A stretch of DNA of 64,000 bases, taken from Hellea sp. (GTDB lineage: Bacteria; Pseudomonadota; Alphaproteobacteria; Caulobacterales; Maricaulaceae). The translations under genes and the position numbers were made by a program. Under the pieces are notes generated by a model. That model searched no databases. It had not been told where the DNA came from and saw nothing but the letters and a program-made list of their open reading frames with translations. Each line of letters opens with the position of its first letter. Position 1 is the stretch's first letter. Positions 1-64,000 of this stretch are shown piece by piece. The stretch spans positions 1 through 64,000 of the forward strand of contig JAOIVW010000002.1 in the NCBI GenBank assembly GCA_028224375.1, in the 5' to 3' direction.

Positions 1-432
1 TGATAAATCGCCCTCATAGTCCCCTGACTTTATCCCTGCCATCGAGATAAGCCAATCTGGGCAACGCCGCCGCCAGAGAGCGGGGCCTTCAAGTTTTGCA
101 TTGCGGCGAAAATGCACACCATCGGCTCCAACTTCTATCGCGAGCTGAGGGTCGGCCCCGATAAGAAATTGTTGGCCTCTTGCAAATGAAATCTGTCGCA
201 GAGCTTCGGCATCTACAAATCTATGTGCGCTTCCGAAATGACGGTAAATAAGTGTCGCGCCTTTAGGAAGGTTTCCCGCCGCTTGGACGACATCAACGAC
301 GCGCTCTGGGTCAGTCATAAATATAAGCGGGGACAAACGGCTGGGACGAGGGCGAGCCTGATAAAGTTCTGTTGCGACCTTCGCAATCGTATCTCTTCCC
401 TTATAATCCCATTCGGGGTAAACCGCGCACAT
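1..432 (-). CDS. Thiamine phosphate synthase-like (ThiE/TenI) protein, C-terminus missing
   Basis: Translating the minus strand from the ATG at 432 gives about 144 residues that run off the window start. The protein begins MCAVYPEWDYKG and contains PLIFMTDPERVVD, LIYRHFG and FLIGADPQLAIEVGADGVHF, a pattern of the TIM-barrel TMP synthase/TenI family (joining of the pyrimidine and thiazole halves of thiamine). Several alphaproteobacteria have a second, divergent ThiE-like protein of this kind, so true TMP synthase activity is uncertain. The frame is open throughout. Its ATG overlaps the yggS ATG on the other strand by two bases. Confidence 0.75.
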   Translation of the reverse strand, partial: MCAVYPEWDYKGRDTIAKVATELYQARPRPSRLSPLIFMTDPERVVDVVQAAGNLPKGATLIYRHFGSAHRFVDAEALRQISFARGQQFLIGADPQLAIEVGADGVHFRRNAKLEGPALWRRRCPDWLISMAGIKSGDYEGDLS

Positions 433-1111
433 GAGTGATGATCTGCCTATTGCTGAAAAACGAGCCTCTATCCTAGAGCGGATGGCGGGCGCTGCCAAGC
501 GGGCAGGCCGCGCGGATAGACCCGTATTGGTTGCCGTGTCCAAAGTGCAGCCTGATGTGCGGATAAAAGATATGCTGGCGGCGGGCCAAAAAACATTTGG
601 TGAAAACCGGGTGCAAGAAGCCCAAAAAAGATGGGGCGAAACATTTGCGGCGCATAGGGATGAGATTGAGCTGCGCCTGATTGGACCGCTGCAAACAAAT
701 AAGACTGAGGACGCGGTGCGGCTCTTTGATGTGATTGAAACATTGGACCGCGAAAAACTCGCCAAGGCGCTTGTGAAAGCCGCAGAAAAAGTCGGGCGGA
801 TGCCGCGTCTTTTGGTGCAGGTCAATACGGGCCAAGAGGATCAAAAGGCAGGGATTGCGCCCCAGGATGTTGAGGCATTTTTGGCGCTGTTAAAGGCGGA
901 GTATGATATTATCCCCGAAGGCTTGATGTGTATTCCGCCCGTTGATGAAGCCGCATCACCGCATTTCTGGCTTTTAAAAAAACTGGCCGATGAGCACGGG
1001 CTGAAAACGGTTTCTATGGGAATGAGCGGGGATTTCGAAACGGCTATAGAATTAGGCGCGACGCATGTTCGTGTAGGTTCTGCCCTTTTTGGCGCGCGTG
1101 ATTATGATTGA
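431..1111 (+). CDS. yggS: YggS family pyridoxal-phosphate homeostasis protein
   Basis: This is a 226-residue single-domain PLP-binding TIM barrel, the normal length for the family. Visible signatures are AVSKVQP with the PLP-binding lysine (about residue 36), FGENRVQEAQKRW, LIGPLQTNKT, LVQVNTGQEDQKAGI and the C-terminal SMGMSGDFETAI plus GATHVRVGSALFG phosphate-binding region. YggS proteins buffer free PLP and influence amino-acid pools; no catalytic reaction is established. The start at 431 gives an N-terminus of usual length, but no clear Shine-Dalgarno is seen and the upstream DNA is coding on the other strand. Confidence 0.95.
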   Translation: MSDDLPIAEKRASILERMAGAAKRAGRADRPVLVAVSKVQPDVRIKDMLAAGQKTFGENRVQEAQKRWGETFAAHRDEIELRLIGPLQTNKTEDAVRLFDVIETLDREKLAKALVKAAEKVGRMPRLLVQVNTGQEDQKAGIAPQDVEAFLALLKAEYDIIPEGLMCIPPVDEAASPHFWLLKKLADEHGLKTVSMGMSGDFETAIELGATHVRVGSALFGARDYD

Positions 1112-1142
1112 GATTTTGCCGTAAATTGGCTATAGTACTCTC

Positions 1143-1361
1143 ATGACAAAGCTCGAAGATTTTATAAATTACGCAAAAACACTTTCTCCCGAAGATTTAA
1201 AAGTTTTGGAATGGCAGCTTGAAGGATTGATGAAAGCTGATAATTTGGGACTTACAGCTGAGCAGTTGCAAGACGTTGAAACGCGCCGCCGCAAAACGCC
1301 AAAGATATATGCAACGGATGAGCAGGTTGAATCGCTCTTGGGAGAACCCCTCAATCCATGA
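1143..1361 (+). CDS. Candidate type II antitoxin
   Basis: This 72-residue acidic, helical protein (TKLEDFINYAKTLSPEDLKVLEW near the N-terminus) lies directly before a ParE-like toxin gene and overlaps it by 4 bases (ATGA). Size, position and overlap are those of an antitoxin in a type II module. The C-terminal half (RRRKTPKIYATDEQVESLLG) would be the toxin-wrapping segment. No clear ribbon-helix-helix or helix-turn-helix signature is visible, so the antitoxin subfamily is not assigned; similarity to the addiction-module (Unstab_antitox) type is possible. Function is inferred mainly from context. Confidence 0.65.
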   Translation: MTKLEDFINYAKTLSPEDLKVLEWQLEGLMKADNLGLTAEQLQDVETRRRKTPKIYATDEQVESLLGEPLNP

Positions 1362-1636
1362 AGTTGCGCCTAACCGAAGAGGCGCTTTTGGATTTGAAGT
1401 CTATTACAAATTACTTTGGAGCGATTTCAACACAAACTCTCTCAAACATAAGAGTAGATATTGCCCAAGCCTTTGAGTTCATCAGGACTCATCCAAAAGC
1501 CGGACTAAACATTAATGCGGAAGGTACGCAGCGTGTTATAACACGAAAATATAGCTTCATTATCGTTTACGACACATATCCAACAGAGTTAGAAATTATT
1601 GGTATCTACCGTTACCAAAACCGCGACTATTCCTGA
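1358..1636 (+). CDS. RelE/ParE-superfamily toxin
   Basis: This is a 92-residue protein, typical for ParE. It starts MKLRLTEEALLDLKSITNYF, the usual ParE opening (hydrophobic strand, then a helix with 'A..DL..I..Y'). It continues with IRTHPKAGLNI, RVITRKYSFIIVYDTYP and LEIIGIYRYQNRDY, matching the late beta strands that carry the arginine and aromatic residues. ParE toxins poison DNA gyrase while RelE relatives cleave mRNA; the target here cannot be told. It overlaps the antitoxin gene by 4 bases and converges with the L,D-transpeptidase gene, overlapping it by 10 bases. Confidence 0.82.
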   Translation: MKLRLTEEALLDLKSITNYFGAISTQTLSNIRVDIAQAFEFIRTHPKAGLNINAEGTQRVITRKYSFIIVYDTYPTELEIIGIYRYQNRDYS

Positions 1637-2175
1637 ATAGATAGCCCCATCCCGGGCTTTAGATGGCGTAATAACCTAACCATTACCTCAGGGGCAAAGG
1701 CGACGCAGCCAAGAGTCTCCCTATCATCAAACTGCGCAATATGACAGAAAACGGCGCTGCCCATTCCTGGCTCAGGCGGGCTGTCATTATGGTTCATAAC
1801 AAGAATAATGTCGTAAGCGCCGTCCTCGCGCCAAAGTTTTTCATGGCTGGCTTTATGCGGTAGACGAATAAAACGGTTATAGGCCGCGTCATCACTATCA
1901 TCACACCAACCATCATTTTCACGCAAAGGGCGGAAGGTTAAAGCGCTTTTGGGCCTCGGTAACCTATCTTCGCGGTAAAGCCCAAACCGCAATATATAGT
2001 CCCCCAGAGGTGTTTTTTCGTCTCCCTCTCGGCCAAGCGCTTGGGCAATCGCGCCCTTTCGTCCTATGCGGCAAGGGTATGATTTACCACCAAATTGAAC
2101 AATTTTAGCAGAAGCTTTTACAATTATATTCACATCTGGTCTCTTTTTCGTGATGTAATGCGAGGAAACTGGCAT
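1627..2175 (-). CDS. L,D-transpeptidase (YkuD-like) family protein
   Basis: This 182-residue protein has the YkuD catalytic-domain layout: GRKGAIAQALGREGDEKTPLG near the N-terminus and, near the C-terminus, VFCHIAQFDDRETLGCVAF with the His and presumed nucleophilic Cys. Such enzymes form 3-3 peptidoglycan cross-links or attach proteins to the wall. It belongs to the short family without an obvious signal peptide (starts MPVSSHYITKK), so its export route is unclear. A GTG further in (V at residue 15) is an alternative start. It is divergent from the response regulator gene. Confidence 0.85.
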   Translation of the reverse strand: MPVSSHYITKKRPDVNIIVKASAKIVQFGGKSYPCRIGRKGAIAQALGREGDEKTPLGDYILRFGLYREDRLPRPKSALTFRPLRENDGWCDDSDDAAYNRFIRLPHKASHEKLWREDGAYDIILVMNHNDSPPEPGMGSAVFCHIAQFDDRETLGCVAFAPEVMVRLLRHLKPGMGLSIQE

Positions 2176-2258
2176 TAGTCTTAACCTATAAACAAGTTTA
2201 AATAAGTTAGAATTTTTTCCAAATGGGCATAACCCCTTGGAATTTAAGAGAGATAAAC

Positions 2259-2966
2259 ATGGCCGTAAAAAAACGTATCTTAGTCATAGATGATGATGAT
2301 GATCTGCGCGAGGAGCTGGAAGAGCAATTTGGTCTCTATGACGAATTTGAAACGACAGCCGTTGGCACAGCGACGGAAGGTATTAATGCAGCTAAAGCTA
2401 ATAGTTATGATTTAATCCTGCTCGACGTTGACCTCCCTGATATGCTTGGCACCGAGGCTTGCCAACTCATGCGTAATGCGAATGTCGCAGCGCCGATTGT
2501 CATGCTGACAGGGAATGATGGTGATATGAATGAAATTTTGGGCCTAAACTCAGGCGCCAATGATTATGTCACGAAACCTTTTCGCTTCGCAGTATTGCTA
2601 GCGCGGCTTCGCGCACATTTGCGTAGCTTTGAACAAAGCGAAGATGCGGTCTTTCAAGTGGGGCCATATGAATTTGCGCCAGCTTATAAAAAGCTCACCC
2701 CTCCTCAGGTCGAGGGAGAGCGCCCTATACGTGATATCCGATTGACAGAAAAAGAAACGAATATCCTGAAATATCTCTATCGTGCGGGCGGTAAACCTGT
2801 CGGACGTGAAGAGTTATTGCACGAAGTCTGGGGTTATAATTCAGGTGTAACAACACACACACTGGAAACCCACGTCTATCGTTTGCGCCAAAAAATTGAA
2901 CCGGAAAAAGGCGTCGCGACTTTATTGGTCACGGAACCTGGCGGCTATAGGCTCGAATTAGGATAG
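2259..2966 (+). CDS. OmpR/PhoB-family response regulator (orphan)
   Basis: This 235-residue two-domain regulator has a receiver domain (about residues 4-118) with the acidic run VIDDDDDLREEL, the phospho-acceptor Asp in LILLDVDLPDM, the switch Thr in IVMLTGNDGD and the Lys in DYVTKPF. A winged-helix effector domain (about 140-233) follows, with RLTEKETNILKYLY and TTHTLETHVYRLRQKIEP. The start at 2259 is preferred over 2223 because AAGAGAGA sits just upstream. No histidine kinase gene is adjacent, so its partner and target genes are unknown. A terminator follows. Confidence 0.93.
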   Translation: MAVKKRILVIDDDDDLREELEEQFGLYDEFETTAVGTATEGINAAKANSYDLILLDVDLPDMLGTEACQLMRNANVAAPIVMLTGNDGDMNEILGLNSGANDYVTKPFRFAVLLARLRAHLRSFEQSEDAVFQVGPYEFAPAYKKLTPPQVEGERPIRDIRLTEKETNILKYLYRAGGKPVGREELLHEVWGYNSGVTTHTLETHVYRLRQKIEPEKGVATLLVTEPGGYRLELG

Positions 2967-2993
2967 GTCTTTCGCATTATATTAATTTTGATT

Positions 2994-3041
2994 AAAGCGA
3001 GTCATGCCCTTTTCAGGATTAAATGGCTCGCTTTTATTTTT
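2994..3041 (+). terminator. Intrinsic terminator after the response regulator
   Basis: AAAGCGAGtCAT (2994-3005) pairs with ATGgCTCGCTTT (3023-3034) over about 12 bp with one G-T pair, followed by TATTTTT. It ends the plus-strand regulator transcript, just before the convergent xthA gene. Confidence 0.8.
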
Positions 3042-3054
3042 GTGCTATTGGCCG

Positions 3055-3888
3055 CTATTTAGCACTTAAATCAATCACCTGCGTCATGGGCACATGGTCG
3101 CTGGGTTTGGCGTCCCATATGCGGCAGGGCACATGAATTTCGTGCGCCGCTTTTCCGCCCGCCTCAACACCAGGCCTTAGCGCAGGGCTGACCCAGATAT
3201 GATCGAGGCGGCGTCCACGATTGCTCTTCATGGGTTCACGGCCACGGTAACTCCACCAACTATAAAGCTTTTCCTCATCATCGGCGAATAGGCGAGAGCA
3301 ATCTGTAAAGTCATGGGTCTTACGAAGGGTTTCTAAAATTGAGACTTCGAGCGGCGTATGGGAGACAACTTTTAAAAGCTGCTTGTGGCTCCAGACATCA
3401 TTCTCATGCGGGGCGATATTAAAGTCACCAACAAGGACTTGCTGGTCATCGCCTTTGGCAAAACGCTCGGTAAAATAAAGGCGCATATTTTCAAGAAAAT
3501 CGAGCTTATGTTGAAACTTATCATTAATGACGGGGTCCGCGACATCGCCGCCCGCCGGGATATAGAAATTGTGAAATTCAAAGTCCTGATCCCCAGCGAT
3601 CACTTTGGTACTGGTATGTCGGGCGTGATCTAATGGACAAAAAGTTGTGGGGAGACGTTCCATGGGCAGCTTGGATACGGTGGCCGCGCCGTGATATCCT
3701 TTCATCCCTGCGACTTCGATAAATTTATAGCCCGCATCAATAAAAGGCTGGCTTGGGAATAAATCCGTTTCGCATTTAATTTCCTGCAAGCCGAGCACAT
3801 CAGGCTGCTGCTCATTTAAAAAACGAATGACTTGATCTATCCGAAGGCGAACAGAATTAATATTCCAAGTGGCAACTTTAATTTTCAT
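3055..3888 (-). CDS. xthA: Exodeoxyribonuclease III
   Basis: This is a 277-residue endonuclease/exonuclease/phosphatase-fold enzyme. Motifs in order are KVATWNINSVR, VLGLQEIKCE (metal-binding Glu), the HNFYIPAGGD region, LVGDFNIAPHENDVW (catalytic Asp and Asn), RRLDHIWVS and KPSDHVPM (terminal Asp-His). It acts as an AP endonuclease and 3'-5' exonuclease in base-excision repair; nth at 13.6 kb is in the same pathway. The 15 bases before ATG contain CACCTCC, which resembles the anti-Shine-Dalgarno rather than a ribosome-binding site, so initiation signals are weak or the gene is expressed from a short leader. Confidence 0.95.
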   Translation of the reverse strand: MKIKVATWNINSVRLRIDQVIRFLNEQQPDVLGLQEIKCETDLFPSQPFIDAGYKFIEVAGMKGYHGAATVSKLPMERLPTTFCPLDHARHTSTKVIAGDQDFEFHNFYIPAGGDVADPVINDKFQHKLDFLENMRLYFTERFAKGDDQQVLVGDFNIAPHENDVWSHKQLLKVVSHTPLEVSILETLRKTHDFTDCSRLFADDEEKLYSWWSYRGREPMKSNRGRRLDHIWVSPALRPGVEAGGKAAHEIHVPCRIWDAKPSDHVPMTQVIDLSAK

Positions 3889-3961
3889 GGGAGGTGCTTA
3901 GCGGAGCAATGCTGATGACTCAAACGCTTTAAGGCCCTGAATAGAAATAAAGGTGGAAAAG

Positions 3962-3995
3962 AAAAAAGCCGGCTCACATTATGCGGGCCGGCCTT
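3962..3995 (-). terminator. Intrinsic terminator after the mscS pair
   Basis: On the minus strand AAGGCCGGC pairs with GCCGGCTTT around a loop of about 14 bases, and the T run continues for six residues. It lies 28 bases beyond the stop codon of the downstream mscS gene. Confidence 0.85.
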
Positions 3996-4022
3996 ATATA
4001 AATTTAAATTTGGAGCTAGCGC

Positions 4023-4898
4023 TTAACCATCAAGTTCGATGCTTGTTGGGTAAGGAATAGTGATGCCGCCCTTATCAAAGGCTTCTTTAATCGACTTATT
4101 TAAGTCAAACATCACATCCCAATAATGCTCAGCTCTGCACCAGGCGCGGCTTTGAATATCGACAGAACTTTCATTGAGCAAAACAACTTTTGCCCAAGGC
4201 GCCGCAGGCTCAGTCAGAACGTCAGGGTGAGCTGAAGCTGTGTCTGTGATAATCTTAATGGCTTTGTCGATATCGTCATCATAATGAATGCCGTAATCCA
4301 CATCGACGCGGCGTACACCCATTGAGGTGAAGTTTTTAATCGTTGATCCCCAAGCCTCGCCATTGGCAATAATAACTTCAACATTATCAATTGTTGAAAG
4401 CTGTGTGGTGAAAATATTGAGATCTGTCACAACACCTTCCTCGCCGGCAACGCCGACATAATCGCCTAATTTATATGGCCGGAAGAGCATCAGCATCACG
4501 CCAGCTGCGACGTTACCAAGTGTGCCTTGAAGGGCCAGACCGATAGCTAATGTTGCGGCACCGAGCATGGCGACAAGAGACGCGGTTTCGACGCCTAGCT
4601 TTGTAATCGCCGCAATCACGACAAAAGCTGTCACAATATATTTGACAATAGAGGCAAAGAAATTACCGAGCGTATCGTCAATCTTCCCGTTTTTCGCCAC
4701 CATTTTACGAACGAGGTTCCCAGCAAAGCGGGCGATTTTCATACCAATCCACAAAATGAGAATGGCAAAGATCAAATTAATGATGACGGGCTGTGCCGTG
4801 GTCCAATAGCCCATTAATTTATCCGGGGTAAACATCCCGGCAGCGTCAGTGACCCCTTGGGTTGTTTGTGTTACAGCGTCTGTGGCGTCTTGTGCCAT
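4023..4898 (-). CDS. Small-conductance mechanosensitive channel (MscS family), second of a tandem pair
   Basis: This is a 291-residue MscS-type channel with about three membrane helices (roughly residues 33-55, 79-101 and 105-130). The pore-lining glycine/alanine helix TLAIGLALQGTLGNVAAGVML is followed by the FRPYKLGDYV beta-domain entry. The cytoplasmic vestibule follows, with TIDNVEVIIANGEAWGSTIKNFT and the C-terminal KEAFDKGGITIPYP. The channel releases solutes on hypo-osmotic shock. A good ribosome-binding site (AGGAGA) precedes the ATG, 10 bases after the upstream paralogue. An acidic/Thr-rich N-terminal stretch precedes TM1. Confidence 0.93.
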   Translation of the reverse strand: MAQDATDAVTQTTQGVTDAAGMFTPDKLMGYWTTAQPVIINLIFAILILWIGMKIARFAGNLVRKMVAKNGKIDDTLGNFFASIVKYIVTAFVVIAAITKLGVETASLVAMLGAATLAIGLALQGTLGNVAAGVMLMLFRPYKLGDYVGVAGEEGVVTDLNIFTTQLSTIDNVEVIIANGEAWGSTIKNFTSMGVRRVDVDYGIHYDDDIDKAIKIITDTASAHPDVLTEPAAPWAKVVLLNESSVDIQSRAWCRAEHYWDVMFDLNKSIKEAFDKGGITIPYPTSIELDG

Positions 4899-4908
4899 GA
4901 TAAGTCTC

Positions 4909-5763
4909 CTAGGCCTTTTTCAATTTGTTTAATTTAGATGCGGCCTTTTTAGGCGCAGGTTTTGTTTTAACTTTGATTTTAATTCCGTGTGGGTAGGGGA
5001 TGCCAATATTGGCCGCGTCCAGAGCCTTTTTGACAGGCTGTGATATTGAAACTTTAAGAGCTTTGTAATCGGCCGCATTGCACCACGCCCGAAGCTGTAA
5101 ATCGACCGAGCTTTCATTGAGATAAACAACTTTTGCCCAAGGCGCAGGATCATTCAGAACAAGAGGGTGATCTGCTGCGGCTTTCGTAATCGCGGCGATA
5201 GCTGTATCTATGTCTGCATCATAGCTGATACCAAAATCCATATCCAGGCGGCGTTTACCGAGGGACGTGTAGTTCTTTACAATTCCGCCCCAAATTTTGC
5301 CGTTCGCAATAATAATCTCAGTATTATTTGTCGTCTTCAGCCGCGTTGCGGTCATTTCAAGAGAGGTCACGACGCCGTTTTCGCCGCCAACTTCAACCTC
5401 ATCTCCAAGCTTGAAAGGGCGAAAAATCAGTAGCATAACGCCAGCGGCCAGATTTGACAGTGAGTCTTGAAGGACAAAGGCCATGGCTGCGCCCATACCC
5501 AAAACAGCGACTGAGATTGAACTTGTGTTGATCCCGAGAACGGTCAGGGCCGCGATGACGGCGGCAACCAATATAAGATAACCAACAAGGCTCGCAAAAA
5601 ATACCGACAAGCTCGCATCGGCTTTAGGCGAACGGTTCAGAGTGTTTTCAGTACCTTTACGGGCTTTACGGGCAACCCATCGTCCAATCCATAAGACCAG
5701 CAATGCCAGCACAACTGGCACAGCATATTTTACGACAATGGGTATTATATTTGAAAGATCCAA
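4909..5763 (-). CDS. Small-conductance mechanosensitive channel (MscS family), first of a tandem pair
   Basis: This 284-residue MscS homologue has TM1 at about residues 8-28, later helices up to residue 115, pore helix GAAMAFVLQDSLSNLAAGVML, then IFRPFKLGDEVEVGGENGVV and IGIPYPHGIKIKV. The C-terminus is lysine-rich (KTKPAPKKAASKLNKLKKA), unlike the next gene. It appears to start with TTG at 5763, behind GGGGGAAG; no ATG lies near. It is clearly a paralogue of the following channel (shared DYGIHYD/DFGISYD, SSVD, RAWC segments), indicating an old tandem duplication. A perfect CtrA-type box lies 29 bases upstream. Confidence 0.92.
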   Translation of the reverse strand: MDLSNIIPIVVKYAVPVVLALLVLWIGRWVARKARKGTENTLNRSPKADASLSVFFASLVGYLILVAAVIAALTVLGINTSSISVAVLGMGAAMAFVLQDSLSNLAAGVMLLIFRPFKLGDEVEVGGENGVVTSLEMTATRLKTTNNTEIIIANGKIWGGIVKNYTSLGKRRLDMDFGISYDADIDTAIAAITKAAADHPLVLNDPAPWAKVVYLNESSVDLQLRAWCNAADYKALKVSISQPVKKALDAANIGIPYPHGIKIKVKTKPAPKKAASKLNKLKKA

Positions 5764-5791
5764 TCTAACTTCCCCCTAGATTTGGCTTTCT

Positions 5792-5808
5792 TTAACGCAT
5801 GATTAACC
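5792..5808. promoter_or_regulatory. Putative CtrA box upstream of the mscS pair
   Basis: TTAA (5792-5795), seven bases, TTAACC (5803-5808) matches the full CtrA consensus TTAA-N7-TTAAC of alphaproteobacteria. It lies 29-45 bases before the first mscS start. A match of this quality is expected about once per window by chance, so position is the main support. Confidence 0.45.
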
Positions 5809-5847
5809 AAAAATGCAACTAGTCATAAAAAGAAATAGCAGTTGCAA
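5808..5847 (-). terminator. Possible weak terminator after lolA
   Basis: AGTTGCA and TGCAACT (5814-5820 and 5840-5846) form a 7-bp stem with a long 19-base loop, followed on the minus strand by TTTTT. The long loop makes it a modest candidate. Confidence 0.4.
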
Positions 5848-5851
5848 GTTT

Positions 5852-6529
5852 TTAACGGCGTCTGTCGCGCCTAGAATCATCACGCAAGATGAATAATCGT
5901 GGATTAATACGTTCATTATATTTGAGGTCGGACAGTAAAACGCGCGTCTCCCCGCCAAAATTATCAGCGATGATCCACTCTTTTAATGCAAGCGTATTAG
6001 CATCAAAAACCATCGTAATTGCGCCGTCCAATTCGCCTGACCCATCACGGGCCGTGACGCGCCATTCATTATAAGTCTTTTGAAGCGCAATAACTTCGGT
6101 ATCATTGGCCAAATCAATATTTTCTTTCAGGAAATAGTTGAGCGGTGTCGCAGAGAGCGGGACTCGGTCAATTGTTTCCAGCGCTTTATCTTGCTGTGTG
6201 AGCGTTACGCCGTCAGACACTATGAGGAGCGGGTTCGGCGCGTCATATTCAAAACGAAGCTTACCAGGACGTCTTATGTAAACCTGCCCCTGCGCAAAAG
6301 ATCCATCGGCAGCATATTGCGCAAAGCGGCCGGAAAAACTGGCGGTACTATTCATGGCCGCGTCAACTCTCGCGAGATCTGCGGGAACTGAGCGCGGATC
6401 CGTAAAGGCCGCTTGAGACGGCGCGGCCTGCAGCCTTTGCGGCGCGTTTTGTCCATTAGGCTGAACCTGGGCTATAGCAACAGGCGCCATAAGCGTCAGC
6501 GCAGCGGCCATCATCAAAAACTTTTTCAT
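5852..6529 (-). CDS. lolA: Outer-membrane lipoprotein carrier protein LolA-like
   Basis: This 225-residue protein has a clear signal peptide (MKKFLMMAAALTLMAPVAIA, cleaved before Q21). It is followed by a LolA-type half-barrel: DLARVDAAMNSTASFSGRFAQ, GQVYIRRPGKLRFEYDAPNP, LLIVSDGVTLTQQDKALETI, DRVPLSATPLNYFLKEN. LolA carries lipoproteins across the periplasm from LolCDE to the outer membrane. In alphaproteobacteria a LolB partner is often missing, so one LolA may do both jobs. The C-terminus is Arg-rich (RDDSRRDRRR). The gene stands alone on the minus strand. Confidence 0.9.
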   Translation of the reverse strand: MKKFLMMAAALTLMAPVAIAQVQPNGQNAPQRLQAAPSQAAFTDPRSVPADLARVDAAMNSTASFSGRFAQYAADGSFAQGQVYIRRPGKLRFEYDAPNPLLIVSDGVTLTQQDKALETIDRVPLSATPLNYFLKENIDLANDTEVIALQKTYNEWRVTARDGSGELDGAITMVFDANTLALKEWIIADNFGGETRVLLSDLKYNERINPRLFILRDDSRRDRRR

Positions 6530-6645
6530 GTCGAATCCTTATGGGGCTTCGTGATTTGATATAAGCCTTAGACAAGTTCGCTTTAATAGAAGCTGAATAT
6601 CTGCCTCATCTTAATTACAAATCTGTTAGGGTGATTAACCCCTAT

Positions 6646-7638
6646 TTACCCCTTTAGGGCCAGCTCGTGAATGGGTGTTTCAGGTCTTGCGCCGTAATGA
6701 CCGATAACTTCGGCGGCCGCGAGGCTACCTAAATGTCCGGCATCCGCCCAATCTAGGCCCATGGCACGCCCAGCTAAAACGCCTGCTGCGTATTGGTCGC
6801 CAGCGCCCGTTGTATCCACAACTTTATCCACAGGACAGGCTTTTACGTGATAACGGCGCTTTGCATCTTGGATAACAGAGCCTTTTTCGCCGCGCGTGAC
6901 GCAGGCCACAGTCTTAGTTTTTGTGAGCTTATCTAAGGCAGTATCAAGACTGTCCGTCTCATAAAGGCTGAGTATCTCATCTGTATTTGCAAACAGGATA
7001 TCCACATGGTTGTCCACAAGCTGGCGAAAATCGGCGCGGTGACGATCGACGCAAAAACTATCGGACAATGTCAAAGACACAGTACGCCCCGCCGCTTTGG
7101 CTATCTCGGCGACTTTTACAAAGGCCGCTTTGGCGGGCTCAGTATCAAAGAGATAACCCTCCAGATAAACACAGGCCGCGCTCTCGACTTTGGATTTTAC
7201 AATATCTTTGGGTGTGAACAGGCAGGATGTGCCCAAAAACGTGCTCATAGAGCGCTCCCCGTCAGGCGTAACCGCAATCAAGCAGCGCCCACTGGCAGGC
7301 CCGCTTATTTTGGGTTTGCTAGAAAAATCTACCCCGCCTTGCGCCATGCCTTGGCTGATGCGCTTACCCACGCCGTCATCGGCAACATTGCCTAAATATG
7401 CTGCGCGAAGCCCCAACGCGCCTATGCCAAACATCGTATTGGCCGCGGATCCGCCCGCAATCTCCTTAAGCTTGCTCGCTTTCTTAAGCGCCGTGTTTAG
7501 CGCTAGAGCACGCGGTTCATCAATCAAGGTCATCGAGCCTTTTTCAACGGTGTTATCTGTTAAAAAGTCATCAGAGACTGGCGCGATGATATCCATCAGC
7601 ACATTGCCTATACCCAATACATCAAATTCAGTTTTCAT
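6646..7638 (-). CDS. Adenosine kinase (PfkB/ribokinase family)
   Basis: This 330-residue PfkB-family kinase begins EFDVLGIGNVLMDIIAPV. It has the family signature 1 region IAGGSAANTMFGIGALG (about residues 61-77) and the catalytic signature VVDTTGAGDQYAAGVLAG near residue 280 with the base Asp. The substrate-binding pattern and length fit alphaproteobacterial adenosine kinases, which phosphorylate adenosine to AMP, although sugar kinases of the same fold cannot be fully ruled out. It is divergent from the ATP-grasp gene, with a 94-bp gap. Confidence 0.85.
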   Translation of the reverse strand: MKTEFDVLGIGNVLMDIIAPVSDDFLTDNTVEKGSMTLIDEPRALALNTALKKASKLKEIAGGSAANTMFGIGALGLRAAYLGNVADDGVGKRISQGMAQGGVDFSSKPKISGPASGRCLIAVTPDGERSMSTFLGTSCLFTPKDIVKSKVESAACVYLEGYLFDTEPAKAAFVKVAEIAKAAGRTVSLTLSDSFCVDRHRADFRQLVDNHVDILFANTDEILSLYETDSLDTALDKLTKTKTVACVTRGEKGSVIQDAKRRYHVKACPVDKVVDTTGAGDQYAAGVLAGRAMGLDWADAGHLGSLAAAEVIGHYGARPETPIHELALKG

Positions 7639-7732
7639 GTCACTTAGCCTTGTGGTTCACTCTTGTTCTTTTGGGGGGTCATAGTTACATGACTTGAAAA
7701 TTTAAAGCTAAAAAACCACCAGATAGTCCCTT

Positions 7733-8641
7733 ATGAAAAAAGTCGCCATTCTTGCCTCTGACAATATGATGCCGGGCCATCCGCAAGAGCGAGAGGATTC
7801 TTTTGAGCGCGAAGAGCAAATGGGCAAGCTTGTCCCGGCTTTTGCAGCCCAAGGCATGGCGCTTGATTTTATTCGGTGGCGAGAGGCCGCGGGCCGTGCG
7901 GATGATTATGACGCCATGTTGCCGCTTTTTGTTTGGGATTATTTCGAAGGCAATGAAGCCGCCTTTACCGCTGAGATGGCTAAGGTTGATGCTAGGACCA
8001 AGCTTTTTAATAATTACAAAACCCTGAAATGGAACGCCGATAAAGCCTATCTTGAAGACCTTGAAGATAAAGGCGCTCCCGTCATTTCCACTCTCACAGT
8101 TGTACGTGTCACGGAAACAAATGTCGCGCGGGCCTTTGAAACCTTAGGAACAGATACGCTCGTCATCAAACCGCAAGTGGGCGGCGGAGCTTGGCGGCAA
8201 GTGCTTTATAAAAAGGGTGACCCCTTTCCAAGTAAAGAGGTTCTCCCGCCCAAAGGCGCGATGATACAAGCTTTTCTGCCGAGCGTCGTTGAGGAAGGCG
8301 AATATTCTTTTCTCTATTTTGGCGGCAAATTTTCACATGGATTAATTAAGCGGCCTAAGAAAGGCGATTACCGTATTCAGTCGCTTTATGGCGGGACTGA
8401 AGAAACCTATGAACCGAGTCCGCAAGAACGCGCCTCAGCCCGTGCGGTATTAAATGCTCTTGATTTCACGCCGCTCTATGCACGCGTGGATTTGCTGCGC
8501 GGGCGTGACGGCAAACTTAAACTTATCGAGCTCGAAATGCTTGAGCCTTATCTTTATCTGGCCCATGCCGATGGCGAGGCGGGCGAGAATAAAGGCGCGC
8601 AGCGACTCGCGCAGGCTTTGGCGAAACGTTTGGCGGAATAA
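7733..8641 (+). CDS. ATP-grasp domain protein (glutathione synthetase-like)
   Basis: This 302-residue protein has ATP-grasp organisation: an N-terminal Rossmann-like part (VAILASDNMMPGHPQERED), a central NYKTLKWNADKAYLEDLEDKG, then TLVIKPQVGGGAW (ATP-binding Lys and glycine loop), IQAFLPSVVEEGEYSFLYF and the Mg-binding KLIELEMLEPYLYL with two Glu. It resembles uncharacterised RimK/glutathione-synthetase-like ligases found singly in many bacteria. The amino-acid or peptide substrate is not evident from context. Start at 7733 has only a weak ribosome-binding site. Confidence 0.8.
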   Translation: MKKVAILASDNMMPGHPQEREDSFEREEQMGKLVPAFAAQGMALDFIRWREAAGRADDYDAMLPLFVWDYFEGNEAAFTAEMAKVDARTKLFNNYKTLKWNADKAYLEDLEDKGAPVISTLTVVRVTETNVARAFETLGTDTLVIKPQVGGGAWRQVLYKKGDPFPSKEVLPPKGAMIQAFLPSVVEEGEYSFLYFGGKFSHGLIKRPKKGDYRIQSLYGGTEETYEPSPQERASARAVLNALDFTPLYARVDLLRGRDGKLKLIELEMLEPYLYLAHADGEAGENKGAQRLAQALAKRLAE

Positions 8642-8732
8642 AGTTTCTGGATGCATTAATGATGTATCAAATGCTGGACGCGGTTTAATTATTATTTGAT
8701 TATGGAATTTAGAAACGTTTAGGAGTGTGATT

Positions 8733-9479
8733 TTGCGGATTTTTATTTTATTCGTTTTTTGTACCATGATAGCGAATGGAACAGCTCATGCAAAAAAACG
8801 CAGTATAGACATCGCCACTAACCCTGAAGGCGTTCAAGCTAGGGTTTACCGCATTGATAAAAATCTGGATGTTAAATATTTAGCAAAATGTAAGACGCCA
8901 TGTACGACAACTTTTCGCGTAAAACAGAAGGGGGCCTATAAGTATTATGTTACCTTCGAAAAGAAGGGATACGTTTCAGAAAGAGATTTACAAATTGATC
9001 TTAATATTGAGACGTTAAATATAGATCAAACTTTAATTCCTGCAGAAATTGCACGCGCACAACGTATAGCTAAAAATGAGGCGGACCGTAAGGCGTCTAA
9101 AGAAAGACAATTAGCAAAAGTCGCGGCTGAAATTGAAAACTGCCGAAAGTTGAGCCGGGAAGACACACGCTTCAACCGAGATATGGAGCCTTGCCGCCGT
9201 CTTCCCGCAACAATGCCGCCGAAGTTTATGATGCAAGATTATAGCGGTTATTGTAATGTTAAGTTTGATATTCTGCCCACAGGGAATACGGCGAATATAA
9301 TTCCGACATGTACAGATTCTTCTTTAGAGCGTCCGACGTTAAAATCTGTTCAAGAATGGATATATATTCCGGCACGAAAAAATGGACAAATAAGCTCTAG
9401 CGTGGGTGTTGAGGCAAAGGTACAGTTTATTATGACTGATGAAAAAGGCTATCGGCTTCCATTTCCTGATACCCCTTAA
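8733..9479 (+). CDS. Secreted protein with PEGA-like and TonB C-terminal-like domains
   Basis: The start is most likely TTG at 8733, seven bases after AGGAG (8721-8725); the in-frame GTG at 8727 is too close to that site. The 248-residue product has a signal peptide (LRIFILFVFCTMIANGTAHA). Next comes a PEGA-like beta domain (IATNPEGVQARVYR, CKTPCTTTFRVKQKGAYKYYVTFEKKGY), an alanine/lysine-rich helix and a C-terminal part like a TonB C-domain (YCNVKFDILPTGNTANII, RPTLKSVQEWIYIPARKNG). TonB-like C-domains contact outer-membrane receptors, but no transmembrane anchor and no ExbBD genes are here, so its role is open. Confidence 0.65.
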   Translation: MRIFILFVFCTMIANGTAHAKKRSIDIATNPEGVQARVYRIDKNLDVKYLAKCKTPCTTTFRVKQKGAYKYYVTFEKKGYVSERDLQIDLNIETLNIDQTLIPAEIARAQRIAKNEADRKASKERQLAKVAAEIENCRKLSREDTRFNRDMEPCRRLPATMPPKFMMQDYSGYCNVKFDILPTGNTANIIPTCTDSSLERPTLKSVQEWIYIPARKNGQISSSVGVEAKVQFIMTDEKGYRLPFPDTP

Positions 9480-9538
9480 AGAGCCTCAAGTTTTTATCAC
9501 GAAACCTTGTGTTATTTTCACTTCACATCCGCCAAGAG

Positions 9539-9553
9539 TTAACTAAGGCTTAA
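9539..9553. promoter_or_regulatory. Putative CtrA box upstream of the desaturase gene
   Basis: TTAA (9539-9542), seven bases, TTAA (9550-9553) matches the CtrA consensus core. It is 57 bases before the desaturase ATG, in a 130-bp intergenic region. Chance matches are possible. Confidence 0.4.
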
Positions 9554-9609
9554 GGCAAATCAGGACAATCTTGTCCCTTGAATTAATGGTCTTTACCAAA
9601 AGGTATTTC

Positions 9610-10626
9610 ATGACTCTCCCTAACCCGGCTGCGACGGCAAAAACATGGTTTGCGCGGCTTGCGCCTTACCGTAAATCCGAGGATTGGCGCGCCGTTTACG
9701 AAGTCCTTGTAACCTTGGTTCCGTTTCTAATCCTTTGGGCTGGTATGTGGGCCTTAATCGCCAAAGGCCAATATTGGGCTTTGCTAGGGGTTATTCCTGC
9801 GGGCGGTCTTATCGTGCGTCTTTTCATCGTTCAGCATGATTGCGGGCATGGCTCTATGTTTTCTTCTAAAAAAGCGAATGATTGGGTTGGCCGTTTTATC
9901 GGTATTCTCACGCTCACGCCTTATGATCACTGGCGCAGAGGCCATGCGCTGCATCATGCCAGTTCAGGCAATCTTGATCGCCGCGGTGTGGGCGATGATA
10001 TTATTACGTTGACGGTGGATGAATATGCGGCTCTGTCTAAATGGGGTAAATTAAAATACCGTATGTATCGTCATCCTGTCGTCATGTTCGGCGTCGGGCC
10101 AGCTTATGTCTTTATTCTTGCGCAGCGCCTGCCAATTGGCGCGATGAAACGCAAAATGCCTTGGATTTCAACCCTGACAACAAATGCAGGTGTCGCGTTA
10201 TTATATGGTCTCTTGATTTGGGGCATAGGCCTGAAAGCCTTTCTGCTCATCCAAGTGCCTGTCATTATTATCGGCGCGTCGATAGGGGTCTGGATGTTTT
10301 ATGTTCAGCACCAATTTGATGAGACCCATTGGTCTCGCACCGATGACTGGGACCGCGAATCCGCTGCGCTCCATGGCAGCTCTTATTATGACCTGCCTAA
10401 GCCGCTTATGTGGATGACAGGCAATATCGGCGTGCATCACGTGCATCACCTCTCCAGCCGTATTCCGTTTTATCAATTACCGCGCATCTTAAAGGCCCAT
10501 CCTGAACTAAAAACAGTCGGACGCCTGACATTATGGGAAAGTTTCAAATGTGTACGGCTCGCCCTCTGGTGTGAAACACGGCAAAAAATGGTCTCATTTC
10601 GAAAGCGGGGCCTCGCGGCTACTTAG
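9610..10626 (+). CDS. Membrane fatty acid desaturase
   Basis: The ATG at 9610 is chosen because AAAAGG lies six bases before it; earlier in-frame starts lack this. The 338-residue product has the three histidine boxes of di-iron membrane desaturases: HDCGH (VQHDCGHGSMF), HALHH (RRGHALHHASSGN) and HHVHH (GVHHVHHLSSRIP). Four hydrophobic segments are arranged around them. It probably introduces a double bond into membrane acyl chains at the cytoplasmic membrane; regiospecificity cannot be read from the sequence. Its 3' end overlaps the convergent flavoprotein gene by 33 bases, and a CtrA-like box precedes it. Confidence 0.92.
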   Translation: MTLPNPAATAKTWFARLAPYRKSEDWRAVYEVLVTLVPFLILWAGMWALIAKGQYWALLGVIPAGGLIVRLFIVQHDCGHGSMFSSKKANDWVGRFIGILTLTPYDHWRRGHALHHASSGNLDRRGVGDDIITLTVDEYAALSKWGKLKYRMYRHPVVMFGVGPAYVFILAQRLPIGAMKRKMPWISTLTTNAGVALLYGLLIWGIGLKAFLLIQVPVIIIGASIGVWMFYVQHQFDETHWSRTDDWDRESAALHGSSYYDLPKPLMWMTGNIGVHHVHHLSSRIPFYQLPRILKAHPELKTVGRLTLWESFKCVRLALWCETRQKMVSFRKRGLAAT

Positions 10627-11553
10627 CTTCGCCAAACGCCCCGTCACTTCGCCAAATTCCTTGAGCGTTTCGTCAAAGATTTGTTTCACGGGTTTGACCT
10701 CTGTAATGCGGCCCGCGACTTGGCCTGTTAAGGCAATGCCCGCTTCTAGGTTGCCTCCAAAGTAGACATCCTGCGTGCCCGCAAATTCACCAAAGATATT
10801 CTCGATTCCCTCTTTTTGTAGGCGTGTTGTTCGGTCCGTGCGAAGCGCCCGCAAAGCAGGGCCGGGGCCTGAGCGATTGAGGAAAACGGTGTCCGTCGAA
10901 TCGGCGTCAATAATGGCCTCTTTCCAATTATTGTGAACGGGGCTTTCAGCCGCGCTTAATATCCGCGTGCCCATTAAAATGCCCTCCGCGCCAAGGGCGA
11001 AGGCGGCGGCCATGCTTCGGCCATCGGTAATGCCGCCGGCCGCGACAACGGGCACGTCCACGGCTTCGCAGACTTGCGGGATAAGAACCATGCTGGCCAC
11101 ATCTTGTGGATTTTTAAAGCCGCCGCCTTCACCGCCTTCAACTATAAGTCCGTCAACCCCCGCCTCAATCGCGCGCAATGCGCCCTTAAGGCTTGGCACG
11201 ACATGAAATACGGTTAGTCCAGCCTCTTTTAGCAAAGCCGTATATTTCTTTGGATCGCCGGCTGAGGTGGTGACAAATTTCACGCCTTGATTGATGATAA
11301 AATCGATAATTTTAGGATCGCGAACAAAGGCTTGGGCAACATTCACGCCAAAGGGCTTATCGGTGAGGTCGTGCATTTTGAGGATTTCCTCGCGCACGGC
11401 GCCCAATTCTCCTGAGCTGGTTTCAATAATCCCCATGCCGCCGGCATTACACACCGCAGAGGTAAGCTGCGAGCGGGCAATCCACCCCATAGCGGCTTGA
11501 ATAATGGGTTTCTCAATCCCGAGCATATCGGTAATGCGGGTGCGAATGGCCAT
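10594..11553 (-). CDS. Nitronate monooxygenase / 2-nitropropane dioxygenase-like flavoprotein
   Basis: The ATG at 11553 follows AGGAG with a six-base spacer. The 319-residue TIM barrel has GIEKPIIQAAMGWIARSQLT, GGMGIIETSSGELG, the central LIVEGGEGGGF, then VVAAGGITDGRSMAAAFALGAEGILMGTR, the FMN phosphate-binding region. This family oxidises nitronates or acts as NAD(P)H:quinone reductase, and similar proteins are fused to enoyl-ACP reduction (FabK). Without biochemical data the general label is safest. The C-terminal 10 codons overlap the end of the convergent desaturase gene. Confidence 0.88.
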   Translation of the reverse strand: MAIRTRITDMLGIEKPIIQAAMGWIARSQLTSAVCNAGGMGIIETSSGELGAVREEILKMHDLTDKPFGVNVAQAFVRDPKIIDFIINQGVKFVTTSAGDPKKYTALLKEAGLTVFHVVPSLKGALRAIEAGVDGLIVEGGEGGGFKNPQDVASMVLIPQVCEAVDVPVVAAGGITDGRSMAAAFALGAEGILMGTRILSAAESPVHNNWKEAIIDADSTDTVFLNRSGPGPALRALRTDRTTRLQKEGIENIFGEFAGTQDVYFGGNLEAGIALTGQVAGRITEVKPVKQIFDETLKEFGEVTGRLAKLSSREAPLSK

Positions 11554-11666
11554 GAAGAGCTCCTGTTTTGATTTGGCGGTGCCCAAAAGAACACGATAAG
11601 GTTTCGTGTTTTTTGCGGCCCATGTCTACGCTTTACTTCGTAAAACGCTTCAAGTGAATTTTAGGA

Positions 11667-11709
11667 TTGATTTCCTAGTATGTTCTTGCTATGTTCTCAT
11701 TTCAGAACA
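11667..11709 (+). promoter_or_regulatory. Promoter with LexA (SOS) box over the -10 element
   Basis: TTGATT (11667-11672) and TATGTT (11690-11695) are spaced by 17 bases. GTTC-TTGCTAT-GTTC (11682-11696), the alphaproteobacterial LexA consensus GTTC-N7-GTTC, covers the -10. A further perfect dyad, TGTTCT-N6-AGAACA, spans 11692-11709. The start codon served is at 11727, behind AAGGAG. Confidence 0.65.
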
Positions 11710-11726
11710 CACGCAAGGAGACCGTT

Positions 11727-11948
11727 ATGGCACGTGCTGCTAAGAAATTTTTGAACGTAAAATACACAGATCGAGAGATGGCTAAGCGCCTTGGGGCGAA
11801 GTGGGATCCTTCGGTTCAGCGGTGGTATTGCCCTGCGGGATCGCCGCTTGCGACAATCTTTAAATGGCGCGCTGAAGCTGTTGAGACAAAATCTGCGGTA
11901 AAACACGTTGCGCAGAATGAAAATTTTGAGTTTGATTTGGCGGGTTAA
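11727..11948 (+). CDS. DUF5710-like small protein, putative SOS gene
   Basis: The 73-residue product starts MARAAKKFLNVKYTDREM, behind AAGGAG. The segment from residue 8 to about 40 (LNVKYTDREMAKRLGAKWDP then VQRWYCPAGSPL) is the short DUF5710 motif, found alone or at the ends of DNA primase, antirestriction and helicase-like proteins and often linked with DNA transactions. The rest is a charged tail ending FEFDLAG. The 11667-11709 promoter carries a LexA box over its -10, so induction after DNA damage is predicted. Molecular function is unknown. Confidence 0.75.
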   Translation: MARAAKKFLNVKYTDREMAKRLGAKWDPSVQRWYCPAGSPLATIFKWRAEAVETKSAVKHVAQNENFEFDLAG

Positions 11949-12090
11949 TGTGATTGGCTAAGAATATGCGTCTTGCTTATTTGGCCGAATTTTAACTATC
12001 TTCACTACGACTCTTTTAAAGCCTTACTTATACTAATTCTTGCAGGAATTTTGGGTGTAATTTTTACATCTGAATTTTTTGGTCAGAATT

Positions 12091-13569
12091 ATGTCAATAT
12101 TTAAAAACTTTGTATCGTCTGAAGACGGTAATTTTGCCATTATGTTTGCTGCAGGGGCCGCAATTGTAGCTTTTGGTATGGCGGCGGCTGTTGATATTGG
12201 AGGCATGTCACAAGCCCGTGAAAATTTTCAAAATAGCATAGACAGTGCTACTTTAGCGGCTGTTATTGAGGTGGAGATGAGTAACCCTCACCCAAATGCT
12301 GATGAGGAAAGCCGTAAAAACCGATATAGAGAGATTGTCTTAGCGTCATTATCAGCCAATGGTATTGATATAACAGGTATGAGACCTGATGTAGACATAA
12401 GCGGCGGCGCCTTAACTATCGACGCTAAAGTGCCTTATAATTTTAAATTCGGGGGCGTTATAAATAAATCATCAACAGACATTCATGTACTGTCTAAAGT
12501 AGCTTTGCCGTCCAGTACTGGACCATTGGAAATTGTACTCGTCTTGGACAACACAGAGTCCATGACATTGGATGGAAAGCTATCGGCCCTTCGCCATGGT
12601 GCTAATGATTTTATTGATGCGATTGAGGAAGGCGGCAGCGGCTCTAAAATCGCTCTTGTCCCTTTTGCAAAATATGTTGATGTCGGCACAGATAAGCGCG
12701 GTGAGCCATGGCTAGAGATTCCCCCTGAATACGATGTAGATAGAACCTATCAACAAGCAACACATACTGGCGGGACATGTGAAATCGTGTCAGATACGCG
12801 CTTTCTTGACGGCTTTTTACAAGACTATGACAGAGAAGTCTGCACCGGCCAGACGACCACTTATGAAGAACAGTTTTCTGTGGTGCAGAACCGCTGGTAT
12901 GGCTGTGTAGGTGTGCGCTCGGATGGACTGCACATGACCGACGGGCCCTATACATCTACGGCGACCCGCATTCAGGGTGTATTAGATCGTCAGGCCAAAG
13001 AAGAAACGGGATTGACGTATGACGTTCGAACTTATTGTCCTCGTAAGATTACTCCATTGACGGATGATTATAATGAATTGCGGGACGAGATCGTCCGCTT
13101 ATACGGAACGAATAAAACCTATATTCCAATGGGCCTAAATTGGGGCCGCCGTATATTATCGCCTGAAGCACCGTTCTCGGAAGCCGATACCGTCAGTCCA
13201 AAAAAACAAATTATGGTTTTGATGACGGATGGTAATAACACGGCATCCCTTAATACATCCCCAGAGGCCCAAGCGAAATATGAAGCGCCGCCCTATATAC
13301 AAGAATTTACAGTTGAAGAGCAGGAAGCAGGCCGCGTAGCTGTTCAAGCAAATGCTGATACTGCAACGCTGTGCGAGACAATAAAAAACGATGGCACAGA
13401 ATTATATACAATTGCCTTCCGTGTCACAGACCCAATGACACTCAGCTTGCTCCAAAATTGCGCATCCGCTGGACGGTATTATTTTAACGCAGAGTCCAAT
13501 GATGAGCTTGTAGAAACATTTGCCAGCATTTCTGACGATTTGGGCGGAGAAATCCGGATAGTTAGATAA
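12091..13569 (+). CDS. TadG-like pilus-assembly protein with von Willebrand A domain
   Basis: This 492-residue protein starts MSIFKNFVSSEDGNFAIMFA, a class of N-terminal hydrophobic helix (about 16-40) typical of TadE/TadG pseudopilins. The Tad/putative Flp domain reads AAAVDIGGMSQARENFQNSIDSATLAA. A vWA domain starts near residue 145 (IVLVLDNTESM, a MIDAS motif of the DxTxS kind) and ends near the C-terminus. Between them lies a cysteine-containing insertion with several Cys residues that could form disulfides. TadG proteins help Flp-pilus assembly and adhesion. No other tad gene is in the window, so this is an isolated copy. Confidence 0.85.
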   Translation: MSIFKNFVSSEDGNFAIMFAAGAAIVAFGMAAAVDIGGMSQARENFQNSIDSATLAAVIEVEMSNPHPNADEESRKNRYREIVLASLSANGIDITGMRPDVDISGGALTIDAKVPYNFKFGGVINKSSTDIHVLSKVALPSSTGPLEIVLVLDNTESMTLDGKLSALRHGANDFIDAIEEGGSGSKIALVPFAKYVDVGTDKRGEPWLEIPPEYDVDRTYQQATHTGGTCEIVSDTRFLDGFLQDYDREVCTGQTTTYEEQFSVVQNRWYGCVGVRSDGLHMTDGPYTSTATRIQGVLDRQAKEETGLTYDVRTYCPRKITPLTDDYNELRDEIVRLYGTNKTYIPMGLNWGRRILSPEAPFSEADTVSPKKQIMVLMTDGNNTASLNTSPEAQAKYEAPPYIQEFTVEEQEAGRVAVQANADTATLCETIKNDGTELYTIAFRVTDPMTLSLLQNCASAGRYYFNAESNDELVETFASISDDLGGEIRIVR

Positions 13570-13579
13570 GGGTCAAGCT

Positions 13580-14269
13580 TTAGTCTTCAGGCCGCATTGT
13601 TTTAGGCCGAAATTTACATAGGTCTCTTATCGCGCAATTATAGCATTTAGGTTTTCGTGCAATACAAGTGTAGCGGCCATGCAGGATGAGCCAATGGTGG
13701 GCATGATCCATAAATTCATCAGCCGTCACACGTAAGAGGTTAAGCTCAACTTCGACAGGGTCTTTACCCGGCGCCATACCTGTGCGGTTTGCGACGCGAA
13801 ATATATGGGTATCAACGGCCATAGTCGGTTGCCCAAAATAATCATTTAAGACAACATTGGCGGTTTTACGCCCGACGCCTGGGAGCTTAACAAGATCCTC
13901 ACGATTATCAGGAACTTCTGACCCGAAATCATCAATCAGCATCTGCGAGAGTTTAATAACGTTTTTGGCTTTATTTTTGTAAAGCCCGATTGTCTTGATG
14001 TGATTGCGCACTACGTCCTCGCCGAGGGCGACCATTTTTTCCGGCGTATCGGCTTTAGCGAATAATGACTTTGTCGCTTTATTCACCCCGACATCCGTGG
14101 ATTGCGCAGACAAGGCAACCGCAACGACGAGCGTATAGACATTTGTATAGTCAAGTTCTGTACGCGGGGCGGGGTCTAGTTTTTGTAGGTGCCGATAAAT
14201 ATCACTGATTTGAGCGCGGTTAAGCTTGGGCCGCGGCAAGTTTTTATAAAGCTTTTCTTTAGCCGCCAT
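13580..14269 (-). CDS. nth: Endonuclease III
   Basis: The 229-residue product (start MAAKEKLYKNL at 14269) is a HhH-GPD DNA glycosylase/AP lyase. It shows ALSAQSTDVGVNKAT, the helix-hairpin-helix LVKLPGVGRKTANVVL with the catalytic Lys after it, the catalytic Asp in MAVDTHIFRVANR, and the terminal iron-sulfur loop C-x6-C-x2-C-x5-C (CIARKPKCYNCAIRDLC). It removes oxidised pyrimidines in base-excision repair. The start lies 4 bases past the stop of the FMN reductase gene, so the two are probably cotranscribed. Confidence 0.95.
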   Translation of the reverse strand: MAAKEKLYKNLPRPKLNRAQISDIYRHLQKLDPAPRTELDYTNVYTLVVAVALSAQSTDVGVNKATKSLFAKADTPEKMVALGEDVVRNHIKTIGLYKNKAKNVIKLSQMLIDDFGSEVPDNREDLVKLPGVGRKTANVVLNDYFGQPTMAVDTHIFRVANRTGMAPGKDPVEVELNLLRVTADEFMDHAHHWLILHGRYTCIARKPKCYNCAIRDLCKFRPKTMRPED

Positions 14270-14273
14270 AAAT

Positions 14274-14822
14274 TTAGCGATGTAGCGCAATTCGTTTAAG
14301 CATAATGTCGCGCATATCATCCGCGTGAGAGCTGGTCGGTTCAGCTATTAAATCCCCGCGCTCATTAAAAGCTTTGGAGGCATTACCGCATCCGACTTGT
14401 TGATGCAGCACATGGCCGCCAAGGCGGTTGAAGATAAATTGCATTTGCCGCATGCACATGATCCCGCTCATGGGGCCGGGCGTAGCTGAAGCGAGTCCCC
14501 AAATTGCGTTTTTAATATAATCGGTGCTGACGGTACTGGTCCAGTCGATTGTGTTCTTGAGCAAAGGCGGTAGGCAGCCATTATATTCAGGTGACACAAC
14601 AACAATACCGTCAAATCCGCTTAATCGCTTGATCAGTTTTTTAACAGTTGGCGGCGTTTTTAAATCGCCATGATAAATTGGCATCTCATATTTGCCCAAA
14701 TCAATAGAGCTGGTTTTTGCCCCCGCTGCTTTAAACCGCTTAATAAGAGCCTTTTCGAGCTTTCTATTAATAGACCCTTCTCTTAAAGAGGCACAGATAA
14801 AGGCAATTTTTGGAGCAGTCAT
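14274..14822 (-). CDS. NADPH-dependent FMN reductase family protein
   Basis: This 182-residue flavodoxin-like protein starts APKIAFICASLREGSINRKL (phosphate-binding loop for FMN) and contains GIVVVSPEYNGCLPPLLKNTIDW, the family's SPEYN motif. The next part, PGPMSGIMCMRQMQFIFNRL, matches the second flavin-binding stretch. It would reduce quinones, azo compounds or chromate using NAD(P)H; the physiological substrate is not known. It stands immediately upstream of nth. Confidence 0.88.
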   Translation of the reverse strand: MTAPKIAFICASLREGSINRKLEKALIKRFKAAGAKTSSIDLGKYEMPIYHGDLKTPPTVKKLIKRLSGFDGIVVVSPEYNGCLPPLLKNTIDWTSTVSTDYIKNAIWGLASATPGPMSGIMCMRQMQFIFNRLGGHVLHQQVGCGNASKAFNERGDLIAEPTSSHADDMRDIMLKRIALHR

Positions 14823-14900
14823 GAAAAATCCTATGGGATGTGTTTGAAGGCGTTATAGATATTATACGCGGGGTATCAAGTTTTGGCTTGGAGGGGCGGA

Positions 14901-16928
14901 CTATCCGTTTTGTCCAGCGAGCCAGGTTTCGTACTCGGCTTCCATTTTCTTATAGCGCGGATGATCGCGTACGTTATCAAGGCCGGGCTCCATTCGGTGG
15001 ACAAGGAAGAAGTACGGCCCCGTCATGTCCCGCATTTGCTCAGCGTAATCCATCGCGCGGTCTAGCTCACCAAGGCGGGCAAAACTTTCTGCAAGCTCGC
15101 CAAGTTGCGTCAAGGCCACAAGCGCGTCGTCAGGGGCTTCGTTCGTATAAGCCTGCGCTAATTTTTCAACGGTCTCCTTATCTCCTAGAAAGGCCGGTAT
15201 CACAGTGGGGCCGTAAGCCGAGGATTGTGACCAACTTGCCGGAGAGGGAGCGTCTATCATTGCGGCTCTAAGCTCTTCAATTTCAGATGAGGCATCCTGC
15301 TTCATGGCTGATAGCCCGCGTATTTTCGAGAGTAGATAAAGATGCGGAGCATTATCAGGCGCGCGGCTGTCAACAGGCCACTCATCCAGTGTTTGACTAA
15401 TGTATTCAGGATTACGTGTGGAGATGGCGTAATTCATTTTTTGTGATTGTATTAATGTGCCCGTGGGCAACAGGGCCTTGTACGCCCCAATCGCATCGCC
15501 TTGAAATTGAAGGATGGCCGCTTCAAAGGCGGCGCCTTGTATAGACTCAGGCTGCTCAGCTTTGGATAATTCAATCATTTTATTGGCGTCATCAAATTCA
15601 CCAATTAAAGCATAGGTCAATCCCAATTCGGGAATAAGATAAAATGTCTTGGGATCAAGGCGGCGCGCTTTGACAAGGCCGATGGCGGCTTCTTTAAACC
15701 GGCCCAAGCGACGCACGATAAAGGCTTTGCCTGAAACGGCATGCACATTATTGGGCGCGTCTCGTAGGGATTGGTCAAATAACGCATTAGCCTTAATAAA
15801 ATCACGAAACCCCCAATAATTATAAAAGGCGTCGGACAATAAAGTTTCGGGGCTATCCGGGGCTAACTCTTTTGCTTTTGACAGGCTCCCAAGAGCGGCA
15901 TCCCGGTACACATCTTTACCTTCTATGCGGTCATTAAACCAGTATTGCGCTATTTGCGCATAGGCTTTCGCCGCATAAGCATCGGCAAACTCAGAATCGA
16001 GGGTTATCGCTTCATCGGCGAAGTCAATGGCTTTGTCTAAATCCTCCCGATTATTATTATCAGGCCGCAGAAGCAGACGCGCTTGAATATAAGCTTCATA
16101 GGCAGGTAAATTCTGTGTTGGTTTGGACGTGATAGCCGTTTGGTCTTTACCGGAGATAACGGACTCAAGAGTAGCGGCAATGGCTTGTGTGATTTCGGCT
16201 TGAATATCGAAGATATTATCTGTGTTTAGGGCGCGGTCATAATTTTCTGCCCAAAGATGATTGTCATTGGTGCCGTCAATCAATTGTACGGTAATGCGCA
16301 CGCGGTCTCCTGCACGCTGCACCGCGCCTTCTAAAATTACCGCGACGCCTAATTCTTCTGCAATTTCGGGTATGCGCTTATTGGTGTCGCGATAACCCAT
16401 GACAGAGGTTCGGGATATGACCTCAAAAGCTGAGACTTTTGATAAGCGGGTCAAAAGGTCATCGTGAATACCATCCGCAAAAAACGCATCATTGGCTTCG
16501 CTGCTCCGATTGGTGAAAGGCAGAACGGCAACGGAATGATCAGCGGCCCGTTTGGCGACCATGATGCTATTACCTTTGGGAGCGGTGAGGTCCTTAATCA
16601 ACAAGCCGCCAATGACGACCAAGCCGATAATGATGACGATTTCAAGCTTACGGCCTGTTTGCGCGGCAATGGAGTCTTCTTTGCTAATGGATTCCGTGCG
16701 TTTAAACCCGTCCGGTGTTAGCTCAAAGGCCCAAGCCAAAATAATAACAATAGGCGCACCTAAAATCATTAAGGACATGACCCCTGAATCAAACCAGTCT
16801 GGCAGGTTCATAACTGATTCAAGCGTAAAAGCGGTCTGCACAAGGAACCAAGCCCCTACAAAATAGGTACCTGTGACACGGAAAACATTCCGCCGCCGCA
16901 TCTCTGCAAAAAATTTTACGGGATCCAT
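14901..16928 (-). CDS. Membrane-anchored FlgO/TolB-N-like and TPR protein
   Basis: This 675-residue protein begins with a short basic segment (KFFAEMRRRNVFRVTGTYFVG) and three hydrophobic stretches near residues 18-38, 47-68 and 93-112. A FlgO/TolB N-terminal-like domain (about 132-235) follows: HSVAVLPFTNRSSEANDAFF, ADGIHDDLLTRLSKV, VILEGAVQRAGDRVRITVQL. TPR repeats fill the rest. The same domain pair is common in alphaproteobacteria behind adenylate cyclase or winged-helix domains; here only the membrane segment precedes it. A scaffold or sensing role is likely but unproven. A second protein with the same module lies at 50059-51858. Confidence 0.75.
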   Translation of the reverse strand: MDPVKFFAEMRRRNVFRVTGTYFVGAWFLVQTAFTLESVMNLPDWFDSGVMSLMILGAPIVIILAWAFELTPDGFKRTESISKEDSIAAQTGRKLEIVIIIGLVVIGGLLIKDLTAPKGNSIMVAKRAADHSVAVLPFTNRSSEANDAFFADGIHDDLLTRLSKVSAFEVISRTSVMGYRDTNKRIPEIAEELGVAVILEGAVQRAGDRVRITVQLIDGTNDNHLWAENYDRALNTDNIFDIQAEITQAIAATLESVISGKDQTAITSKPTQNLPAYEAYIQARLLLRPDNNNREDLDKAIDFADEAITLDSEFADAYAAKAYAQIAQYWFNDRIEGKDVYRDAALGSLSKAKELAPDSPETLLSDAFYNYWGFRDFIKANALFDQSLRDAPNNVHAVSGKAFIVRRLGRFKEAAIGLVKARRLDPKTFYLIPELGLTYALIGEFDDANKMIELSKAEQPESIQGAAFEAAILQFQGDAIGAYKALLPTGTLIQSQKMNYAISTRNPEYISQTLDEWPVDSRAPDNAPHLYLLSKIRGLSAMKQDASSEIEELRAAMIDAPSPASWSQSSAYGPTVIPAFLGDKETVEKLAQAYTNEAPDDALVALTQLGELAESFARLGELDRAMDYAEQMRDMTGPYFFLVHRMEPGLDNVRDHPRYKKMEAEYETWLAGQNG

Positions 16929-17047
16929 AGCGCCCTACTTTGTATTCCTAAGTTTTTTCGCTTATCACGCATTTCATTGACTGTTAAGGCTTATAAAAAT
17001 AACAGGCGCTGTCTTGCAATATGTTAGAATTGTTATAAAGTCACAAT

Positions 17048-17644
17048 ATGCAAAAATTCGAAGGTATATCTTTTCTTTGGGCCGTGGCGTTATTGGCGCT
17101 TATCGGGCTGGGCTATGGAGTAAGGGCGATCATTGGCTATCGCCAGATAGCAAAAGATGCAGAACAGGATTATGATTATAAGCAAGAGCGCGGAATGCTC
17201 GATGGCAGCCTGTCGCGTGAGGGCTATATCAAGCTTTTCAAGCGCCTACATAATCCCCGAAGGCCCGCTTATATTGCATTAGGAATTTTTGCGATTTTGA
17301 TTTTGACATGGCCTATCATGGGTTTGTTATCCGTTTTGCTTGAGCAGCTCTATCAACTCTCGGGCCGTAACCGTGTCTTTGAACCAGGGTTTTTGGTTTG
17401 GCAGTTTTCTATATTTTTTGGTATAATTTTTTCTTGGACAGCGATCGCTTACGCTATAGCGCGGCGCTACCACCTGTTAGCGCCAGGGACGACAAAATAC
17501 GAAACCGAACAACAAATCAAAGAAGAAAAAACCGGACAACGCGATAAAGTTGTTATTGCAAATGATTGGGGCATCCCGCCCTTCTTGGCTATAATAGGAT
17601 TTGTGGTTTTCATTATTTTTGTGATTTGGTGGAAACTTTGGTAA
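17048..17644 (+). CDS. Unrecognised membrane protein
   Basis: I do not recognise a family. The 198-residue product has four hydrophobic helices (about residues 9-30, 78-100, 112-140 and 176-197). A charged cytoplasmic loop between helices 1 and 2 (AEQDYDYKQERGMLDGSLSR) and a second before helix 4 are visible. It is followed after 32 bases by gloA, on the same strand, so may be cotranscribed with it. Confidence 0.7.
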   Translation: MQKFEGISFLWAVALLALIGLGYGVRAIIGYRQIAKDAEQDYDYKQERGMLDGSLSREGYIKLFKRLHNPRRPAYIALGIFAILILTWPIMGLLSVLLEQLYQLSGRNRVFEPGFLVWQFSIFFGIIFSWTAIAYAIARRYHLLAPGTTKYETEQQIKEEKTGQRDKVVIANDWGIPPFLAIIGFVVFIIFVIWWKLW

Positions 17645-17676
17645 GAATTTTGACACCTTAAAACAAGAGAGTTATA

Positions 17677-18156
17677 ATGGACTTTTTACACACGATGGTG
17701 CGGGTCACCGATATTGACGCCAGCTTAAAGTTTTATTGCGACGGCTTGGGCCTGAAAGAAATGCGCCGTGTTGAGAATGAAAACGGGCGTTTCACATTAG
17801 TTTTTCTAGCGAGTGAGCCAGACTTAAAACGCAGCGGTTTAAAGGGTGATGAATACCCTTTGCCAAGCGGCTTGCCGATGATTGAGCTGACTTATAATTG
17901 GCCCGATGAAAATGGAGATGTTCCGGATTATGGCGGCGCGAGAAACTTCGGCCACCTAGCTTATCGCGTTGATGATATTTACGAGACCTGTCAGCATTTG
18001 ATGGATCTGGGCGTGACGCTTAATCGCCCGCCGCGTGACGGAAATATGGCCTTTGTGCGCAGTCCCGATAATATTTCAATTGAGCTGCTGCAACGCGGAG
18101 ACCGCCTTGAGGCTAAAGAGCCTTGGGCCAGTATGGAAAATATCGGTAGCTGGTAA
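17677..18156 (+). CDS. gloA: Lactoylglutathione lyase (glyoxalase I)
   Basis: This 159-residue VOC-fold protein has the four glyoxalase I metal ligands in expected places: His in LHTMVRV (residue 5), Glu in MIELTYNW, His in FGHLAYRVDD and Glu in SIELLQRG. The typical SLKFYCDGLGLKEMRR and PNRPPRDGNM-like loops are also present. The enzyme converts the methylglyoxal-glutathione hemithioacetal to lactoylglutathione in the cytoplasm. A ribosome-binding site (AAGAGAG) precedes the ATG. It converges directly with the M50B-like gene. Confidence 0.92.
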   Translation: MDFLHTMVRVTDIDASLKFYCDGLGLKEMRRVENENGRFTLVFLASEPDLKRSGLKGDEYPLPSGLPMIELTYNWPDENGDVPDYGGARNFGHLAYRVDDIYETCQHLMDLGVTLNRPPRDGNMAFVRSPDNISIELLQRGDRLEAKEPWASMENIGSW

Positions 18157-18918
18157 TTATTTCTTTTTAATCGGATTATAACGCCGCGTCGTATTTAATT
18201 TTTTACGCGGAGCTCTTGCCCCATGTTTAGGCGTGTCTTTTTCTAATTTTTCAGTCGGGTGAGTTCTGGCCGAAAACAACATTTTTAAATTAAAAGCTAG
18301 AATTAATAAAACAATAGCCAACCAAATATACATCCAGACTTTTGCGGGAATAAATTTTAATTGATTCTCCATCGCCGCTAGGTCTGAGGTCGGGCCAACA
18401 TTGAAATCTTGAATGATATAAATAACGCTGGCGATACCCAGCAGCATTAAAATTTCGCGCCCATAATTAGTTTTAAACCCAATAAAATATAATAAAGCTG
18501 AAAACCCACACAGCACAGCCGTTGTAAAAAGCGAATTATACCAAATAAAACCTGTAATCAGCATGGCCGCAATAACGAGAACTAATGTAGGCTTGACCCA
18601 ATTATGCCGCCGCGCGCCGATATAAAATAATAAATTTCCGAATATAGCACTGCCAATATATCCGCCCATTAAAATGACGGTAAGGTTGCCGTTAAACGTG
18701 CTCGTCACCCCGGCGGAGTTAGGTTCAATTGTAATATATTCCACGGCCCCGCCCGTCAGCAACGCACCTGCCGCATGCCCAAATTCATGCAGGAATGTGA
18801 CAAAGAGACGGATAGGGTATAGCAATTGCCAGCCCAATAATCCGCCATAGGTTGAGAGGCAAAAATAGACGGCCGTGATAACAATAATGCGCAGCGCTAA
18901 TGAAGAGCGGCTTGTCAT
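18157..18918 (-). CDS. M50B-like membrane metallopeptidase
   Basis: This 253-residue multi-pass membrane protein has the zinc motif HEFGH in FVTFLHEFGHAAGALL (about residues 42-57), followed by TGGAVEYITI and several membrane helices. The Zn-coordination motif in a membrane helix and the overall length match the peptidase M50B-like family, whose members are mostly uncharacterised. The C-terminal tail is basic (KHGARAPRKKLNTTRRYNP). It directly follows dapB, with stop and start 2 bases apart, so both are in one transcript. Confidence 0.78.
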   Translation of the reverse strand: MTSRSSLALRIIVITAVYFCLSTYGGLLGWQLLYPIRLFVTFLHEFGHAAGALLTGGAVEYITIEPNSAGVTSTFNGNLTVILMGGYIGSAIFGNLLFYIGARRHNWVKPTLVLVIAAMLITGFIWYNSLFTTAVLCGFSALLYFIGFKTNYGREILMLLGIASVIYIIQDFNVGPTSDLAAMENQLKFIPAKVWMYIWLAIVLLILAFNLKMLFSARTHPTEKLEKDTPKHGARAPRKKLNTTRRYNPIKKK

Positions 18919-18920
18919 CT

Positions 18921-19733
18921 TTAAAGTCCGAGAACGTCTTTCATGTTATAAAGCCCCTTGGGCTGTGAGGCCGCCCAAAGCGCAGCGGTTACGGCGCCGC
19001 TGGCAAAGACGCTGCGGTCAAAAGCATCATGAGAAAGCGTAATCATTTCAAGCTCACTGGCGATGCGAACCTCATGCGCGCCAATGACGCCGCCGCCCCG
19101 CAAAGCCGCAAACCCAATTTGCCCTTCAGTGCGGGCGTCACCGCGTCCTTCACGAGACAGAATTTGATGATTTTCTAATGACACGCCCCGACCCTTAGCT
19201 GCGGCTTCGCCCAGCATAAGTGCAGTCCCGCTCGGCGCATCGACTTTATGTTTGTGGTGCATTTCCAGGATTTCAATATCCCACCCGCTGCGTAGCTTAT
19301 CTGTTGCCAGTTCCACTAAGGCTTCAAGCATATTCACCCCTAAGGAAAAATTGCCTGACTTTAACAAAGTGATGCTATTGCCGGCTGCCAGCAAAGCTTT
19401 TTCCTCAGTCGCCGTATAACCTGTCGTGCCTGTGACAAATGTATGGCAGCGCGTATCATGCATGGCGAGGGCTGCATCAATCGCCGCTTTTGGCTGAGAA
19501 AAATCAATTAAGACGTCACAGCTCTCCAGAGCCGCTTGAATATCTGACGTCAAGGTTACGCCGCAAGCTTTAAGCCCTGCTATATCGGCAGCGTCTTGCC
19601 CTAAATTGGGTGAGTCTTTAGCAGTTACTGCCGCCACAAGATTTGCTTTCGGCTCAGCCGCAAGGGCACGAATAATCGCGCCGCCCATACGGCCATCAGC
19701 GCCCAATACAGCTATGTCTAAACTCTTTGTCAT
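18921..19733 (-). CDS. dapB: 4-hydroxy-tetrahydrodipicolinate reductase
   Basis: This is a 270-residue enzyme of lysine and diaminopimelate synthesis. The N-terminal nucleotide loop is VLGADGRMGGAII. The Rossmann part continues with VLIDFSQPKAAID and FVTGTTGYT, and the substrate site with EMHHKHKVDAPSGTAL (catalytic His and Lys). GAHEVRIASELEMITLSHDA closes the C-terminal domain. It reduces the cyclic dihydrodipicolinate product with NAD(P)H. It leads the short operon with the M50B-like gene. Confidence 0.96.
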   Translation of the reverse strand: MTKSLDIAVLGADGRMGGAIIRALAAEPKANLVAAVTAKDSPNLGQDAADIAGLKACGVTLTSDIQAALESCDVLIDFSQPKAAIDAALAMHDTRCHTFVTGTTGYTATEEKALLAAGNSITLLKSGNFSLGVNMLEALVELATDKLRSGWDIEILEMHHKHKVDAPSGTALMLGEAAAKGRGVSLENHQILSREGRGDARTEGQIGFAALRGGGVIGAHEVRIASELEMITLSHDAFDRSVFASGAVTAALWAASQPKGLYNMKDVLGL

Positions 19734-19789
19734 GCCAGAATATGTAACGGGGTCTTAAATTCGGCGCAATTTAAATATATAGCTATTCT

Positions 19790-20377
19790 ATGCGTATCTT
19801 TCTTGGAATTGGACTTTCTCTTTTAACTGTTGGGGCCGCTTTTGCGGATGAAGCTCTGGTGACCGCGGCGCAGGACCGGCTTAAGCAGCGCGTGTCATAT
19901 AATGGCGCTTATATGAAGCTAGACTATCCGGGCGGCGATGTGCCGGCACATATCGGTGTATGCACGGATGTTATTATTCGTAGTTACCGCGCGGCTTATG
20001 GCTTTGATTTTCAGGAAGCGGTGCATGAAGATATGAAAGCGAACTTTTCCGCCTATCCCAAAATATGGGGCTTAACCCGTACCGACCGCAATATTGATCA
20101 TCGCCGTGTGCCTAATCTTGAAACCTATTTAAAGCGCCAAGGCGCGGATGTTGGCATAAGTAAAAAAGCTTCCGACTTTAAGCCCGGTGATGTCGTCTCA
20201 TGGCGGCTCGCGGGTAGTTTGCCCCATATTGGTATTGTTTCAGACCGCAAAGCGCGGGACGGTACGCCGCTCATCATTCATAATGTTGGGGCGGGGCCAA
20301 AGGAAGAAGATGTTCTATTTGCTTATAAGATGAACGGGCATTTTCGTTTTGTCCCAGACGCAGCTGCGCAAGACTAA
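19790..20377 (+). CDS. DUF1287 (YijF-like) secreted protein
   Basis: This 195-residue protein has a signal peptide (MRIFLGIGLSLLTVGAAFA). It follows the DUF1287 pattern: the presumed active-site Cys in PAHIGVCTDVIIRSYRAA, DRNIDHRRVPNLETYLKR, then ASDFKPGDVVSWRL, LPHIGIVSDR and IHNVGAGPKEED with two His. The Cys/His arrangement resembles NlpC/P60-type enzymes, so peptidoglycan amidase activity is an inference. It is likely periplasmic. Confidence 0.87.
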   Translation: MRIFLGIGLSLLTVGAAFADEALVTAAQDRLKQRVSYNGAYMKLDYPGGDVPAHIGVCTDVIIRSYRAAYGFDFQEAVHEDMKANFSAYPKIWGLTRTDRNIDHRRVPNLETYLKRQGADVGISKKASDFKPGDVVSWRLAGSLPHIGIVSDRKARDGTPLIIHNVGAGPKEEDVLFAYKMNGHFRFVPDAAAQD

Positions 20378-20418
20378 AACGCTTTACGCCCTACGGTCAT
20401 TCGGCATAGATTTATTTT

Positions 20419-21933
20419 ATGAGATATATCGCGACATTTTTATTGGCATGGGCCTTTATACTCATCCCTGATGTGAGCTTTGCCAAACAGATCGAAATTA
20501 AATCTGAAAATTTCATTGTCACAGGCGACCTTCGCCAAAAAGACGGAGAAGCCTTATTGCGCGATTTGGAATTATTTCGCAAAAATGTATTTAAAATTCT
20601 GGGCGTTAACGGTGCGCCGGAACTTATTCCTGTCAAAGTCTATGTGACGAAGAATGATAAGGGAATGAAGGCCATTACGGGCACAGGTGGTTTTGGGGGT
20701 TTGTACACCATGACCCATAATGGGCCTGCTTTTGTTTTAAACGGCCAAGCAGGGTTTCGGCGCGGGGACGGCGCGCGCCATATCGCGCTTCACGAGTATA
20801 CCCATCATATAGTCTCAACCTATACCGAGTTGGATTATCCGCGCTGGTATAATGAGGGTTTCGCCAATTATCTCGCCACTTTTACATATGATGACGGCAC
20901 GTTTCGTGTGGGTGATGTTTATAAGCCTTATGCTTATGCCTTAAAGCAAAAAAGCTGGATGCCGATGACCGTTGTGATTGGGACCATGGATACCTATCCG
21001 TTTAACATCGGAGATACCTCAAAAATTGGTCAGCAAACACAGGCGCAGTTTTATGCTCAGACCTGGCTTGCAACGCATTACTTGAGGAATGAAGAAAAAT
21101 ATGACGGGAAACTCACCGATTATGTTCAGCGATTAAATAAAGGCGAGCGGAATATTCCGGCCTTTGAAGAAGCTATGGGCGTCACGCCTGAAGAATTTGA
21201 AACAGAATTAAAAGCCTATTTTGAAAATAATAAATTTAACGTCACACGATATAAGACAACGGACCAGGATATCCCTGAACTCGTCACGCGGGCTTTAACG
21301 GATAAGGAAGCGCAATTAGTCCGATTGGAGTCGATGCGAAGTTTTGTTTTTAATTCCGAGCGCAAAGATATCGTCATTAAAGCTTATCAGGATTATGAAA
21401 AGAAATATGGCGAAAGTGCGCAAACGTTAGCGGCTCAGGCTGACCTCACCGCTTATCTGGCAGAAGATAAAGAAGATTATGAAGCGGCCAGAAAAATCAT
21501 AGATAAAGCCCTGGAGCTAGATCCTGAAAATATTGAGGCAAATAATATCGCAGCACTTATTATTGCGCATCAATATGTTCGCAATATGGGCGGCGCTGGA
21601 GCGGACGTAAAGCTCATACGAGAATATGCCGCTAAGGTTTTAAAGCATAATTCTCAAATTCCGCTAGCTAATTATAGCTATGCGCTAAGCTATAAGGATA
21701 ATTACCAGCCCCCCGAAAATGCGCTGAATGCGGCAGGCTTTGCGCTTGATTATTATCGCGACCAAAGTTTTATCGGCTCTAACCTGGGACTGGCGAGCAT
21801 ATTAGCCAATGGCGGAAAATATAAAGAGGCCTTACCGCCTGTTCAGCGCGCCATTAATTGGTCAAAAGACCCCGGCATGAGAATGTCAGCCCAATCTCTG
21901 AGAAAGTATATTAAAGAGCAAAGCGTAAGGTGA
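20419..21933 (+). CDS. Secreted gluzincin-like protein with TPR C-terminal part
   Basis: This 504-residue protein has a signal peptide (MRYIATFLLAWAFILIPDVSFA). Around residues 115-155 it has RHIALHEYTHHIVSTYTELD then RWYNEGFANYLATF: the HEYTH zinc motif and the downstream glutamate typical of gluzincin (peptidase MA-like) enzymes. The C-terminal 200 residues form TPR-like helices (AARKIIDKALELDPENIEAN). It therefore looks like a periplasmic zinc peptidase with a protein-interaction tail. It follows the DUF1287 gene after 41 bases. Confidence 0.78.
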   Translation: MRYIATFLLAWAFILIPDVSFAKQIEIKSENFIVTGDLRQKDGEALLRDLELFRKNVFKILGVNGAPELIPVKVYVTKNDKGMKAITGTGGFGGLYTMTHNGPAFVLNGQAGFRRGDGARHIALHEYTHHIVSTYTELDYPRWYNEGFANYLATFTYDDGTFRVGDVYKPYAYALKQKSWMPMTVVIGTMDTYPFNIGDTSKIGQQTQAQFYAQTWLATHYLRNEEKYDGKLTDYVQRLNKGERNIPAFEEAMGVTPEEFETELKAYFENNKFNVTRYKTTDQDIPELVTRALTDKEAQLVRLESMRSFVFNSERKDIVIKAYQDYEKKYGESAQTLAAQADLTAYLAEDKEDYEAARKIIDKALELDPENIEANNIAALIIAHQYVRNMGGAGADVKLIREYAAKVLKHNSQIPLANYSYALSYKDNYQPPENALNAAGFALDYYRDQSFIGSNLGLASILANGGKYKEALPPVQRAINWSKDPGMRMSAQSLRKYIKEQSVR

Positions 21934-21967
21934 AGTTTTTTAATTATTTAAAAGCTGTCTTTTATGT

Positions 21968-22879
21968 TTAAGCGCTGCGGCCCCATTTGCGGTTAGCCCA
22001 GATTATGAGCGCAATAAGCACCGACATCATGCCAAACTCAATAAAAAAATCTGACCATTCAATGACAGGTTCGCCCAGTGTAAAAAAGGCCGTATTGGGC
22101 AGGCTTGGATCTTCATAGCCGAGTAGAGCAAAAACAAATATATTATTGGCGATGTGCGCGCCAATCGCGCTTTCAATTCCGCCTTCAAAATAAAGTAGCA
22201 CACACATAGCCATGCCAAACATAAAGATGCTCGATAGATAAGGCCCCATTTGTCCTGCCGCTTCAGGGTTTCCCATATGTAGCGCGGCAAAGCCTCCACT
22301 GGTAATAATGAATACAAGCCAAGGCCACCTTAAGTATTTTATTAAGGCCAGATTTAAATAGCCGCGCGTTAGGAATTCCTCACTGGCGGCTTGAAAGGGG
22401 ACGAGCAGAAGGGTGATGATAAGAAGCTTAAAATAAACGCCCATATCAGTTTGAAATTTCATCCCCTCATAGTCGCTAGGGAAAAGCTGATAGTCTATGA
22501 GTGTTGTGACGCCATAAAAGACAAAAATAACCAGCATCGTGCGCATAAGATAATCCCACCTAAATCTTTGCGCAGATGTCATAAGGGATTGAATGGGCAG
22601 TTTGTGCCAAACTTTATAAATCAGCGGGATTGAGATGAAGATCGGCAGAAAGGTCAACAGTAATATGATATACGTGCCTGTCCGCGTCGGGGGAAGAAAA
22701 GAGCCTGTGGTCGCGCCTAATATAATTGCGCCTAAAACTGAGAGGACGACAATAAAGACAAAGCCTAATATCCAAGCCCACCATGTCGTGCGCGCCTGCC
22801 ATGCTGATGCAAAATAGGCCGCGATTGAGGCGGCCTTAGGCTCTGAGGGTTCGTCTTCAGAAAAGATATGTGTGTCTAT
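21968..22879 (-). CDS. CPBP-family intramembrane metalloprotease with no usual start codon
   Basis: The frame contains the CPBP motifs: AASEEFLTRGYLN (EE and R), FAALHMGNPEA and HIANNIF, with about seven membrane helices. The only conventional start codons, TTG at 22657 and CTG at 22660, would remove a hydrophobic helix (TWWAWILGFVFIVVLSVLG) and an acidic lead-in that are clearly coding, because the frame is open back to 22900. No ATG, GTG or TTG lies upstream. The boundary chosen here is an ATA at 22879; an ATC at 22867 is also possible. It follows infC by 10 bases, so coupling to a non-AUG start, or a +1 frameshift from infC, is plausible. A sequencing error is an alternative. Confidence 0.6.
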   Translation of the reverse strand: MDTHIFSEDEPSEPKAASIAAYFASAWQARTTWWAWILGFVFIVVLSVLGAIILGATTGSFLPPTRTGTYIILLLTFLPIFISIPLIYKVWHKLPIQSLMTSAQRFRWDYLMRTMLVIFVFYGVTTLIDYQLFPSDYEGMKFQTDMGVYFKLLIITLLLVPFQAASEEFLTRGYLNLALIKYLRWPWLVFIITSGGFAALHMGNPEAAGQMGPYLSSIFMFGMAMCVLLYFEGGIESAIGAHIANNIFVFALLGYEDPSLPNTAFFTLGEPVIEWSDFFIEFGMMSVLIALIIWANRKWGRSA

Positions 22880-22889
22880 AGGCGCGGGC

Positions 22890-23426
22890 TTACTTAGGCG
22901 CTAAAACCATCGTCATCATGCGGCCTTCGGTTTTAGGCTCAAATTCGACCTTTGCGATTTCTTCGAAATCTTCTTTGACTTGAGCCAAAAGCGTCATGCC
23001 GCGATCCATATGGGCCATTTCACGCCCGCGAAAACGAATAGTGACTTTGACCTTATCGCCGCGGTCAAAGAATTTTTGCATCGCCTTGGTTTTGACCTGA
23101 TAATCATGCGTATCGATATTTGGACGCATCTTGATTTCTTTCAGCGTAGTGGTGCGCTGGTTCTTACGGTTTGCGGCCTTTTTCTTTTGGTTTTCAAAGC
23201 GCAGTTTTCCGTAATCGAGAACTTTACAAACGGGCGTTTCGCCTGGCGCCACTTCCACAAGGTCGAGACCTGCGGAGCGAGCAGCTGCCAGAGCTTCGTC
23301 TAGAGAGACAACACCGCGTTTTTCGCCGGTTTCTGTAATGAGGAGGACATTTGGATTCGTGATTTCACGATTGGTGCGCGGACCTTTGGGTTTTTTCGGT
23401 GCGGCGGCAAGTGGGCGTCTGGCGAT
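22890..23426 (-). CDS. infC: Translation initiation factor IF-3 (AUC start)
   Basis: The frame extends upstream of the first internal ATG to an ATC at 23426, giving a 178-residue protein of normal length: [20 protein letters not shown], then [40 protein letters not shown] and the C-terminal half [15 protein letters not shown] and [20 protein letters not shown]-3 binds the 30S subunit and discriminates against non-AUG starts. The AUC codon is preceded by AGGAG with an 8-base spacer. Rare AUU/AUC starts on infC are known to give autoregulation. It precedes the CPBP gene. Confidence 0.95.
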
Positions 23427-23439
23427 GGTAGGCTCTCCT
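23424..23439 (-). promoter_or_regulatory. Ribosome-binding site and rare AUC initiation codon of infC
   Basis: On the minus strand AGGAG (23435-23439), eight bases, then ATC (23424-23426) begins the IF-3 reading frame. The strong site and rare codon together decide the start and suggest IF-3 autoregulation. Confidence 0.85.
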
Positions 23440-23479
23440 AATATTGTTTAAGCGAGCACAATATGGACGCGTGGACGGC

Positions 23480-24586
23480 TTAATTCAAGAGGTCATTGTA
23501 AACAGCAAGCGTTTTAGCTTGTAGGTTCTTTTTAGAAAATTGCGTCGAAATACGCGCGCTGGCGGCCACTCCGTCATAGTCGGGCCAGTCCAGAGCTTGT
23601 TTTATGCCTTGCGCCAAAGCCTTCGCATCGCTCGGCGTGACCAGAAATCCCGTCTCGCCGTCAATAACAGTCTCCAAGGCCCCGCCATGTGCGGTGGCGA
23701 CAACAGGTTTTTGCATAGCCTGCGCTTCTGCGGCGACACGGCCAAAGGCTTCCGGGTCTGTTGAGGCCGAGATAACGACATCGGCAGCGGCAAGGGCGGT
23801 AGGGACATCGCGGCTATGGCCGGGTTTTATAACGCGTTCCGCCAGTCCCAACCGAGCAGCCAGACCCTCAATTTCCGCCACAAAATCATTGCGGCCTTGC
23901 GCGTCACCCATCAAAATTAAGACGCAATTTTTTGGTAGCTGATACAAAGCCTCAACCGCCACAATCGGCCCCTTCCAACGTGTCAGCCGTCCGGGGAGTA
24001 AAATAACTTTCTGCTCAGGCGCGACACCCCAACGGTTCCGCTGTCCTAAAATATCTTTATCGCTGATATTAGCAGGATCAAACCGCGCCATGTCTACGCC
24101 GCGCGGGATGGCGGTAATGATCTCAGCCGTTGTGCCGTGTGTTTTGATGATGTGAGCTTTGGTGAATTCTGAATTGGCGATAATATGCGTGCCCTTAGCC
24201 ATGACGGAATTATAATAAGTCTTGAGATATGAGCCGCTATTATAAATGCCGTGATAGGTGGTCAGGAAGGCCGCGCCTTCTAAGCGGGCAGCGTGATAAG
24301 CGGGCCAAGCCGGGGCGCGGGAGCGGGCGTGAACGATATCAATTTTATATTGGCGAATAATCGCGCGGAGCAAGCGGATACGGCTAAAGAGCGAAAAGAT
24401 ATTTTTAGACCCGATATCCGCTTTATGCAAAACGCCGCCCATCCTTATGAGGTCATCCTCCATGCGCCCACCTGCACTGATGACATGGGCTTTGTGCCCG
24501 TTGGCGACCAAAGCCTCAACCATCTCAAGCGTGGTGCCTTCGACACCTCCGGCATTGAGTTCCGGCACAAGTTGGAGCACATTCAT
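23480..24586 (-). CDS. Family 4 glycosyltransferase
   Basis: This 368-residue protein has the GT-B fold. The N-terminal acceptor domain begins MNVLQLVPELNAGGVEGTTL (glycine loop). The donor domain includes VILLPGRLTRWKGPIVAVEAL, VILMGDAQGR and the nucleotide-sugar motif VVISASTDPEAFGRVAAEAQ with its E-x7-E pair (E of PEAFG and E of AAEAQ). Such enzymes add sugars in lipopolysaccharide or capsule synthesis. It stands alone here, so its acceptor is unknown. It is divergent from the hydrolase gene at 24619. Confidence 0.9.
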   Translation of the reverse strand: MNVLQLVPELNAGGVEGTTLEMVEALVANGHKAHVISAGGRMEDDLIRMGGVLHKADIGSKNIFSLFSRIRLLRAIIRQYKIDIVHARSRAPAWPAYHAARLEGAAFLTTYHGIYNSGSYLKTYYNSVMAKGTHIIANSEFTKAHIIKTHGTTAEIITAIPRGVDMARFDPANISDKDILGQRNRWGVAPEQKVILLPGRLTRWKGPIVAVEALYQLPKNCVLILMGDAQGRNDFVAEIEGLAARLGLAERVIKPGHSRDVPTALAAADVVISASTDPEAFGRVAAEAQAMQKPVVATAHGGALETVIDGETGFLVTPSDAKALAQGIKQALDWPDYDGVAASARISTQFSKKNLQAKTLAVYNDLLN

Positions 24587-24618
24587 TTGGACACGACTTT
24601 CATACGGGATTGCTTAGC

Positions 24619-25398
24619 ATGCATAGTGATATAGAACTCAAGTTTTTATCTGCGCCAGACGGCGAAAAAATTGCCTATAAAATGAGCAAAGGCCCTGCGG
24701 GGTATAGCGGCCCGACTTTGATTTGGTGCGGCGGCCTCAAATCTGACATGGAAGGCGGCAAAGCCACACATCTTCATGACTGGGCCATAGAAGAGGTGCG
24801 CACATTTATCCGCTTTGATTATTTCGGCCATGGCGTCAGCTCAGGCTGCTTTCGGGACGGCACAATATCGCGCTGGGCAGAGGATGTCATGCGCGTGATA
24901 GATGAATTGGCCGAAGGCGATATCATCCTCATTGGCTCGTCAATGGGCGGATGGGCCTCTTTACTGGCGGCGATACGAAAGCCTCAGCGGGTGAAAGGCT
25001 TATTGCTGATTGCGCCCGCGCCTGACTTTACCGAAAAGCTGACATATGCGGAATGGAGCGAGGATCAACGCGAAACGCTAAAGCGCGACGGTATTGTCTA
25101 TGTCCCGTCCGACTATGATGAGCCTTATGAATATAGCCGCGAATTAATGGAGGACGGTCAGCAGAACCAGATTTTAGACGCGCCGATAAAATTTGATGGG
25201 CCTGTCCGTATTTTGCAAGGCGCGGCGGACCCTGTTGTGCCGTGGAGCTATTCGCGCCAAATCCTAGACGTTATCACGAGCGATGACGTGGATTATACTC
25301 TGGTTAAAAAGGGTGATCACAGCCTCTCTGCGCCGCAAGATTTGGACCGATTAGTGCGGGCGGCCAAAGAGCTTTGCCGAAAGCTCACACCAATGTGA
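24619..25398 (+). CDS. Alpha/beta hydrolase
   Basis: The start is the ATG at 24619 (an in-frame TTG lies 9 bases earlier). The 259-residue product has the catalytic triad layout: nucleophile Ser in IILIGSSMGGWASLL (GxSxG), Asp in LQGAADPVVPWSYS and His in KKGDHSLS. The oxyanion-side loop is LIWCGGLKSDMEGGK. The substrate is unknown, but the size and the cap fit small-molecule ester or carboxylester hydrolases. The 5' end is 33 bp from the divergent glycosyltransferase ATG. Confidence 0.87.
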   Translation: MHSDIELKFLSAPDGEKIAYKMSKGPAGYSGPTLIWCGGLKSDMEGGKATHLHDWAIEEVRTFIRFDYFGHGVSSGCFRDGTISRWAEDVMRVIDELAEGDIILIGSSMGGWASLLAAIRKPQRVKGLLLIAPAPDFTEKLTYAEWSEDQRETLKRDGIVYVPSDYDEPYEYSRELMEDGQQNQILDAPIKFDGPVRILQGAADPVVPWSYSRQILDVITSDDVDYTLVKKGDHSLSAPQDLDRLVRAAKELCRKLTPM

Positions 25399-25462
25399 CA
25401 AGACGTTAAGAGCTGGGACGCTGACTTTACAATAAGTAGCAAAGTCATTATTGGAGATAGTC

Positions 25463-25918
25463 ATGAAAACACCCTTACTCACATCCGCAATTATTTCCGT
25501 ATTGGCGCTCACCGCCTGTTCTCAGGCTGAAGCGCCTAAAGTTGAAACTGTGGCCAGCAATGCTTCGGACGCTAAGACGATGCCAACCAAAACCAAAGCG
25601 GTTTTGGTTTACGCAGATTGGTGCACCAGCTGTAAGGTTCTCGACCCAAAGCTCCAAGAGGTTAAGTCTATGGGCCCCATGCCCGGCCTTGAATATGTCA
25701 CGCTGGATTATACGGCCAAAGATACGAATGATTTCTATGCGCAAGCTGACGCCGCAGGTGTTGGCGAGGCTGTCAAAACCTATTTGAACGGTACAATCAT
25801 AACAGGCGTGCTTTTACTGGTTGATGTTGATGACAAACAGGTTGTCGGTAAGGTCACCAAAACTCTTGATACCAAAGACATCGCCAAAGCGATGAAAGAG
25901 GCCATAGAGGTCTCTTAG
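25463..25918 (+). CDS. Thioredoxin-like lipoprotein
   Basis: The start ATG at 25463 follows TTGGAG. The 151-residue product has a lipobox (SVLALTACS, Cys about 20) and a thioredoxin-fold domain with the redox motif WCTSC in VLVYADWCTSCKVLDPKL. The C-terminal part contains GTIITGVLLLVDVDDKQVVG. It probably faces the periplasm, anchored in a membrane, and reduces or transfers disulfides; a cytochrome c maturation or copper-related partner is possible. It is upstream of prmC. Confidence 0.85.
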   Translation: MKTPLLTSAIISVLALTACSQAEAPKVETVASNASDAKTMPTKTKAVLVYADWCTSCKVLDPKLQEVKSMGPMPGLEYVTLDYTAKDTNDFYAQADAAGVGEAVKTYLNGTIITGVLLLVDVDDKQVVGKVTKTLDTKDIAKAMKEAIEVS

Positions 25919-25959
25919 CGAGAATTGCTTTTCGCCGCCGGGCCTTTAGAAAGAGCGGG

Positions 25960-26853
25960 ATGACGTCCCCGCCCGACAATGATCTTTTTACAGCTCCCTA
26001 TTCGGGATTGAGCGTAAATTCTGCCAAGCGTTTCGTGATAGGCCAATTGCGCGAGGCAGGGTTAGACAGCCCTGATTTAGACGCGCGTCTCTTAGTTATG
26101 GCGGCGACTGGTTTTTCACATGCAGATATGATTGCGCGCGGGACAGACTTGCTCTCTACAGAGGCGCTGGAGCTGATGTCGGATTATACCGAGAGACGGC
26201 TAGCAGGCGAGCCCGTTGACAACATTCTAGGCTCTCGGGAATTTTACGGACGCAGTTTTAAAATAAATAAAGATGTTCTCTCGCCTCGGCCCGAGACGGA
26301 GATGCTCGTTGACGCGGCTTTGGAGATATTAAAAGAAACCCCTGATGCTCGTATCTTAGATTTAGGCACAGGGTCGGGCGCCATTATCATATCCTGTTTG
26401 GCCGAGGCTGCGCATGCTGAGGGCGTGGCTGTCGATATGTCTCCAGAGGCCTTAACCATTGCAGAGCAAAACGCCAAAACACATGGCGTTGCGGACAGGC
26501 TCACTTTTTTATGCGGCTCTTGGTTTGAGCCCGTAACAGGTGTATTTGATATAATTCTCTCAAACCCGCCTTATATTACGGATGAGGCTATGACCGCTTT
26601 AGATATTGAGGTCGCGAAATTCGACCCTGAGCTCGCCCTGCGCGGCGGCGCGGATGGCTTAACGGCTTACCGCGCTATCATTAGCGAGGCCGAGGCCTAT
26701 TTAAAGCCTGGCGGGAGTCTTTTGCTTGAGATTGGGTATGATCAAGGACAAACGGTATTTAATATCTTGCAAGCTCTACCTTATGAGGACGTCTCCATTC
26801 ACAGGGATTTGTCCGGTCATGAGCGCATGATTAAAGCTTTGCTAAAATCATAA
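25960..26853 (+). CDS. prmC: Release factor glutamine methyltransferase
   Basis: This 297-residue PrmC/HemK protein has the N-terminal helical domain (SAKRFVIGQLREAGLDSPDL, LDARLLVMAATGFSHADM). Its class I methyltransferase domain carries ILDLGTGSGAIII, the SAM-binding loop, and the NPPY motif in IILSNPPYIT that binds the substrate glutamine. It methylates the GGQ glutamine of RF1/RF2. prfA, often adjacent, is absent. The start at 25960 gives a family-typical length. Confidence 0.94.
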   Translation: MTSPPDNDLFTAPYSGLSVNSAKRFVIGQLREAGLDSPDLDARLLVMAATGFSHADMIARGTDLLSTEALELMSDYTERRLAGEPVDNILGSREFYGRSFKINKDVLSPRPETEMLVDAALEILKETPDARILDLGTGSGAIIISCLAEAAHAEGVAVDMSPEALTIAEQNAKTHGVADRLTFLCGSWFEPVTGVFDIILSNPPYITDEAMTALDIEVAKFDPELALRGGADGLTAYRAIISEAEAYLKPGGSLLLEIGYDQGQTVFNILQALPYEDVSIHRDLSGHERMIKALLKS

Positions 26854-26989
26854 AAAAGGCTTTGCCTTTTAGGATTGCTTTGCTATGTCTTTCCCGTGAG
26901 ACATTGGCGGCCACGGGGCCCCCTCACCAAAGCCCAAAATTAGGAAGCCATTGCAAAGATGCTGGCTTGGGGAATTTAAGGAATTCAGC

Positions 26990-27553
26990 ATGAAGCGCCA
27001 ACGCGGTCGTAATCGCAATAATAATAATAATCGTAACAATAATAACACGAACCCTAATCGGTCCATGGACAGTAATGGTCCGGGAGTAAAGGTTCGCGGC
27101 AATGCCGGCACGATATATGAAAAATATACAGCCTTAGCCCGGGATGCTCGAAGTTCAGGTAATCGCGTCAATGCGGAAAACCTGCGTCAACATGCCGAGC
27201 ATTATCTGCGCGTCATGAATGAAATGGAAGCGGCGCGTGCCAAAGCTCAGGCGGAACGCGAGGCGGCCCGTGCAGCCCGCGGTGAGAGTGATGATAATAA
27301 TGAAGACGGTGAGGAGCGTAAAAGCCGCCGCCACAATAATAACAATCGCAACCGTAAACCGCGCGAAGATAAAACGGCTGAAAACAAATCTGATAGCGAT
27401 GCCCTTGAAGTCGTTACGCCTAAGGCTAAAGCGCCCAAAACTGAGAACGACTCTTCTGAAACGACAGCTGAAGAAACGCCCAAACGCCGCCGCAAGGCAC
27501 CGTCTCGTAAAAGAGAAGAGGCTGAGTCTGAAACTGTGGACGCCGCTGAATAA
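26990..27553 (+). CDS. DUF4167 protein with asparagine-rich N-terminus
   Basis: The start is the ATG at 26990 (MKRQRGRNRNNNNNRNNNN); an earlier in-frame start is less likely because the family begins with this basic asparagine-rich stretch. DUF4167 is a short alphaproteobacterial domain: NRSMDSNGPGVKVRGNAG followed by TIYEKYTALARDARSSGN and RQHAEHYLRVMNEME. The rest of the 187 residues is charged, low-complexity and disordered (REAARAARGESDDNNEDGEE, KRRRKAPSRKREE). RNA or DNA binding is an inference from the charge. It stands just before a bidirectional terminator. Confidence 0.88.
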   Translation: MKRQRGRNRNNNNNRNNNNTNPNRSMDSNGPGVKVRGNAGTIYEKYTALARDARSSGNRVNAENLRQHAEHYLRVMNEMEAARAKAQAEREAARAARGESDDNNEDGEERKSRRHNNNNRNRKPREDKTAENKSDSDALEVVTPKAKAPKTENDSSETTAEETPKRRRKAPSRKREEAESETVDAAE

Positions 27554-27588
27554 GACTTTTCCGCGTAAATCAGATATAGACCTAAAAA

Positions 27589-27610
27589 AAAGGGCCCTTT
27601 CGGGCCCTTT
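27589..27610. terminator. Bidirectional intrinsic terminator
   Basis: AAAGGGCCC (27589-27597), loop TTTC, GGGCCCTTT (27602-27610): a perfect 9-bp stem with A's on one side and T's on the other, serving both the DUF4167 gene and the convergent DUF4282-like gene. Confidence 0.9.
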
Positions 27611-27635
27611 GTCATATTAGCTATTGCTTTAAACC

Positions 27636-28412
27636 TTAGCTCTTTTTGGGACCAGGCTTTCCGCGAAGTGTGCCGTCTTTTTTCAAGAGGCGGCCTTGCG
27701 CGTCGCGCGGCGCTTTACTGCCGGGCTTTGGACCGCGCTTCTTAGGCGCAGAGGTGGTTGCCGTCTTTTTAGCCGTGCTGGTAGTTTTATTTTTAGATCC
27801 TGCTGGACGACCGCGCTTTTTCGGCGCCGCTGTTATTTTAACCTTTGGCTTTGCGGCGGCTTTCGCAGCGGGCTTCTTTTTAGACCCTGCTGGACGTCCC
27901 CGTTTTTTAGGCGCAGCCGTCGGTTCCAGTATTTTTACAGGTGTCGGGTCATGCTTATCTGACGGCACAGACCCTTTCCCCATGACGCTCTCGGTCTTCT
28001 CTTTTGCACTCATCTTAGCAGATTGTGCCGTGTTACGAACAGAATCGCCAGCGGTCTTAGACAGCTCGCGCGCGCGGGCTGCGGCAGACTCTGCAGCTTT
28101 ACGCGCTTCGACGATAGGATCAATATTGGCTGTTTCTGATTTTCCGCCATCGGGAGACAAATTGTTATTAATTCTGAAAATCGCAACCGCTAACTCACAA
28201 ATCAGGCGAAAGAAAACGATAGCAAGAAGCCAAGACCCAAAGAAGACGATAAAATCGACGACTGAAGCCAGCGGGCCTAATCTAATCGTGCGCAGGGCCG
28301 TTGAAAAATAAGTCAGAGAAAAAACAATTATAGACAGCCAGAAAAAGGCAATAACTAATTTTTCCTTCATTAATTTATCAAATGAGAAAAAGAAATTGAT
28401 GAGATTTTTCAT
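27636..28412 (-). CDS. DUF4282-like membrane protein with AT-hook-like tail
   Basis: This 258-residue protein has an N-terminal membrane domain with two helices (about 18-38 and 50-78), resembling DUF4282 (FFSFDKLMKEKLVIAFFWLS). The remainder is a long helical and basic region. It carries three AT-hook-like motifs: KKRGRPAGSK (169-178 and 198-207) and KKRGPKPGSK (224-233), each with the R-G-R-P or R-G-P-K core and flanking lysines. The C-terminus ends DGTLRGKPGPKKS. AT hooks bind the minor groove of AT-rich DNA, so the protein might tether DNA to the membrane. The combination is unusual. Function is not known. Confidence 0.75.
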   Translation of the reverse strand: MKNLINFFFSFDKLMKEKLVIAFFWLSIIVFSLTYFSTALRTIRLGPLASVVDFIVFFGSWLLAIVFFRLICELAVAIFRINNNLSPDGGKSETANIDPIVEARKAAESAAARARELSKTAGDSVRNTAQSAKMSAKEKTESVMGKGSVPSDKHDPTPVKILEPTAAPKKRGRPAGSKKKPAAKAAAKPKVKITAAPKKRGRPAGSKNKTTSTAKKTATTSAPKKRGPKPGSKAPRDAQGRLLKKDGTLRGKPGPKKS

Positions 28413-28479
28413 GCGTAAAGCTCCGCTTATTATTTTCTAAGCGTGTAACCAAAAATAATTATAAACGCAAGGTACCGCG

Positions 28480-29898
28480 CTATTTGGGCGCAGCTGCCGT
28501 CATCACGACTGTCGCGGGAACAGCTTTAATTGTTTCCGAAGACTGGCGAAGGGCTTCAATCTCTTTGCGCCGCTTAGCAAAATTGCCCATCTCAGATTTT
28601 GCCAAAGGTTTCCCTGCTAGCTGAGACAAACGGCGGGGATTAATTTTTTTACCATGATGGTGCACTTCATAATGTAAATGCGGTCCAGTAGAGCGGCCTG
28701 TCGTTCCGACATAGCCTATCACTTGGTCTTGCTTAACATACTTCCCAGCTTTGACGCCGCGGGCGAAGCCTTTTAGATGGGCATAGGCTGTCTTGTAACC
28801 ATCGGTGTGGCGAATGCGGATATAATTTCCAAAACTACCATAACGATTGGCGCGCTCGACCGTACCAGAGCCGGCTGCGAGGATAGGCGTCCCGCGCGGG
28901 GCCGCGAAGTCAACGCCTGCATGCATTTTACGGTAGCCCAAGATGGGATGCTTGCGGCGCCCATAGGATGAAGACAGCCGCGCACCATTAACAGGCGTGG
29001 CCCGTAATTTTCGTTTTGCGGTTTTGCCTTTTTCATCATAGAAGTTTTCACGGCCCTTGCTATCAACATAAAGCCAATAATCTGATTTTTTTCCGCGTGG
29101 GCTGAAAGAGGTATAAAGCAAATCGCCTGACTTAATGATTTTGCCTTTACGGTCACGCGCAACCTCAAAGAACATTGCAAAATTATCACCAGGTTGAATA
29201 TCGCGCTGAAAGTCGACGGAATATTCGTAAATATTCGCAAATTGCTGAACCACACGGTCCGGCGCGCCGAGCCGCGTAGCATCAAGGTAAAGTGAGTTGG
29301 AAATTTCGGCGGCAACGCCAATGGTTTCATATTTGAATTCAGCGGCAACTTCGCGTGCAATATAATCATCACCCTTTAAATCGACAAAGACGGTTTTTTC
29401 GACATTGGGTTTGAAAGTAAGGTTCTCGAGTGTGTCACCGTTAAAATAAAGATTAAATTCATTTCCGACGCGAAGATTGCGGGGTTTGAAAACCGTTGCA
29501 AAGGCTTGGGTCACTTTATAGGCTTGCCCGCCCGACAAGCCGTTCTTTTGAAGCATAGGCCCCAGACTGTCTCCGGACTTAACTTTGAGTGTTTTAACGG
29601 TGGTTGTTGGTCCGCTCTCTTCCAGCGCCATATCATAACGGGAGAGATCGATTTGCGGCTCGACTATTTCGGCGACTTGCGGAGCAGGCTCAGTTTTGTC
29701 TTTTGGTAAAGCAATGGCCGCAATGAGGACTGCAGCGCCCCCAGCTGCGAGAAAGGCAAATCGCTTTTCGCGGTAAATGCGCGTATTATCCATGGAGACG
29801 AATGCTTTCAGGCGCACAGCCAAAGCGTCTTTTACAATCTCTTTTGTCCCAACAGCGCCTGGTTCAGCGTCGGGAGATGTTTCATCAGTCATGTTCAT
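28480..29898 (-). CDS. M23 family peptidase (LytM-like)
   Basis: This 472-residue envelope protein has an N-terminal cytoplasmic lead, one membrane helix (about 48-64, AFLAAGGAAVLIAAIAL) and a LysM/opacity-like stretch (VKSGDSLGPMLQKNGLSG). The M23 domain carries the zinc ligands of HAGVDFAAP (H and D) and GPHLHYEVHHHGKKI (HLH). The domain cuts peptide cross-links of peptidoglycan; related alphaproteobacterial proteins act in cell division and cell-shape control. The start could be the ATG at 29898 or the next ATG at 29892. It is divergent from the YdbH-like gene. Confidence 0.9.
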   Translation of the reverse strand: MNMTDETSPDAEPGAVGTKEIVKDALAVRLKAFVSMDNTRIYREKRFAFLAAGGAAVLIAAIALPKDKTEPAPQVAEIVEPQIDLSRYDMALEESGPTTTVKTLKVKSGDSLGPMLQKNGLSGGQAYKVTQAFATVFKPRNLRVGNEFNLYFNGDTLENLTFKPNVEKTVFVDLKGDDYIAREVAAEFKYETIGVAAEISNSLYLDATRLGAPDRVVQQFANIYEYSVDFQRDIQPGDNFAMFFEVARDRKGKIIKSGDLLYTSFSPRGKKSDYWLYVDSKGRENFYDEKGKTAKRKLRATPVNGARLSSSYGRRKHPILGYRKMHAGVDFAAPRGTPILAAGSGTVERANRYGSFGNYIRIRHTDGYKTAYAHLKGFARGVKAGKYVKQDQVIGYVGTTGRSTGPHLHYEVHHHGKKINPRRLSQLAGKPLAKSEMGNFAKRRKEIEALRQSSETIKAVPATVVMTAAAPK

Positions 29899-30073
29899 CT
29901 CAGTGAAAGTGTACGCCTTTAACAGCGCTTGGTCTCTATAATGCCCAATTTATCCCTAATGACGCGTTAACACCGATTAAGTCTGTCGTAAACTTAACAA
30001 AATTTATAGTGTATTCACGCTGCGCACTCTATTGATTGGTTTAAATCAGCCAAAAGGATGCGTGTAAATTTAA

Positions 30074-33000
30074 ATGTCAGTTGCTGACACAGCTTTGGAA
30101 GAGAAAAAACCGCGTAAGCGCTGGTCAATCTGGCGTTGGCTTTTCTGGATTGTCTTTGGACTTGTTCTACTTGTCCTGATTGTCGCCGCATATCTATGGG
30201 TCAATCGCTACGATCTTTTAGAGAAAACCGCCAGAGACTTACTCTCAGAGCAAGGCATTCAAGCTGAAATGTCCATTCAGTCTATCAGCAAAACACAAGC
30301 CGTTCTAAAAAACGTCAAGCTGATAGACACAAGTTCAGACGATAAAACCCCTTTTTTCTCGGCCCAAAAAATCACAACAGATTATGCATGGCGTGATGCT
30401 TTAGAAGGGCGGGTGGATAAGATCGTCTTTACCCGGCCTAAGGCGCGCATCACTCTGGATAAAACGGGTAAAATTATTGATGGCTGGCTTCCGCCTCAAG
30501 GTGAAGGTGGTTCCAGCGGCACGACATTGCCGCCGCAAGGCATTATAATTAAAGATGGGAATTTCACTATTACCAGTCCTTTTGGCAAAGCCGAGACGCA
30601 AGTCGACGCGACCTATTTTGCGCCTGACAATTTCAAAGCTTTAATCGACATTGCTCCGACACGCGTCTCTTACGGAGATTGGAACCTCGCGGGCGGCGGG
30701 AAAGCTGATATTCGGCTGCAGGGCGAGAACCAAAAACTGGATGTAGATATAAGCCTCTCATCGCTTGAGCATCCTGCTGTGGACGCAAAGGCGCTTCGTA
30801 TAAAAGGGCAGCTCGTCCCAACCCTTTCGGACACCGCCTTGAAAGTTGAAGGCGATTTGAAGTTTAATTTTGACAGCCTTGTGACGGCTCAGCTTGTGAC
30901 AGGCGCAGGGTCGATGCGCTGGGACGGGCTTATTACCCATAAAAAAGAAGAGCCGCACCCTCTGGGAATGAGCGGGACATGGAGCGCCGACATCACGGAT
31001 GCAACTCTGCCAGACCCTGCAAGGCGGCAAGACTTGGCAAAAACGCTCAGCCTGTCAGAGGCACTTTTAAATGCGCCTGTCGCTCAGAACTTTAGCGCTG
31101 GCTTAACCCGCGAATTAACGGGGCTTTTGACGCGCAGCAATATTGATGCCGAAGGACGTCTTGAGCTTAATCCGACTGGACTGGCTGTTAGCTTGTCTGG
31201 CCCGGCTAATTTGCGCGCGGATAAAACCACTTTGCGATTAGACCCAATAGAGGGGGCGCCTCTCTATAAATTCTCCCGTTCTGATGAGACTTTGAATTTG
31301 GTTTTTCACGCAGGCCTAACAGAGCCTGCTGGACTGACTTTCAGGCAAGCGGACATTCTCGCGCCCAGCACAAATGGCTGGCAACTGGACGGCATTAATC
31401 GCTTTTCAGCTAATATCAGCACGTCCAAAACTTGGCGTTCCAACGGCCTGTTGGGACAAGGGGCGCGGCTCGCCCCTTTCAAAAGTGATGTGGTCTATAA
31501 TGGCGGGGAAGGACCGCGCAATATAGTGTTCTCAGGCGGGGTTAATTATGACGGGACGGTTCCGGGCGGTTATGCCACCGGCTTAGTCACTGCGGGCCGC
31601 ATGAGCATGGACTTGCGCGGAGATAATTTGGATGTGCGCTATGCGCCCAAAGACGCCGCGCCCATTCGCCTCGACAAGCTTGCGACCGATACGGATTGGC
31701 GCGGTGAAAATATTTCGGCCACGCTCTTATCTGACACGCCGATTTTCATGCGCCGCGGTAACAGCTCTGAAATGAGCGCGGCTATGGCGGATGTCAGCCT
31801 ATTGGCTATCGACCGCACAAATACTAAAAATCTCGATATGAGCTTTAAGGGGATGAAGGTTGCTGGTGAATTGTCAGGCGACACACAAAATTGGGATATT
31901 CTGGGGCAAAACGCTAAAATTCTCTCAGAGGACATGCCCGGCCCAGGCACGGTCATCACAACGCCCGAAGCGCGAATTCAAGTGCAGCGAGACGGCGAAA
32001 CGAATCCAATACAGTTTTTCATGGCGGCCCCCAAAGCTGACGTCACAACGCAATTAGTGACGGCAACAGCGATTAGCGTGGAAGCGGCAGGCGCGCCAGA
32101 TGAATATGTTCTGCGCTATAGCCCCGGCGCAGAGGGCAAAGGCCGCGTTAAATTTGCTGGTGATGCACTCCCGCGCTTGCCTATGACGGGGGCGGTTAAT
32201 TTTGCGGATGGGGCCTTTGACGGCACGGCCCGCACGACCTTGCCACTCACGGATGATACGCCGATCGATATTTCTTACCGTTTTAAAGACGGCCAAGGCA
32301 CAGCCGATGTTGATATTCCCGACCTCGTCTTCACACCTAAAGGCTTACAGCCACAATATCTTGTCTCGGCCCTTAAAGGTAAAATCGCCGAAGTGCAGGG
32401 CAGGGTGCAAGCCAATATTAAACTCGCTTTCGCGGCAGGCCAGCCTTTGCAATCCTCAGGTACGGCAAAGATTATTGATATGAACTTTGGTACGCTCCCG
32501 GGGCCTCTGACGGGTATGAGTACGGAAATGCGTTTTTCCAACATGTTCCCCTTGCAAAGCGAAGGGCGCCAAACCTTGACTATGACACGCTTTGACCCCG
32601 GCTTCCCGCTGGAAAATGGCACAATTGAATTTGAAATTATTCCTGATGGCGTAAAAGTATATTCCGCGCGGTGGCCGCTAGGCGATGGTTTCTTTTCGCT
32701 AGACCCCTTTGAATGGCTTTACTCCAATAAGGTCAACCGCGTTGTTATGCGTATTGAAAATGTCTCCATCGGGGAGTTTCTCAAAGATGTTGGCGACGGC
32801 GCTATCAACGCCACGGGCAATCTGGAAGGCACGCTGCCTATCGTGCTCTCTGGCGTGGATGTTAAGGTCGAAAATGGAGAGCTTTTTGTCAAAGATGGCG
32901 GGCGCATCCAATATCAATCCAAGCAGCTCAATTCGATTTCACAGCTGGATGGTACGGATGAGCGCGCCGTGCAAGCCATTCGCAAAGGCAATTATCGCGA

Positions 33001-33268
33001 CGCGGCCTTTGAAGCCTTGAAAGACTTCCAATATGACGAGCTTCGCGTGACCATAGACGGCCCGCTAGACGGCGCGATTGGTGTTAATTTGAAATTTGAC
33101 GGTAAGAATGGAAAAGTTCTGGGCGGACAGCCTTTCCGCTTTGACATTAACTTGCAGGGTGAGCTCTTAAACATATTACGCAGCTTCAATACCAATGCTC
33201 AGATAAAGTCTGAACTCGCAAGGCGGGGCCTCACCAAAGAAGAAGAAATCCCTGATTTAGAGCAATAG
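30074..33268 (+). CDS. YdbH-like AsmA-superfamily envelope protein
   Basis: This very large 1064-residue protein has an N-terminal basic segment and single membrane helix (about 22-45, WLFWIVFGLVLLVLIVAAYL). A long beta-rich periplasmic part follows (ARITLDKTGKIIDGWLPPQG, TQVDATYFAPDNFKALIDIA). The C-terminal DctA-YdbH-type part is near GDGAINATGNLEGTLPIVL, VKVENGELFVKDGGRIQYQ and RSFNTNAQIKSELARRGL. Such proteins form long hydrophobic grooves that carry phospholipids between membranes. It leads towards gyrB, 97 bases later. Confidence 0.82.
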   Translation: MSVADTALEEKKPRKRWSIWRWLFWIVFGLVLLVLIVAAYLWVNRYDLLEKTARDLLSEQGIQAEMSIQSISKTQAVLKNVKLIDTSSDDKTPFFSAQKITTDYAWRDALEGRVDKIVFTRPKARITLDKTGKIIDGWLPPQGEGGSSGTTLPPQGIIIKDGNFTITSPFGKAETQVDATYFAPDNFKALIDIAPTRVSYGDWNLAGGGKADIRLQGENQKLDVDISLSSLEHPAVDAKALRIKGQLVPTLSDTALKVEGDLKFNFDSLVTAQLVTGAGSMRWDGLITHKKEEPHPLGMSGTWSADITDATLPDPARRQDLAKTLSLSEALLNAPVAQNFSAGLTRELTGLLTRSNIDAEGRLELNPTGLAVSLSGPANLRADKTTLRLDPIEGAPLYKFSRSDETLNLVFHAGLTEPAGLTFRQADILAPSTNGWQLDGINRFSANISTSKTWRSNGLLGQGARLAPFKSDVVYNGGEGPRNIVFSGGVNYDGTVPGGYATGLVTAGRMSMDLRGDNLDVRYAPKDAAPIRLDKLATDTDWRGENISATLLSDTPIFMRRGNSSEMSAAMADVSLLAIDRTNTKNLDMSFKGMKVAGELSGDTQNWDILGQNAKILSEDMPGPGTVITTPEARIQVQRDGETNPIQFFMAAPKADVTTQLVTATAISVEAAGAPDEYVLRYSPGAEGKGRVKFAGDALPRLPMTGAVNFADGAFDGTARTTLPLTDDTPIDISYRFKDGQGTADVDIPDLVFTPKGLQPQYLVSALKGKIAEVQGRVQANIKLAFAAGQPLQSSGTAKIIDMNFGTLPGPLTGMSTEMRFSNMFPLQSEGRQTLTMTRFDPGFPLENGTIEFEIIPDGVKVYSARWPLGDGFFSLDPFEWLYSNKVNRVVMRIENVSIGEFLKDVGDGAINATGNLEGTLPIVLSGVDVKVENGELFVKDGGRIQYQSKQLNSISQLDGTDERAVQAIRKGNYRDAAFEALKDFQYDELRVTIDGPLDGAIGVNLKFDGKNGKVLGGQPFRFDINLQGELLNILRSFNTNAQIKSELARRGLTKEEEIPDLEQ

Positions 33269-33353
33269 CTTTATGGTGTTTACGCGTGCATTTTGCGCTT
33301 GCGTCCTCTATATTTTTGGCACTTAGACAGGGTGATTCGTGCCCTATAACTGA

Positions 33354-35801
<2,448 letters not shown>

Positions 35802-36527
35802 GTGAACCTATCAAACGCATTTCTACTTACATTAGTTAGTTGTGTTATTGTAGCCTGTGCAACGACTTGGCCCTCGGACCTCGATTGGAATGCTCCAGCG
35901 CCCAACAATGAAAACATACTGGCCTTCGTTGGAGAGAAGGTTTTCGTCCGTTTTGACTCCAGCTTTCCTTCTGAAGAAAGGGTGTCTTCGGACAAAGCCA
36001 AAAACAATTCGAGCAAAAATGAAGACGATGAAATTGTTGTCTCGTCTTATAACCCCAGATTTATCTCCCGTTTCTTGCTCAAAGAAAAAATTATAGGGAC
36101 TCCACTCAAAGAAAACGTAGACTTTGCTATACATCGGCACGTAGGAGTTCCTGAGTTTGAAAATTATCATTATGCCCTTATTGTCTTGGAAAAAGACCTT
36201 ACAGAAGGGTGGCAAGCCCCCGATGATTCAGTTTTTGAAGTTTACCCAACCGCAAATGGTCAATATGCACTGTGTGGTAACGTTAGCGATGATTATATCG
36301 AATTAGAAAACTTAACTGTGCCATTGGAAGATATCCCATTTTCACCACCAGTAATAATAGATTGGCGTAGTAAGCTGTCTCAATCGCCTTCTGATGAATC
36401 TTATAATCAATATCTCAGAGACTTTTATTCTGAGCCTTGGTTTGAAGAAAAAGGCGAAAAGGCAAAGTGTCTAAAAGGAATCTACGCGAAAAAGTTAGTT
36501 GAGCTATTACTTTCAGATGGGAAGTAA
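35802..36527 (+). CDS. Unrecognised lipoprotein
   Basis: The GTG start at 35802 directly follows the gyrB stop codon, with GAGG about 11 bases upstream, so translation is coupled to gyrB. The 241-residue product has a lipobox (LVSCVIVACA, Cys about 20). The mature part is acidic, with no recognisable domain (contains RFDSSFPSEERVSSDKAKNN, PEFENYHYALIVLEKDLTEG). It is AT-richer than gyrB. Function unknown. Confidence 0.7.
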   Translation: MNLSNAFLLTLVSCVIVACATTWPSDLDWNAPAPNNENILAFVGEKVFVRFDSSFPSEERVSSDKAKNNSSKNEDDEIVVSSYNPRFISRFLLKEKIIGTPLKENVDFAIHRHVGVPEFENYHYALIVLEKDLTEGWQAPDDSVFEVYPTANGQYALCGNVSDDYIELENLTVPLEDIPFSPPVIIDWRSKLSQSPSDESYNQYLRDFYSEPWFEEKGEKAKCLKGIYAKKLVELLLSDGK

Positions 36528-36540
36528 AAGTTTTCTTCAT

Positions 36541-36669
36541 CGTCATTCCGTCACAACGCGCAGCGTTGACGGAACCCATGCCTTGATGTTTCGCCCAGAT
36601 GCAATTTCCCGATAATCTCGAAATCTAGGCATGGGTACCGCCATCGCTTCGCGATGAGACGGTATGACA
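36541..36669. repeat. Y-shaped palindromic element
   Basis: GTCAT (36542-36546) pairs with ATGAC (36664-36668); CCCATGCCT (36575-36583) pairs with AGGCATGGG (36627-36635). Inside these lie two smaller hairpins, CCGTCA-N-AACGC/GCGTT-GACGG and CCATCGC/GCGATGag. The total looks like a cruciform or multi-arm RNA, typical of small mobile or genome-dispersed repeats. It is intergenic, after the lipoprotein gene. Confidence 0.7.
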
Positions 36670-36682
36670 TGAGAAGAAAACC

Positions 36683-36805
36683 GTAGGGTGGATTAGAGCT
36701 TGCTCGTAATCCACTGTGCCTAGAGGCTCTGCGGCAATGGTGGATTACGTCCGCGTTCCCCAGCGTTTTTAAAACGCAAGGAAACGCAAACTAATGCCAC
36801 CCTAC
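36683..36805. repeat. Second palindromic element
   Basis: GTAGGGTGG (36683-36691) pairs with CCACCCTAC (36797-36805). An inner arm CGTAATCCAC (36705-36714) pairs with GTGGATTACG (36740-36749), and further small hairpins around GCGTTTTTAAAACGC lie within. It is a 123-bp element with the form of a miniature mobile element and no coding capacity. A nearly complete long-range dyad encloses it. Confidence 0.65.
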
Positions 36806-36885
36806 AGTTAATCCTTAATCGTAGAAGCTAAAACCACCGCAAATATCCACACTCAAAAAAACTCAATCCTCGCTACTCACACCCC

Positions 36886-37170
36886 ATGCTAATCTGCATC
36901 CGTTCCCACCACGTGGACAGGCAATCGCGTAGCTTTGTTGGTGGTGGGACGGTGAGGCTGAGCACTCGGAGTTACGACCGGGCTGTGCCGGGCCTCTGTG
37001 GAGACGAAGATAAGATGCCCGAGCGGCGTGGTCAGGTAGCGACAGCTATCGTACAGTCCATGACTTCGCGAATACAGGGCCTCCACAGAAAAATCGCCGC
37101 CGTGAGAGCGATCTCTCGTAAAACATTTTTATCTTTTTCGGTGTCCGTCGGGGCATCGCTCTCACGGGCC
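36886..37170. other. Strongly structured intergenic block, possible noncoding RNA
   Basis: No convincing gene is here; open frames on both strands lack recognisable domains. Perfect inverted repeats are arranged in series: TCCCACCAC/GTGGTGGGA (36904-36912 and 36941-36949), TCTGTGGAG/CTCCACAGA (36995-37003 and 37081-37089) with nested arms, and CCGTGAGAGCGAT/ATCGCTCTCACGG (37100-37112 and 37155-37167). Together they suggest a folded RNA or a mobile-element end. The orientation of any transcript is unknown. Confidence 0.45.
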
Positions 37171-37239
37171 GTCCGTTTTTCGGCTCTCCCGAATATGTTT
37201 AGGCTTTCATTTAAAAAAGCCCGCTCAGGTGACAGCGTA

Positions 37240-37328
37240 GCTCCGCCTAAACTCCCAATAAAAGCTAAATATATAGCTATCCGCGCTTCGAAGATTTTGC
37301 GGTCGGCTTGGAAACTGCGTTGGCGAGA
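37240..37328 (-). pseudogene. Decayed duplicate of the end of the efflux outer-membrane gene
   Basis: On the minus strand the reading SRQRSFQADRKIFEARIAIY then LAFIGSLGG matches the C-terminus of the outer-membrane factor at 37879-39294 (RQRSFQAD, then RQIIEARIALYLALGGSGF). Compared with that gene it lacks 21 bp, exactly between two GGTC repeats, and has several substitutions. Only about 90 bp remain, with no start and no upstream homology. It is a partial duplication that has decayed. Confidence 0.75.
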
Positions 37329-37477
37329 TGGCTTTTTACCGGAATAGGTTCGCTTGGTGTTTCGTCAGTCTTAAGTTAAGGTACGCAGCTCAAGACCATT
37401 ATTTCATTGTCAGGCTTCATCTAGCAGAGGCGTGACTTTGCAATATAATGGTTTTGCCGAGAATTGGAGAGTTTTAT

Positions 37478-37870
37478 ATGCTTATTTTTCGTACATTTTT
37501 TATATTCGTAGCGGTTTTATTTTTTTCACAAAGCCTCAGCGCGCAAAACTCAACTGTCCCGGATTTGCCTGATAGCGAAACAATGCTCCTGACGGTGTTT
37601 TTAAAACACATTCAAACAATGAATAATGATGAACGTAAGCTCTTGACGGATAAGACCGGATGGTCGGAGATGTTTCCGCCGGAGGATGTTGAGATTGTCG
37701 ACCATTACGTCATGATGGGCATTGGCCAAGTCTTGGTCCTAAAACTACCGCCTGAAAAACTCCGCGCTGTAAACGTCGCGATTGAGCGCGGCGCTTGGGG
37801 AGCTTATGAGACCGAGTTTTATATCACCTATGATTTGGCAAAAGCCAGAGCTGCGCAAAAGGCGCGTTAG
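37478..37870 (+). CDS. Unrecognised small secreted protein
   Basis: The start ATG at 37478 follows TTGGAGAG. The 130-residue product has a signal peptide (MLIFRTFFIFVAVLFFSQSLSAQ) and a mature domain without recognised homology (PDSETMLLTVFLKHIQTMNN, WSEMFPPEDVEIVDHYVMMG, AYETEFYITYDLAKARAAQK). It is probably periplasmic. It stands between the decayed efflux fragment and the efflux operon, converging with the latter. Confidence 0.65.
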   Translation: MLIFRTFFIFVAVLFFSQSLSAQNSTVPDLPDSETMLLTVFLKHIQTMNNDERKLLTDKTGWSEMFPPEDVEIVDHYVMMGIGQVLVLKLPPEKLRAVNVAIERGAWGAYETEFYITYDLAKARAAQKAR

Positions 37871-37878
37871 CATTCAAA

Positions 37879-39294
37879 TTAATTAATGGCCGCTTCATTA
37901 AACCCGGACCCGCCCAAAGCTAGATATAAAGCTATCCTCGCTTCGATAATCTGGCGGTCGAGTGTAATCGCTGTTTGGTCGGCTTGGAAGCTGCGCTGGC
38001 GGAATGTGAGCACATCAATTAAATCAATGTCGCCTTCCTTATATTGGATTTCCGCGAGCGCCAGAGTTTCGCGTGCGGAGTCCGCGCTTTGCTGAACAAA
38101 GACCCGGCGTTCCCGCAAAATACTAATTGTATTGAGCGCGCTCTCGACATCAAAATACGCGTCCAGTACCGCTTGACCGTAATCAGCGAGCGCTTGCCGC
38201 TGGGTTGCGCTCGCGGCGTCAATACGGGCCTTTGAGAGGCCGCCATCAAACAAAACATCCGCTAATCGCGCGCCTAGGGATAAGGCGACCGAGACGGGAT
38301 CAAAAATATCGCCAATACTGCCCGAAGCCGTATCAATGCCGCCATTCAGCGTGAGAATTGGCAATGTGTCTGACGTGACGACGCGGGTGGATTGAAAGGC
38401 GCTGAGCACGTCATATTCAGCCGATAAGACATCCGGCCGGCGATTGAGCAGGGCCTCCGGCGTGCCGGCCCCAAGGTTTTCCGTGAATGTTGGAAAATCT
38501 GGCGCGATGGCTAATTCGCCGCTCGGATAGGCGCCAAGCAATATTTGAAGGGCTTGGATAGCGTCTGTCTTCGCGGATCTGGCGACGACCAAATTGTCTT
38601 GCGCTGAGGCAACATCGGATTCGGCTAAAACCACTTCACGCCGAGACGCTGCGCCAAGCTCATAGCGCACATTGACGATACGAAAGGTTTCTTCTTGCGC
38701 GCGCAAAGTTTGCTCTGACAAGTCAATTTGAAGATCCGCTTCTATGGCGAGGCTGTAAGAGCGGGCGACGGCGGCAATTAAAGCCTGGCGAGCGCTTTCA
38801 AAGGCCGCGCGGGTGCTGGCCAGATCAAAGCCTGAGGCGAGTATGCCAGCGCGGATACCGCCCCATAAATCGGCTTCCCAACTGGCGGATAACCCGCCGG
38901 AATAAGTGTCAAAGAAATCACCGCCTTCAAGTACAGTGCCTGCGCTTGGAGAAAAGTCTGCACTCAGGCTCGGGACTAAATTTGAGCGGGACTGCCTGAG
39001 CAGGGCCTCTGAACGGGCTATACTCTCCGCGCTTGACCTGAGTGAGGGGTTATTGACGAGAGCTTGAGTAATCAATTCATCCAAACGCGGGTCAATGAGA
39101 ACGGAGCTCCAATTCTCGGCAATCTGGCCATCCGTTTGCTCGCCGAAAACCCAGCTCGCAGGCGCGTTGATTGCGGCGGCCTCGGTAGAGACTGACTCTT
39201 CGCCAGATGGCCCGATGTCAAAATCAAATGTCGAGCAGGCACTTAAGTTTAGCGCCAGCGCGAGTAGGGCCGTAGAGGCTAAGGGTTTAATCAT
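37879..39294 (-). CDS. Efflux outer-membrane factor (TolC/NodT-like)
   Basis: The start ATG at 39294 overlaps the end of the permease gene by 8 bases; earlier in-frame codons are less likely. The 471-residue product has a lipobox (LALNLSACS, Cys about 20), hence an outer-membrane lipoprotein. It carries the two-fold helical repeat of outer-membrane factors: RSSAESIARSEALLRQSRSN, VARSYSLAIEADLQIDL, NRRPDVLSAEYDVLSA and the C-terminal RQRSFQADQTAITLDRQIIE. It forms the exit duct of the efflux pump whose other genes precede it. Confidence 0.92.
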   Translation of the reverse strand: MIKPLASTALLALALNLSACSTFDFDIGPSGEESVSTEAAAINAPASWVFGEQTDGQIAENWSSVLIDPRLDELITQALVNNPSLRSSAESIARSEALLRQSRSNLVPSLSADFSPSAGTVLEGGDFFDTYSGGLSASWEADLWGGIRAGILASGFDLASTRAAFESARQALIAAVARSYSLAIEADLQIDLSEQTLRAQEETFRIVNVRYELGAASRREVVLAESDVASAQDNLVVARSAKTDAIQALQILLGAYPSGELAIAPDFPTFTENLGAGTPEALLNRRPDVLSAEYDVLSAFQSTRVVTSDTLPILTLNGGIDTASGSIGDIFDPVSVALSLGARLADVLFDGGLSKARIDAASATQRQALADYGQAVLDAYFDVESALNTISILRERRVFVQQSADSARETLALAEIQYKEGDIDLIDVLTFRQRSFQADQTAITLDRQIIEARIALYLALGGSGFNEAAIN

Positions 39295-40516
39295 GGCGAA
39301 GCGCCTCAATCGGGTTAAGCTGCGCGGCGCGGCGGGCGGGGAAGAATCCAAAAAACAGGCCGATCAAAACCGAGGCGCCAATAGAAACAAGGGCAATAGT
39401 CGGCGAAATATTGACAGGAAAGTCTCCAAGCTTTGACGCCAGTTCTGCTGCGCCTACGCCGAGCCCTGATCCAATAATGCCGCCTATCAGGCATAACCCA
39501 AGCGCCTCAAAAAGAAACTGCCCTAAAATATCTTGCTTACGCGCGCCAATCGCCATGCGCAGGCCAATCTCGCGCGTGCGTTCTGTGACAGAAACCAGCA
39601 TAATATTCATCACGCCAACACCGCCCACGATGAGAGACACGGCGGCTGTAAAGGCGAGCAAAATGCCAAAAGTGGCTTGGGTACTGGAGCGCGCGCGAAT
39701 AAAATCAGCGATATTAAAGACGCGAAAATCATCATCTTTACCAGGCCTGATTTTACGGATAACGCGCAAGCGTTCTTCCAGCTCATCTTGCGCGAGTGCC
39801 ATGTCATAACCAGGCGTGACGGAAACTGAAATGTCAGAAACATAATTACGGGTCGTCGCGTTACCGCCGAGAATACGGTTTCGCGCTGTCGTGATGGGAA
39901 CAATAACTACATCGTCGCGGTCACTCCCGAAATTGGATTGGCCTTTCTTGTCGAGCACCCCAATAACTGTCACCGGTACATTATTGACCCGAATTTTTTG
40001 CCCCAATGCGCTGGACCCCTCGAATAAAGTATCCGAAATCGTGACGCCAATAACGGCAACGGCTTGGCCGGAACTAACCTCCCGGTCTTCAAAGAGACGT
40101 CCTTCCTGTGCGTTCCAAGCTTGAGAGATGAAATAGTCCGTGTTCACACCGTAAATACTTGTCGACCAATTTGTCTCCCCGGCAACAACGGTGCCTGAGC
40201 CATTAATGCGGGCTGAGACGGCCAAAGCATAAGGCTCACTGCGAAGGTCTTCCACATCACTATCCGTAAAAGGTGTCCTGCCGCCCGCGCCGCTGGAACG
40301 TCCGCCGCGGCGGTCAGCACCGGGCCGCACGGTTAGATTATTGGCCCCGAGCGAGGAAATTTGCGCGTCGACCTGACGGGCGGCGCCTTCACTAATGGCC
40401 ATCATTGCCATAACGGAGGCAACACCGATCATAATACCGAGCATGGTGAGGAAGCTGCGCATCGGATTTGCGCGCAAAGCTTCGAGAGCAGATTTTAAAG
40501 CGACGCCGAATTTCAT
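39287..40516 (-). CDS. MacB-like ABC transporter permease
   Basis: This 409-residue product has the FtsX/MacB permease form: one N-terminal helix (LTMLGIMIGVASVMAMMAIS, about 22-41), a large periplasmic domain (IYGVNTDYFISQAWNAQEGR, VIGVTISDTLFEGSSALGQK) and three C-terminal helices (about 280-305, 335-360, 375-395). A Gly/Arg-rich stretch (GADRRGGRSSGAGGRT) lies in the periplasmic part. In E. coli MacB the ATPase and permease are fused; here they are separate. It overlaps the ATPase gene by 4 bases (ATGA). Confidence 0.92.
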   Translation of the reverse strand: MKFGVALKSALEALRANPMRSFLTMLGIMIGVASVMAMMAISEGAARQVDAQISSLGANNLTVRPGADRRGGRSSGAGGRTPFTDSDVEDLRSEPYALAVSARINGSGTVVAGETNWSTSIYGVNTDYFISQAWNAQEGRLFEDREVSSGQAVAVIGVTISDTLFEGSSALGQKIRVNNVPVTVIGVLDKKGQSNFGSDRDDVVIVPITTARNRILGGNATTRNYVSDISVSVTPGYDMALAQDELEERLRVIRKIRPGKDDDFRVFNIADFIRARSSTQATFGILLAFTAAVSLIVGGVGVMNIMLVSVTERTREIGLRMAIGARKQDILGQFLFEALGLCLIGGIIGSGLGVGAAELASKLGDFPVNISPTIALVSIGASVLIGLFFGFFPARRAAQLNPIEALRHD

Positions 40517-41220
40517 GTTGTTGCCCTTTCATCCCGCTCTATTTCGCCATCGCGAAAATGGATTCTACGGGTAGCGTATTCTGCGACTTCGTGCTCATGG
40601 GTCACGATAATGACGGTAATGCCTTGGTCGGAAAGGCCGGTGAGCAAGTCCATAATATCTTCAGAGGTTTTGGTATCCAGCGCGCCTGTCGGCTCATCTG
40701 CGAGCAGAATAGAGGGCGAGCCTGCCAAAGCCCGCGCGATAGCGACGCGCTGTTGCTGTCCGCCGGAGAGCTGCATAGGCCGGTGATCCATACGGTCGCC
40801 CAGTCCGACCATTTCAAGGCACTCTGCGGCGCGCGCATCAATGTCTTTCAGCGGATTACGAGAATAGCGCAGCGGCAGCTTTACATTCGTCAAAGCGGAA
40901 GAGCGCCCCAAGAGATTAAATTGCTGGAAAATAAATCCGATGGTCTCATTACGCAAATCCGCCAAGTCATTGGATTTAAGCTTGGCGAGGTTTTTCCCAT
41001 TAATTTCTAAATCACCCGATGTGGGCACATCAAGCGCGCCTATTAAATTCATCAGCGTTGATTTTCCTGACCCTGACGGGCCCATAATCGATGTCATCTC
41101 GCCGCGCTGAAACGTCAAATCCACACCCTTAAGCGCATGTACCTTTTGCGTGCCCATGACATAAGTTTTGGTCACCTTGCGGCAGGATATTAAGGGCGGT
41201 GATGTGGCGGGGCTTTGCAT
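40513..41220 (-). CDS. ABC transporter ATP-binding protein (MacB/LolD-type)
   Basis: The start is taken at ATG 41220 (MQSPATSPPLISCRKVTKTY), 7 bases after the adaptor stop codon; the earlier in-frame start would overlap that gene. The 235 residues show a Walker A (MGPSGSGKSTLMN), the Q-loop FIFQQFNLLG, the ABC signature LSGGQQQRVAIARALAG, Walker B ILLADEPTGALD and the switch His VTHEHEVAEY. It powers the efflux complex encoded around it. Confidence 0.95.
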   Translation of the reverse strand: MQSPATSPPLISCRKVTKTYVMGTQKVHALKGVDLTFQRGEMTSIMGPSGSGKSTLMNLIGALDVPTSGDLEINGKNLAKLKSNDLADLRNETIGFIFQQFNLLGRSSALTNVKLPLRYSRNPLKDIDARAAECLEMVGLGDRMDHRPMQLSGGQQQRVAIARALAGSPSILLADEPTGALDTKTSEDIMDLLTGLSDQGITVIIVTHEHEVAEYATRRIHFRDGEIERDERATT

Positions 41221-41227
41221 GGAATGG

Positions 41228-42709
41228 TTAATTGCCTTGCGCCGATACGCGAATGCGGGTGACAAACTCATCACCTTCCGCCGCGCCGCGCAGGATTTCC
41301 GCATAGGATCCGTCTTGCAGCCCAAGCGTGAGCGTTTGTTTCTTAAGCTTATTCTCCGGGGCCGTCTGATAGGCTTCTACCCGGGTGACAGAAGCCCGCT
41401 CGGAGATGGCCTCTTGATATTGTTTATACTCTTCAGCTGTGAGGTTTCTTTTCAGAACTTTCTCAGAGGCGGCCTGAATGCGTTGACGCAGCGCGTTGCG
41501 GTCAAATTGTGCGCGATCACCTAAGCTTTCACGCGCCGCCTGTATCTCAGCGCGAAGCTCAGTTTGTATCGTGTCTTTTTTGGCCTGATCAATATCGAGC
41601 GCATTTAGGGCTTGAAGTCCGCCGCCTCGGCCACCACGCCCGCCGCCTTGCCCGCGCTGACCGCGTCCTTCGGTCGCCGCGTCTTCTACCAATTCAGGGC
41701 CGTTAGCAGGGGGACGAAAGCGAACGACGGTCTCGGCGACACGCAGCACATTTTCCCGTTTATCGGCTGTGATTTCGACATTTGCTGTCATACCCGGCAA
41801 GAGCTGCCGACGCGGGTTCCGAGCTTCAATGACAACTGTATAAGTCACAACATTTGAAAGTGTTTCAGAAGCAAGCCGTACTTGCTCAACAGTACCGCGG
41901 AATGTTTGATCCGGATAAGCGTCGACATTAAATTCAACAGTATCTCCTGCATCTATGCCGCCAATATCGCCTTCAACAACAGCCGCATCAATCCGAATAT
42001 CTTCAAGGTTCTGAGCGATGGTGAAAAGAATAGGAGCAGAAAAGCTGGCCGCCACCGTTTGTCCGACATCAACGTCCCGCGAAATGACAACGCCGTCAAT
42101 CGGAGAGCGAATGATGGTGCGCTCAAGGTCCACTTGCGCAGACCTTAAGGTCGCATTGCGTTGTGACAGCGTCGCATCAAAGGTGCGAAGCTGTGCCTTA
42201 CTGACGTCCAAATTTGCCGATGCGACGGCGAGGGCGCGTTCGTTATCTTCCAGTGTGGAGCGAGCGACAGCGTCTGCCGCAAATAAAGCCTTTTGCCGGG
42301 CAACGTCCCGTTCTGCCTGCGCAAGTGTTGCCTCTGCGCTCGCAATATTTGCTTTTTGCACCGCAAGGTTCGCCTGCGCGCTCAACACATTAGCTTGCGC
42401 GGATTCGACACTGCTTTCGAAAGTTTGGGGATCAATCCTGGCAATGATGTCGCCGGCTTTAACTTCGGAGTTAAAATCAGCATTCAGCTCAATGATTTGA
42501 CCAGAGACCTGAGACCCGACCTCAACGGTTGTCAAAGCGCGCACGGCACCGGACGCAGAGACAATACGCGCCACATCACCCGTTTCCACCTTTGCGGTTT
42601 CAATCTCAAATGTTCCGACCTCAGCCGAAGAGTCAGGCTTGAGGAAAAAAGCCCATAAGAGCGCCAGCGCGATGAGCACAACAGCTGCGATTAAAATTTT
42701 CTTTAACAT
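41228..42709 (-). CDS. MacA-like periplasmic adaptor with glycine-rich insertion
   Basis: This 493-residue HlyD-family adaptor has an N-terminal membrane helix (about 4-22, ILIAAVVLIALALLWAFFL) and lipoyl halves (VGSQVSGQIIELNADFNSEV, then RTIIRSPIDGVVISRDVDVG). A long helical hairpin runs at about 90-185, and the beta-barrel/MP domains follow. A Gly/Arg-rich insertion lies at about residues 345-365 (GRGQRGQGGGRGGRGGG), followed by a helical segment (AQFDRNALRQRIQAASEKVL) not found in standard MacA. It links the permease to the outer-membrane factor. It is the first gene of the four-gene minus-strand operon. Confidence 0.92.
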   Translation of the reverse strand: MLKKILIAAVVLIALALLWAFFLKPDSSAEVGTFEIETAKVETGDVARIVSASGAVRALTTVEVGSQVSGQIIELNADFNSEVKAGDIIARIDPQTFESSVESAQANVLSAQANLAVQKANIASAEATLAQAERDVARQKALFAADAVARSTLEDNERALAVASANLDVSKAQLRTFDATLSQRNATLRSAQVDLERTIIRSPIDGVVISRDVDVGQTVAASFSAPILFTIAQNLEDIRIDAAVVEGDIGGIDAGDTVEFNVDAYPDQTFRGTVEQVRLASETLSNVVTYTVVIEARNPRRQLLPGMTANVEITADKRENVLRVAETVVRFRPPANGPELVEDAATEGRGQRGQGGGRGGRGGGLQALNALDIDQAKKDTIQTELRAEIQAARESLGDRAQFDRNALRQRIQAASEKVLKRNLTAEEYKQYQEAISERASVTRVEAYQTAPENKLKKQTLTLGLQDGSYAEILRGAAEGDEFVTRIRVSAQGN

Positions 42710-42899
42710 GGATGACTTTCGAGTGGGGGCAAACAGTTAGTGGCAGAGTATGACTTACACCCTCTAACGCCTGTCATTTAAAATTCCGTCGAAAAAAATA
42801 CAAGTCTAACCTATATTTAATGCGGTTAATCCAGCGCCGCCTTTCACGTCAGGCCGAGTTTCCTTTTGTCATCACCGTAAATCCCGCTATCAAGGCTTT

Positions 42900-44375
42900 A
42901 TGGAACATTACGGCATTCTCTCACTTCTCCCGCCCATTATCGCGATTGGGCTCGCGCTCTGGACACGGCAAGTCTTTCTGGCGTTGCTCATCGGGATCGC
43001 GTCTGGGTTCTTCATTCTGGCGGGCGGAAACCCGCTACAAGGCCTCATCGGCACGATGGCGGGTTTCGTCAGTGTGTTTGAGAGCAATTATAATACTGAA
43101 ATTATTATCTTCACATTACTCATAGGGGCCTTGATTGCCTTGATACAGCGGGCTGGCGGCGTTGAAGGTTTCGTCAATCGCGTCTTGTCATGGCTACAAA
43201 AAAAGGCCTCCAAGGCCGATAGCCGAGGGCAGCGTAGGCGGGTTGAGCTTTTGGCGGTTCTGACGGGGATGCTGATTTTCGTGGAGAGCAACATTTCCAC
43301 TCTTACCGTGGGCACGCTGTATCGCCCCGTGACCGATAAGCTCTCTATTCCGCGTGAAAAACTCGCCTATATCGCAGATAGTACCTGCGCGCCTGCCTGT
43401 ATTCTTATTCCGCTCAATGCTTGGGGGGCTTATATTATGGGCTTGCTGGCGGAGCAAAATGTAGAAGAGCCAGTCTCAATGTTGGTCAGCGCAGTCGCGT
43501 TTAACTTCTATCCCATGCTCGCGATTTTACTACTTGTCATTGTTATCCTGACGGGCCGTGATATTGGCGAAATGAAACGCGCTGAAACCCGTGCCCGCAC
43601 AGAAGGCAAGGTTTTGCGCGACGGGGCGGTGCCTATGATTGCGGGCGAAATTACAATGATGGAAGCGAAAGAGGGGGCCGTTCCGCGGGCTCGAAATATG
43701 CTCATCCCGCTCATCACCCTTGTTGTCCTAATGCCCGTCTTTTTGATTTATACAGGCTGGGACCATGGCGCTGACGTCTCGAATGCCTTCTTTGATATTT
43801 GCAATCGCGCCTCAGGGTCAAAATCTGTCCTTTATTCTGTCTGCGGAGCGATCATGGTCTCTGCTGTCATGAATAAAGCGCAAGGCATTATGGGCGTGCG
43901 CGAAATGGTCGATGTCATTTTAAAGGGCATGTCAGGCATGCTCCCGCTGGCCCTGCTCATGGTATTTGCTTTTGCCTTGGGAGATTTATGCGGGCAGCTT
44001 GGAACAGGCACTTATGTTGCCGAGCAAGCTAAGCCCTTCCTCTCGCCTGCCCTTGTACCAACAGTCATTTTCCTCGTTAGTGCTTTTATCGCTTTTAGCA
44101 CGGGAACAAGTTGGGGAACCTTTGCGATAATGATAGCGATTGCCGTCCCGCTCGCCCAAGGCATGGACACAAATGTCAGTCTCGCCGTAGCGGCAGCGCT
44201 AGGCGGCGGCGTGTTTGGAGACCATTGTAGTCCCACATCTGACACCTCCATCATCACAAGCATGGCCACAGCCAATGACCACATCGACCACGTCAGAACG
44301 CAATTACCTTACGCGTTGATAGGCGGCGGGATTACGACTGTGCTTTATTTGATTTTGGGGGTGATGGGTGTTTAG
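42900..44375 (+). CDS. NhaC-family Na+/H+ antiporter
   Basis: The 491-residue product has about 11-12 membrane helices and family motifs: LTGMLIFVESNISTLTVGTL, ADSTCAPACILIPLNAWGAY, AFALGDLCGQLGTGTYVAEQ, AFSTGTSWGTFAIMIAIAVP and GGGVFGDHCSPTSDTSIITS. The family exchanges Na+ for H+ or moves organic substrates such as malate/lactate; the ion specificity cannot be read. A marine lifestyle fits Na+ export. AAGG is seen before the start. It overlaps the next gene by 8 bases. Confidence 0.92.
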   Translation: MEHYGILSLLPPIIAIGLALWTRQVFLALLIGIASGFFILAGGNPLQGLIGTMAGFVSVFESNYNTEIIIFTLLIGALIALIQRAGGVEGFVNRVLSWLQKKASKADSRGQRRRVELLAVLTGMLIFVESNISTLTVGTLYRPVTDKLSIPREKLAYIADSTCAPACILIPLNAWGAYIMGLLAEQNVEEPVSMLVSAVAFNFYPMLAILLLVIVILTGRDIGEMKRAETRARTEGKVLRDGAVPMIAGEITMMEAKEGAVPRARNMLIPLITLVVLMPVFLIYTGWDHGADVSNAFFDICNRASGSKSVLYSVCGAIMVSAVMNKAQGIMGVREMVDVILKGMSGMLPLALLMVFAFALGDLCGQLGTGTYVAEQAKPFLSPALVPTVIFLVSAFIAFSTGTSWGTFAIMIAIAVPLAQGMDTNVSLAVAAALGGGVFGDHCSPTSDTSIITSMATANDHIDHVRTQLPYALIGGGITTVLYLILGVMGV

Positions 44376-45006
44376 GGCGTTAGTTTTGTCGGGGGCTTTA
44401 CTAGCGGGTTGTCAGAGTAATACGAAGAGTGAAACTCGTAGTGTCATAGTTTTTGAGAATATACCCTCCATAAAAACAAAAACCATAAGTAGGAGTGATT
44501 GCGTTTGGGAAAAGGTAGAACTTTCAATTTTCAATCAAACGACAGAGTTTATTCAATTTGAGTATCATAAATGCCTTCATGAGGGCTCAACGAAATTCGA
44601 AGTTAAGAACGGAAATGAGGTTTTTGGCATTGCCGAAGAAGCAGAGCTTCATATTCTTACCGTTTGGAATACCTCTCCTTATGGGGACGAGGAATTTGTG
44701 AAATCTCTTATACCCGAGGATGCTCGAGATAAATGCATTCTGGTTCAAGACGAGAATAGTAATTGGAAAATTGGATTAAATGAATTGGATACATCGTTTC
44801 AAAATGGTTGGGTTATGTATCCTCCGCTGAATGATAGTATTCCAAAATACTCGGATATAAATGAACTATGCGGTCCTTACGGTTACAACCCCGGCAATGA
44901 TTGGGTTGTTGGGGTTCAAGATGGAATAGGAGTAGCGTATTCAGAAATGATGGAGCTTATGAGCTTCTATGACCTAAATTCTATTACCTATGAAAGTAGA
45001 CATTAA
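44368..45006 (+). CDS. Unrecognised lipoprotein
   Basis: The GTG at 44368 overlaps the end of the antiporter gene by 8 bases, suggesting coupled translation. The 212-residue product has a lipobox (LSGALLAGCQ, Cys 15). It is followed by an acidic domain without recognisable homology (contains FIQFEYHKCLHEGSTKFEVK and LCGPYGYNPGNDWVVGVQDG). It has four or more cysteines that could pair. The DNA is AT-rich relative to the antiporter gene. Function unknown. Confidence 0.7.
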   Translation: MFRALVLSGALLAGCQSNTKSETRSVIVFENIPSIKTKTISRSDCVWEKVELSIFNQTTEFIQFEYHKCLHEGSTKFEVKNGNEVFGIAEEAELHILTVWNTSPYGDEEFVKSLIPEDARDKCILVQDENSNWKIGLNELDTSFQNGWVMYPPLNDSIPKYSDINELCGPYGYNPGNDWVVGVQDGIGVAYSEMMELMSFYDLNSITYESRH

Positions 45007-45009
45007 CCC

Positions 45010-45426
45010 ATGCGCCTATTTATCATTATTTTTGGCTTTCTAGTCTCATCCTGCGCGCAAGCTCAAGACACACAGGATAGCCTTTTTGAAGGTCAATGGG
45101 TGAATGACCGCGATTCTGCAGTGATGTTTGAGGTGAATGATGGCTTGCTCTCCGGTCATTATCAAACCGCTTTGGGCCAACCTGATAAGTCAAAGAAGTT
45201 TCCGCTCACAGGATTTGTCGAAGGCGATCAAATCACCTTCACCGTAAATTTCAAAGGTTATGGCTCGTTGACCAGTTGGACAGGGCAACTCACGAGGGAT
45301 GAAAAAGGCGCGTATATTAGGACACTCTGGAACCTGACCCGCGATGTTGAAGATGAACAGGAGGATGATGACCTCTGGCAATCTATTACATCGGGCGCGA
45401 GTGATTTTCGGCCTTTGAAGAACTAG
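45010..45426 (+). CDS. Avidin-family biotin-binding protein homologue (secreted)
   Basis: The 138-residue product has a signal peptide or lipobox (FGFLVSSCAQAQ) and an eight-strand avidin-like barrel. Comparison with streptavidin (from memory): N23 is N32, S27 is S36, Y43 is Y51, S45 is T53, S88 is S86, T90 is T88, W92 is W90, W108 is W107 and W120 is W123; W79 is replaced by F81. D128, which hydrogen-bonds the ureido ring, aligns with S131, one residue before D132. The pattern GQWVND, GHYQTALG, SWTGQL and LWNLT is characteristic. Biotin binding is likely but affinity may be reduced. It follows the lipoprotein gene by 3 bases. Confidence 0.82.
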   Translation: MRLFIIIFGFLVSSCAQAQDTQDSLFEGQWVNDRDSAVMFEVNDGLLSGHYQTALGQPDKSKKFPLTGFVEGDQITFTVNFKGYGSLTSWTGQLTRDEKGAYIRTLWNLTRDVEDEQEDDDLWQSITSGASDFRPLKN

Positions 45427-45839
45427 TATTTTACGAGAACATAACCTGCTGCCGCGCAGAGTGGCAGGGCGATAAATTCAGCTAAGGACAATGTTGAAAG
45501 TGAATATTTAAGGGCTTCAATACTGGCCGTAAAGAAGGCGTGATGCTCAACGTAATGACTTTTAAATCCGCCTATAAATGTCGGTACAGGAATGATGCAG
45601 ATGCCCGTCAAAAGAGCGGCAATCATTCCGCCCTCAGGCCCTTTTATTTTTGCGGTTATGACGCTCCACCAAAAGGCAGACATAGGGATTAAAGTGAGGA
45701 AAATGATGGCGCTTAATTTTATTACGTCTGAGAGCGCATCAGCTTGGTGACCTAAAAGGCGAAAGGCTAAAATGCCGCCATAGAGTGTGCCGAGCCCCGT
45801 TAAAGCCGCGACAAACCTAAAGCGTTTAGACATAGTCAT
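45423..45839 (-). CDS. Unrecognised membrane protein
   Basis: This 138-residue protein has four hydrophobic helices (about residues 9-27, 40-62, 70-92 and 115-136). Two small histidine-containing segments (FKSHYVEHHAFFT) lie between helices 3 and 4. The start could be the third codon (ATG 45833). I do not recognise the family. It overlaps the convergent avidin-like gene by 4 bases and lies 11 bases beyond the dnaJ stop on the same strand, so may be the last gene of that transcript. Confidence 0.6.
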   Translation of the reverse strand: MTMSKRFRFVAALTGLGTLYGGILAFRLLGHQADALSDVIKLSAIIFLTLIPMSAFWWSVITAKIKGPEGGMIAALLTGICIIPVPTFIGGFKSHYVEHHAFFTASIEALKYSLSTLSLAEFIALPLCAAAGYVLVKY

Positions 45840-45850
45840 GAGCTTAAGTC

Positions 45851-47005
45851 TTAATCAACCAAGTCATCCCAGAACCGGCGGGCTTTGCTAAAGAAGTTTG
45901 CGCTCTCGGGGCTAATCTCATCGCCCGAGACTTCGGCGAGTTCTTCCAACAGCTCACGTTGACGCTTATTCAGCTTTGAGGGTGTTTCCACAGACAGTTC
46001 GACATACATATCGCCGCGCTGATTATTGCGCAGCACGCTCATGCCTTTACCGCGAAGGCGCATACGCTTTCCGCTTTGACTGCCTTCGGGTATCTTAATC
46101 TTAGACCGCCCGCCATCAATGGTTGGGATTTCAATATCTCCGCCTAAGGCAGCCGTCGTCATAGGGACTGATGCACGGCAGAAGAGGTTCGGGCCTTCGC
46201 GCTCAAATAATTCATGAGGTTTGGTTGAGACAAAAATATAGAGATCACCCGCTTGTCCGCGTCCGCGCGGGGCGGCATCGCCTTGGCCTGAAAGACGGAT
46301 GCGCGTGCCGTCCTCGACGCCTGCAGGGATGGTGACATCCAGCTCTGTCTGCTGGCGTGTCTGGCCTTGGCCGTCACATTGCTTGCACGGGTTGGAAACA
46401 TATTCACCTTGCCCGCCGCAGGTTGAGCAGGCGCGTTCCATCGTAAAGAAGCCTTGCTGTGTGCGTACGCGTCCTGCGCCGCCGCAAGTGCTGCAGGTTT
46501 CAACCGAAGCCCCAGGTTCAGCGCCTAAGCCATCGCAACGATCACAATCGCCTGCAATCGGAACGGTGATGTCAATTTCTTTGCCCTTAAAAGCTTCTTC
46601 GAGCGTAATTTCCATTTCATAGCGAAGGTCAGAGCCGCGCTGGGCTTGCTGACGTCGTCCGCCGCCGCCTCCGCCGCCAAACATATCAGCAAAACCGCCG
46701 CCCGCTGCGCCGCCGCCGAAAATTTGAGAGAAGATATCGCCAAAGTCTTGGAAGCCTGCGCCGCCGCCGGCTCCGCCTTGTTCAAAGGCGCGGTGTCCCA
46801 TCCGGTCATAGGCGGCGCGTTTTTGCGCGTCTGATAAAATGCCGTAAGCTTCGTTAAGTTCTTTGAAGCGAGCTTCGGCTTCGGGATCATCAGGATGACG
46901 GTCAGGATGGCACTCCATCGCCTTTTTGCGGAAAGCAGATTTCATTGTCTTCTCATCAGCGTTTTTAACGACGCCAAGAATTTCATAATAATCGCGTTTA
47001 GACAT
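45851..47005 (-). CDS. dnaJ: Chaperone protein DnaJ
   Basis: The 384-residue product has the J domain (DYYEILGVVKNADEKTMKSA and HPDRHPDD with the DnaK-activating HPD), a Gly/Phe-rich linker (GGAGGGAGFQDFGDIF) and four CxxCxGxG zinc repeats (CDRCDGLG, CSTCGGAG, CSTCGGQG, CKQCDGQG). The substrate-binding C-terminal domains follow (VTIPAGVEDGTRIRLSGQGD). It is the co-chaperone of DnaK. Its ATG overlaps the end of the FkbM gene by 8 bases (ATGTCTAA), so translation is probably coupled to that gene. Confidence 0.98.
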   Translation of the reverse strand: MSKRDYYEILGVVKNADEKTMKSAFRKKAMECHPDRHPDDPEAEARFKELNEAYGILSDAQKRAAYDRMGHRAFEQGGAGGGAGFQDFGDIFSQIFGGGAAGGGFADMFGGGGGGGRRQQAQRGSDLRYEMEITLEEAFKGKEIDITVPIAGDCDRCDGLGAEPGASVETCSTCGGAGRVRTQQGFFTMERACSTCGGQGEYVSNPCKQCDGQGQTRQQTELDVTIPAGVEDGTRIRLSGQGDAAPRGRGQAGDLYIFVSTKPHELFEREGPNLFCRASVPMTTAALGGDIEIPTIDGGRSKIKIPEGSQSGKRMRLRGKGMSVLRNNQRGDMYVELSVETPSKLNKRQRELLEELAEVSGDEISPESANFFSKARRFWDDLVD

Positions 47006-47849
47006 GAGATGCCTTCTTAAGAATAGTATTTAATTTTGTACGCTCGGCCACGACATAACCATTTGTCTCGCAAAGTTCAATGAGCGGAGAAACAGCGTCT
47101 CGCCCTGTTTCTAAAATAAGTAGATTTGGATGCAGTTTGGTGGAGGCATCTTCGAAAAATGTCGTCAGGGCTTTTAAGTCATGGCCTTCAATATCGACCT
47201 TCATCGCGTCAATCCGCGTAATACCTAATGTACGGGCAATGCGGGGCAGGGTATCAATTACAACAGTTTCCGTGGCGCTTGTCCGAGCGGAGAGTTTGGC
47301 TTCCCCGCGATTGGTTTCGCCCCCGCCTAAATAGCCGGTCCCGGGAGCGTCGGACACCGCCGCGCGGATAATTTGTATGTCTGCGGTGTTGGCTGAGATG
47401 TTAGCCTCAAGCCTTGAGCACGTCTCAACACCTGGCTCAATGGCAATGATGCGGGCCTTGCGGTTGGCTTGCTTGGCATAGGCATTTACATAAAGCGAAT
47501 AGAGCCCGACATTGGCGCCGACATCGAGGAAGACAAAAGGGGTCTCTACTTGCGGCTCGGCTTCCATAGCAGCTTTGAGCGCAAGGCGTTCCGTGGGGTC
47601 CCACACCTGAACACCAGCAAAAGCGCGTTTCTCGCACCGATTACCTAAGGGATAAAGGCGGGCCAGAACACCCTCTTCGATTTCTACATCAAAGGGACCT
47701 GTTTCGCTGGCTAACGCCTTTTTGCGCGCACGTGAAATTAGAGCGCGGCCAATCCGCGTATCGGGATAGCCCATTGCCTTCATGCGCCACGCTTCTCGCG
47801 CAGGCGGGAGGGCATGAGTGCCAAAAGGAGGTGTGATATCGTAAGTCAT
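46998..47849 (-). CDS. FkbM-family methyltransferase
   Basis: This 283-residue class I methyltransferase has the SAM-binding motif VFLDVGANVGLYSLYVNAYA and the following acidic motif IIAIEPGVETCSRLEANISA. FkbM-type MKVDIEGHDLKALTTFFED is present. The family methylates hydroxyls in sugars or small molecules. It lies between dnaK and dnaJ, overlapping dnaJ by 8 bases, and a terminator separates it from dnaK. Whether its placement has functional meaning is unknown. Confidence 0.88.
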   Translation of the reverse strand: MTYDITPPFGTHALPPAREAWRMKAMGYPDTRIGRALISRARKKALASETGPFDVEIEEGVLARLYPLGNRCEKRAFAGVQVWDPTERLALKAAMEAEPQVETPFVFLDVGANVGLYSLYVNAYAKQANRKARIIAIEPGVETCSRLEANISANTADIQIIRAAVSDAPGTGYLGGGETNRGEAKLSARTSATETVVIDTLPRIARTLGITRIDAMKVDIEGHDLKALTTFFEDASTKLHPNLLILETGRDAVSPLIELCETNGYVVAERTKLNTILKKASHV

Positions 47850-47863
47850 CAGAGCTTGAACCT

Positions 47864-47919
47864 AAAAACCCCGAATGCGGATCCCAAACTTATAAAAAGG
47901 GAAGGATGCGCATCCGGGG
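47864..47919 (-). terminator. Intrinsic terminator after dnaK
   Basis: On the minus strand CCCCGGATGCGCATCC pairs with GGATCCGCATTCGGGG (two mismatches; plus-strand 47869-47884 and 47904-47919), followed by TTTTT. It should end or reduce dnaK transcription before the FkbM-dnaJ genes. Confidence 0.8.
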
Positions 47920-47959
47920 TCGAACCAGAGGACATAAATGTCATCAGGTCTGGGGGAAC

Positions 47960-49867
47960 TTAAGCCTTGTCGTCTTCATCGACGTCTTCAAACTCAGCAT
48001 CGACGACATCTTCGTCTTCTGCATCAGCCGCTTGAGACGCTGGGCCCGTATCTTCTTCCGCTGCAGCATTTTCATACATCGCTGCGCCCATTTTCATGAG
48101 GGCGGCTGAGAGGACTTCGGTTTTATCCGTGATGTCGGCTGTATCGTCAGAGTCTTTAAGCTCTTGAAGCTCTTTCATGGCCGCTTCGATATCGGCTTTC
48201 AGCTCTTCTTCGGCTTGGTCGCCATGATCTTTAAGCGATGTTTCAGCTTGGTGAATGGCTGCTTCAGCTTTGTTACGGGCTTCGGCGAGTTCACGGCGAG
48301 CTTTATCTTCATCCGCGTTCATTTCCGCGTCTTTGACCATAGCCTCGATATCAGCATCTGACAGACCGCCAGAGGCTTGGATACGAATTTGCTGTTCTTT
48401 GCCAGTCGCATTGTCTTTGGCAGACACATTCACGATACCGTTGGCGTCGATGTCAAATGTGACTTCGATTTGCGGCATGCCGCGCGGTGCAGGAGGAATG
48501 CCGACCAGATCAAATTGACCGAGCAATTTGTTATCCGCCGCCATTTCGCGCTCACCTTGCGAGACGCGGATGGTCACAGCAGATTGGTTATCTGCCGCCG
48601 TTGAATAGACTTGGCTCTTCTTGGTCGGGATTGTTGTGTTTCGATCAATCATGCGCGTGAACACACCGCCTTCAGTTTCGATACCGAGGGAGAGAGGCGT
48701 CACGTCAAGCAAGAGAACGTCTTTAACATCACCTTGAAGAACACCGGCTTGAATGGCCGCGCCCATGGCGACAACTTCGTCTGGGTTCACGCCTTTATGA
48801 GGCTCTTTACCGAAGAACTTTGTGACAGCTTCTTGGACAGCCGGCATGCGTGTCATACCGCCAACAAGAACAACTTCGTCAATATCGCCAGCTTTCAGGC
48901 CTGCATCAGCAAGGGCTTTCTTACAGGGCGCAATAGTGCGTTTGATAAGATCAGCGACAAGTGTTTCGAGCTTGGCGCGAGTGAGCTTCATATTGAAATG
49001 CTTAGGGCCTGACGCATCTGCCGTAATAAAGGGCAGATTGACTTCATAAGATGAAGCTGTTGAGAGCTCTTTTTTAGCTTTCTCAGCTTCTTCGCGAAGA
49101 CGTTGCAGCGCAAGCTTGTCAGATTTCAAATCGATGCCGTTCTCTTTTTTGAACTCAGAATTAAAGTATTCAACAATGTGCATGTCAAAATCTTCACCGC
49201 CGAGAAAGGTATCACCGTTCGTGGCTTTAACTTCAAAAACGCCGTCGCCGATTTCAAGGATGGACACGTCAAAGGTACCGCCGCCAAGGTCATAAACAGC
49301 AATTGTTTTGCCGTCTTCCTTGTTCATACCATAGGCAAGGGCCGCAGCGGTTGGCTCGTTGATGATGCGCAAGACTTCGAGGCCTGCAATTTTACCCGCG
49401 TCTTTTGTGGCTTGGCGCTGGGCATCGTTAAAGTAAGCTGGAACCGTGACAACGGCTTGGGTGACTTCAGACCCGAGGAAGTCTTCGGCTGTTTCTTTCA
49501 TCTTTGTCAAAATCATCGCAGAAATTTCAGATGGGCTTAGAACCTTGTCGCGGCCCTGAATATAGGCGTCGCCGCCTTTGCCTTTGACAATCTTGTAAGG
49601 CACCATTTTAGCGTCTTTTTTGACGGCCGGGTCTGTCATGGCGCGTCCGATGAGGCGCTTGACGGCAAAATATGTATGGTCAGGGTTTGTCACCGCTTGG
49701 CGGCGGGCCGTCTGGCCGATGAGCCGTTCGCCGTCATCTGTAAAAGCGACAACTGATGGGGTAGTGCGAACACCTTCTGAATTTTCAATGACCCGAGCCT
49801 TATCACCGTCCATAACTGCGACGCATGAGTTTGTGGTTCCGAGGTCAATACCGATTACTTTCGACAT
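47960..49867 (-). CDS. dnaK: Chaperone protein DnaK
   Basis: The start is taken at ATG 49867 ([20 protein letters not shown]), behind GGAG; an in-frame ATG 12 bases earlier lacks this. The 635-residue product has the Hsp70 ATPase domain (phosphate loops IDLGTTNS and [28 protein letters not shown]), substrate domain ([19 protein letters not shown]) and the acidic C-terminal tail. It folds proteins with DnaJ and GrpE. An RpoH-type promoter (49956-49986) lies about 90 bases upstream. Confidence 0.99.
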
Positions 49868-49955
49868 TGGTTTCTCCATTTTTGGGCCTTCAAAAAGCGC
49901 CCTTAAGGTTTATAAATGCATAGAACAGCCTGATGAAAGACCGTCCGTTGGCTGA

Positions 49956-49986
49956 GATATGGGAAGCAAATTCAAGGCTTCAAGGG
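49956..49986 (-). promoter_or_regulatory. RpoH (sigma-32) heat-shock promoter of dnaK
   Basis: On the minus strand CCCTTGAA (49979-49986), 15 bases, then CCCATATC (49956-49963). This agrees with the RpoH consensus CCCTTGAA-N13-15-CCCATNTA, differing only at the last -10 base. The same elements with the same spacing are found at the hsp20 promoter. Confidence 0.8.
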
Positions 49987-50031
49987 CCAAGCCTTGAAAA
50001 GACTCACTTTTTTATGCGGATAAATTTTAGG

Positions 50032-50056
50032 TTTAAGGCTCGCCTGAGGCCTTAAA
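50032..50056 (-). terminator. Weak terminator-like hairpin after the FlgO/TPR gene
   Basis: TTTAAGGC (50032-50039) pairs with GCCTTAAA (50049-50056) around a 9-base loop. No good T-tract follows, so termination is uncertain. Confidence 0.35.
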
Positions 50057-50058
50057 AT

Positions 50059-51858
50059 TTAAAACGGCAGAGTTTTGCTGACAGGATGAGATATAGCTCC
50101 GCCCTCGCTCAGGAGCTGCCGCGCGCTTTCTTGTAACTCTTGCGAGGGCATCAGGACCTTGATGATATTCATAATGTCATCATCATTGCGTTTGGCCATG
50201 GCCTGAACATCTGGCCAAAGCTCAGATTGTAGGCCTTCATCCTTCGCGGCTATGGCAGCGAGGTAGCTATAGACTTTGGCGTAATAATTTTCTTTTTTTG
50301 TCAGTGTTTTTGCCGCTGCTGTCATCGCCGCGCTGTCATTATCATGCAGAGCTTTCATAAAAAATGTGTAGAAATATTGCGATGTCGGTTCAGGGTTTCT
50401 GTCAAGAGCAGCTTGAGCAAATTGCGTGGCGCGATCCCATTTTCCAGCATGAGCCAAACACAGGCTTAGCCATGTCAGATTATCGGGATTAGCCGGATTT
50501 GCCAAGACTGCCATTTCTGCATGCATCAGAGCGCCTTGTATGTCGCCTGTTCGAAGCTTTAGTGCTGATAGCCCTTGCTGCGCCCACGCATTTTCAGGGT
50601 CAAGGCGGATGGCGTCTTCCATCATCTTTATGCCGCTTTCTTTATTTATATTTGGGTTGATGGACCGGGCCTGCACAACGGGTTCATGAGAGACCGCGCC
50701 GATATAGGTAATCCAGCCAAACCCTGCAAGAAGGGATGAGTTTTCAGGATCGGCTTCCAGAGACGTTTCGAGGCAAGTATAAATTGACTTGTATAATTCA
50801 GGTGAGGGCGATTGCATGAGCGTGCCAATAAGACTGTAACACTCAAAGGTACCCAGATCAGCGAGCCTATCCGTATCCTCTGAGATTTTTGTTTGAATAA
50901 TCTCAAGGCGATCTTTCACGATGACGCCTTCTAGCCCTGCGAAATTTCCGCTGAGTTCTGAGACAATGTCATATAGTGAGTCGTAATAAAGGGACTGACC
51001 AGGCGCGCGGCGAATGCGGTTTTCAAAAATCGCTTTAGCCTGCTGAATGTCCATGACTTTGATGTATATATCAATTTCCGGTTCGACCTCTAAAATGACT
51101 CCGGTTATCGCATAATCATATTTGGGCGCGCTATCTCGGAGCAGGCTTTCATAACTTTTCTCATAAGCAATAGGACGTATAAGCGTGAACCGCGACAAAT
51201 CTTCCGTCATTTGCTTTTGAAGGCCGTGCTCTAGAAAATCATAAGACTCGTCATCTGTTTGGTTGGCAAATTTAATAACCGCAATACTGGGATAAGAGGC
51301 CGCGAGGTAACTATACTGAGCTAATGGTGTTTCAGCTACCGCAGTGGGTGCGGAACTGAAAGGTATATCAGATTTTGCTGTGAAAACCCAAAATATAATA
51401 GCGCAGCCGGCTGCCGTTAACAAAGCGGCAGTCCAAGGAAACCAGTTCTTTTGGTCTTGAGGTGAAGCGCTTTCGATTTCTGCTGGCGCGGATATCTCAG
51501 CCTTTGTTTTGGGGTCAGGCGTAGACGGGTAATCAAAATGGGGCCGATACCTACCTTTGGGGATTGAAATGACAACAGTCTTTGGGCTTTGCTGAGCGTA
51601 ATAATCTTGTAGCATATAACGCAGACGCCGCGCTGTAACGCGCACCACGGAATTTTGCAGCGGATCGAAATCTGCATCTTTTGCAAAAACATCCTGCGCG
51701 ATGGTCGTGCCGCTCAGCGTGTCGCCGCGACCTTCTAAGGTTTCTGTGACAACATATCTAAGAAAGTCTTGCGCTTTTGGGCTGGCAGCGAATATTTTAT
51801 GCGCTAGCAAAGACTCCAATGCCGACAAAATCTCTTCGGACTGTAACATGTCTCCCAT
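50059..51858 (-). CDS. FlgO/TPR-type regulator with putative DNA-binding N-terminus
   Basis: This 599-residue protein starts SEEILSALESLLAHKIFAAS. The N-terminal domain (residues about 1-105) contains FDPLQNSVVRVTARRLRYML and VVISIPKGRYRPHF, a pattern common in alphaproteobacterial proteins with adenylate-cyclase-like or transcription-related roles. A membrane helix (about 146-164) is followed by a FlgO/TolB-N-like domain (SIAVIKFANQTDDESYDFLE) and TPR repeats (IRLDPENAWAQQGLSALKLR). It may sense periplasmic signals and affect transcription. The start might be the third in-frame ATG (51849). The output is not known. Confidence 0.75.
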   Translation of the reverse strand: MGDMLQSEEILSALESLLAHKIFAASPKAQDFLRYVVTETLEGRGDTLSGTTIAQDVFAKDADFDPLQNSVVRVTARRLRYMLQDYYAQQSPKTVVISIPKGRYRPHFDYPSTPDPKTKAEISAPAEIESASPQDQKNWFPWTAALLTAAGCAIIFWVFTAKSDIPFSSAPTAVAETPLAQYSYLAASYPSIAVIKFANQTDDESYDFLEHGLQKQMTEDLSRFTLIRPIAYEKSYESLLRDSAPKYDYAITGVILEVEPEIDIYIKVMDIQQAKAIFENRIRRAPGQSLYYDSLYDIVSELSGNFAGLEGVIVKDRLEIIQTKISEDTDRLADLGTFECYSLIGTLMQSPSPELYKSIYTCLETSLEADPENSSLLAGFGWITYIGAVSHEPVVQARSINPNINKESGIKMMEDAIRLDPENAWAQQGLSALKLRTGDIQGALMHAEMAVLANPANPDNLTWLSLCLAHAGKWDRATQFAQAALDRNPEPTSQYFYTFFMKALHDNDSAAMTAAAKTLTKKENYYAKVYSYLAAIAAKDEGLQSELWPDVQAMAKRNDDDIMNIIKVLMPSQELQESARQLLSEGGAISHPVSKTLPF

Positions 51859-52028
51859 AAATGCATTCTGCTCCTGCTTGGGATAAGGGCATAATCCTTA
51901 TGCGCTATACGAAAGAGCGTCAATTTTTTAGCTATTAATACACCTCTGAGGCTTATTCTATGAGTCGATACACCCTAAGATTTAGTGCCTATAGGCTTAT
52001 ACATAATTCAGGCCTATAGAGACGCATT

Positions 52029-52673
52029 ATGCCGCCATCTTCACAAAAAAATTTCCCCGAAGGGTTTCAACATTATCCGCTTTATTTTTCTCTGTCTCAG
52101 CAGCAAGATTTAATTGAGGCCGTTAAGCAAGGGGTTGCCGCGGCGCCATTCTTTCAGCCGACTATGCCCCGCACAGGCGCTCCGCTCTCTGTCGTTATGA
52201 GCAATTTCGGGCCATTGGGCTGGGTGACGGATAAGGAAAAAGGCTATCGATACGAGGCGGTGCATCCGAAAACAGACAAGCCTTGGCCCGACCTACCTAG
52301 TCTTTTAGGAAATTTATGGGACGCGGTTACAGATTTCCCCGCCCGACCCGAAGCCACGCTGATAAATTGGTACAAAGAAGACAAAGCCTCTAAAATGGGG
52401 ATGCATGTTGATAATGATGAGAACGATCTGCGTGCGCCCGTGGTTTCGGTTTCACTTGGCGATCCTGCTATGTTTCGCATAGGAGGCCCTAAGCGCGGCG
52501 GCCCGACACAAGGCATAAAGCTCTTTTCAGGTGACGTGGTCGTGCTCGCAGGAGAGGCGAGGCTTTGTCACCACGGGGTGAGTAAAGTCTTTTACGGTGA
52601 AAGCGCCCTTGTTCCAAAGGGTGGACGCATAAACCTGACAATGCGGCGGGTGAATGGAGTAAACAGACCATGA
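52029..52673 (+). CDS. alkB: AlkB-like 2-oxoglutarate/Fe(II) DNA repair dioxygenase
   Basis: The 214-residue product has the AlkB order: a nucleotide-recognition lid (NFGPLGWVTDKEKGYRYEAV), the Fe ligands of MHVDNDE (H-x-D) and RLCHHGVSK (His), and the 2-oxoglutarate-binding RINLTMRRV. It demethylates 1-methyladenine and 3-methylcytosine in DNA and RNA. Together with xthA and nth it adds to repair in this region. It overlaps the next gene by 4 bases (ATGA). Confidence 0.95.
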   Translation: MPPSSQKNFPEGFQHYPLYFSLSQQQDLIEAVKQGVAAAPFFQPTMPRTGAPLSVVMSNFGPLGWVTDKEKGYRYEAVHPKTDKPWPDLPSLLGNLWDAVTDFPARPEATLINWYKEDKASKMGMHVDNDENDLRAPVVSVSLGDPAMFRIGGPKRGGPTQGIKLFSGDVVVLAGEARLCHHGVSKVFYGESALVPKGGRINLTMRRVNGVNRP

Positions 52674-52918
52674 CAGTTACATTATATGACGTCCTTGGGA
52701 TTAGCGGCGTCGTTATTATCCTCGCCGCTTATTTGGCATTGCAGCTTGATAAATTAAGTGTTCAAGATTGGCGATATTCAGCGGCAAACGCTTTTGGAGC
52801 TCTGTTAATTCTTATATCCTTGATATTTAGCTTTAACCTTGCCTCATTCATCATCGAAATTGCGTGGCTACTCATCAGTCTTTTTGGGCTTTTTAAGGTG
52901 CTTAAGGCGCCCCACTAA
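52670..52918 (+). CDS. CBU_0592-family membrane protein
   Basis: This 82-residue product has two to three helices (about 8-27, 40-59, 60-78). VLGISGVVIILAAYLALQLD and YSAANAFGALLILISLIFSF, with an Asn in the membrane core, are the features of the CBU_0592 family. Function is unknown for the family. It overlaps alkB by 4 bases and its stop touches the end of the convergent esterase gene. Confidence 0.75.
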   Translation: MTVTLYDVLGISGVVIILAAYLALQLDKLSVQDWRYSAANAFGALLILISLIFSFNLASFIIEIAWLLISLFGLFKVLKAPH

Positions 52919-53635
52919 TTATTTTATCAGCACAGCTGTTTTCAGGAAATCAGCCATGTTCGAGGCCATGACAGTTACGCCGCGTGCGTTTGGGTGTAAC
53001 TGATCCCAAAGAAGAAGATCCCGATTCCCCGTGACGCCGCGCGTGAGCTCGGCATGGAGCGGGAGGTTATATTGTTTTGCAAGGTCAGGATATATGGCGG
53101 CAAAGCGGCCTTCGCGGCTCTGAAGCTTTGCCATACTTTGAGGGACTAATCCGGCAAGCGCGACTTGAATACCGTCGCTCTGCGCCTTGTCGATAATCGC
53201 GGTAAGATTGGCCTTGGCAGTCTTAGCATCGCGGCCATAGATATAGTCATTTGCGCCCAAGGCGAGGATAAGAATATCGGGATTGTGCGCCGCGACGCTT
53301 TTCTCGTACCGCGCCAAACCGCCCGACGTCGTATCGCCTGAACGCCCTGAATTAATAATGGTCAGATTTGGATAGCTGTCTTGTAATTGCGCGGCGACCT
53401 GTTGCGGCAGGGCGTCTTTGCGCGAGAGGCCGAAACCGGCGGTTAGGCTGTCGCCTAAAAATACAATTGTGCGGGTATCAGTCGATACCGTCATTTTTGC
53501 ATATGTCACAGAATGCGCGGCGGCATAATTGGGTGATTGCGGCACGGTGTTCAAATAACTGGACTCGCCTATACAGGCGCTAAGAGCAAAGGCGGTTATA
53601 AATAAAGCAGAGATATTAAAGTGTGTAATTTTCAT
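52919..53635 (-). CDS. Arylesterase / GDSL lipase (TesA-like) lipoprotein
   Basis: This 238-residue SGNH hydrolase has a lipobox (AFALSACIG, Cys about 21) and the four catalytic blocks: GDSLTAGFG (Ser), INSGRSGDTTSGGL (Gly), LGANDYI (Asn) and DQLHPNARG (Asp and His). It would hydrolyse esters or acyl-CoA/lysophospholipids in the periplasm. Homologous proteins are multifunctional (TesA). It converges directly with the CBU_0592-like gene. Confidence 0.92.
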   Translation of the reverse strand: MKITHFNISALFITAFALSACIGESSYLNTVPQSPNYAAAHSVTYAKMTVSTDTRTIVFLGDSLTAGFGLSRKDALPQQVAAQLQDSYPNLTIINSGRSGDTTSGGLARYEKSVAAHNPDILILALGANDYIYGRDAKTAKANLTAIIDKAQSDGIQVALAGLVPQSMAKLQSREGRFAAIYPDLAKQYNLPLHAELTRGVTGNRDLLLWDQLHPNARGVTVMASNMADFLKTAVLIK

Positions 53636-53789
53636 AATACACTAGTTAGGAAGGCCTTGGCTACGGCTCAAGTGACAGGACTGTCATATAGCAGTTTCGT
53701 GATGATGGCATGTGGCTTGACTCTATTGATATAAAATCGTTCAACCCATCCTATCGCTCAATTATACAATTCTTTAAAGGGCTGCGCCG

Positions 53790-55055
53790 ATGTCTCATAT
53801 CTTTACCCCGCTGACCTTGCCTAACGGTCAGACCATTCCAAACCGGCTGTGTAAGGCGGCGATGGAAGAGAATATGGCGGAAGTCGGCCAAATCCCAGGA
53901 GACGCTTTAGTTAATCTTTATCAGCAATGGGCTGATGGCGGTGTTGGCATCATTCTGACGGGTAATGTGATGGTCTCGCCCACGGCGATGACCGGGCCAG
54001 GCGGCGTCTATCTGGGCGCAGAGACTTTGGCGCAAGGTGATAATAAGCAGCGTTTTGAGACTTGGGCCAAGGCCGGAAAATCGGGCGGCGCGAAACTTTA
54101 CATGCAACTCAGTCACCCAGGGCGTCAAATCTATGCCACGCAAGGCACGGAACCTGTCTCGGCCTCGGCCACTAAAGTTACAATGGAAGGGCCTGCCGAG
54201 AAAATGTTTGAAACCGCTCGCGCTTTGAGCGGTGATGAAATTCTCGGGATTATTAAACGCTTTGCCGATTCAGCGCATGCCGCAGAGATGTGCGGCTTTG
54301 ACGGCGTTCAAATTCATGCGGCTCATGGTTATCTGTTAGCGCAATTCCTCTCTCCTCTGACAAACCTGCGTGACGATAAATGGGGCGGGCCTCTTGAAAG
54401 CCGCGCAAAATTATTACTCGAAGTTGTGCGGGAAATTCGCGCGCGGGTGGAGCCTGATTTTGGTGTGGCCGTAAAATTGAACTCTGCTGATTTCCAGAAA
54501 GGCGGCTATGACGTCGGCGATGCTAAACAAGTCGTGGAGTGGCTAAACGGCGAAAATGTTGATTTCGTTGAAATCTCAGGCGGTAGCTATGAGAGCGCCG
54601 CGATGATGGGCATGAGCGATGATGGCCGCGCGCAAAGCACGATTGACCGCGAAATGTATTTTATCGATTTTGCTAAAGATATTGCGAGTTCTGCGCAGAT
54701 GCCGCTTATGGTAACGGGCGGGGTCACGAAACGCGAAACGGCTGAAGACGCTTTGGCGGACGGAGAGGTCGCGATGATCGGTATTGCGCGGGCGATGGGC
54801 TATAATCCCAATATCCCGAATGATTGGAAATCAGGGCAGAACCTTCACGTTGAGCTGCCTGTTGTGAACTGGAAAAACCCGCTCTTTAAAGGTCTTGCGA
54901 ATATGGCGATGACCAAGATGAACCTTTACCGCATGGGCGATGGACAGCCGCCTAAGGCTAAACCCAGCCCGCTCTTTTCTTCTGTAAAACAACAGATAAA
55001 AAATAGCGGCCAGACTAAGCGCTATAAAAAATGGCTGGAGACGCGCGGCACATAA
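53790..55055 (+). CDS. NADH:flavin oxidoreductase (Old Yellow Enzyme family)
   Basis: The 421-residue product has the OYE barrel: LTLPNGQTIPNRLCKAAMEE (FMN-binding start), GGAKLYMQLSHPGRQ, GFDGVQIHAAHGYLLAQFLS (substrate-binding His), NLRDDKWGGPLESRAKLLLE and VAMIGIARAMGYNPNIP. It reduces activated alkenes using NAD(P)H. It belongs to the longer, 2,4-dienoyl-CoA-type or 'class III' side by sequence length, though it lacks the extra Fe-S domain. An SDR gene follows. Confidence 0.92.
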   Translation: MSHIFTPLTLPNGQTIPNRLCKAAMEENMAEVGQIPGDALVNLYQQWADGGVGIILTGNVMVSPTAMTGPGGVYLGAETLAQGDNKQRFETWAKAGKSGGAKLYMQLSHPGRQIYATQGTEPVSASATKVTMEGPAEKMFETARALSGDEILGIIKRFADSAHAAEMCGFDGVQIHAAHGYLLAQFLSPLTNLRDDKWGGPLESRAKLLLEVVREIRARVEPDFGVAVKLNSADFQKGGYDVGDAKQVVEWLNGENVDFVEISGGSYESAAMMGMSDDGRAQSTIDREMYFIDFAKDIASSAQMPLMVTGGVTKRETAEDALADGEVAMIGIARAMGYNPNIPNDWKSGQNLHVELPVVNWKNPLFKGLANMAMTKMNLYRMGDGQPPKAKPSPLFSSVKQQIKNSGQTKRYKKWLETRGT

Positions 55056-55122
55056 GACGTTGCAAGCCGTTTTCTCGGCGCTATATTATTTTGAAAATAA
55101 ATAACCTCTTTGGGAGACTGCC

Positions 55123-55908
55123 ATGAAACTTGATTCTTCTCTTTCCGCGATTGTCACAGGCGGGGCGTCTGGCCTTGGCGAAGCAACGGCCCGTGGCCTT
55201 GCCGCCAAAGGCGTCAAAGTTGGTATATTCGATATGAATGAAGAGCGCGGCACGATGGTCGCCAAGGAAATCGGAGGAACCTTCTCTAAGGTCAATGTTT
55301 CAGATACTGCGAGTGTCGATGCGGGATTAGAGGCGGTCCGCGCATCTATTGGCCAAGAACGTATCATGGTCAATTGCGCCGGGATTGGCGGCGCGGAGAA
55401 AACGGTTAAGCGCGATCGTAATACAGGCGAGATTACGGCTCATGATGTCGAGCGCTATATTCGTATCATCAATATTAATCTGATTGGATCCTTCCTCTGC
55501 GCGTCTAAATCAGCGGCGGGCATGATGACATTAGAACCGACAGAGCCTGACGGGGAACGCGGCATTATCATTAATACGGCGTCCGTTGCGGCCCAAGACG
55601 GACAAATTGGGCAAGTGGCTTACAGCTCGTCCAAAGGCGGTATTTTGGCGATGGCGCTGCCAATGGCGAGGGACTTGGCCCGTGAAGGCATACGCGTGAA
55701 TACGATTTTGCCAGGTTTCTATGAGACACCTATTTATGGCCAGATGAATGATAATGTAAAAGACGCGCTGCGTGCCCACGTGCAGTTCCCGAACCGCTTT
55801 GGCGATCCGTCTGAATATTCACAAGTCGTCGAATTTATGTGTGAACACACTTATATTAACGGCGAATATATCCGAACGGATGCAGGCGCAAGAATGCCCC
55901 CGCGCTAG
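55123..55908 (+). CDS. Short-chain dehydrogenase/reductase (HSD17B10-like)
   Basis: This 261-residue Rossmann SDR has TGGASGLG (cofactor loop, about residues 11-18), MVNCAGIGG (NNAG-like), IINTASVAAQDGQ with the catalytic Ser, and VAYSSSKGGI with the YxxxK pair. The sequence resembles 3-hydroxyacyl-CoA or 3-hydroxy-2-methylbutyryl-CoA dehydrogenases of fatty-acid and isoleucine breakdown. It starts 67 bases after the OYE gene on the same strand; the two likely form a lipid-oxidation unit. A GGGAG ribosome-binding site precedes it. Confidence 0.92.
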   Translation: MKLDSSLSAIVTGGASGLGEATARGLAAKGVKVGIFDMNEERGTMVAKEIGGTFSKVNVSDTASVDAGLEAVRASIGQERIMVNCAGIGGAEKTVKRDRNTGEITAHDVERYIRIININLIGSFLCASKSAAGMMTLEPTEPDGERGIIINTASVAAQDGQIGQVAYSSSKGGILAMALPMARDLAREGIRVNTILPGFYETPIYGQMNDNVKDALRAHVQFPNRFGDPSEYSQVVEFMCEHTYINGEYIRTDAGARMPPR

Positions 55909-56885
55909 GTAAATCTCGCCCTATTGTGAGGCGCGGTAAAATCTATTTCAGGCCCAACCGGGACAACTCGTGATGGATTTACGGATTCATGACTAGAGTA
56001 ATAATGATATTTGATTTGGGACATATTTACGGTCCCGGCGATACCTGGCTGTTGATAAAGATCGCGCAGATAGCCTGATAAATGCTGATAGTCAGCTATG
56101 CGCCGAATATTGCATTTGAAATGTCCGACATAAACTGGATCAAAGCGCACGAGGGTGGTGAATAACCTCCAATCGGCTTCTGTAATCCTATTGCCCGTCA
56201 AATATCGCTGCGAGCTTAGCCGCTCATCCAGCCAATCCAGCGTTTCAAACAATGGCTTCACGGCGTCTTCATAGGCGGATTGGGTTGTTGCAAAGCCCGA
56301 TTTGTAAACGCCGTTATTTACATCAGTATAAACCCTGTCATTAATTGAATCGATTTCGCTGCGTAACTCTTCTGGATAATAATCACCAGAGGCCGCCCCG
56401 ATATTATCAAAAGCGGAATTCATCATGCGGATGATTTCAGAAGATTCATTGGACACTATTGTTTGGGTCTTTTTATCCCACAGCACAGGCACCGTCACGC
56501 GGCCTGAATATTTTGGGTCTGCGGCTGTATAGACCTGATGCATATAATCTGCGTTGTGAATGGGGTCTTTAATGACCCCTTCGCCAGAGGAGAATGTCCA
56601 GCCATTATCGGCCATAAACCAATGGACCACTGAGAGGCTGATCATGTCTTCCAAGCCCTTGAGCTTTCTAAATATCAAGGTTCTGTGCGCCCAAGGACAG
56701 GCGAGGGCAACGTAGAGGTGGTAGCGGCTCGCTTCAGCCTTAAAACCGCCATCCCCGCTTGGACCGGCTGAGCCATCAGAGGTCACCCAGTTTCGAAACC
56801 CTGAATCTTCGCGGACAAATTTGCCGTCATTGGAGTCCGTATCATACCACTTATCGACCCATTTCCCGTCTTGTAGTAATCCCAT
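55905..56885 (-). CDS. yqjG: Glutathionyl-hydroquinone reductase (YqjG/Ecm4-type GST)
   Basis: This 326-residue xi-class GST has the catalytic Cys in LYVALACPWAHRTLIFRKLK (residue about 58), IKDPIHNADYMHQVYTAADP and VPVLWDKKTQTIVSNESSEI for glutathione. A C-terminal helical domain (LDERLSSQRYLTGNRITEAD, RFDPVYVGHFKCNI) completes it. It reduces glutathionyl-hydroquinones by forming a mixed disulfide. It overlaps the convergent SDR gene by 4 bases. Confidence 0.95.
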   Translation of the reverse strand: MGLLQDGKWVDKWYDTDSNDGKFVREDSGFRNWVTSDGSAGPSGDGGFKAEASRYHLYVALACPWAHRTLIFRKLKGLEDMISLSVVHWFMADNGWTFSSGEGVIKDPIHNADYMHQVYTAADPKYSGRVTVPVLWDKKTQTIVSNESSEIIRMMNSAFDNIGAASGDYYPEELRSEIDSINDRVYTDVNNGVYKSGFATTQSAYEDAVKPLFETLDWLDERLSSQRYLTGNRITEADWRLFTTLVRFDPVYVGHFKCNIRRIADYQHLSGYLRDLYQQPGIAGTVNMSQIKYHYYSSHESVNPSRVVPVGPEIDFTAPHNRARFT

Positions 56886-57163
56886 GATGTCTCCTTAGGT
56901 CTTTTATTTTGCGATTCGAAAGAGAGGGCCGCATAAATTTTAGCGTTTTCTCATTAAAATGATTATGGTTACCAAACGAGCTGAGAAGCTGATGAGTTCC
57001 ATAATTCGCCTGCATTTCCCCAATCACTTGTATTAACCTCGTTCTGTCCCGCAATGAAACAAAGCTTTATGGCCTCAGATACGCCTAACACGCGATTCCC
57101 CTAAAAACCTTACGAATCCTGCTCAAAATCCCTCCCTTTTCACGCGAACGCGCTCGGCGAGAC

Positions 57164-57179
57164 TGGCACGGCTCTTGCT
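57164..57179 (+). promoter_or_regulatory. Sigma-54 promoter of the XRE regulator gene
   Basis: TGGCACG (57164-57170), four bases, TTGCT (57175-57179) is an exact match to the -24/-12 consensus, with the GG and GC pairs separated by 10 bases. It lies 55 bases before the ATG at 57235. The remaining part of the 349-bp gap (56886-57234) shows no gene and no other clear site. Confidence 0.75.
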
Positions 57180-57234
57180 CCCTTAAGAGGCGAGAGACTT
57201 ATTTAACCCGCCTATAAGGATTAGAGGACACGCT

Positions 57235-57651
57235 ATGACAAATGATATTGATCTTCACGTTGGGAAACGATTGCGCCGCCGCCGCCGTTTGCTGGGACTA
57301 ACCCAGCAAAGCTTGGCCGAAGAGGTTGGCATACGCTTCCAGCAAATCCAAAAATATGAGTGCGGGGCTAACCGTGTCTCTGCAGCGCGGCTATTTGAAC
57401 TTTCCGAAGCTTTATCTGTGCCCATCCAATATTTCTATGAAGGCCTGTCAGAAAACGACCCTCTTATGGGCGGCAATCCTAACCCTGAAATAATTGCGCC
57501 TGATGTCTTATCTAAGAAGGAAACAATGGATTTGGTCCGCGCTTATTATTCAATGGGCGAAGGTCCGCGTAAGCATTTGCTGGATTTGGCTAAGTCGCTT
57601 GAAGCCAATTCAAAACCTACAACAGCGGGTCTGCGTTTAGTCACGCCTTAA
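57235..57651 (+). CDS. XRE-family (PraR-like) transcription regulator
   Basis: This 138-residue protein begins with a Cro/C1-type helix-turn-helix (IDLHVGKRLRRRRRLLGLTQ then QSLAEEVGIRFQQIQKYECG) in residues about 8-65. A family-typical linker (PIQYFYEGLSENDP) and a short C-terminal helical part (MDLVRAYYSMGEGPRKHLLD) follow. It is related to PraR-type repressors controlling adhesion and quorum-sensing genes in rhizobia. Its own gene has a near-perfect sigma-54 promoter, so nitrogen, motility or cell-cycle control is possible. Confidence 0.9.
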   Translation: MTNDIDLHVGKRLRRRRRLLGLTQQSLAEEVGIRFQQIQKYECGANRVSAARLFELSEALSVPIQYFYEGLSENDPLMGGNPNPEIIAPDVLSKKETMDLVRAYYSMGEGPRKHLLDLAKSLEANSKPTTAGLRLVTP

Positions 57652-57697
57652 ATTCAAGTCTTTTATAACTGACCCCAAATATAACTGACAACTAGAG

Positions 57698-57719
57698 GGC
57701 CGCATGATATGCGGCCTTT
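57698..57719 (+). terminator. Hairpin immediately before hisN
   Basis: GGCCGCAT (57698-57705), loop GAT, ATGCGGCC (57709-57716), then TTT. The ATG of hisN starts at the very next base (57720). It may end the XRE gene's transcript and leaves no room for a Shine-Dalgarno for hisN. Confidence 0.65.
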
Positions 57720-58538
57720 ATGACTGATTATTCCGTAACGGATCTAAACGCTCGCCTGACACATATGGCAGAGTTGGCAAAGGCGGCGCGAGCGATAACC
57801 TTGCCGCTCTATGCTGATGATATGGACGTTATCAATAAAGCTGACGGGGATGATTATGACCCTGTCACCAATGCGGATATTGAGGGCGAGCGAACCATGC
57901 GCACACTCATCACCGCCGTCTTTCCTCATGATAGTATAGAGGGCGAAGAGCTCCCGGATATAACGGGCCAAAATGATTGGCTTTGGACGCTTGACCCCAT
58001 TGACGGCACGCGCGGTTTTGTGGCGGGAATTCCTGTCTGGAGCACACTGATAGCTGTAAGTTATAAAGGGCAGCCTGTTCTGGGACTCATAGATGTCGCC
58101 GCGCAGGATAAACAATTTTGGGGGGCGCCCGACAAGGCGTGGCTGCTACAAGGCGGCGTAGAAACAGAGCTAAAAACGCGCGATTGCGGCGGAGATATTC
58201 GTAACGCTATTCTGGGATGCACCGAACCGCTCGCCATGCTCAAGCCAGATGAACTGTCAGCTTATAACACTATCCGCCGCAAAGCGCGGTTCTCGCGGCT
58301 TGGGCTGGACGCATATGGTTACGGCCAAGTTGCGGCAGGGCGGATGGACGTCATTATTGAATCCCTTTTAAAGCCTTGTGATGTGCGCGCTCTGATGCCG
58401 GTTATTGAAGGGGCAGGCGGTAAGGTCACAAATTGGGAAGGCGGCTCGGCTGTTGATGGGGGGCGTGTTGTAGCTGTGGGGGATGCAGCTTTATTGCCGG
58501 AGATTTACCGCGACCTTCAACAGGCCGCTGACGTTTAA
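57720..58538 (+). CDS. hisN: Histidinol-phosphatase, inositol-monophosphatase family
   Basis: The 272-residue product has the IMPase metal and phosphate motifs: GEELPDITGQNDWLWTLDPI with DPIDGT (about residues 92-97), GTRGFVAGIPVWSTLIAV, and the C-terminal LLKPCDVRALMPVIEGAGGK. The closest type is the alphaproteobacterial HisN that removes phosphate from histidinol phosphate; general inositol phosphatase is an alternative. The ATG at 57720 abuts the hairpin, without a ribosome-binding site, so leaderless translation or a start at 57765 is possible. It overlaps the convergent hydrolase by 4 bases. Confidence 0.88.
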   Translation: MTDYSVTDLNARLTHMAELAKAARAITLPLYADDMDVINKADGDDYDPVTNADIEGERTMRTLITAVFPHDSIEGEELPDITGQNDWLWTLDPIDGTRGFVAGIPVWSTLIAVSYKGQPVLGLIDVAAQDKQFWGAPDKAWLLQGGVETELKTRDCGGDIRNAILGCTEPLAMLKPDELSAYNTIRRKARFSRLGLDAYGYGQVAAGRMDVIIESLLKPCDVRALMPVIEGAGGKVTNWEGGSAVDGGRVVAVGDAALLPEIYRDLQQAADV

Positions 58539-59503
58539 AGCGCGTTGTCGTTAAGAAATTCATCAAAGATTGCAAAAAATTGATCTCGATAAATATCGCG
58601 CTCTAAAAATAATTCGTGCAGGGCTCCTGGCACAACCCTAAAAGTAGCGCGAGCTTTAGACGCAAATGCTTCATTAGAGGCTGGGTCAACAATAGGGTCT
58701 GCACCTGCGGCGACGATGAGGCAGGGAATGTTCAGCTCGCCGGCATTGCGGTTGACCCATGCCATGGATTTTATCGCTTGGACAATCCAGCCATAAGTTG
58801 GCGGCCCAACACGAAGACGGGGTGATGTTTGAAAATAAGCCGCCCAATGACGGTAACGGTCTTTATCAGAGGTCAACTTATTGATGTTAAACGGAACAGG
58901 TAGGCCGTTACGCTGTTTCTGAAACGGCAAGTTCCTCGCTTTTAAGCCAAGCGCCGTCATGCCGCGAATGGTCCATTTCATGATAGGTGTATCCAAGTCA
59001 TACAGACCGAGCATCGGGGCTGAACAGACGACTGCAGACGGGTTGAGCACCCCGCTTAAAACAGATTGCAGCGCGACCGTACCGCCCATGGAGTGACCCA
59101 TGACGATATGAGGTTTTGGCAAAATTGACCCTAATTCATCGGCTACGAAGGCAAGATCATCGGCATAGTCTTGAAAGCTATCGACATAGCTTTTCATCTT
59201 ATCTTCTAACAAGCGATCAGACAGACCTTGGCCCCGCGGGTCAACGATAAGAATATTAAAGCCGCGTTTTAAGAAATCTGCAGCCGCTTCAAGATATTTT
59301 TCAATAAATTCCGTACGGCCTGGCGAGAAAATAATAGAGCCTCTCGCTTCGTCTGCGGGCGAGGTGGCTAACATAAAACGCAGCCGCAAGTCTCCGCGAT
59401 TTATAAAATAAGTCCCCATACGCGGCTCAAGCGCTTCGGGGAGGGGGCGTCCGCCAGGCTGAACGATATCAGCTTTATCATATGTGGGGAGTAATCCGGC
59501 CAT
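58535..59503 (-). CDS. Alpha/beta hydrolase (lysophospholipase-like)
   Basis: This 322-residue protein has the GHSMGG nucleophile motif in PHIVMGHSMGGTVALQSV, the acid in VAAGADPIVDPASNE and His in VPGALHELFLERD. The N-terminal FSPGRTEFIEKYLEAAADFL and NILIVDPRGQGLSDRLLEDK are as in monoglyceride lipase/PldB-type enzymes. The ATG at 59503 stands 2 bases after the T-run of the SCP2 terminator and without a Shine-Dalgarno; a start further in (Met 29) is an alternative. It overlaps hisN by 4 bases. Confidence 0.87.
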   Translation of the reverse strand: MAGLLPTYDKADIVQPGGRPLPEALEPRMGTYFINRGDLRLRFMLATSPADEARGSIIFSPGRTEFIEKYLEAAADFLKRGFNILIVDPRGQGLSDRLLEDKMKSYVDSFQDYADDLAFVADELGSILPKPHIVMGHSMGGTVALQSVLSGVLNPSAVVCSAPMLGLYDLDTPIMKWTIRGMTALGLKARNLPFQKQRNGLPVPFNINKLTSDKDRYRHWAAYFQTSPRLRVGPPTYGWIVQAIKSMAWVNRNAGELNIPCLIVAAGADPIVDPASNEAFASKARATFRVVPGALHELFLERDIYRDQFFAIFDEFLNDNAL

Positions 59504-59505
59504 TC

Positions 59506-59530
59506 AAAAAAAAGGGGGCACAGGCCCCCT
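59506..59530 (-). terminator. Intrinsic terminator after the SCP2 gene
   Basis: On the minus strand AGGGGGC, loop CTGT, GCCCCCT, then a run of eight T's ending at 59506. The start codon of the hydrolase follows 2 bases later. Confidence 0.92.
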
Positions 59531-59551
59531 CATTGAGCACTGAGGCACATA

Positions 59552-59845
59552 TTACATGTTTGAGAAAATGCTTTGAAGGCCCATGGCAACAGACATGTCA
59601 CCAGCAACTTTCAATTTCCCAGACATAAAGGCCATCATAGGGTCAAGATTGCCTTCGGCTAAAGCGATGAAATCATCTTTAGATACGGAAATCGTGCAAT
59701 CTGCATCATTGTCTTCAGTAGTGGCTTCAGTTCCTGATGCGAAGACTTGGCCGTCATCACCAAAGTCGAATTTGACAGATTTATCTGTGCCGCCCGCTTT
59801 CACGAGAGCTTCAGTCATCTTCGTTGCGATTTCTGCATTGTCCAT
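59552..59845 (-). CDS. SCP2 sterol-binding-domain protein
   Basis: The 97-residue product is a lone SCP2 domain: VKFDFGDDGQVFASGTEATT, DADCTISVSKDDFIALAEGN, LDPMMAFMSGKLKVAGDMSV. These small proteins bind fatty acids or other lipids in a hydrophobic tunnel and probably act as carriers in beta-oxidation. AAAGGATT lies upstream as a ribosome-binding site. It is followed by its own terminator. Confidence 0.92.
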   Translation of the reverse strand: MDNAEIATKMTEALVKAGGTDKSVKFDFGDDGQVFASGTEATTEDNDADCTISVSKDDFIALAEGNLDPMMAFMSGKLKVAGDMSVAMGLQSIFSNM

Positions 59846-59927
59846 GATGTAATCCTTTCAGTATATGCAATTCGTTGCACACTATATGGGGCGCAAGGCC
59901 CCAAAGTGCGAGTCCTTTTTTATAGCT

Positions 59928-60803
59928 CTAGAGCGGCTTTCTAAACTTGAGCGTTGCCCGATCAGATTCGCCGATGTTCTTAAACAATTCAGCGTCAAAA
60001 CCTTCTGGAATTTTACTTGCATCTTCAGGCACACGTGAGCGCGGAGGAAGTGTCCAAACGCCAAAAGGGTGATCCGCTGTATCGCGAGGGTTAGCGTTGA
60101 CTTCAGAACTTCCGACAAATTCAAAACCGGCCTGTTTGGCGAGGTCTTTCATATAGCTTTCCTGAACATAGCCTGTGCTGCCTTTAGGGTCTTGCGTTGC
60201 AGATTCAGGTAGGCGGTGTTCAACGATACCCAAGATACCACCGGGCTTTAAGGCCGCGTAGAAATCCTTGAAGGCTTTCTCGGCATAGCCGCGGCCCATC
60301 CAGTTATGCACGTTACGGAATGACAGGAGGACATCCAGGTCTCCCGTTTCAACAATAGGAGCATCCTCTGATCCAAATTTCCCAATCTCAATAGTTCCAA
60401 AGCCGTCTTTACCAACATAAGTATCTATGAATCTTTGATTGCGCGCAGCTACGCGTTCGCTGTCACCCTGATAAAGAACGGCGACATAGACGCCGTCATT
60501 TTCAGCCAGATATGGCGCAATGACGGGCGTATACCAACCAGGCCAAACTTCGCCGACCTTTTTACCGGGGCCGACCTCGAAAAACTCTAAGGTTTCTTTG
60601 GGGTGTCTGAATTGGTCCCGCGCAGTATTATCGGCACGGCGAGGGTTAGCAATCACCTCTGCCAAAGTGACAGGCGCTTTAACAGCAGCTTCTTTTTTAG
60701 GGGCTTCGGTTTTCGCCTCGGTGCTGCCGGAACCGCCGGAGCAGGCGCTGAGCGCGACAAGACTCGCGCCGAGAAGGGCGGTGGTTAGAAATTTAAAAGT
60801 CAT
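59928..60803 (-). CDS. Lipoprotein class I methyltransferase-like protein
   Basis: This 291-residue protein has a lipobox (SLVALSACSG, Cys 21) and a methyltransferase-like fold: ETLEFFEVGPGKKVGEVWPG (motif I region), DGVYVAVLYQGDSERVAARN, DLDVLLSFRNVHNWMGRGYA and FKDFYAALKPGGILGIVEHR. The family (COG4798-like, predicted methyltransferase) is exported in several proteobacteria. Since SAM is not periplasmic, the function is puzzling; a degenerate or different cofactor is possible. It is probably in the outer membrane or periplasm. Confidence 0.82.
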   Translation of the reverse strand: MTFKFLTTALLGASLVALSACSGGSGSTEAKTEAPKKEAAVKAPVTLAEVIANPRRADNTARDQFRHPKETLEFFEVGPGKKVGEVWPGWYTPVIAPYLAENDGVYVAVLYQGDSERVAARNQRFIDTYVGKDGFGTIEIGKFGSEDAPIVETGDLDVLLSFRNVHNWMGRGYAEKAFKDFYAALKPGGILGIVEHRLPESATQDPKGSTGYVQESYMKDLAKQAGFEFVGSSEVNANPRDTADHPFGVWTLPPRSRVPEDASKIPEGFDAELFKNIGESDRATLKFRKPL

Positions 60804-60874
60804 AGTCAGTTTCTCTCGTTAATTCGGTTGAGGTTATCTAACTTATATACAGCGTAAAGCAATTGCAGTTTTTC

Positions 60875-60905
60875 CCCTTGAAACAGCAAATCATCTTCCC
60901 ATCTA
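60875..60905 (+). promoter_or_regulatory. RpoH (sigma-32) heat-shock promoter of hsp20
   Basis: CCCTTGAA (60875-60882), 15 bases, then CCCATCTA (60898-60905) is a full consensus RpoH promoter. It is identical in arrangement to that of dnaK. The start codon of hsp20 follows at 60997. Confidence 0.85.
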
Positions 60906-60996
60906 GGGCTACGGGACGCCAGAACGGGTCCCTGAACTGAAGAAAGACCGCTCATAATGAGGGTCTAAAACTAACATTGCTAAAAGGATGTTTAAC

Positions 60997-61470
60997 ATGA
61001 GAACTTATGATTTTTCCCCGCTTTACCGCTCATTTGTCGGTTTTGACCGTATGGCCGGCTTAATTGATGCCGCCAGTCAACAAGCTGCTACGGGTAATGC
61101 TTACCCACCCTATAATGTGGCGCAACTCTCTGAAAATGCTTATCGAATCGAGCTAGCCGTTGCCGGATTTGCCGAAGACGAGCTGGAATTGGAAAGCCAT
61201 GAAAATGTGCTGACCATCAAAGGCGGCAAAGTGCAAAGCGCTGATAATGACGACGCTGAATATCTGCACCGCGGTATAGCTGAGCGTGGTTTTGAACGCC
61301 GCTTCCAATTAGCGGACCATGTTGTCGTTGAAGGCGCTGAGCTTAAAAACGGGCTTTTGGTTATCTCACTAAAACGTGAACTGCCAGAAGCGCTTAAACC
61401 CCGCAAATTTTCGATTAATGACGGAAAATTAATTCAGGCGAAGCCTAGCGGTAAGGCAAAGGCTGCCTAA
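60997..61470 (+). CDS. Hsp20/IbpA small heat-shock protein
   Basis: The start at ATG 60997 is favoured by AGGA seven to ten bases upstream; an ATG at 60988 is too close to it. The 157-residue product is a class A (Ibp-like) Hsp20: N-terminal FSPLYRSFVGFDRMAGLIDA and the alpha-crystallin domain YRIELAVAGFAEDELELESH. The L-x-V/I-type tail region is GLLVISLKRELPEALKPRKF. It holds unfolded proteins for DnaK/DnaJ. The RpoH promoter upstream indicates heat induction. Confidence 0.95.
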   Translation: MRTYDFSPLYRSFVGFDRMAGLIDAASQQAATGNAYPPYNVAQLSENAYRIELAVAGFAEDELELESHENVLTIKGGKVQSADNDDAEYLHRGIAERGFERRFQLADHVVVEGAELKNGLLVISLKRELPEALKPRKFSINDGKLIQAKPSGKAKAA

Positions 61471-61537
61471 ATAGAGTCTATGCAAACGGAGTGCCTCTTC
61501 CTTCCTCCCCCGATGATTAGGCAAATATCCGGCATAT

Positions 61538-61589
61538 GACGCGGCGCCGTATGGACATCCCCCTCCCAGTCCATGCGGCGTCGTTTTTT
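61538..61589 (+). terminator. Intrinsic terminator after hsp20
   Basis: GCCGTATGGAC (61546-61556) pairs with GTCCATGCGGC (61569-61579), with extra pairing around GAC/GTC outside, then a run of T's ending at 61589. It overlaps the stop codon of the convergent panE gene. Confidence 0.85.
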
Positions 61590-62607
61590 ATTTCAGCTTA
61601 TTGTAAATATCGCGTCCTGAGAGCTTTGGGGATTGGCCTTTTGAAAAAGCGGTCTGCACGAGACTTAATATGATTTCATTGTACGGGGCAGTTTGACCTG
61701 TCTTTTGGGCCAGCCTGACAATTTCGCCCTGTAGGTAGTCAATTTCAGAGACGCGGCCCATTTCCAAATCATCAAGCATAGAGGATCGCGCCGCGGCGTC
61801 GATTTTTACGATTTTGTCCATAATGATTTTATAAATAAAATTGGGCAGGCGCAGTATTTTTATCATCTTGGCCGCATCGGCTTTGCCAAAAGCGGCAGGC
61901 TCAATCCCCGCGCTCTTTGTAACAGCAAGGCCTTCCTCGACGGCTAAGGCTAAGGCTCTGCGATAGTCGCGCTGTAGAAGGCCCTCCTTTAATGTACCTC
62001 CCGTGAGCGCATTAAAAGCATTGTTCAGATTGACCAATAATTTGCCCCATTGCACAGCCAGAATATCCTCGGAAAGGCTTAAGCCCTGTCCAGCTTTGGC
62101 GAATAGGTCTTGAAGCTGTTTCACGCGAGGGTCCTCGATAAATTGCGCGGTCAAATCGCCTTCTGTGCCGCAATGAAATCGCCCCGGGCCTGTGCCTGTG
62201 ACGTTAAAGGGCACGACTCCGCCCAGTACAGTTTGACGCAGTGTCTCTCGCAAAATTTCGGGATTTCTCACCCCATTTTGGAAACTAATTATGACGGCAT
62301 CATCTTTGGCATGGGCCGCTATGCTATTGGCTGCTTCAGCTGTATCCTGAGATTTGGTCGTCAGCAGAATAATATCTGCCGCAGAAATATCTTTTGGGTC
62401 TAACGAGAACGTAAATTTATCAGGGGAAAGGGCTATCTCCTCCCGCTCAAAATGGGTGAGGGTTAGGCCATTAGCGTCAATATCCGTCTTAAACCGCTCC
62501 CGCCCGATAAAGGTCACATGAGCGCCAGCATAGGCAAGCTGCCCGCCCAAATAACAGCCAATAGAGCCAGCTCCGAAAACAGCTATATTTAAAGGTGACG
62601 CGCTCAT
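61588..62607 (-). CDS. panE: 2-dehydropantoate 2-reductase
   Basis: The start at ATG 62607 (MSASPLNIAVFGAGSIGCYL) overlaps the stop of the upstream gene (ATGA); an earlier in-frame codon would lie inside it. The 339-residue product has the NADPH loop VFGAGSIGCYLGG, then LLTTKSQDTAEAANSI, IISFQNGVRNPEILRE and the catalytic Lys in VQWGKLLVNLNNAFNALTGG. It reduces ketopantoate to pantoate in coenzyme A synthesis; an alternative is another ketopantoate-reductase-family enzyme. Confidence 0.92.
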   Translation of the reverse strand: MSASPLNIAVFGAGSIGCYLGGQLAYAGAHVTFIGRERFKTDIDANGLTLTHFEREEIALSPDKFTFSLDPKDISAADIILLTTKSQDTAEAANSIAAHAKDDAVIISFQNGVRNPEILRETLRQTVLGGVVPFNVTGTGPGRFHCGTEGDLTAQFIEDPRVKQLQDLFAKAGQGLSLSEDILAVQWGKLLVNLNNAFNALTGGTLKEGLLQRDYRRALALAVEEGLAVTKSAGIEPAAFGKADAAKMIKILRLPNFIYKIIMDKIVKIDAAARSSMLDDLEMGRVSEIDYLQGEIVRLAQKTGQTAPYNEIILSLVQTAFSKGQSPKLSGRDIYNKLK

Positions 62608-63209
62608 GCTGTTTGCAAAGCTTGTTCTATTTGCCAAACGCGGTCTTTGCCAAAATACATCTCATCACCCAGAAAAAATGTGGGCAGGCCAAAGGCACCG
62701 CGATCAACACAGGCTTGTGTGGCGTCCATCAGCGCTTGCTTTACCTCAGGCGTTTGTGTCGCCGCGATCAGAGTAGCTCCGTCGAGACCGGCTTCGTTTA
62801 ACACTTGAACCAAAATATCGGGCTGGCTGATATCTTTATCGTCCTCCCAGATGGCTTTGAAGACTGCAGGATAGATGTCGTCATGCGTGCCCGCCTCTTG
62901 CGCGGCGATGGCGGCCCGCATGGCGAGAAGCGTATTAACTGGAAAGGCCGAGTTAAAGCTAAAATCCACCAGATTATGGTCTTTGATAAAGCGCTCTATT
63001 TCCAGCAGCATATATTTTATTTTATGAGGCACATTCCCAAAGGCTTGCCAAGGCGGCTGATTACCAGTGGTTTTAAAGATGCCGCCAATGAGGACAGGGT
63101 GCATAACCACGTCAAGGCCTGTGCGTTTGCTGACACCTTGCAAAGCTTTCCATGCGAAATAGGTGTGGGGACTGCCGACGTCGTAATAAAAATCGAGTTT
63201 TTGTATCAT
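62604..63209 (-). CDS. 2-hydroxychromene-2-carboxylate isomerase-like DsbA-family protein
   Basis: The 201-residue thioredoxin/GST-kappa-fold protein has the HCCA isomerase pattern: FYYDVGSPHTYFAWKALQGV (nucleophilic Ser region), HPVLIGGIFKTTGNQPPW and FGLPTFFLGDEMYFGKDRVW. Such enzymes act in naphthalene-type aromatic catabolism with glutathione; here the context does not show such a pathway, so a general glutathione-dependent isomerase/oxidoreductase is likelier. It overlaps panE by 4 bases. Confidence 0.9.
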   Translation of the reverse strand: MIQKLDFYYDVGSPHTYFAWKALQGVSKRTGLDVVMHPVLIGGIFKTTGNQPPWQAFGNVPHKIKYMLLEIERFIKDHNLVDFSFNSAFPVNTLLAMRAAIAAQEAGTHDDIYPAVFKAIWEDDKDISQPDILVQVLNEAGLDGATLIAATQTPEVKQALMDATQACVDRGAFGLPTFFLGDEMYFGKDRVWQIEQALQTA

Positions 63210-63285
63210 GTCACGATAAAGCCTTATATTTGTAAGCGTGACAAGGCTAAGTGAGTAATGGATTTAAAATGACAATGAGGATTTC

Positions 63286-64000
63286 ATGAGCGGTTTTAAG
63301 GATATTGCGGCATCTATATCCAAAGCGGGTGAAGGCTATCGCGGGACAATAGCTGAAAACTGGCGACAAGGCCGCACGGCTTATGGCGGATTGACGGCAG
63401 GACTCTCTCTGGTGGCGGCGCAAAAGCAATTTCCGGATTTGCCGCCTTTTAGAAGCGCGACCATAAACTTCATTGGACCGGTTTCGGGGGATCCGATTTT
63501 TTCATCACGCCTTTTACGCCAAGGCAGGAATGTCACCTCGATTGAAACAGAAGGCCGTGTTGAGGATAAGATTATTTCATCTTGCACATTTATCTTCGCA
63601 GGCTTGCGCGAGTCCAGCGTTGCCGTGGATTGTGTGGCGCCAAAAGCGCCTGAGCCCGATAAATGCGAACCCTTTACGCCGTCTGGCGCAGAAGCTTTCG
63701 TGCCTGCTTTTTTCAACCGTTTTGAGACGAAACTCATTGAAGGCTCGCGGCCCATGAGCGGGGCTGATAAAGGTTATATTCGGACATGGTCTCGTCATGC
63801 GGACCCGGCCTCTCGCGAAGGCATTGCAAGTCTGTTGACGCTCGGAGATGTCTTGCCGCCTTCAGCATCCCCGCTTTTTAAACAGATGGGCGCGATAAGT
63901 TCGATCAATTGGATTTTTACGGTGCTGACAGATGAGCCTAAAACTGAGGACGGTTGGTGGCATGTAGAAACAGATTTGACAGCGGCGGCGGGCGGATACT
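63286..64000 (+). CDS. Acyl-CoA thioesterase (TesB-like), partial
   Basis: The ATG at 63286 follows TGAGG by five bases. The open frame runs 238 codons to the window end without a stop. It contains GYRGTIAENWRQGRTAYGGL (first hotdog domain start), SATINFIGPVSGDPIFSSRL, FIFAGLRESSVAVDCVAP and GYIRTWSRHADPASREGIAS, then SSINWIFTVLTDEP. This is the double-hotdog TesB/4HBT_3-type thioesterase, which hydrolyses acyl-CoA. The 3' end lies outside the window. Confidence 0.85.
   Translation, partial: MSGFKDIAASISKAGEGYRGTIAENWRQGRTAYGGLTAGLSLVAAQKQFPDLPPFRSATINFIGPVSGDPIFSSRLLRQGRNVTSIETEGRVEDKIISSCTFIFAGLRESSVAVDCVAPKAPEPDKCEPFTPSGAEAFVPAFFNRFETKLIEGSRPMSGADKGYIRTWSRHADPASREGIASLLTLGDVLPPSASPLFKQMGAISSINWIFTVLTDEPKTEDGWWHVETDLTAAAGGY

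Follow-up and report, generated by a model that had tools for sequence, protein, structure and literature searches.

An avidin-family protein with a probable lipid anchor and an altered biotin pocket, encoded downstream of an NhaC-family transporter gene in Hellea sp.

The avidin gene and its neighbours

The window, by which is meant the whole stretch of 64,000 nucleotides of Hellea sp. DNA that was analysed, carries on its plus strand an ATG-initiated gene (45010..45426) for a protein of 138 residues that matches the Avidin family of Pfam (PF01382) over residues 26-133 (E = 3.3e-19; 69.8 bits against a cut-off of 24). The barrel domain comprises residues 26-134 (45085..45411, plus strand), with the pocket residues N32, S36, Y51, T53, F81, S86, T88, W90, W107, W123 and S131, and it is preceded by a signal peptide with a lipobox, V12-S13-S14-C15 (45010..45054, plus strand), which predicts a lipoprotein and behind which AQA-Q provides an alternative signal peptidase I site. 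No second PF01382 match was found in the source genome, an assembly of 3.03 Mb in 69 contigs that is 89% complete.

Upstream on the same strand lie the gene of an NhaC-family transporter (42900..44375; PF03553 by Pfam), the usual upstream neighbour of the avidin, and a small lipoprotein-like gene (44368..45006; GTG start, motif LLAGC) that overlaps the nhaC stop codon by 8 bases and ends 3 bases before the avidin start. The NhaC-family protein matches the Tet(35), NhaC and ArcD models of NCBIfam, all far below their cut-offs, and we know of no biotin-carrying NhaC-family protein. The small gene, for which neither Pfam nor NCBIfam gave a match, occupies the position with the 8-base overlap behind nhaC, which in many relatives belongs to the avidin, and a homologue (29% identity) is found in that position at two loci (L005 and L034) that carry the same avidin. 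Downstream and on the minus strand are a small convergent protein without a Pfam match (45423..45839), which stands between avidin and dnaJ in many relatives, and two genes that we take from their sequences to be dnaJ (45851..47005) and dnaK (47960..49879); these flank the usual avidin location, and the dnaK-like gene served as the marker for a genome tree. Genes resembling a MacA-like adaptor, an ABC ATPase and a permease adjoin nhaC on the opposite strand (39287-42709), and a frame of 1064 residues without an NCBIfam match lies upstream of gyrB (30074-33268, plus strand).

By the testable features of its sequence and modelled fold, the product of 45010-45426 is a genuine member of the avidin family in which one pocket residue is replaced. 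The initial annotation, made from the letters alone, had proposed an avidin with a kept pocket and suggested a PF01382 profile search and a structure prediction; the significant Pfam match, the pocket alignment and the model all bear it out. An AlphaFold2 model, the input of which included 20 relatives, has a mean pLDDT of 86, and its eight strands, from residues 28-31 to 126-135, form the avidin beta barrel. Foldseek with this model returned xenavidin first (E = 1.5e-8) and then chicken avidin (PDB 1avd; E = 3.2e-8), while VIA-align counted shwanavidin, rhizavidin, streptavidin and wilavidin among the best superpositions (Z 16.4-17.0 over 104-109 residues). When the PDB was searched with the single sequence, xenavidin (2uyw) was the best match, accompanied by avidin, bradavidin and rhizavidin, with streptavidin weaker, and a 21-row profile gave stronger matches than the single sequence. 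The Streptavidin equivalog model of NCBIfam (NF047623) was not reached (24.5 bits against a cut-off of 300).

The biotin pocket and the export signal

In alignments with chicken avidin, window residues N32, S36, Y51, T53, S86, T88, W90, W107 and W123 correspond to N12, S16, Y33, T35, S75, T77, F79, W97 and W110, while F81 corresponds to W70 and S131 to N118. The alignments used are those with chicken avidin, and the streptavidin numbers attached to the same positions are our presumed equivalents. Streptavidin itself has Asp128 and Trp79. A published residue list confirms most of the avidin position numbers (PMC3344845). Nine of the eleven pocket positions are kept or conservatively changed, F81 is as in bradavidin, and S131 takes the Asn118/Asp128 position, in agreement with the first reading of the eleven positions. 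Ten of the eleven are invariant in the 21 aligned members of the group (the window protein and relatives from 20 of 23 scanned loci, leaving out L018, which is masked, and L024 and L037, which are cut off), compared with 31 invariant positions among the 113 of the mature protein (hypergeometric P = 6e-6).

The two departures from the classical pocket fared differently. The initial annotation had pointed to an altered Trp79 contact; Phe81 is indeed present, but Phe occupies the Trp70/Trp79 position in all 21 aligned members and Phe66 of bradavidin superposes on avidin Trp70 (PMC3344845), so that F81 represents known variation. The reported loss of the Asp128/Asn118 side chain, on the other hand, holds beyond the window protein: 13 of the 21 aligned members have Ser and 8 have Ala at this position, and judged from this alignment the side-chain contact is lost across the whole avidin group. 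In streptavidin, a calorimetric measurement cited in PMC4888747 puts the cost of the D128A replacement at 4.4 kcal/mol, and if that value is transferable, weaker binding and faster release would be plausible in the Ser/Ala group. A further proposal, that Asp132, shifted by one, makes binding switchable, is rejected, since the column is poorly conserved (D in 7, N in 6, E in 3, V in 2, T in 2 and K in 1 of 21), which argues against a kept role. Ratios of dN to dS were not used because two of four pairs gave no dS and the other two gave dS above 2.

Bradavidin (blr5658 of Bradyrhizobium; PDB 4bbo and 2y32, E = 5e-6 and 8e-6) is likewise alphaproteobacterial and shares the Phe at the Trp70 position, but it has Asp107 at the Asn118 position according to PMC3344845, where the window group has Ser or Ala. 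Xenavidin and chicken avidin have the same barrel, but both are vertebrate proteins, and avidin has Trp70 and Asn118. The closest plasmid match, an avidin of Rhizobium gallicum (NZ_CP092345.1; 35.5% identity over 99% of the protein), differs in keeping Asp at Asn118/Asp128 (GADNF, by eye), and no nhaC is listed within 4 kb of it in a plasmid gene table that is incomplete; the avidin frame itself (L039:4001-4411) has no gene listed in that table. As far as the available descriptions go, none of streptavidin, shwanavidin, rhizavidin and wilavidin is called a lipoprotein. From these comparisons, Ser or Ala at Asn118/Asp128 and the usual transporter neighbour distinguish the window group from the compared avidins, and the lipobox, as far as is known from their descriptions, also sets it apart. 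Blc and YxeF belong to other families of the calycin superfamily and have no biotin pocket. These bacterial lipocalin-like lipoproteins are, like the predicted product here, small calycin barrels on a lipid anchor (PMC3367933).

The N-terminus of the window avidin reads MRLFIIIFGFLVSSC followed by AQAQ, with the lipobox (VSSC, residues 12-15) at the end of the first segment, and the protein is probably a lipoprotein. Among 35 distinct group members with a complete N-terminus (from 80 loci searched, 79 had an avidin, 49 of them distinct, from which 3 with a missing N-terminus and 11 divergent ones were removed), a Cys stands at the lipobox place in 26 and a strict lipobox in 16. In the other nine the Cys is absent, with Tyr instead in three (L033, L041 and L042) and a clear AxA site, by eye, in six. 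Most avidins of the group thus look like lipoproteins and some seem to have switched to soluble export, a possibility that extends to the window protein, in which, as in many group members, an AxA site lies behind the Cys (by eye). Residue +2 after the lipobox Cys of the window avidin is Ala, which under the sorting rule of E. coli points to the outer membrane, so that a lipid-anchored avidin would probably reside there.

Among titles and the beginnings of abstracts, in a literature search that lay outside most subscription journals, no natural avidin-family lipoprotein was found. The main text of a 2021 survey of the family (PMC8033661) does not contain "lipoprotein", "Hellea" or "Robiginitomaculum", and the group may be listed in its supplements; as far as its text goes, no bacterial avidin that it covers, streptavidin and two close relatives apart, has been confirmed to be expressed in nature.

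Gene order and biotin genes in the family

A pattern scan of genome contigs gave 23 avidin loci (assigned to Hellea, Robiginitomaculum, Litorimonas, Hyphomonadaceae, Caulobacterales and Alphaproteobacteria). Avidin is present in 51 of the 137 genomes of the family to which the window belongs and in 6 of 385 genomes drawn evenly from the class, the window's own genome included. Of the 51, 41 are referred to as group-type and the other ten are treated as divergent. Two divergent avidin-like matches in related genera (L191 and L192) lie in longer frames of 220 and 267 residues and perhaps represent an extended type like the Maricaulis one named in PMC8033661. A mobile or plasmid origin of the gene is unsupported, because avidin identity tracks dnaK identity (Spearman 0.47 over 26 genomes and 325 non-independent pairs) and the gene is mostly found beside dnaJ-dnaK.

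The usual order is nhaC, avidin and then dnaJ-dnaK on the opposite strand. Of the 41 group-type genomes, 33 have a co-oriented nhaC gene less than 2 kb upstream of the avidin, counting nhaC matches of at least 50% identity and excluding the ten divergent avidins and the partial matches in G075 and G131; three of the eight genomes without an adjacent nhaC (G008, G028 and G073) have the avidin near a contig end. Among the 33, eight have their dnaK match on a different contig and one (G134) has no match above the threshold. The approximately 8 kb on the dnaJ side of dnaK hold no avidin in G020, G027, G135, G140 and G141, and with dnaK elsewhere and its dnaJ side free of avidin in these five, the nhaC-avidin pair persists where the link to dnaJ is broken. 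The two genes are, moreover, closely spaced: at 10 of 13 loci with nhaC next or nearly next to avidin, the avidin start, chosen by hand from the candidate start codons, falls exactly 8 bases short of where the nhaC stop codon ends (GTGTTTAG and variants of it), and the GTG start of L032, if accepted, raises this to 11 of 13. The two genes probably form one operon, and the overlap suggests translational coupling in many relatives. The transporter also occurs alone, since at least nine genomes have an nhaC match without avidin (11 if G075 and G131, where the match is partial, are added), and several of them also lack bioB, so that the avidin is not required for such a life. Control of the nhaC-avidin operon by biotin was considered and set aside: the sequence TTATMKATAA, which we take to be a BioR-like box, does not occur before nhaC in the window or in 18 relatives, and no 8-mer is shared by more than four of these 19 upstream regions, the start position being approximate for L020, L030, L033, L034 and L036.

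Biotin synthesis appears to be scarce among the carriers of the avidin. The bioB gene exceeds the cut-off in 64 of the 137 family genomes. These comprise 53 of the 86 genomes without avidin and 11 of the 51 avidin carriers (raw Fisher p = 7e-6; 5 of the 41 carriers of group type), which leaves 40 carriers without bioB at this level. One avidin carrier has two short adjoining bioB-like pieces (L188; G033:C3:348782-349181) that perhaps represent a decaying bioB. The bioA gene exceeds the cut-off in 22 of 137 genomes, none of the 51 with avidin versus 22 of the 86 others (raw p = 1.5e-5), although a single genus accounts for 18 of these 22. Many genomes that do have bioB likewise show no bioA above the threshold, so a missing match may reflect a different enzyme or a stringent limit. 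A search for bioD in 14 genomes found the gene in both genomes that lack avidin and, of the 12 avidin carriers, in G073 alone, which has bioB as well, together with a bioA fragment just under the cut-off. As for uptake, BioY was found in two of the 137 family genomes, one of them with avidin (G012). With E. coli BioP (YigM) as the query, no match was obtained in 14 genomes, and no positive control responded.

The raw association of avidin with a lack of bioB is strong, but it is not significant after correction on the dnaK tree and is suggestive only, because both traits follow the deepest split of the family. A search of 137 genomes gave 123 with a dnaK match, of which 120 entered the tree; three partial matches were excluded, and four of the 51 avidin genomes were unmatched. 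The rows of the tree comprise 37 genomes with avidin and no bioB, 10 with both, 23 with neither and 50 with bioB only. Independent pairs on this tree supported the expected direction 4.4 times and the opposite one 0.7 times on average (median p = 0.22, range 0.22-0.38 in four versions), and in the clade of 57 rows to which every group-type avidin of the tree belongs, 5 of 40 genomes with avidin and 6 of 17 without have bioB (p = 0.07).

The window's own genome contains bioB, with no match to bioA (at an E limit of 1e-60), bioD or BioY, and as the genome is 89% complete, the missing genes may be missing data. The bioB gene (410 bits; G000:C67:77107-78021) lies beside a gene resembling CTP synthase, and no other bio genes were recognised next to it in the list of open reading frames. 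In PMC9561691, genomes that have bioB while lacking other pathway genes are classed as desthiobiotin auxotrophs, and growth tests described there show that such bacteria can use desthiobiotin. From its gene content, the window genome would fit this class.

A possible role in vitamin capture

The reading that we favour, with a probability of about 0.4, is that a cell-attached avidin with loosened binding captures biotin or desthiobiotin for its own cell, and that the NhaC-type protein is a candidate importer. The precursor would be processed to a lipoprotein held on the cell, probably at the outer membrane, where its predicted ligand is biotin, desthiobiotin or a molecule carrying biotin, held with lower affinity than by streptavidin; weaker, reversible binding could concentrate the vitamin at cells that are unable to make biotin from scratch. 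The upstream NhaC-family transporter may be the route into the cell, which is the least certain step. Several observations speak against this reading: the upstream regions show no biotin control box, a biotin-carrying member of the NhaC family is not known to us, some relatives have nhaC with neither avidin nor bioB, and the tree-corrected association is weak. No paper linking the avidin family to biotin uptake was found in the literature search, again with most subscription journals outside it, nor one that combines three or more of the themes biotin auxotroph, avidin, biotin scavenging and outer membrane lipoprotein; for Hellea balneolensis and biotin, the same search gave a single paper, on sponge microbiomes.

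The initial annotation had instead proposed a secreted protein that starves competitors, and sequestration of this kind, with an avidin released or displayed so that rivals or grazers run short of biotin, has been suggested for streptavidin and other bacterial avidins and is one of the common ideas about their function (PMC8033661). Export as such is supported, and the nine of 35 members without the lipobox Cys would be freely exported, but free secretion of the window protein is doubtful because its signal ends in a lipobox, and the Cys in the other 26 would keep the protein on the cell. The loss of the Asn118/Asp128 side chain should, in addition, weaken the binding on which starvation of others depends, and with 40 of 51 carriers having no bioB over the cut-off, starving the neighbours would be self-harming unless the bound biotin can be taken up. 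Given the NhaC-type neighbour and the little biotin synthesis, capture for own use fits at least as well, and sequestration appears unlikely.

The protein might also remain in the periplasm, where, cut by signal peptidase I after AQA and before Q, a free avidin would buffer biotin or rescue leaked or biotinylated material. The AxA site behind the Cys in the window protein and in many members, and the clear AxA that six of the nine Cys-less members keep (by eye), speak for such a store, yet without lipidation there would be little reason for 26 of 35 members to have a Cys where the hydrophobic stretch ends, and we consider a soluble store distinctly unlikely. That the pocket has been re-tuned to another ligand, such as a biotin-like vitamer, a biotinylated peptide or an unrelated small molecule, so that biotin is no longer served, is improbable: Ser or Ala at Asn118/Asp128 and Phe at Trp70/Trp79 in all 21 aligned members would suit such a change, but the remaining nine tested pocket positions are invariant, and bradavidin with its Phe66 (PMC3344845) is called biotin-binding and was solved with biotin, as described in PMC5398887.

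Capture of the vitamin by an anchored avidin can be confronted with these alternatives directly, since the combination of a lipobox in most members, the lost Asn118/Asp128 side chain, a transporter neighbour in most genomes and few bioB genes makes the choice between starving others and feeding oneself testable, and named strains with a group avidin are available (Hellea balneolensis DSM 19091 and Litorimonas cladophorae KCTC 23968). If the capture reading holds, the group would offer a natural, reversible and membrane-anchored avidin of possible use as a tool. A stronger form of it, which we think unlikely as a whole, is that the nhaC-avidin pair constitutes an unrecognised vitamin-scavenging module of biotin-needing marine Caulobacterales, in which the anchored avidin would be the surface receptor and the coupled NhaC-type protein the importer of biotin or desthiobiotin. 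Were this true, the nhaC-avidin module would represent a nutritional rather than an antibiotic function for a native bacterial avidin.
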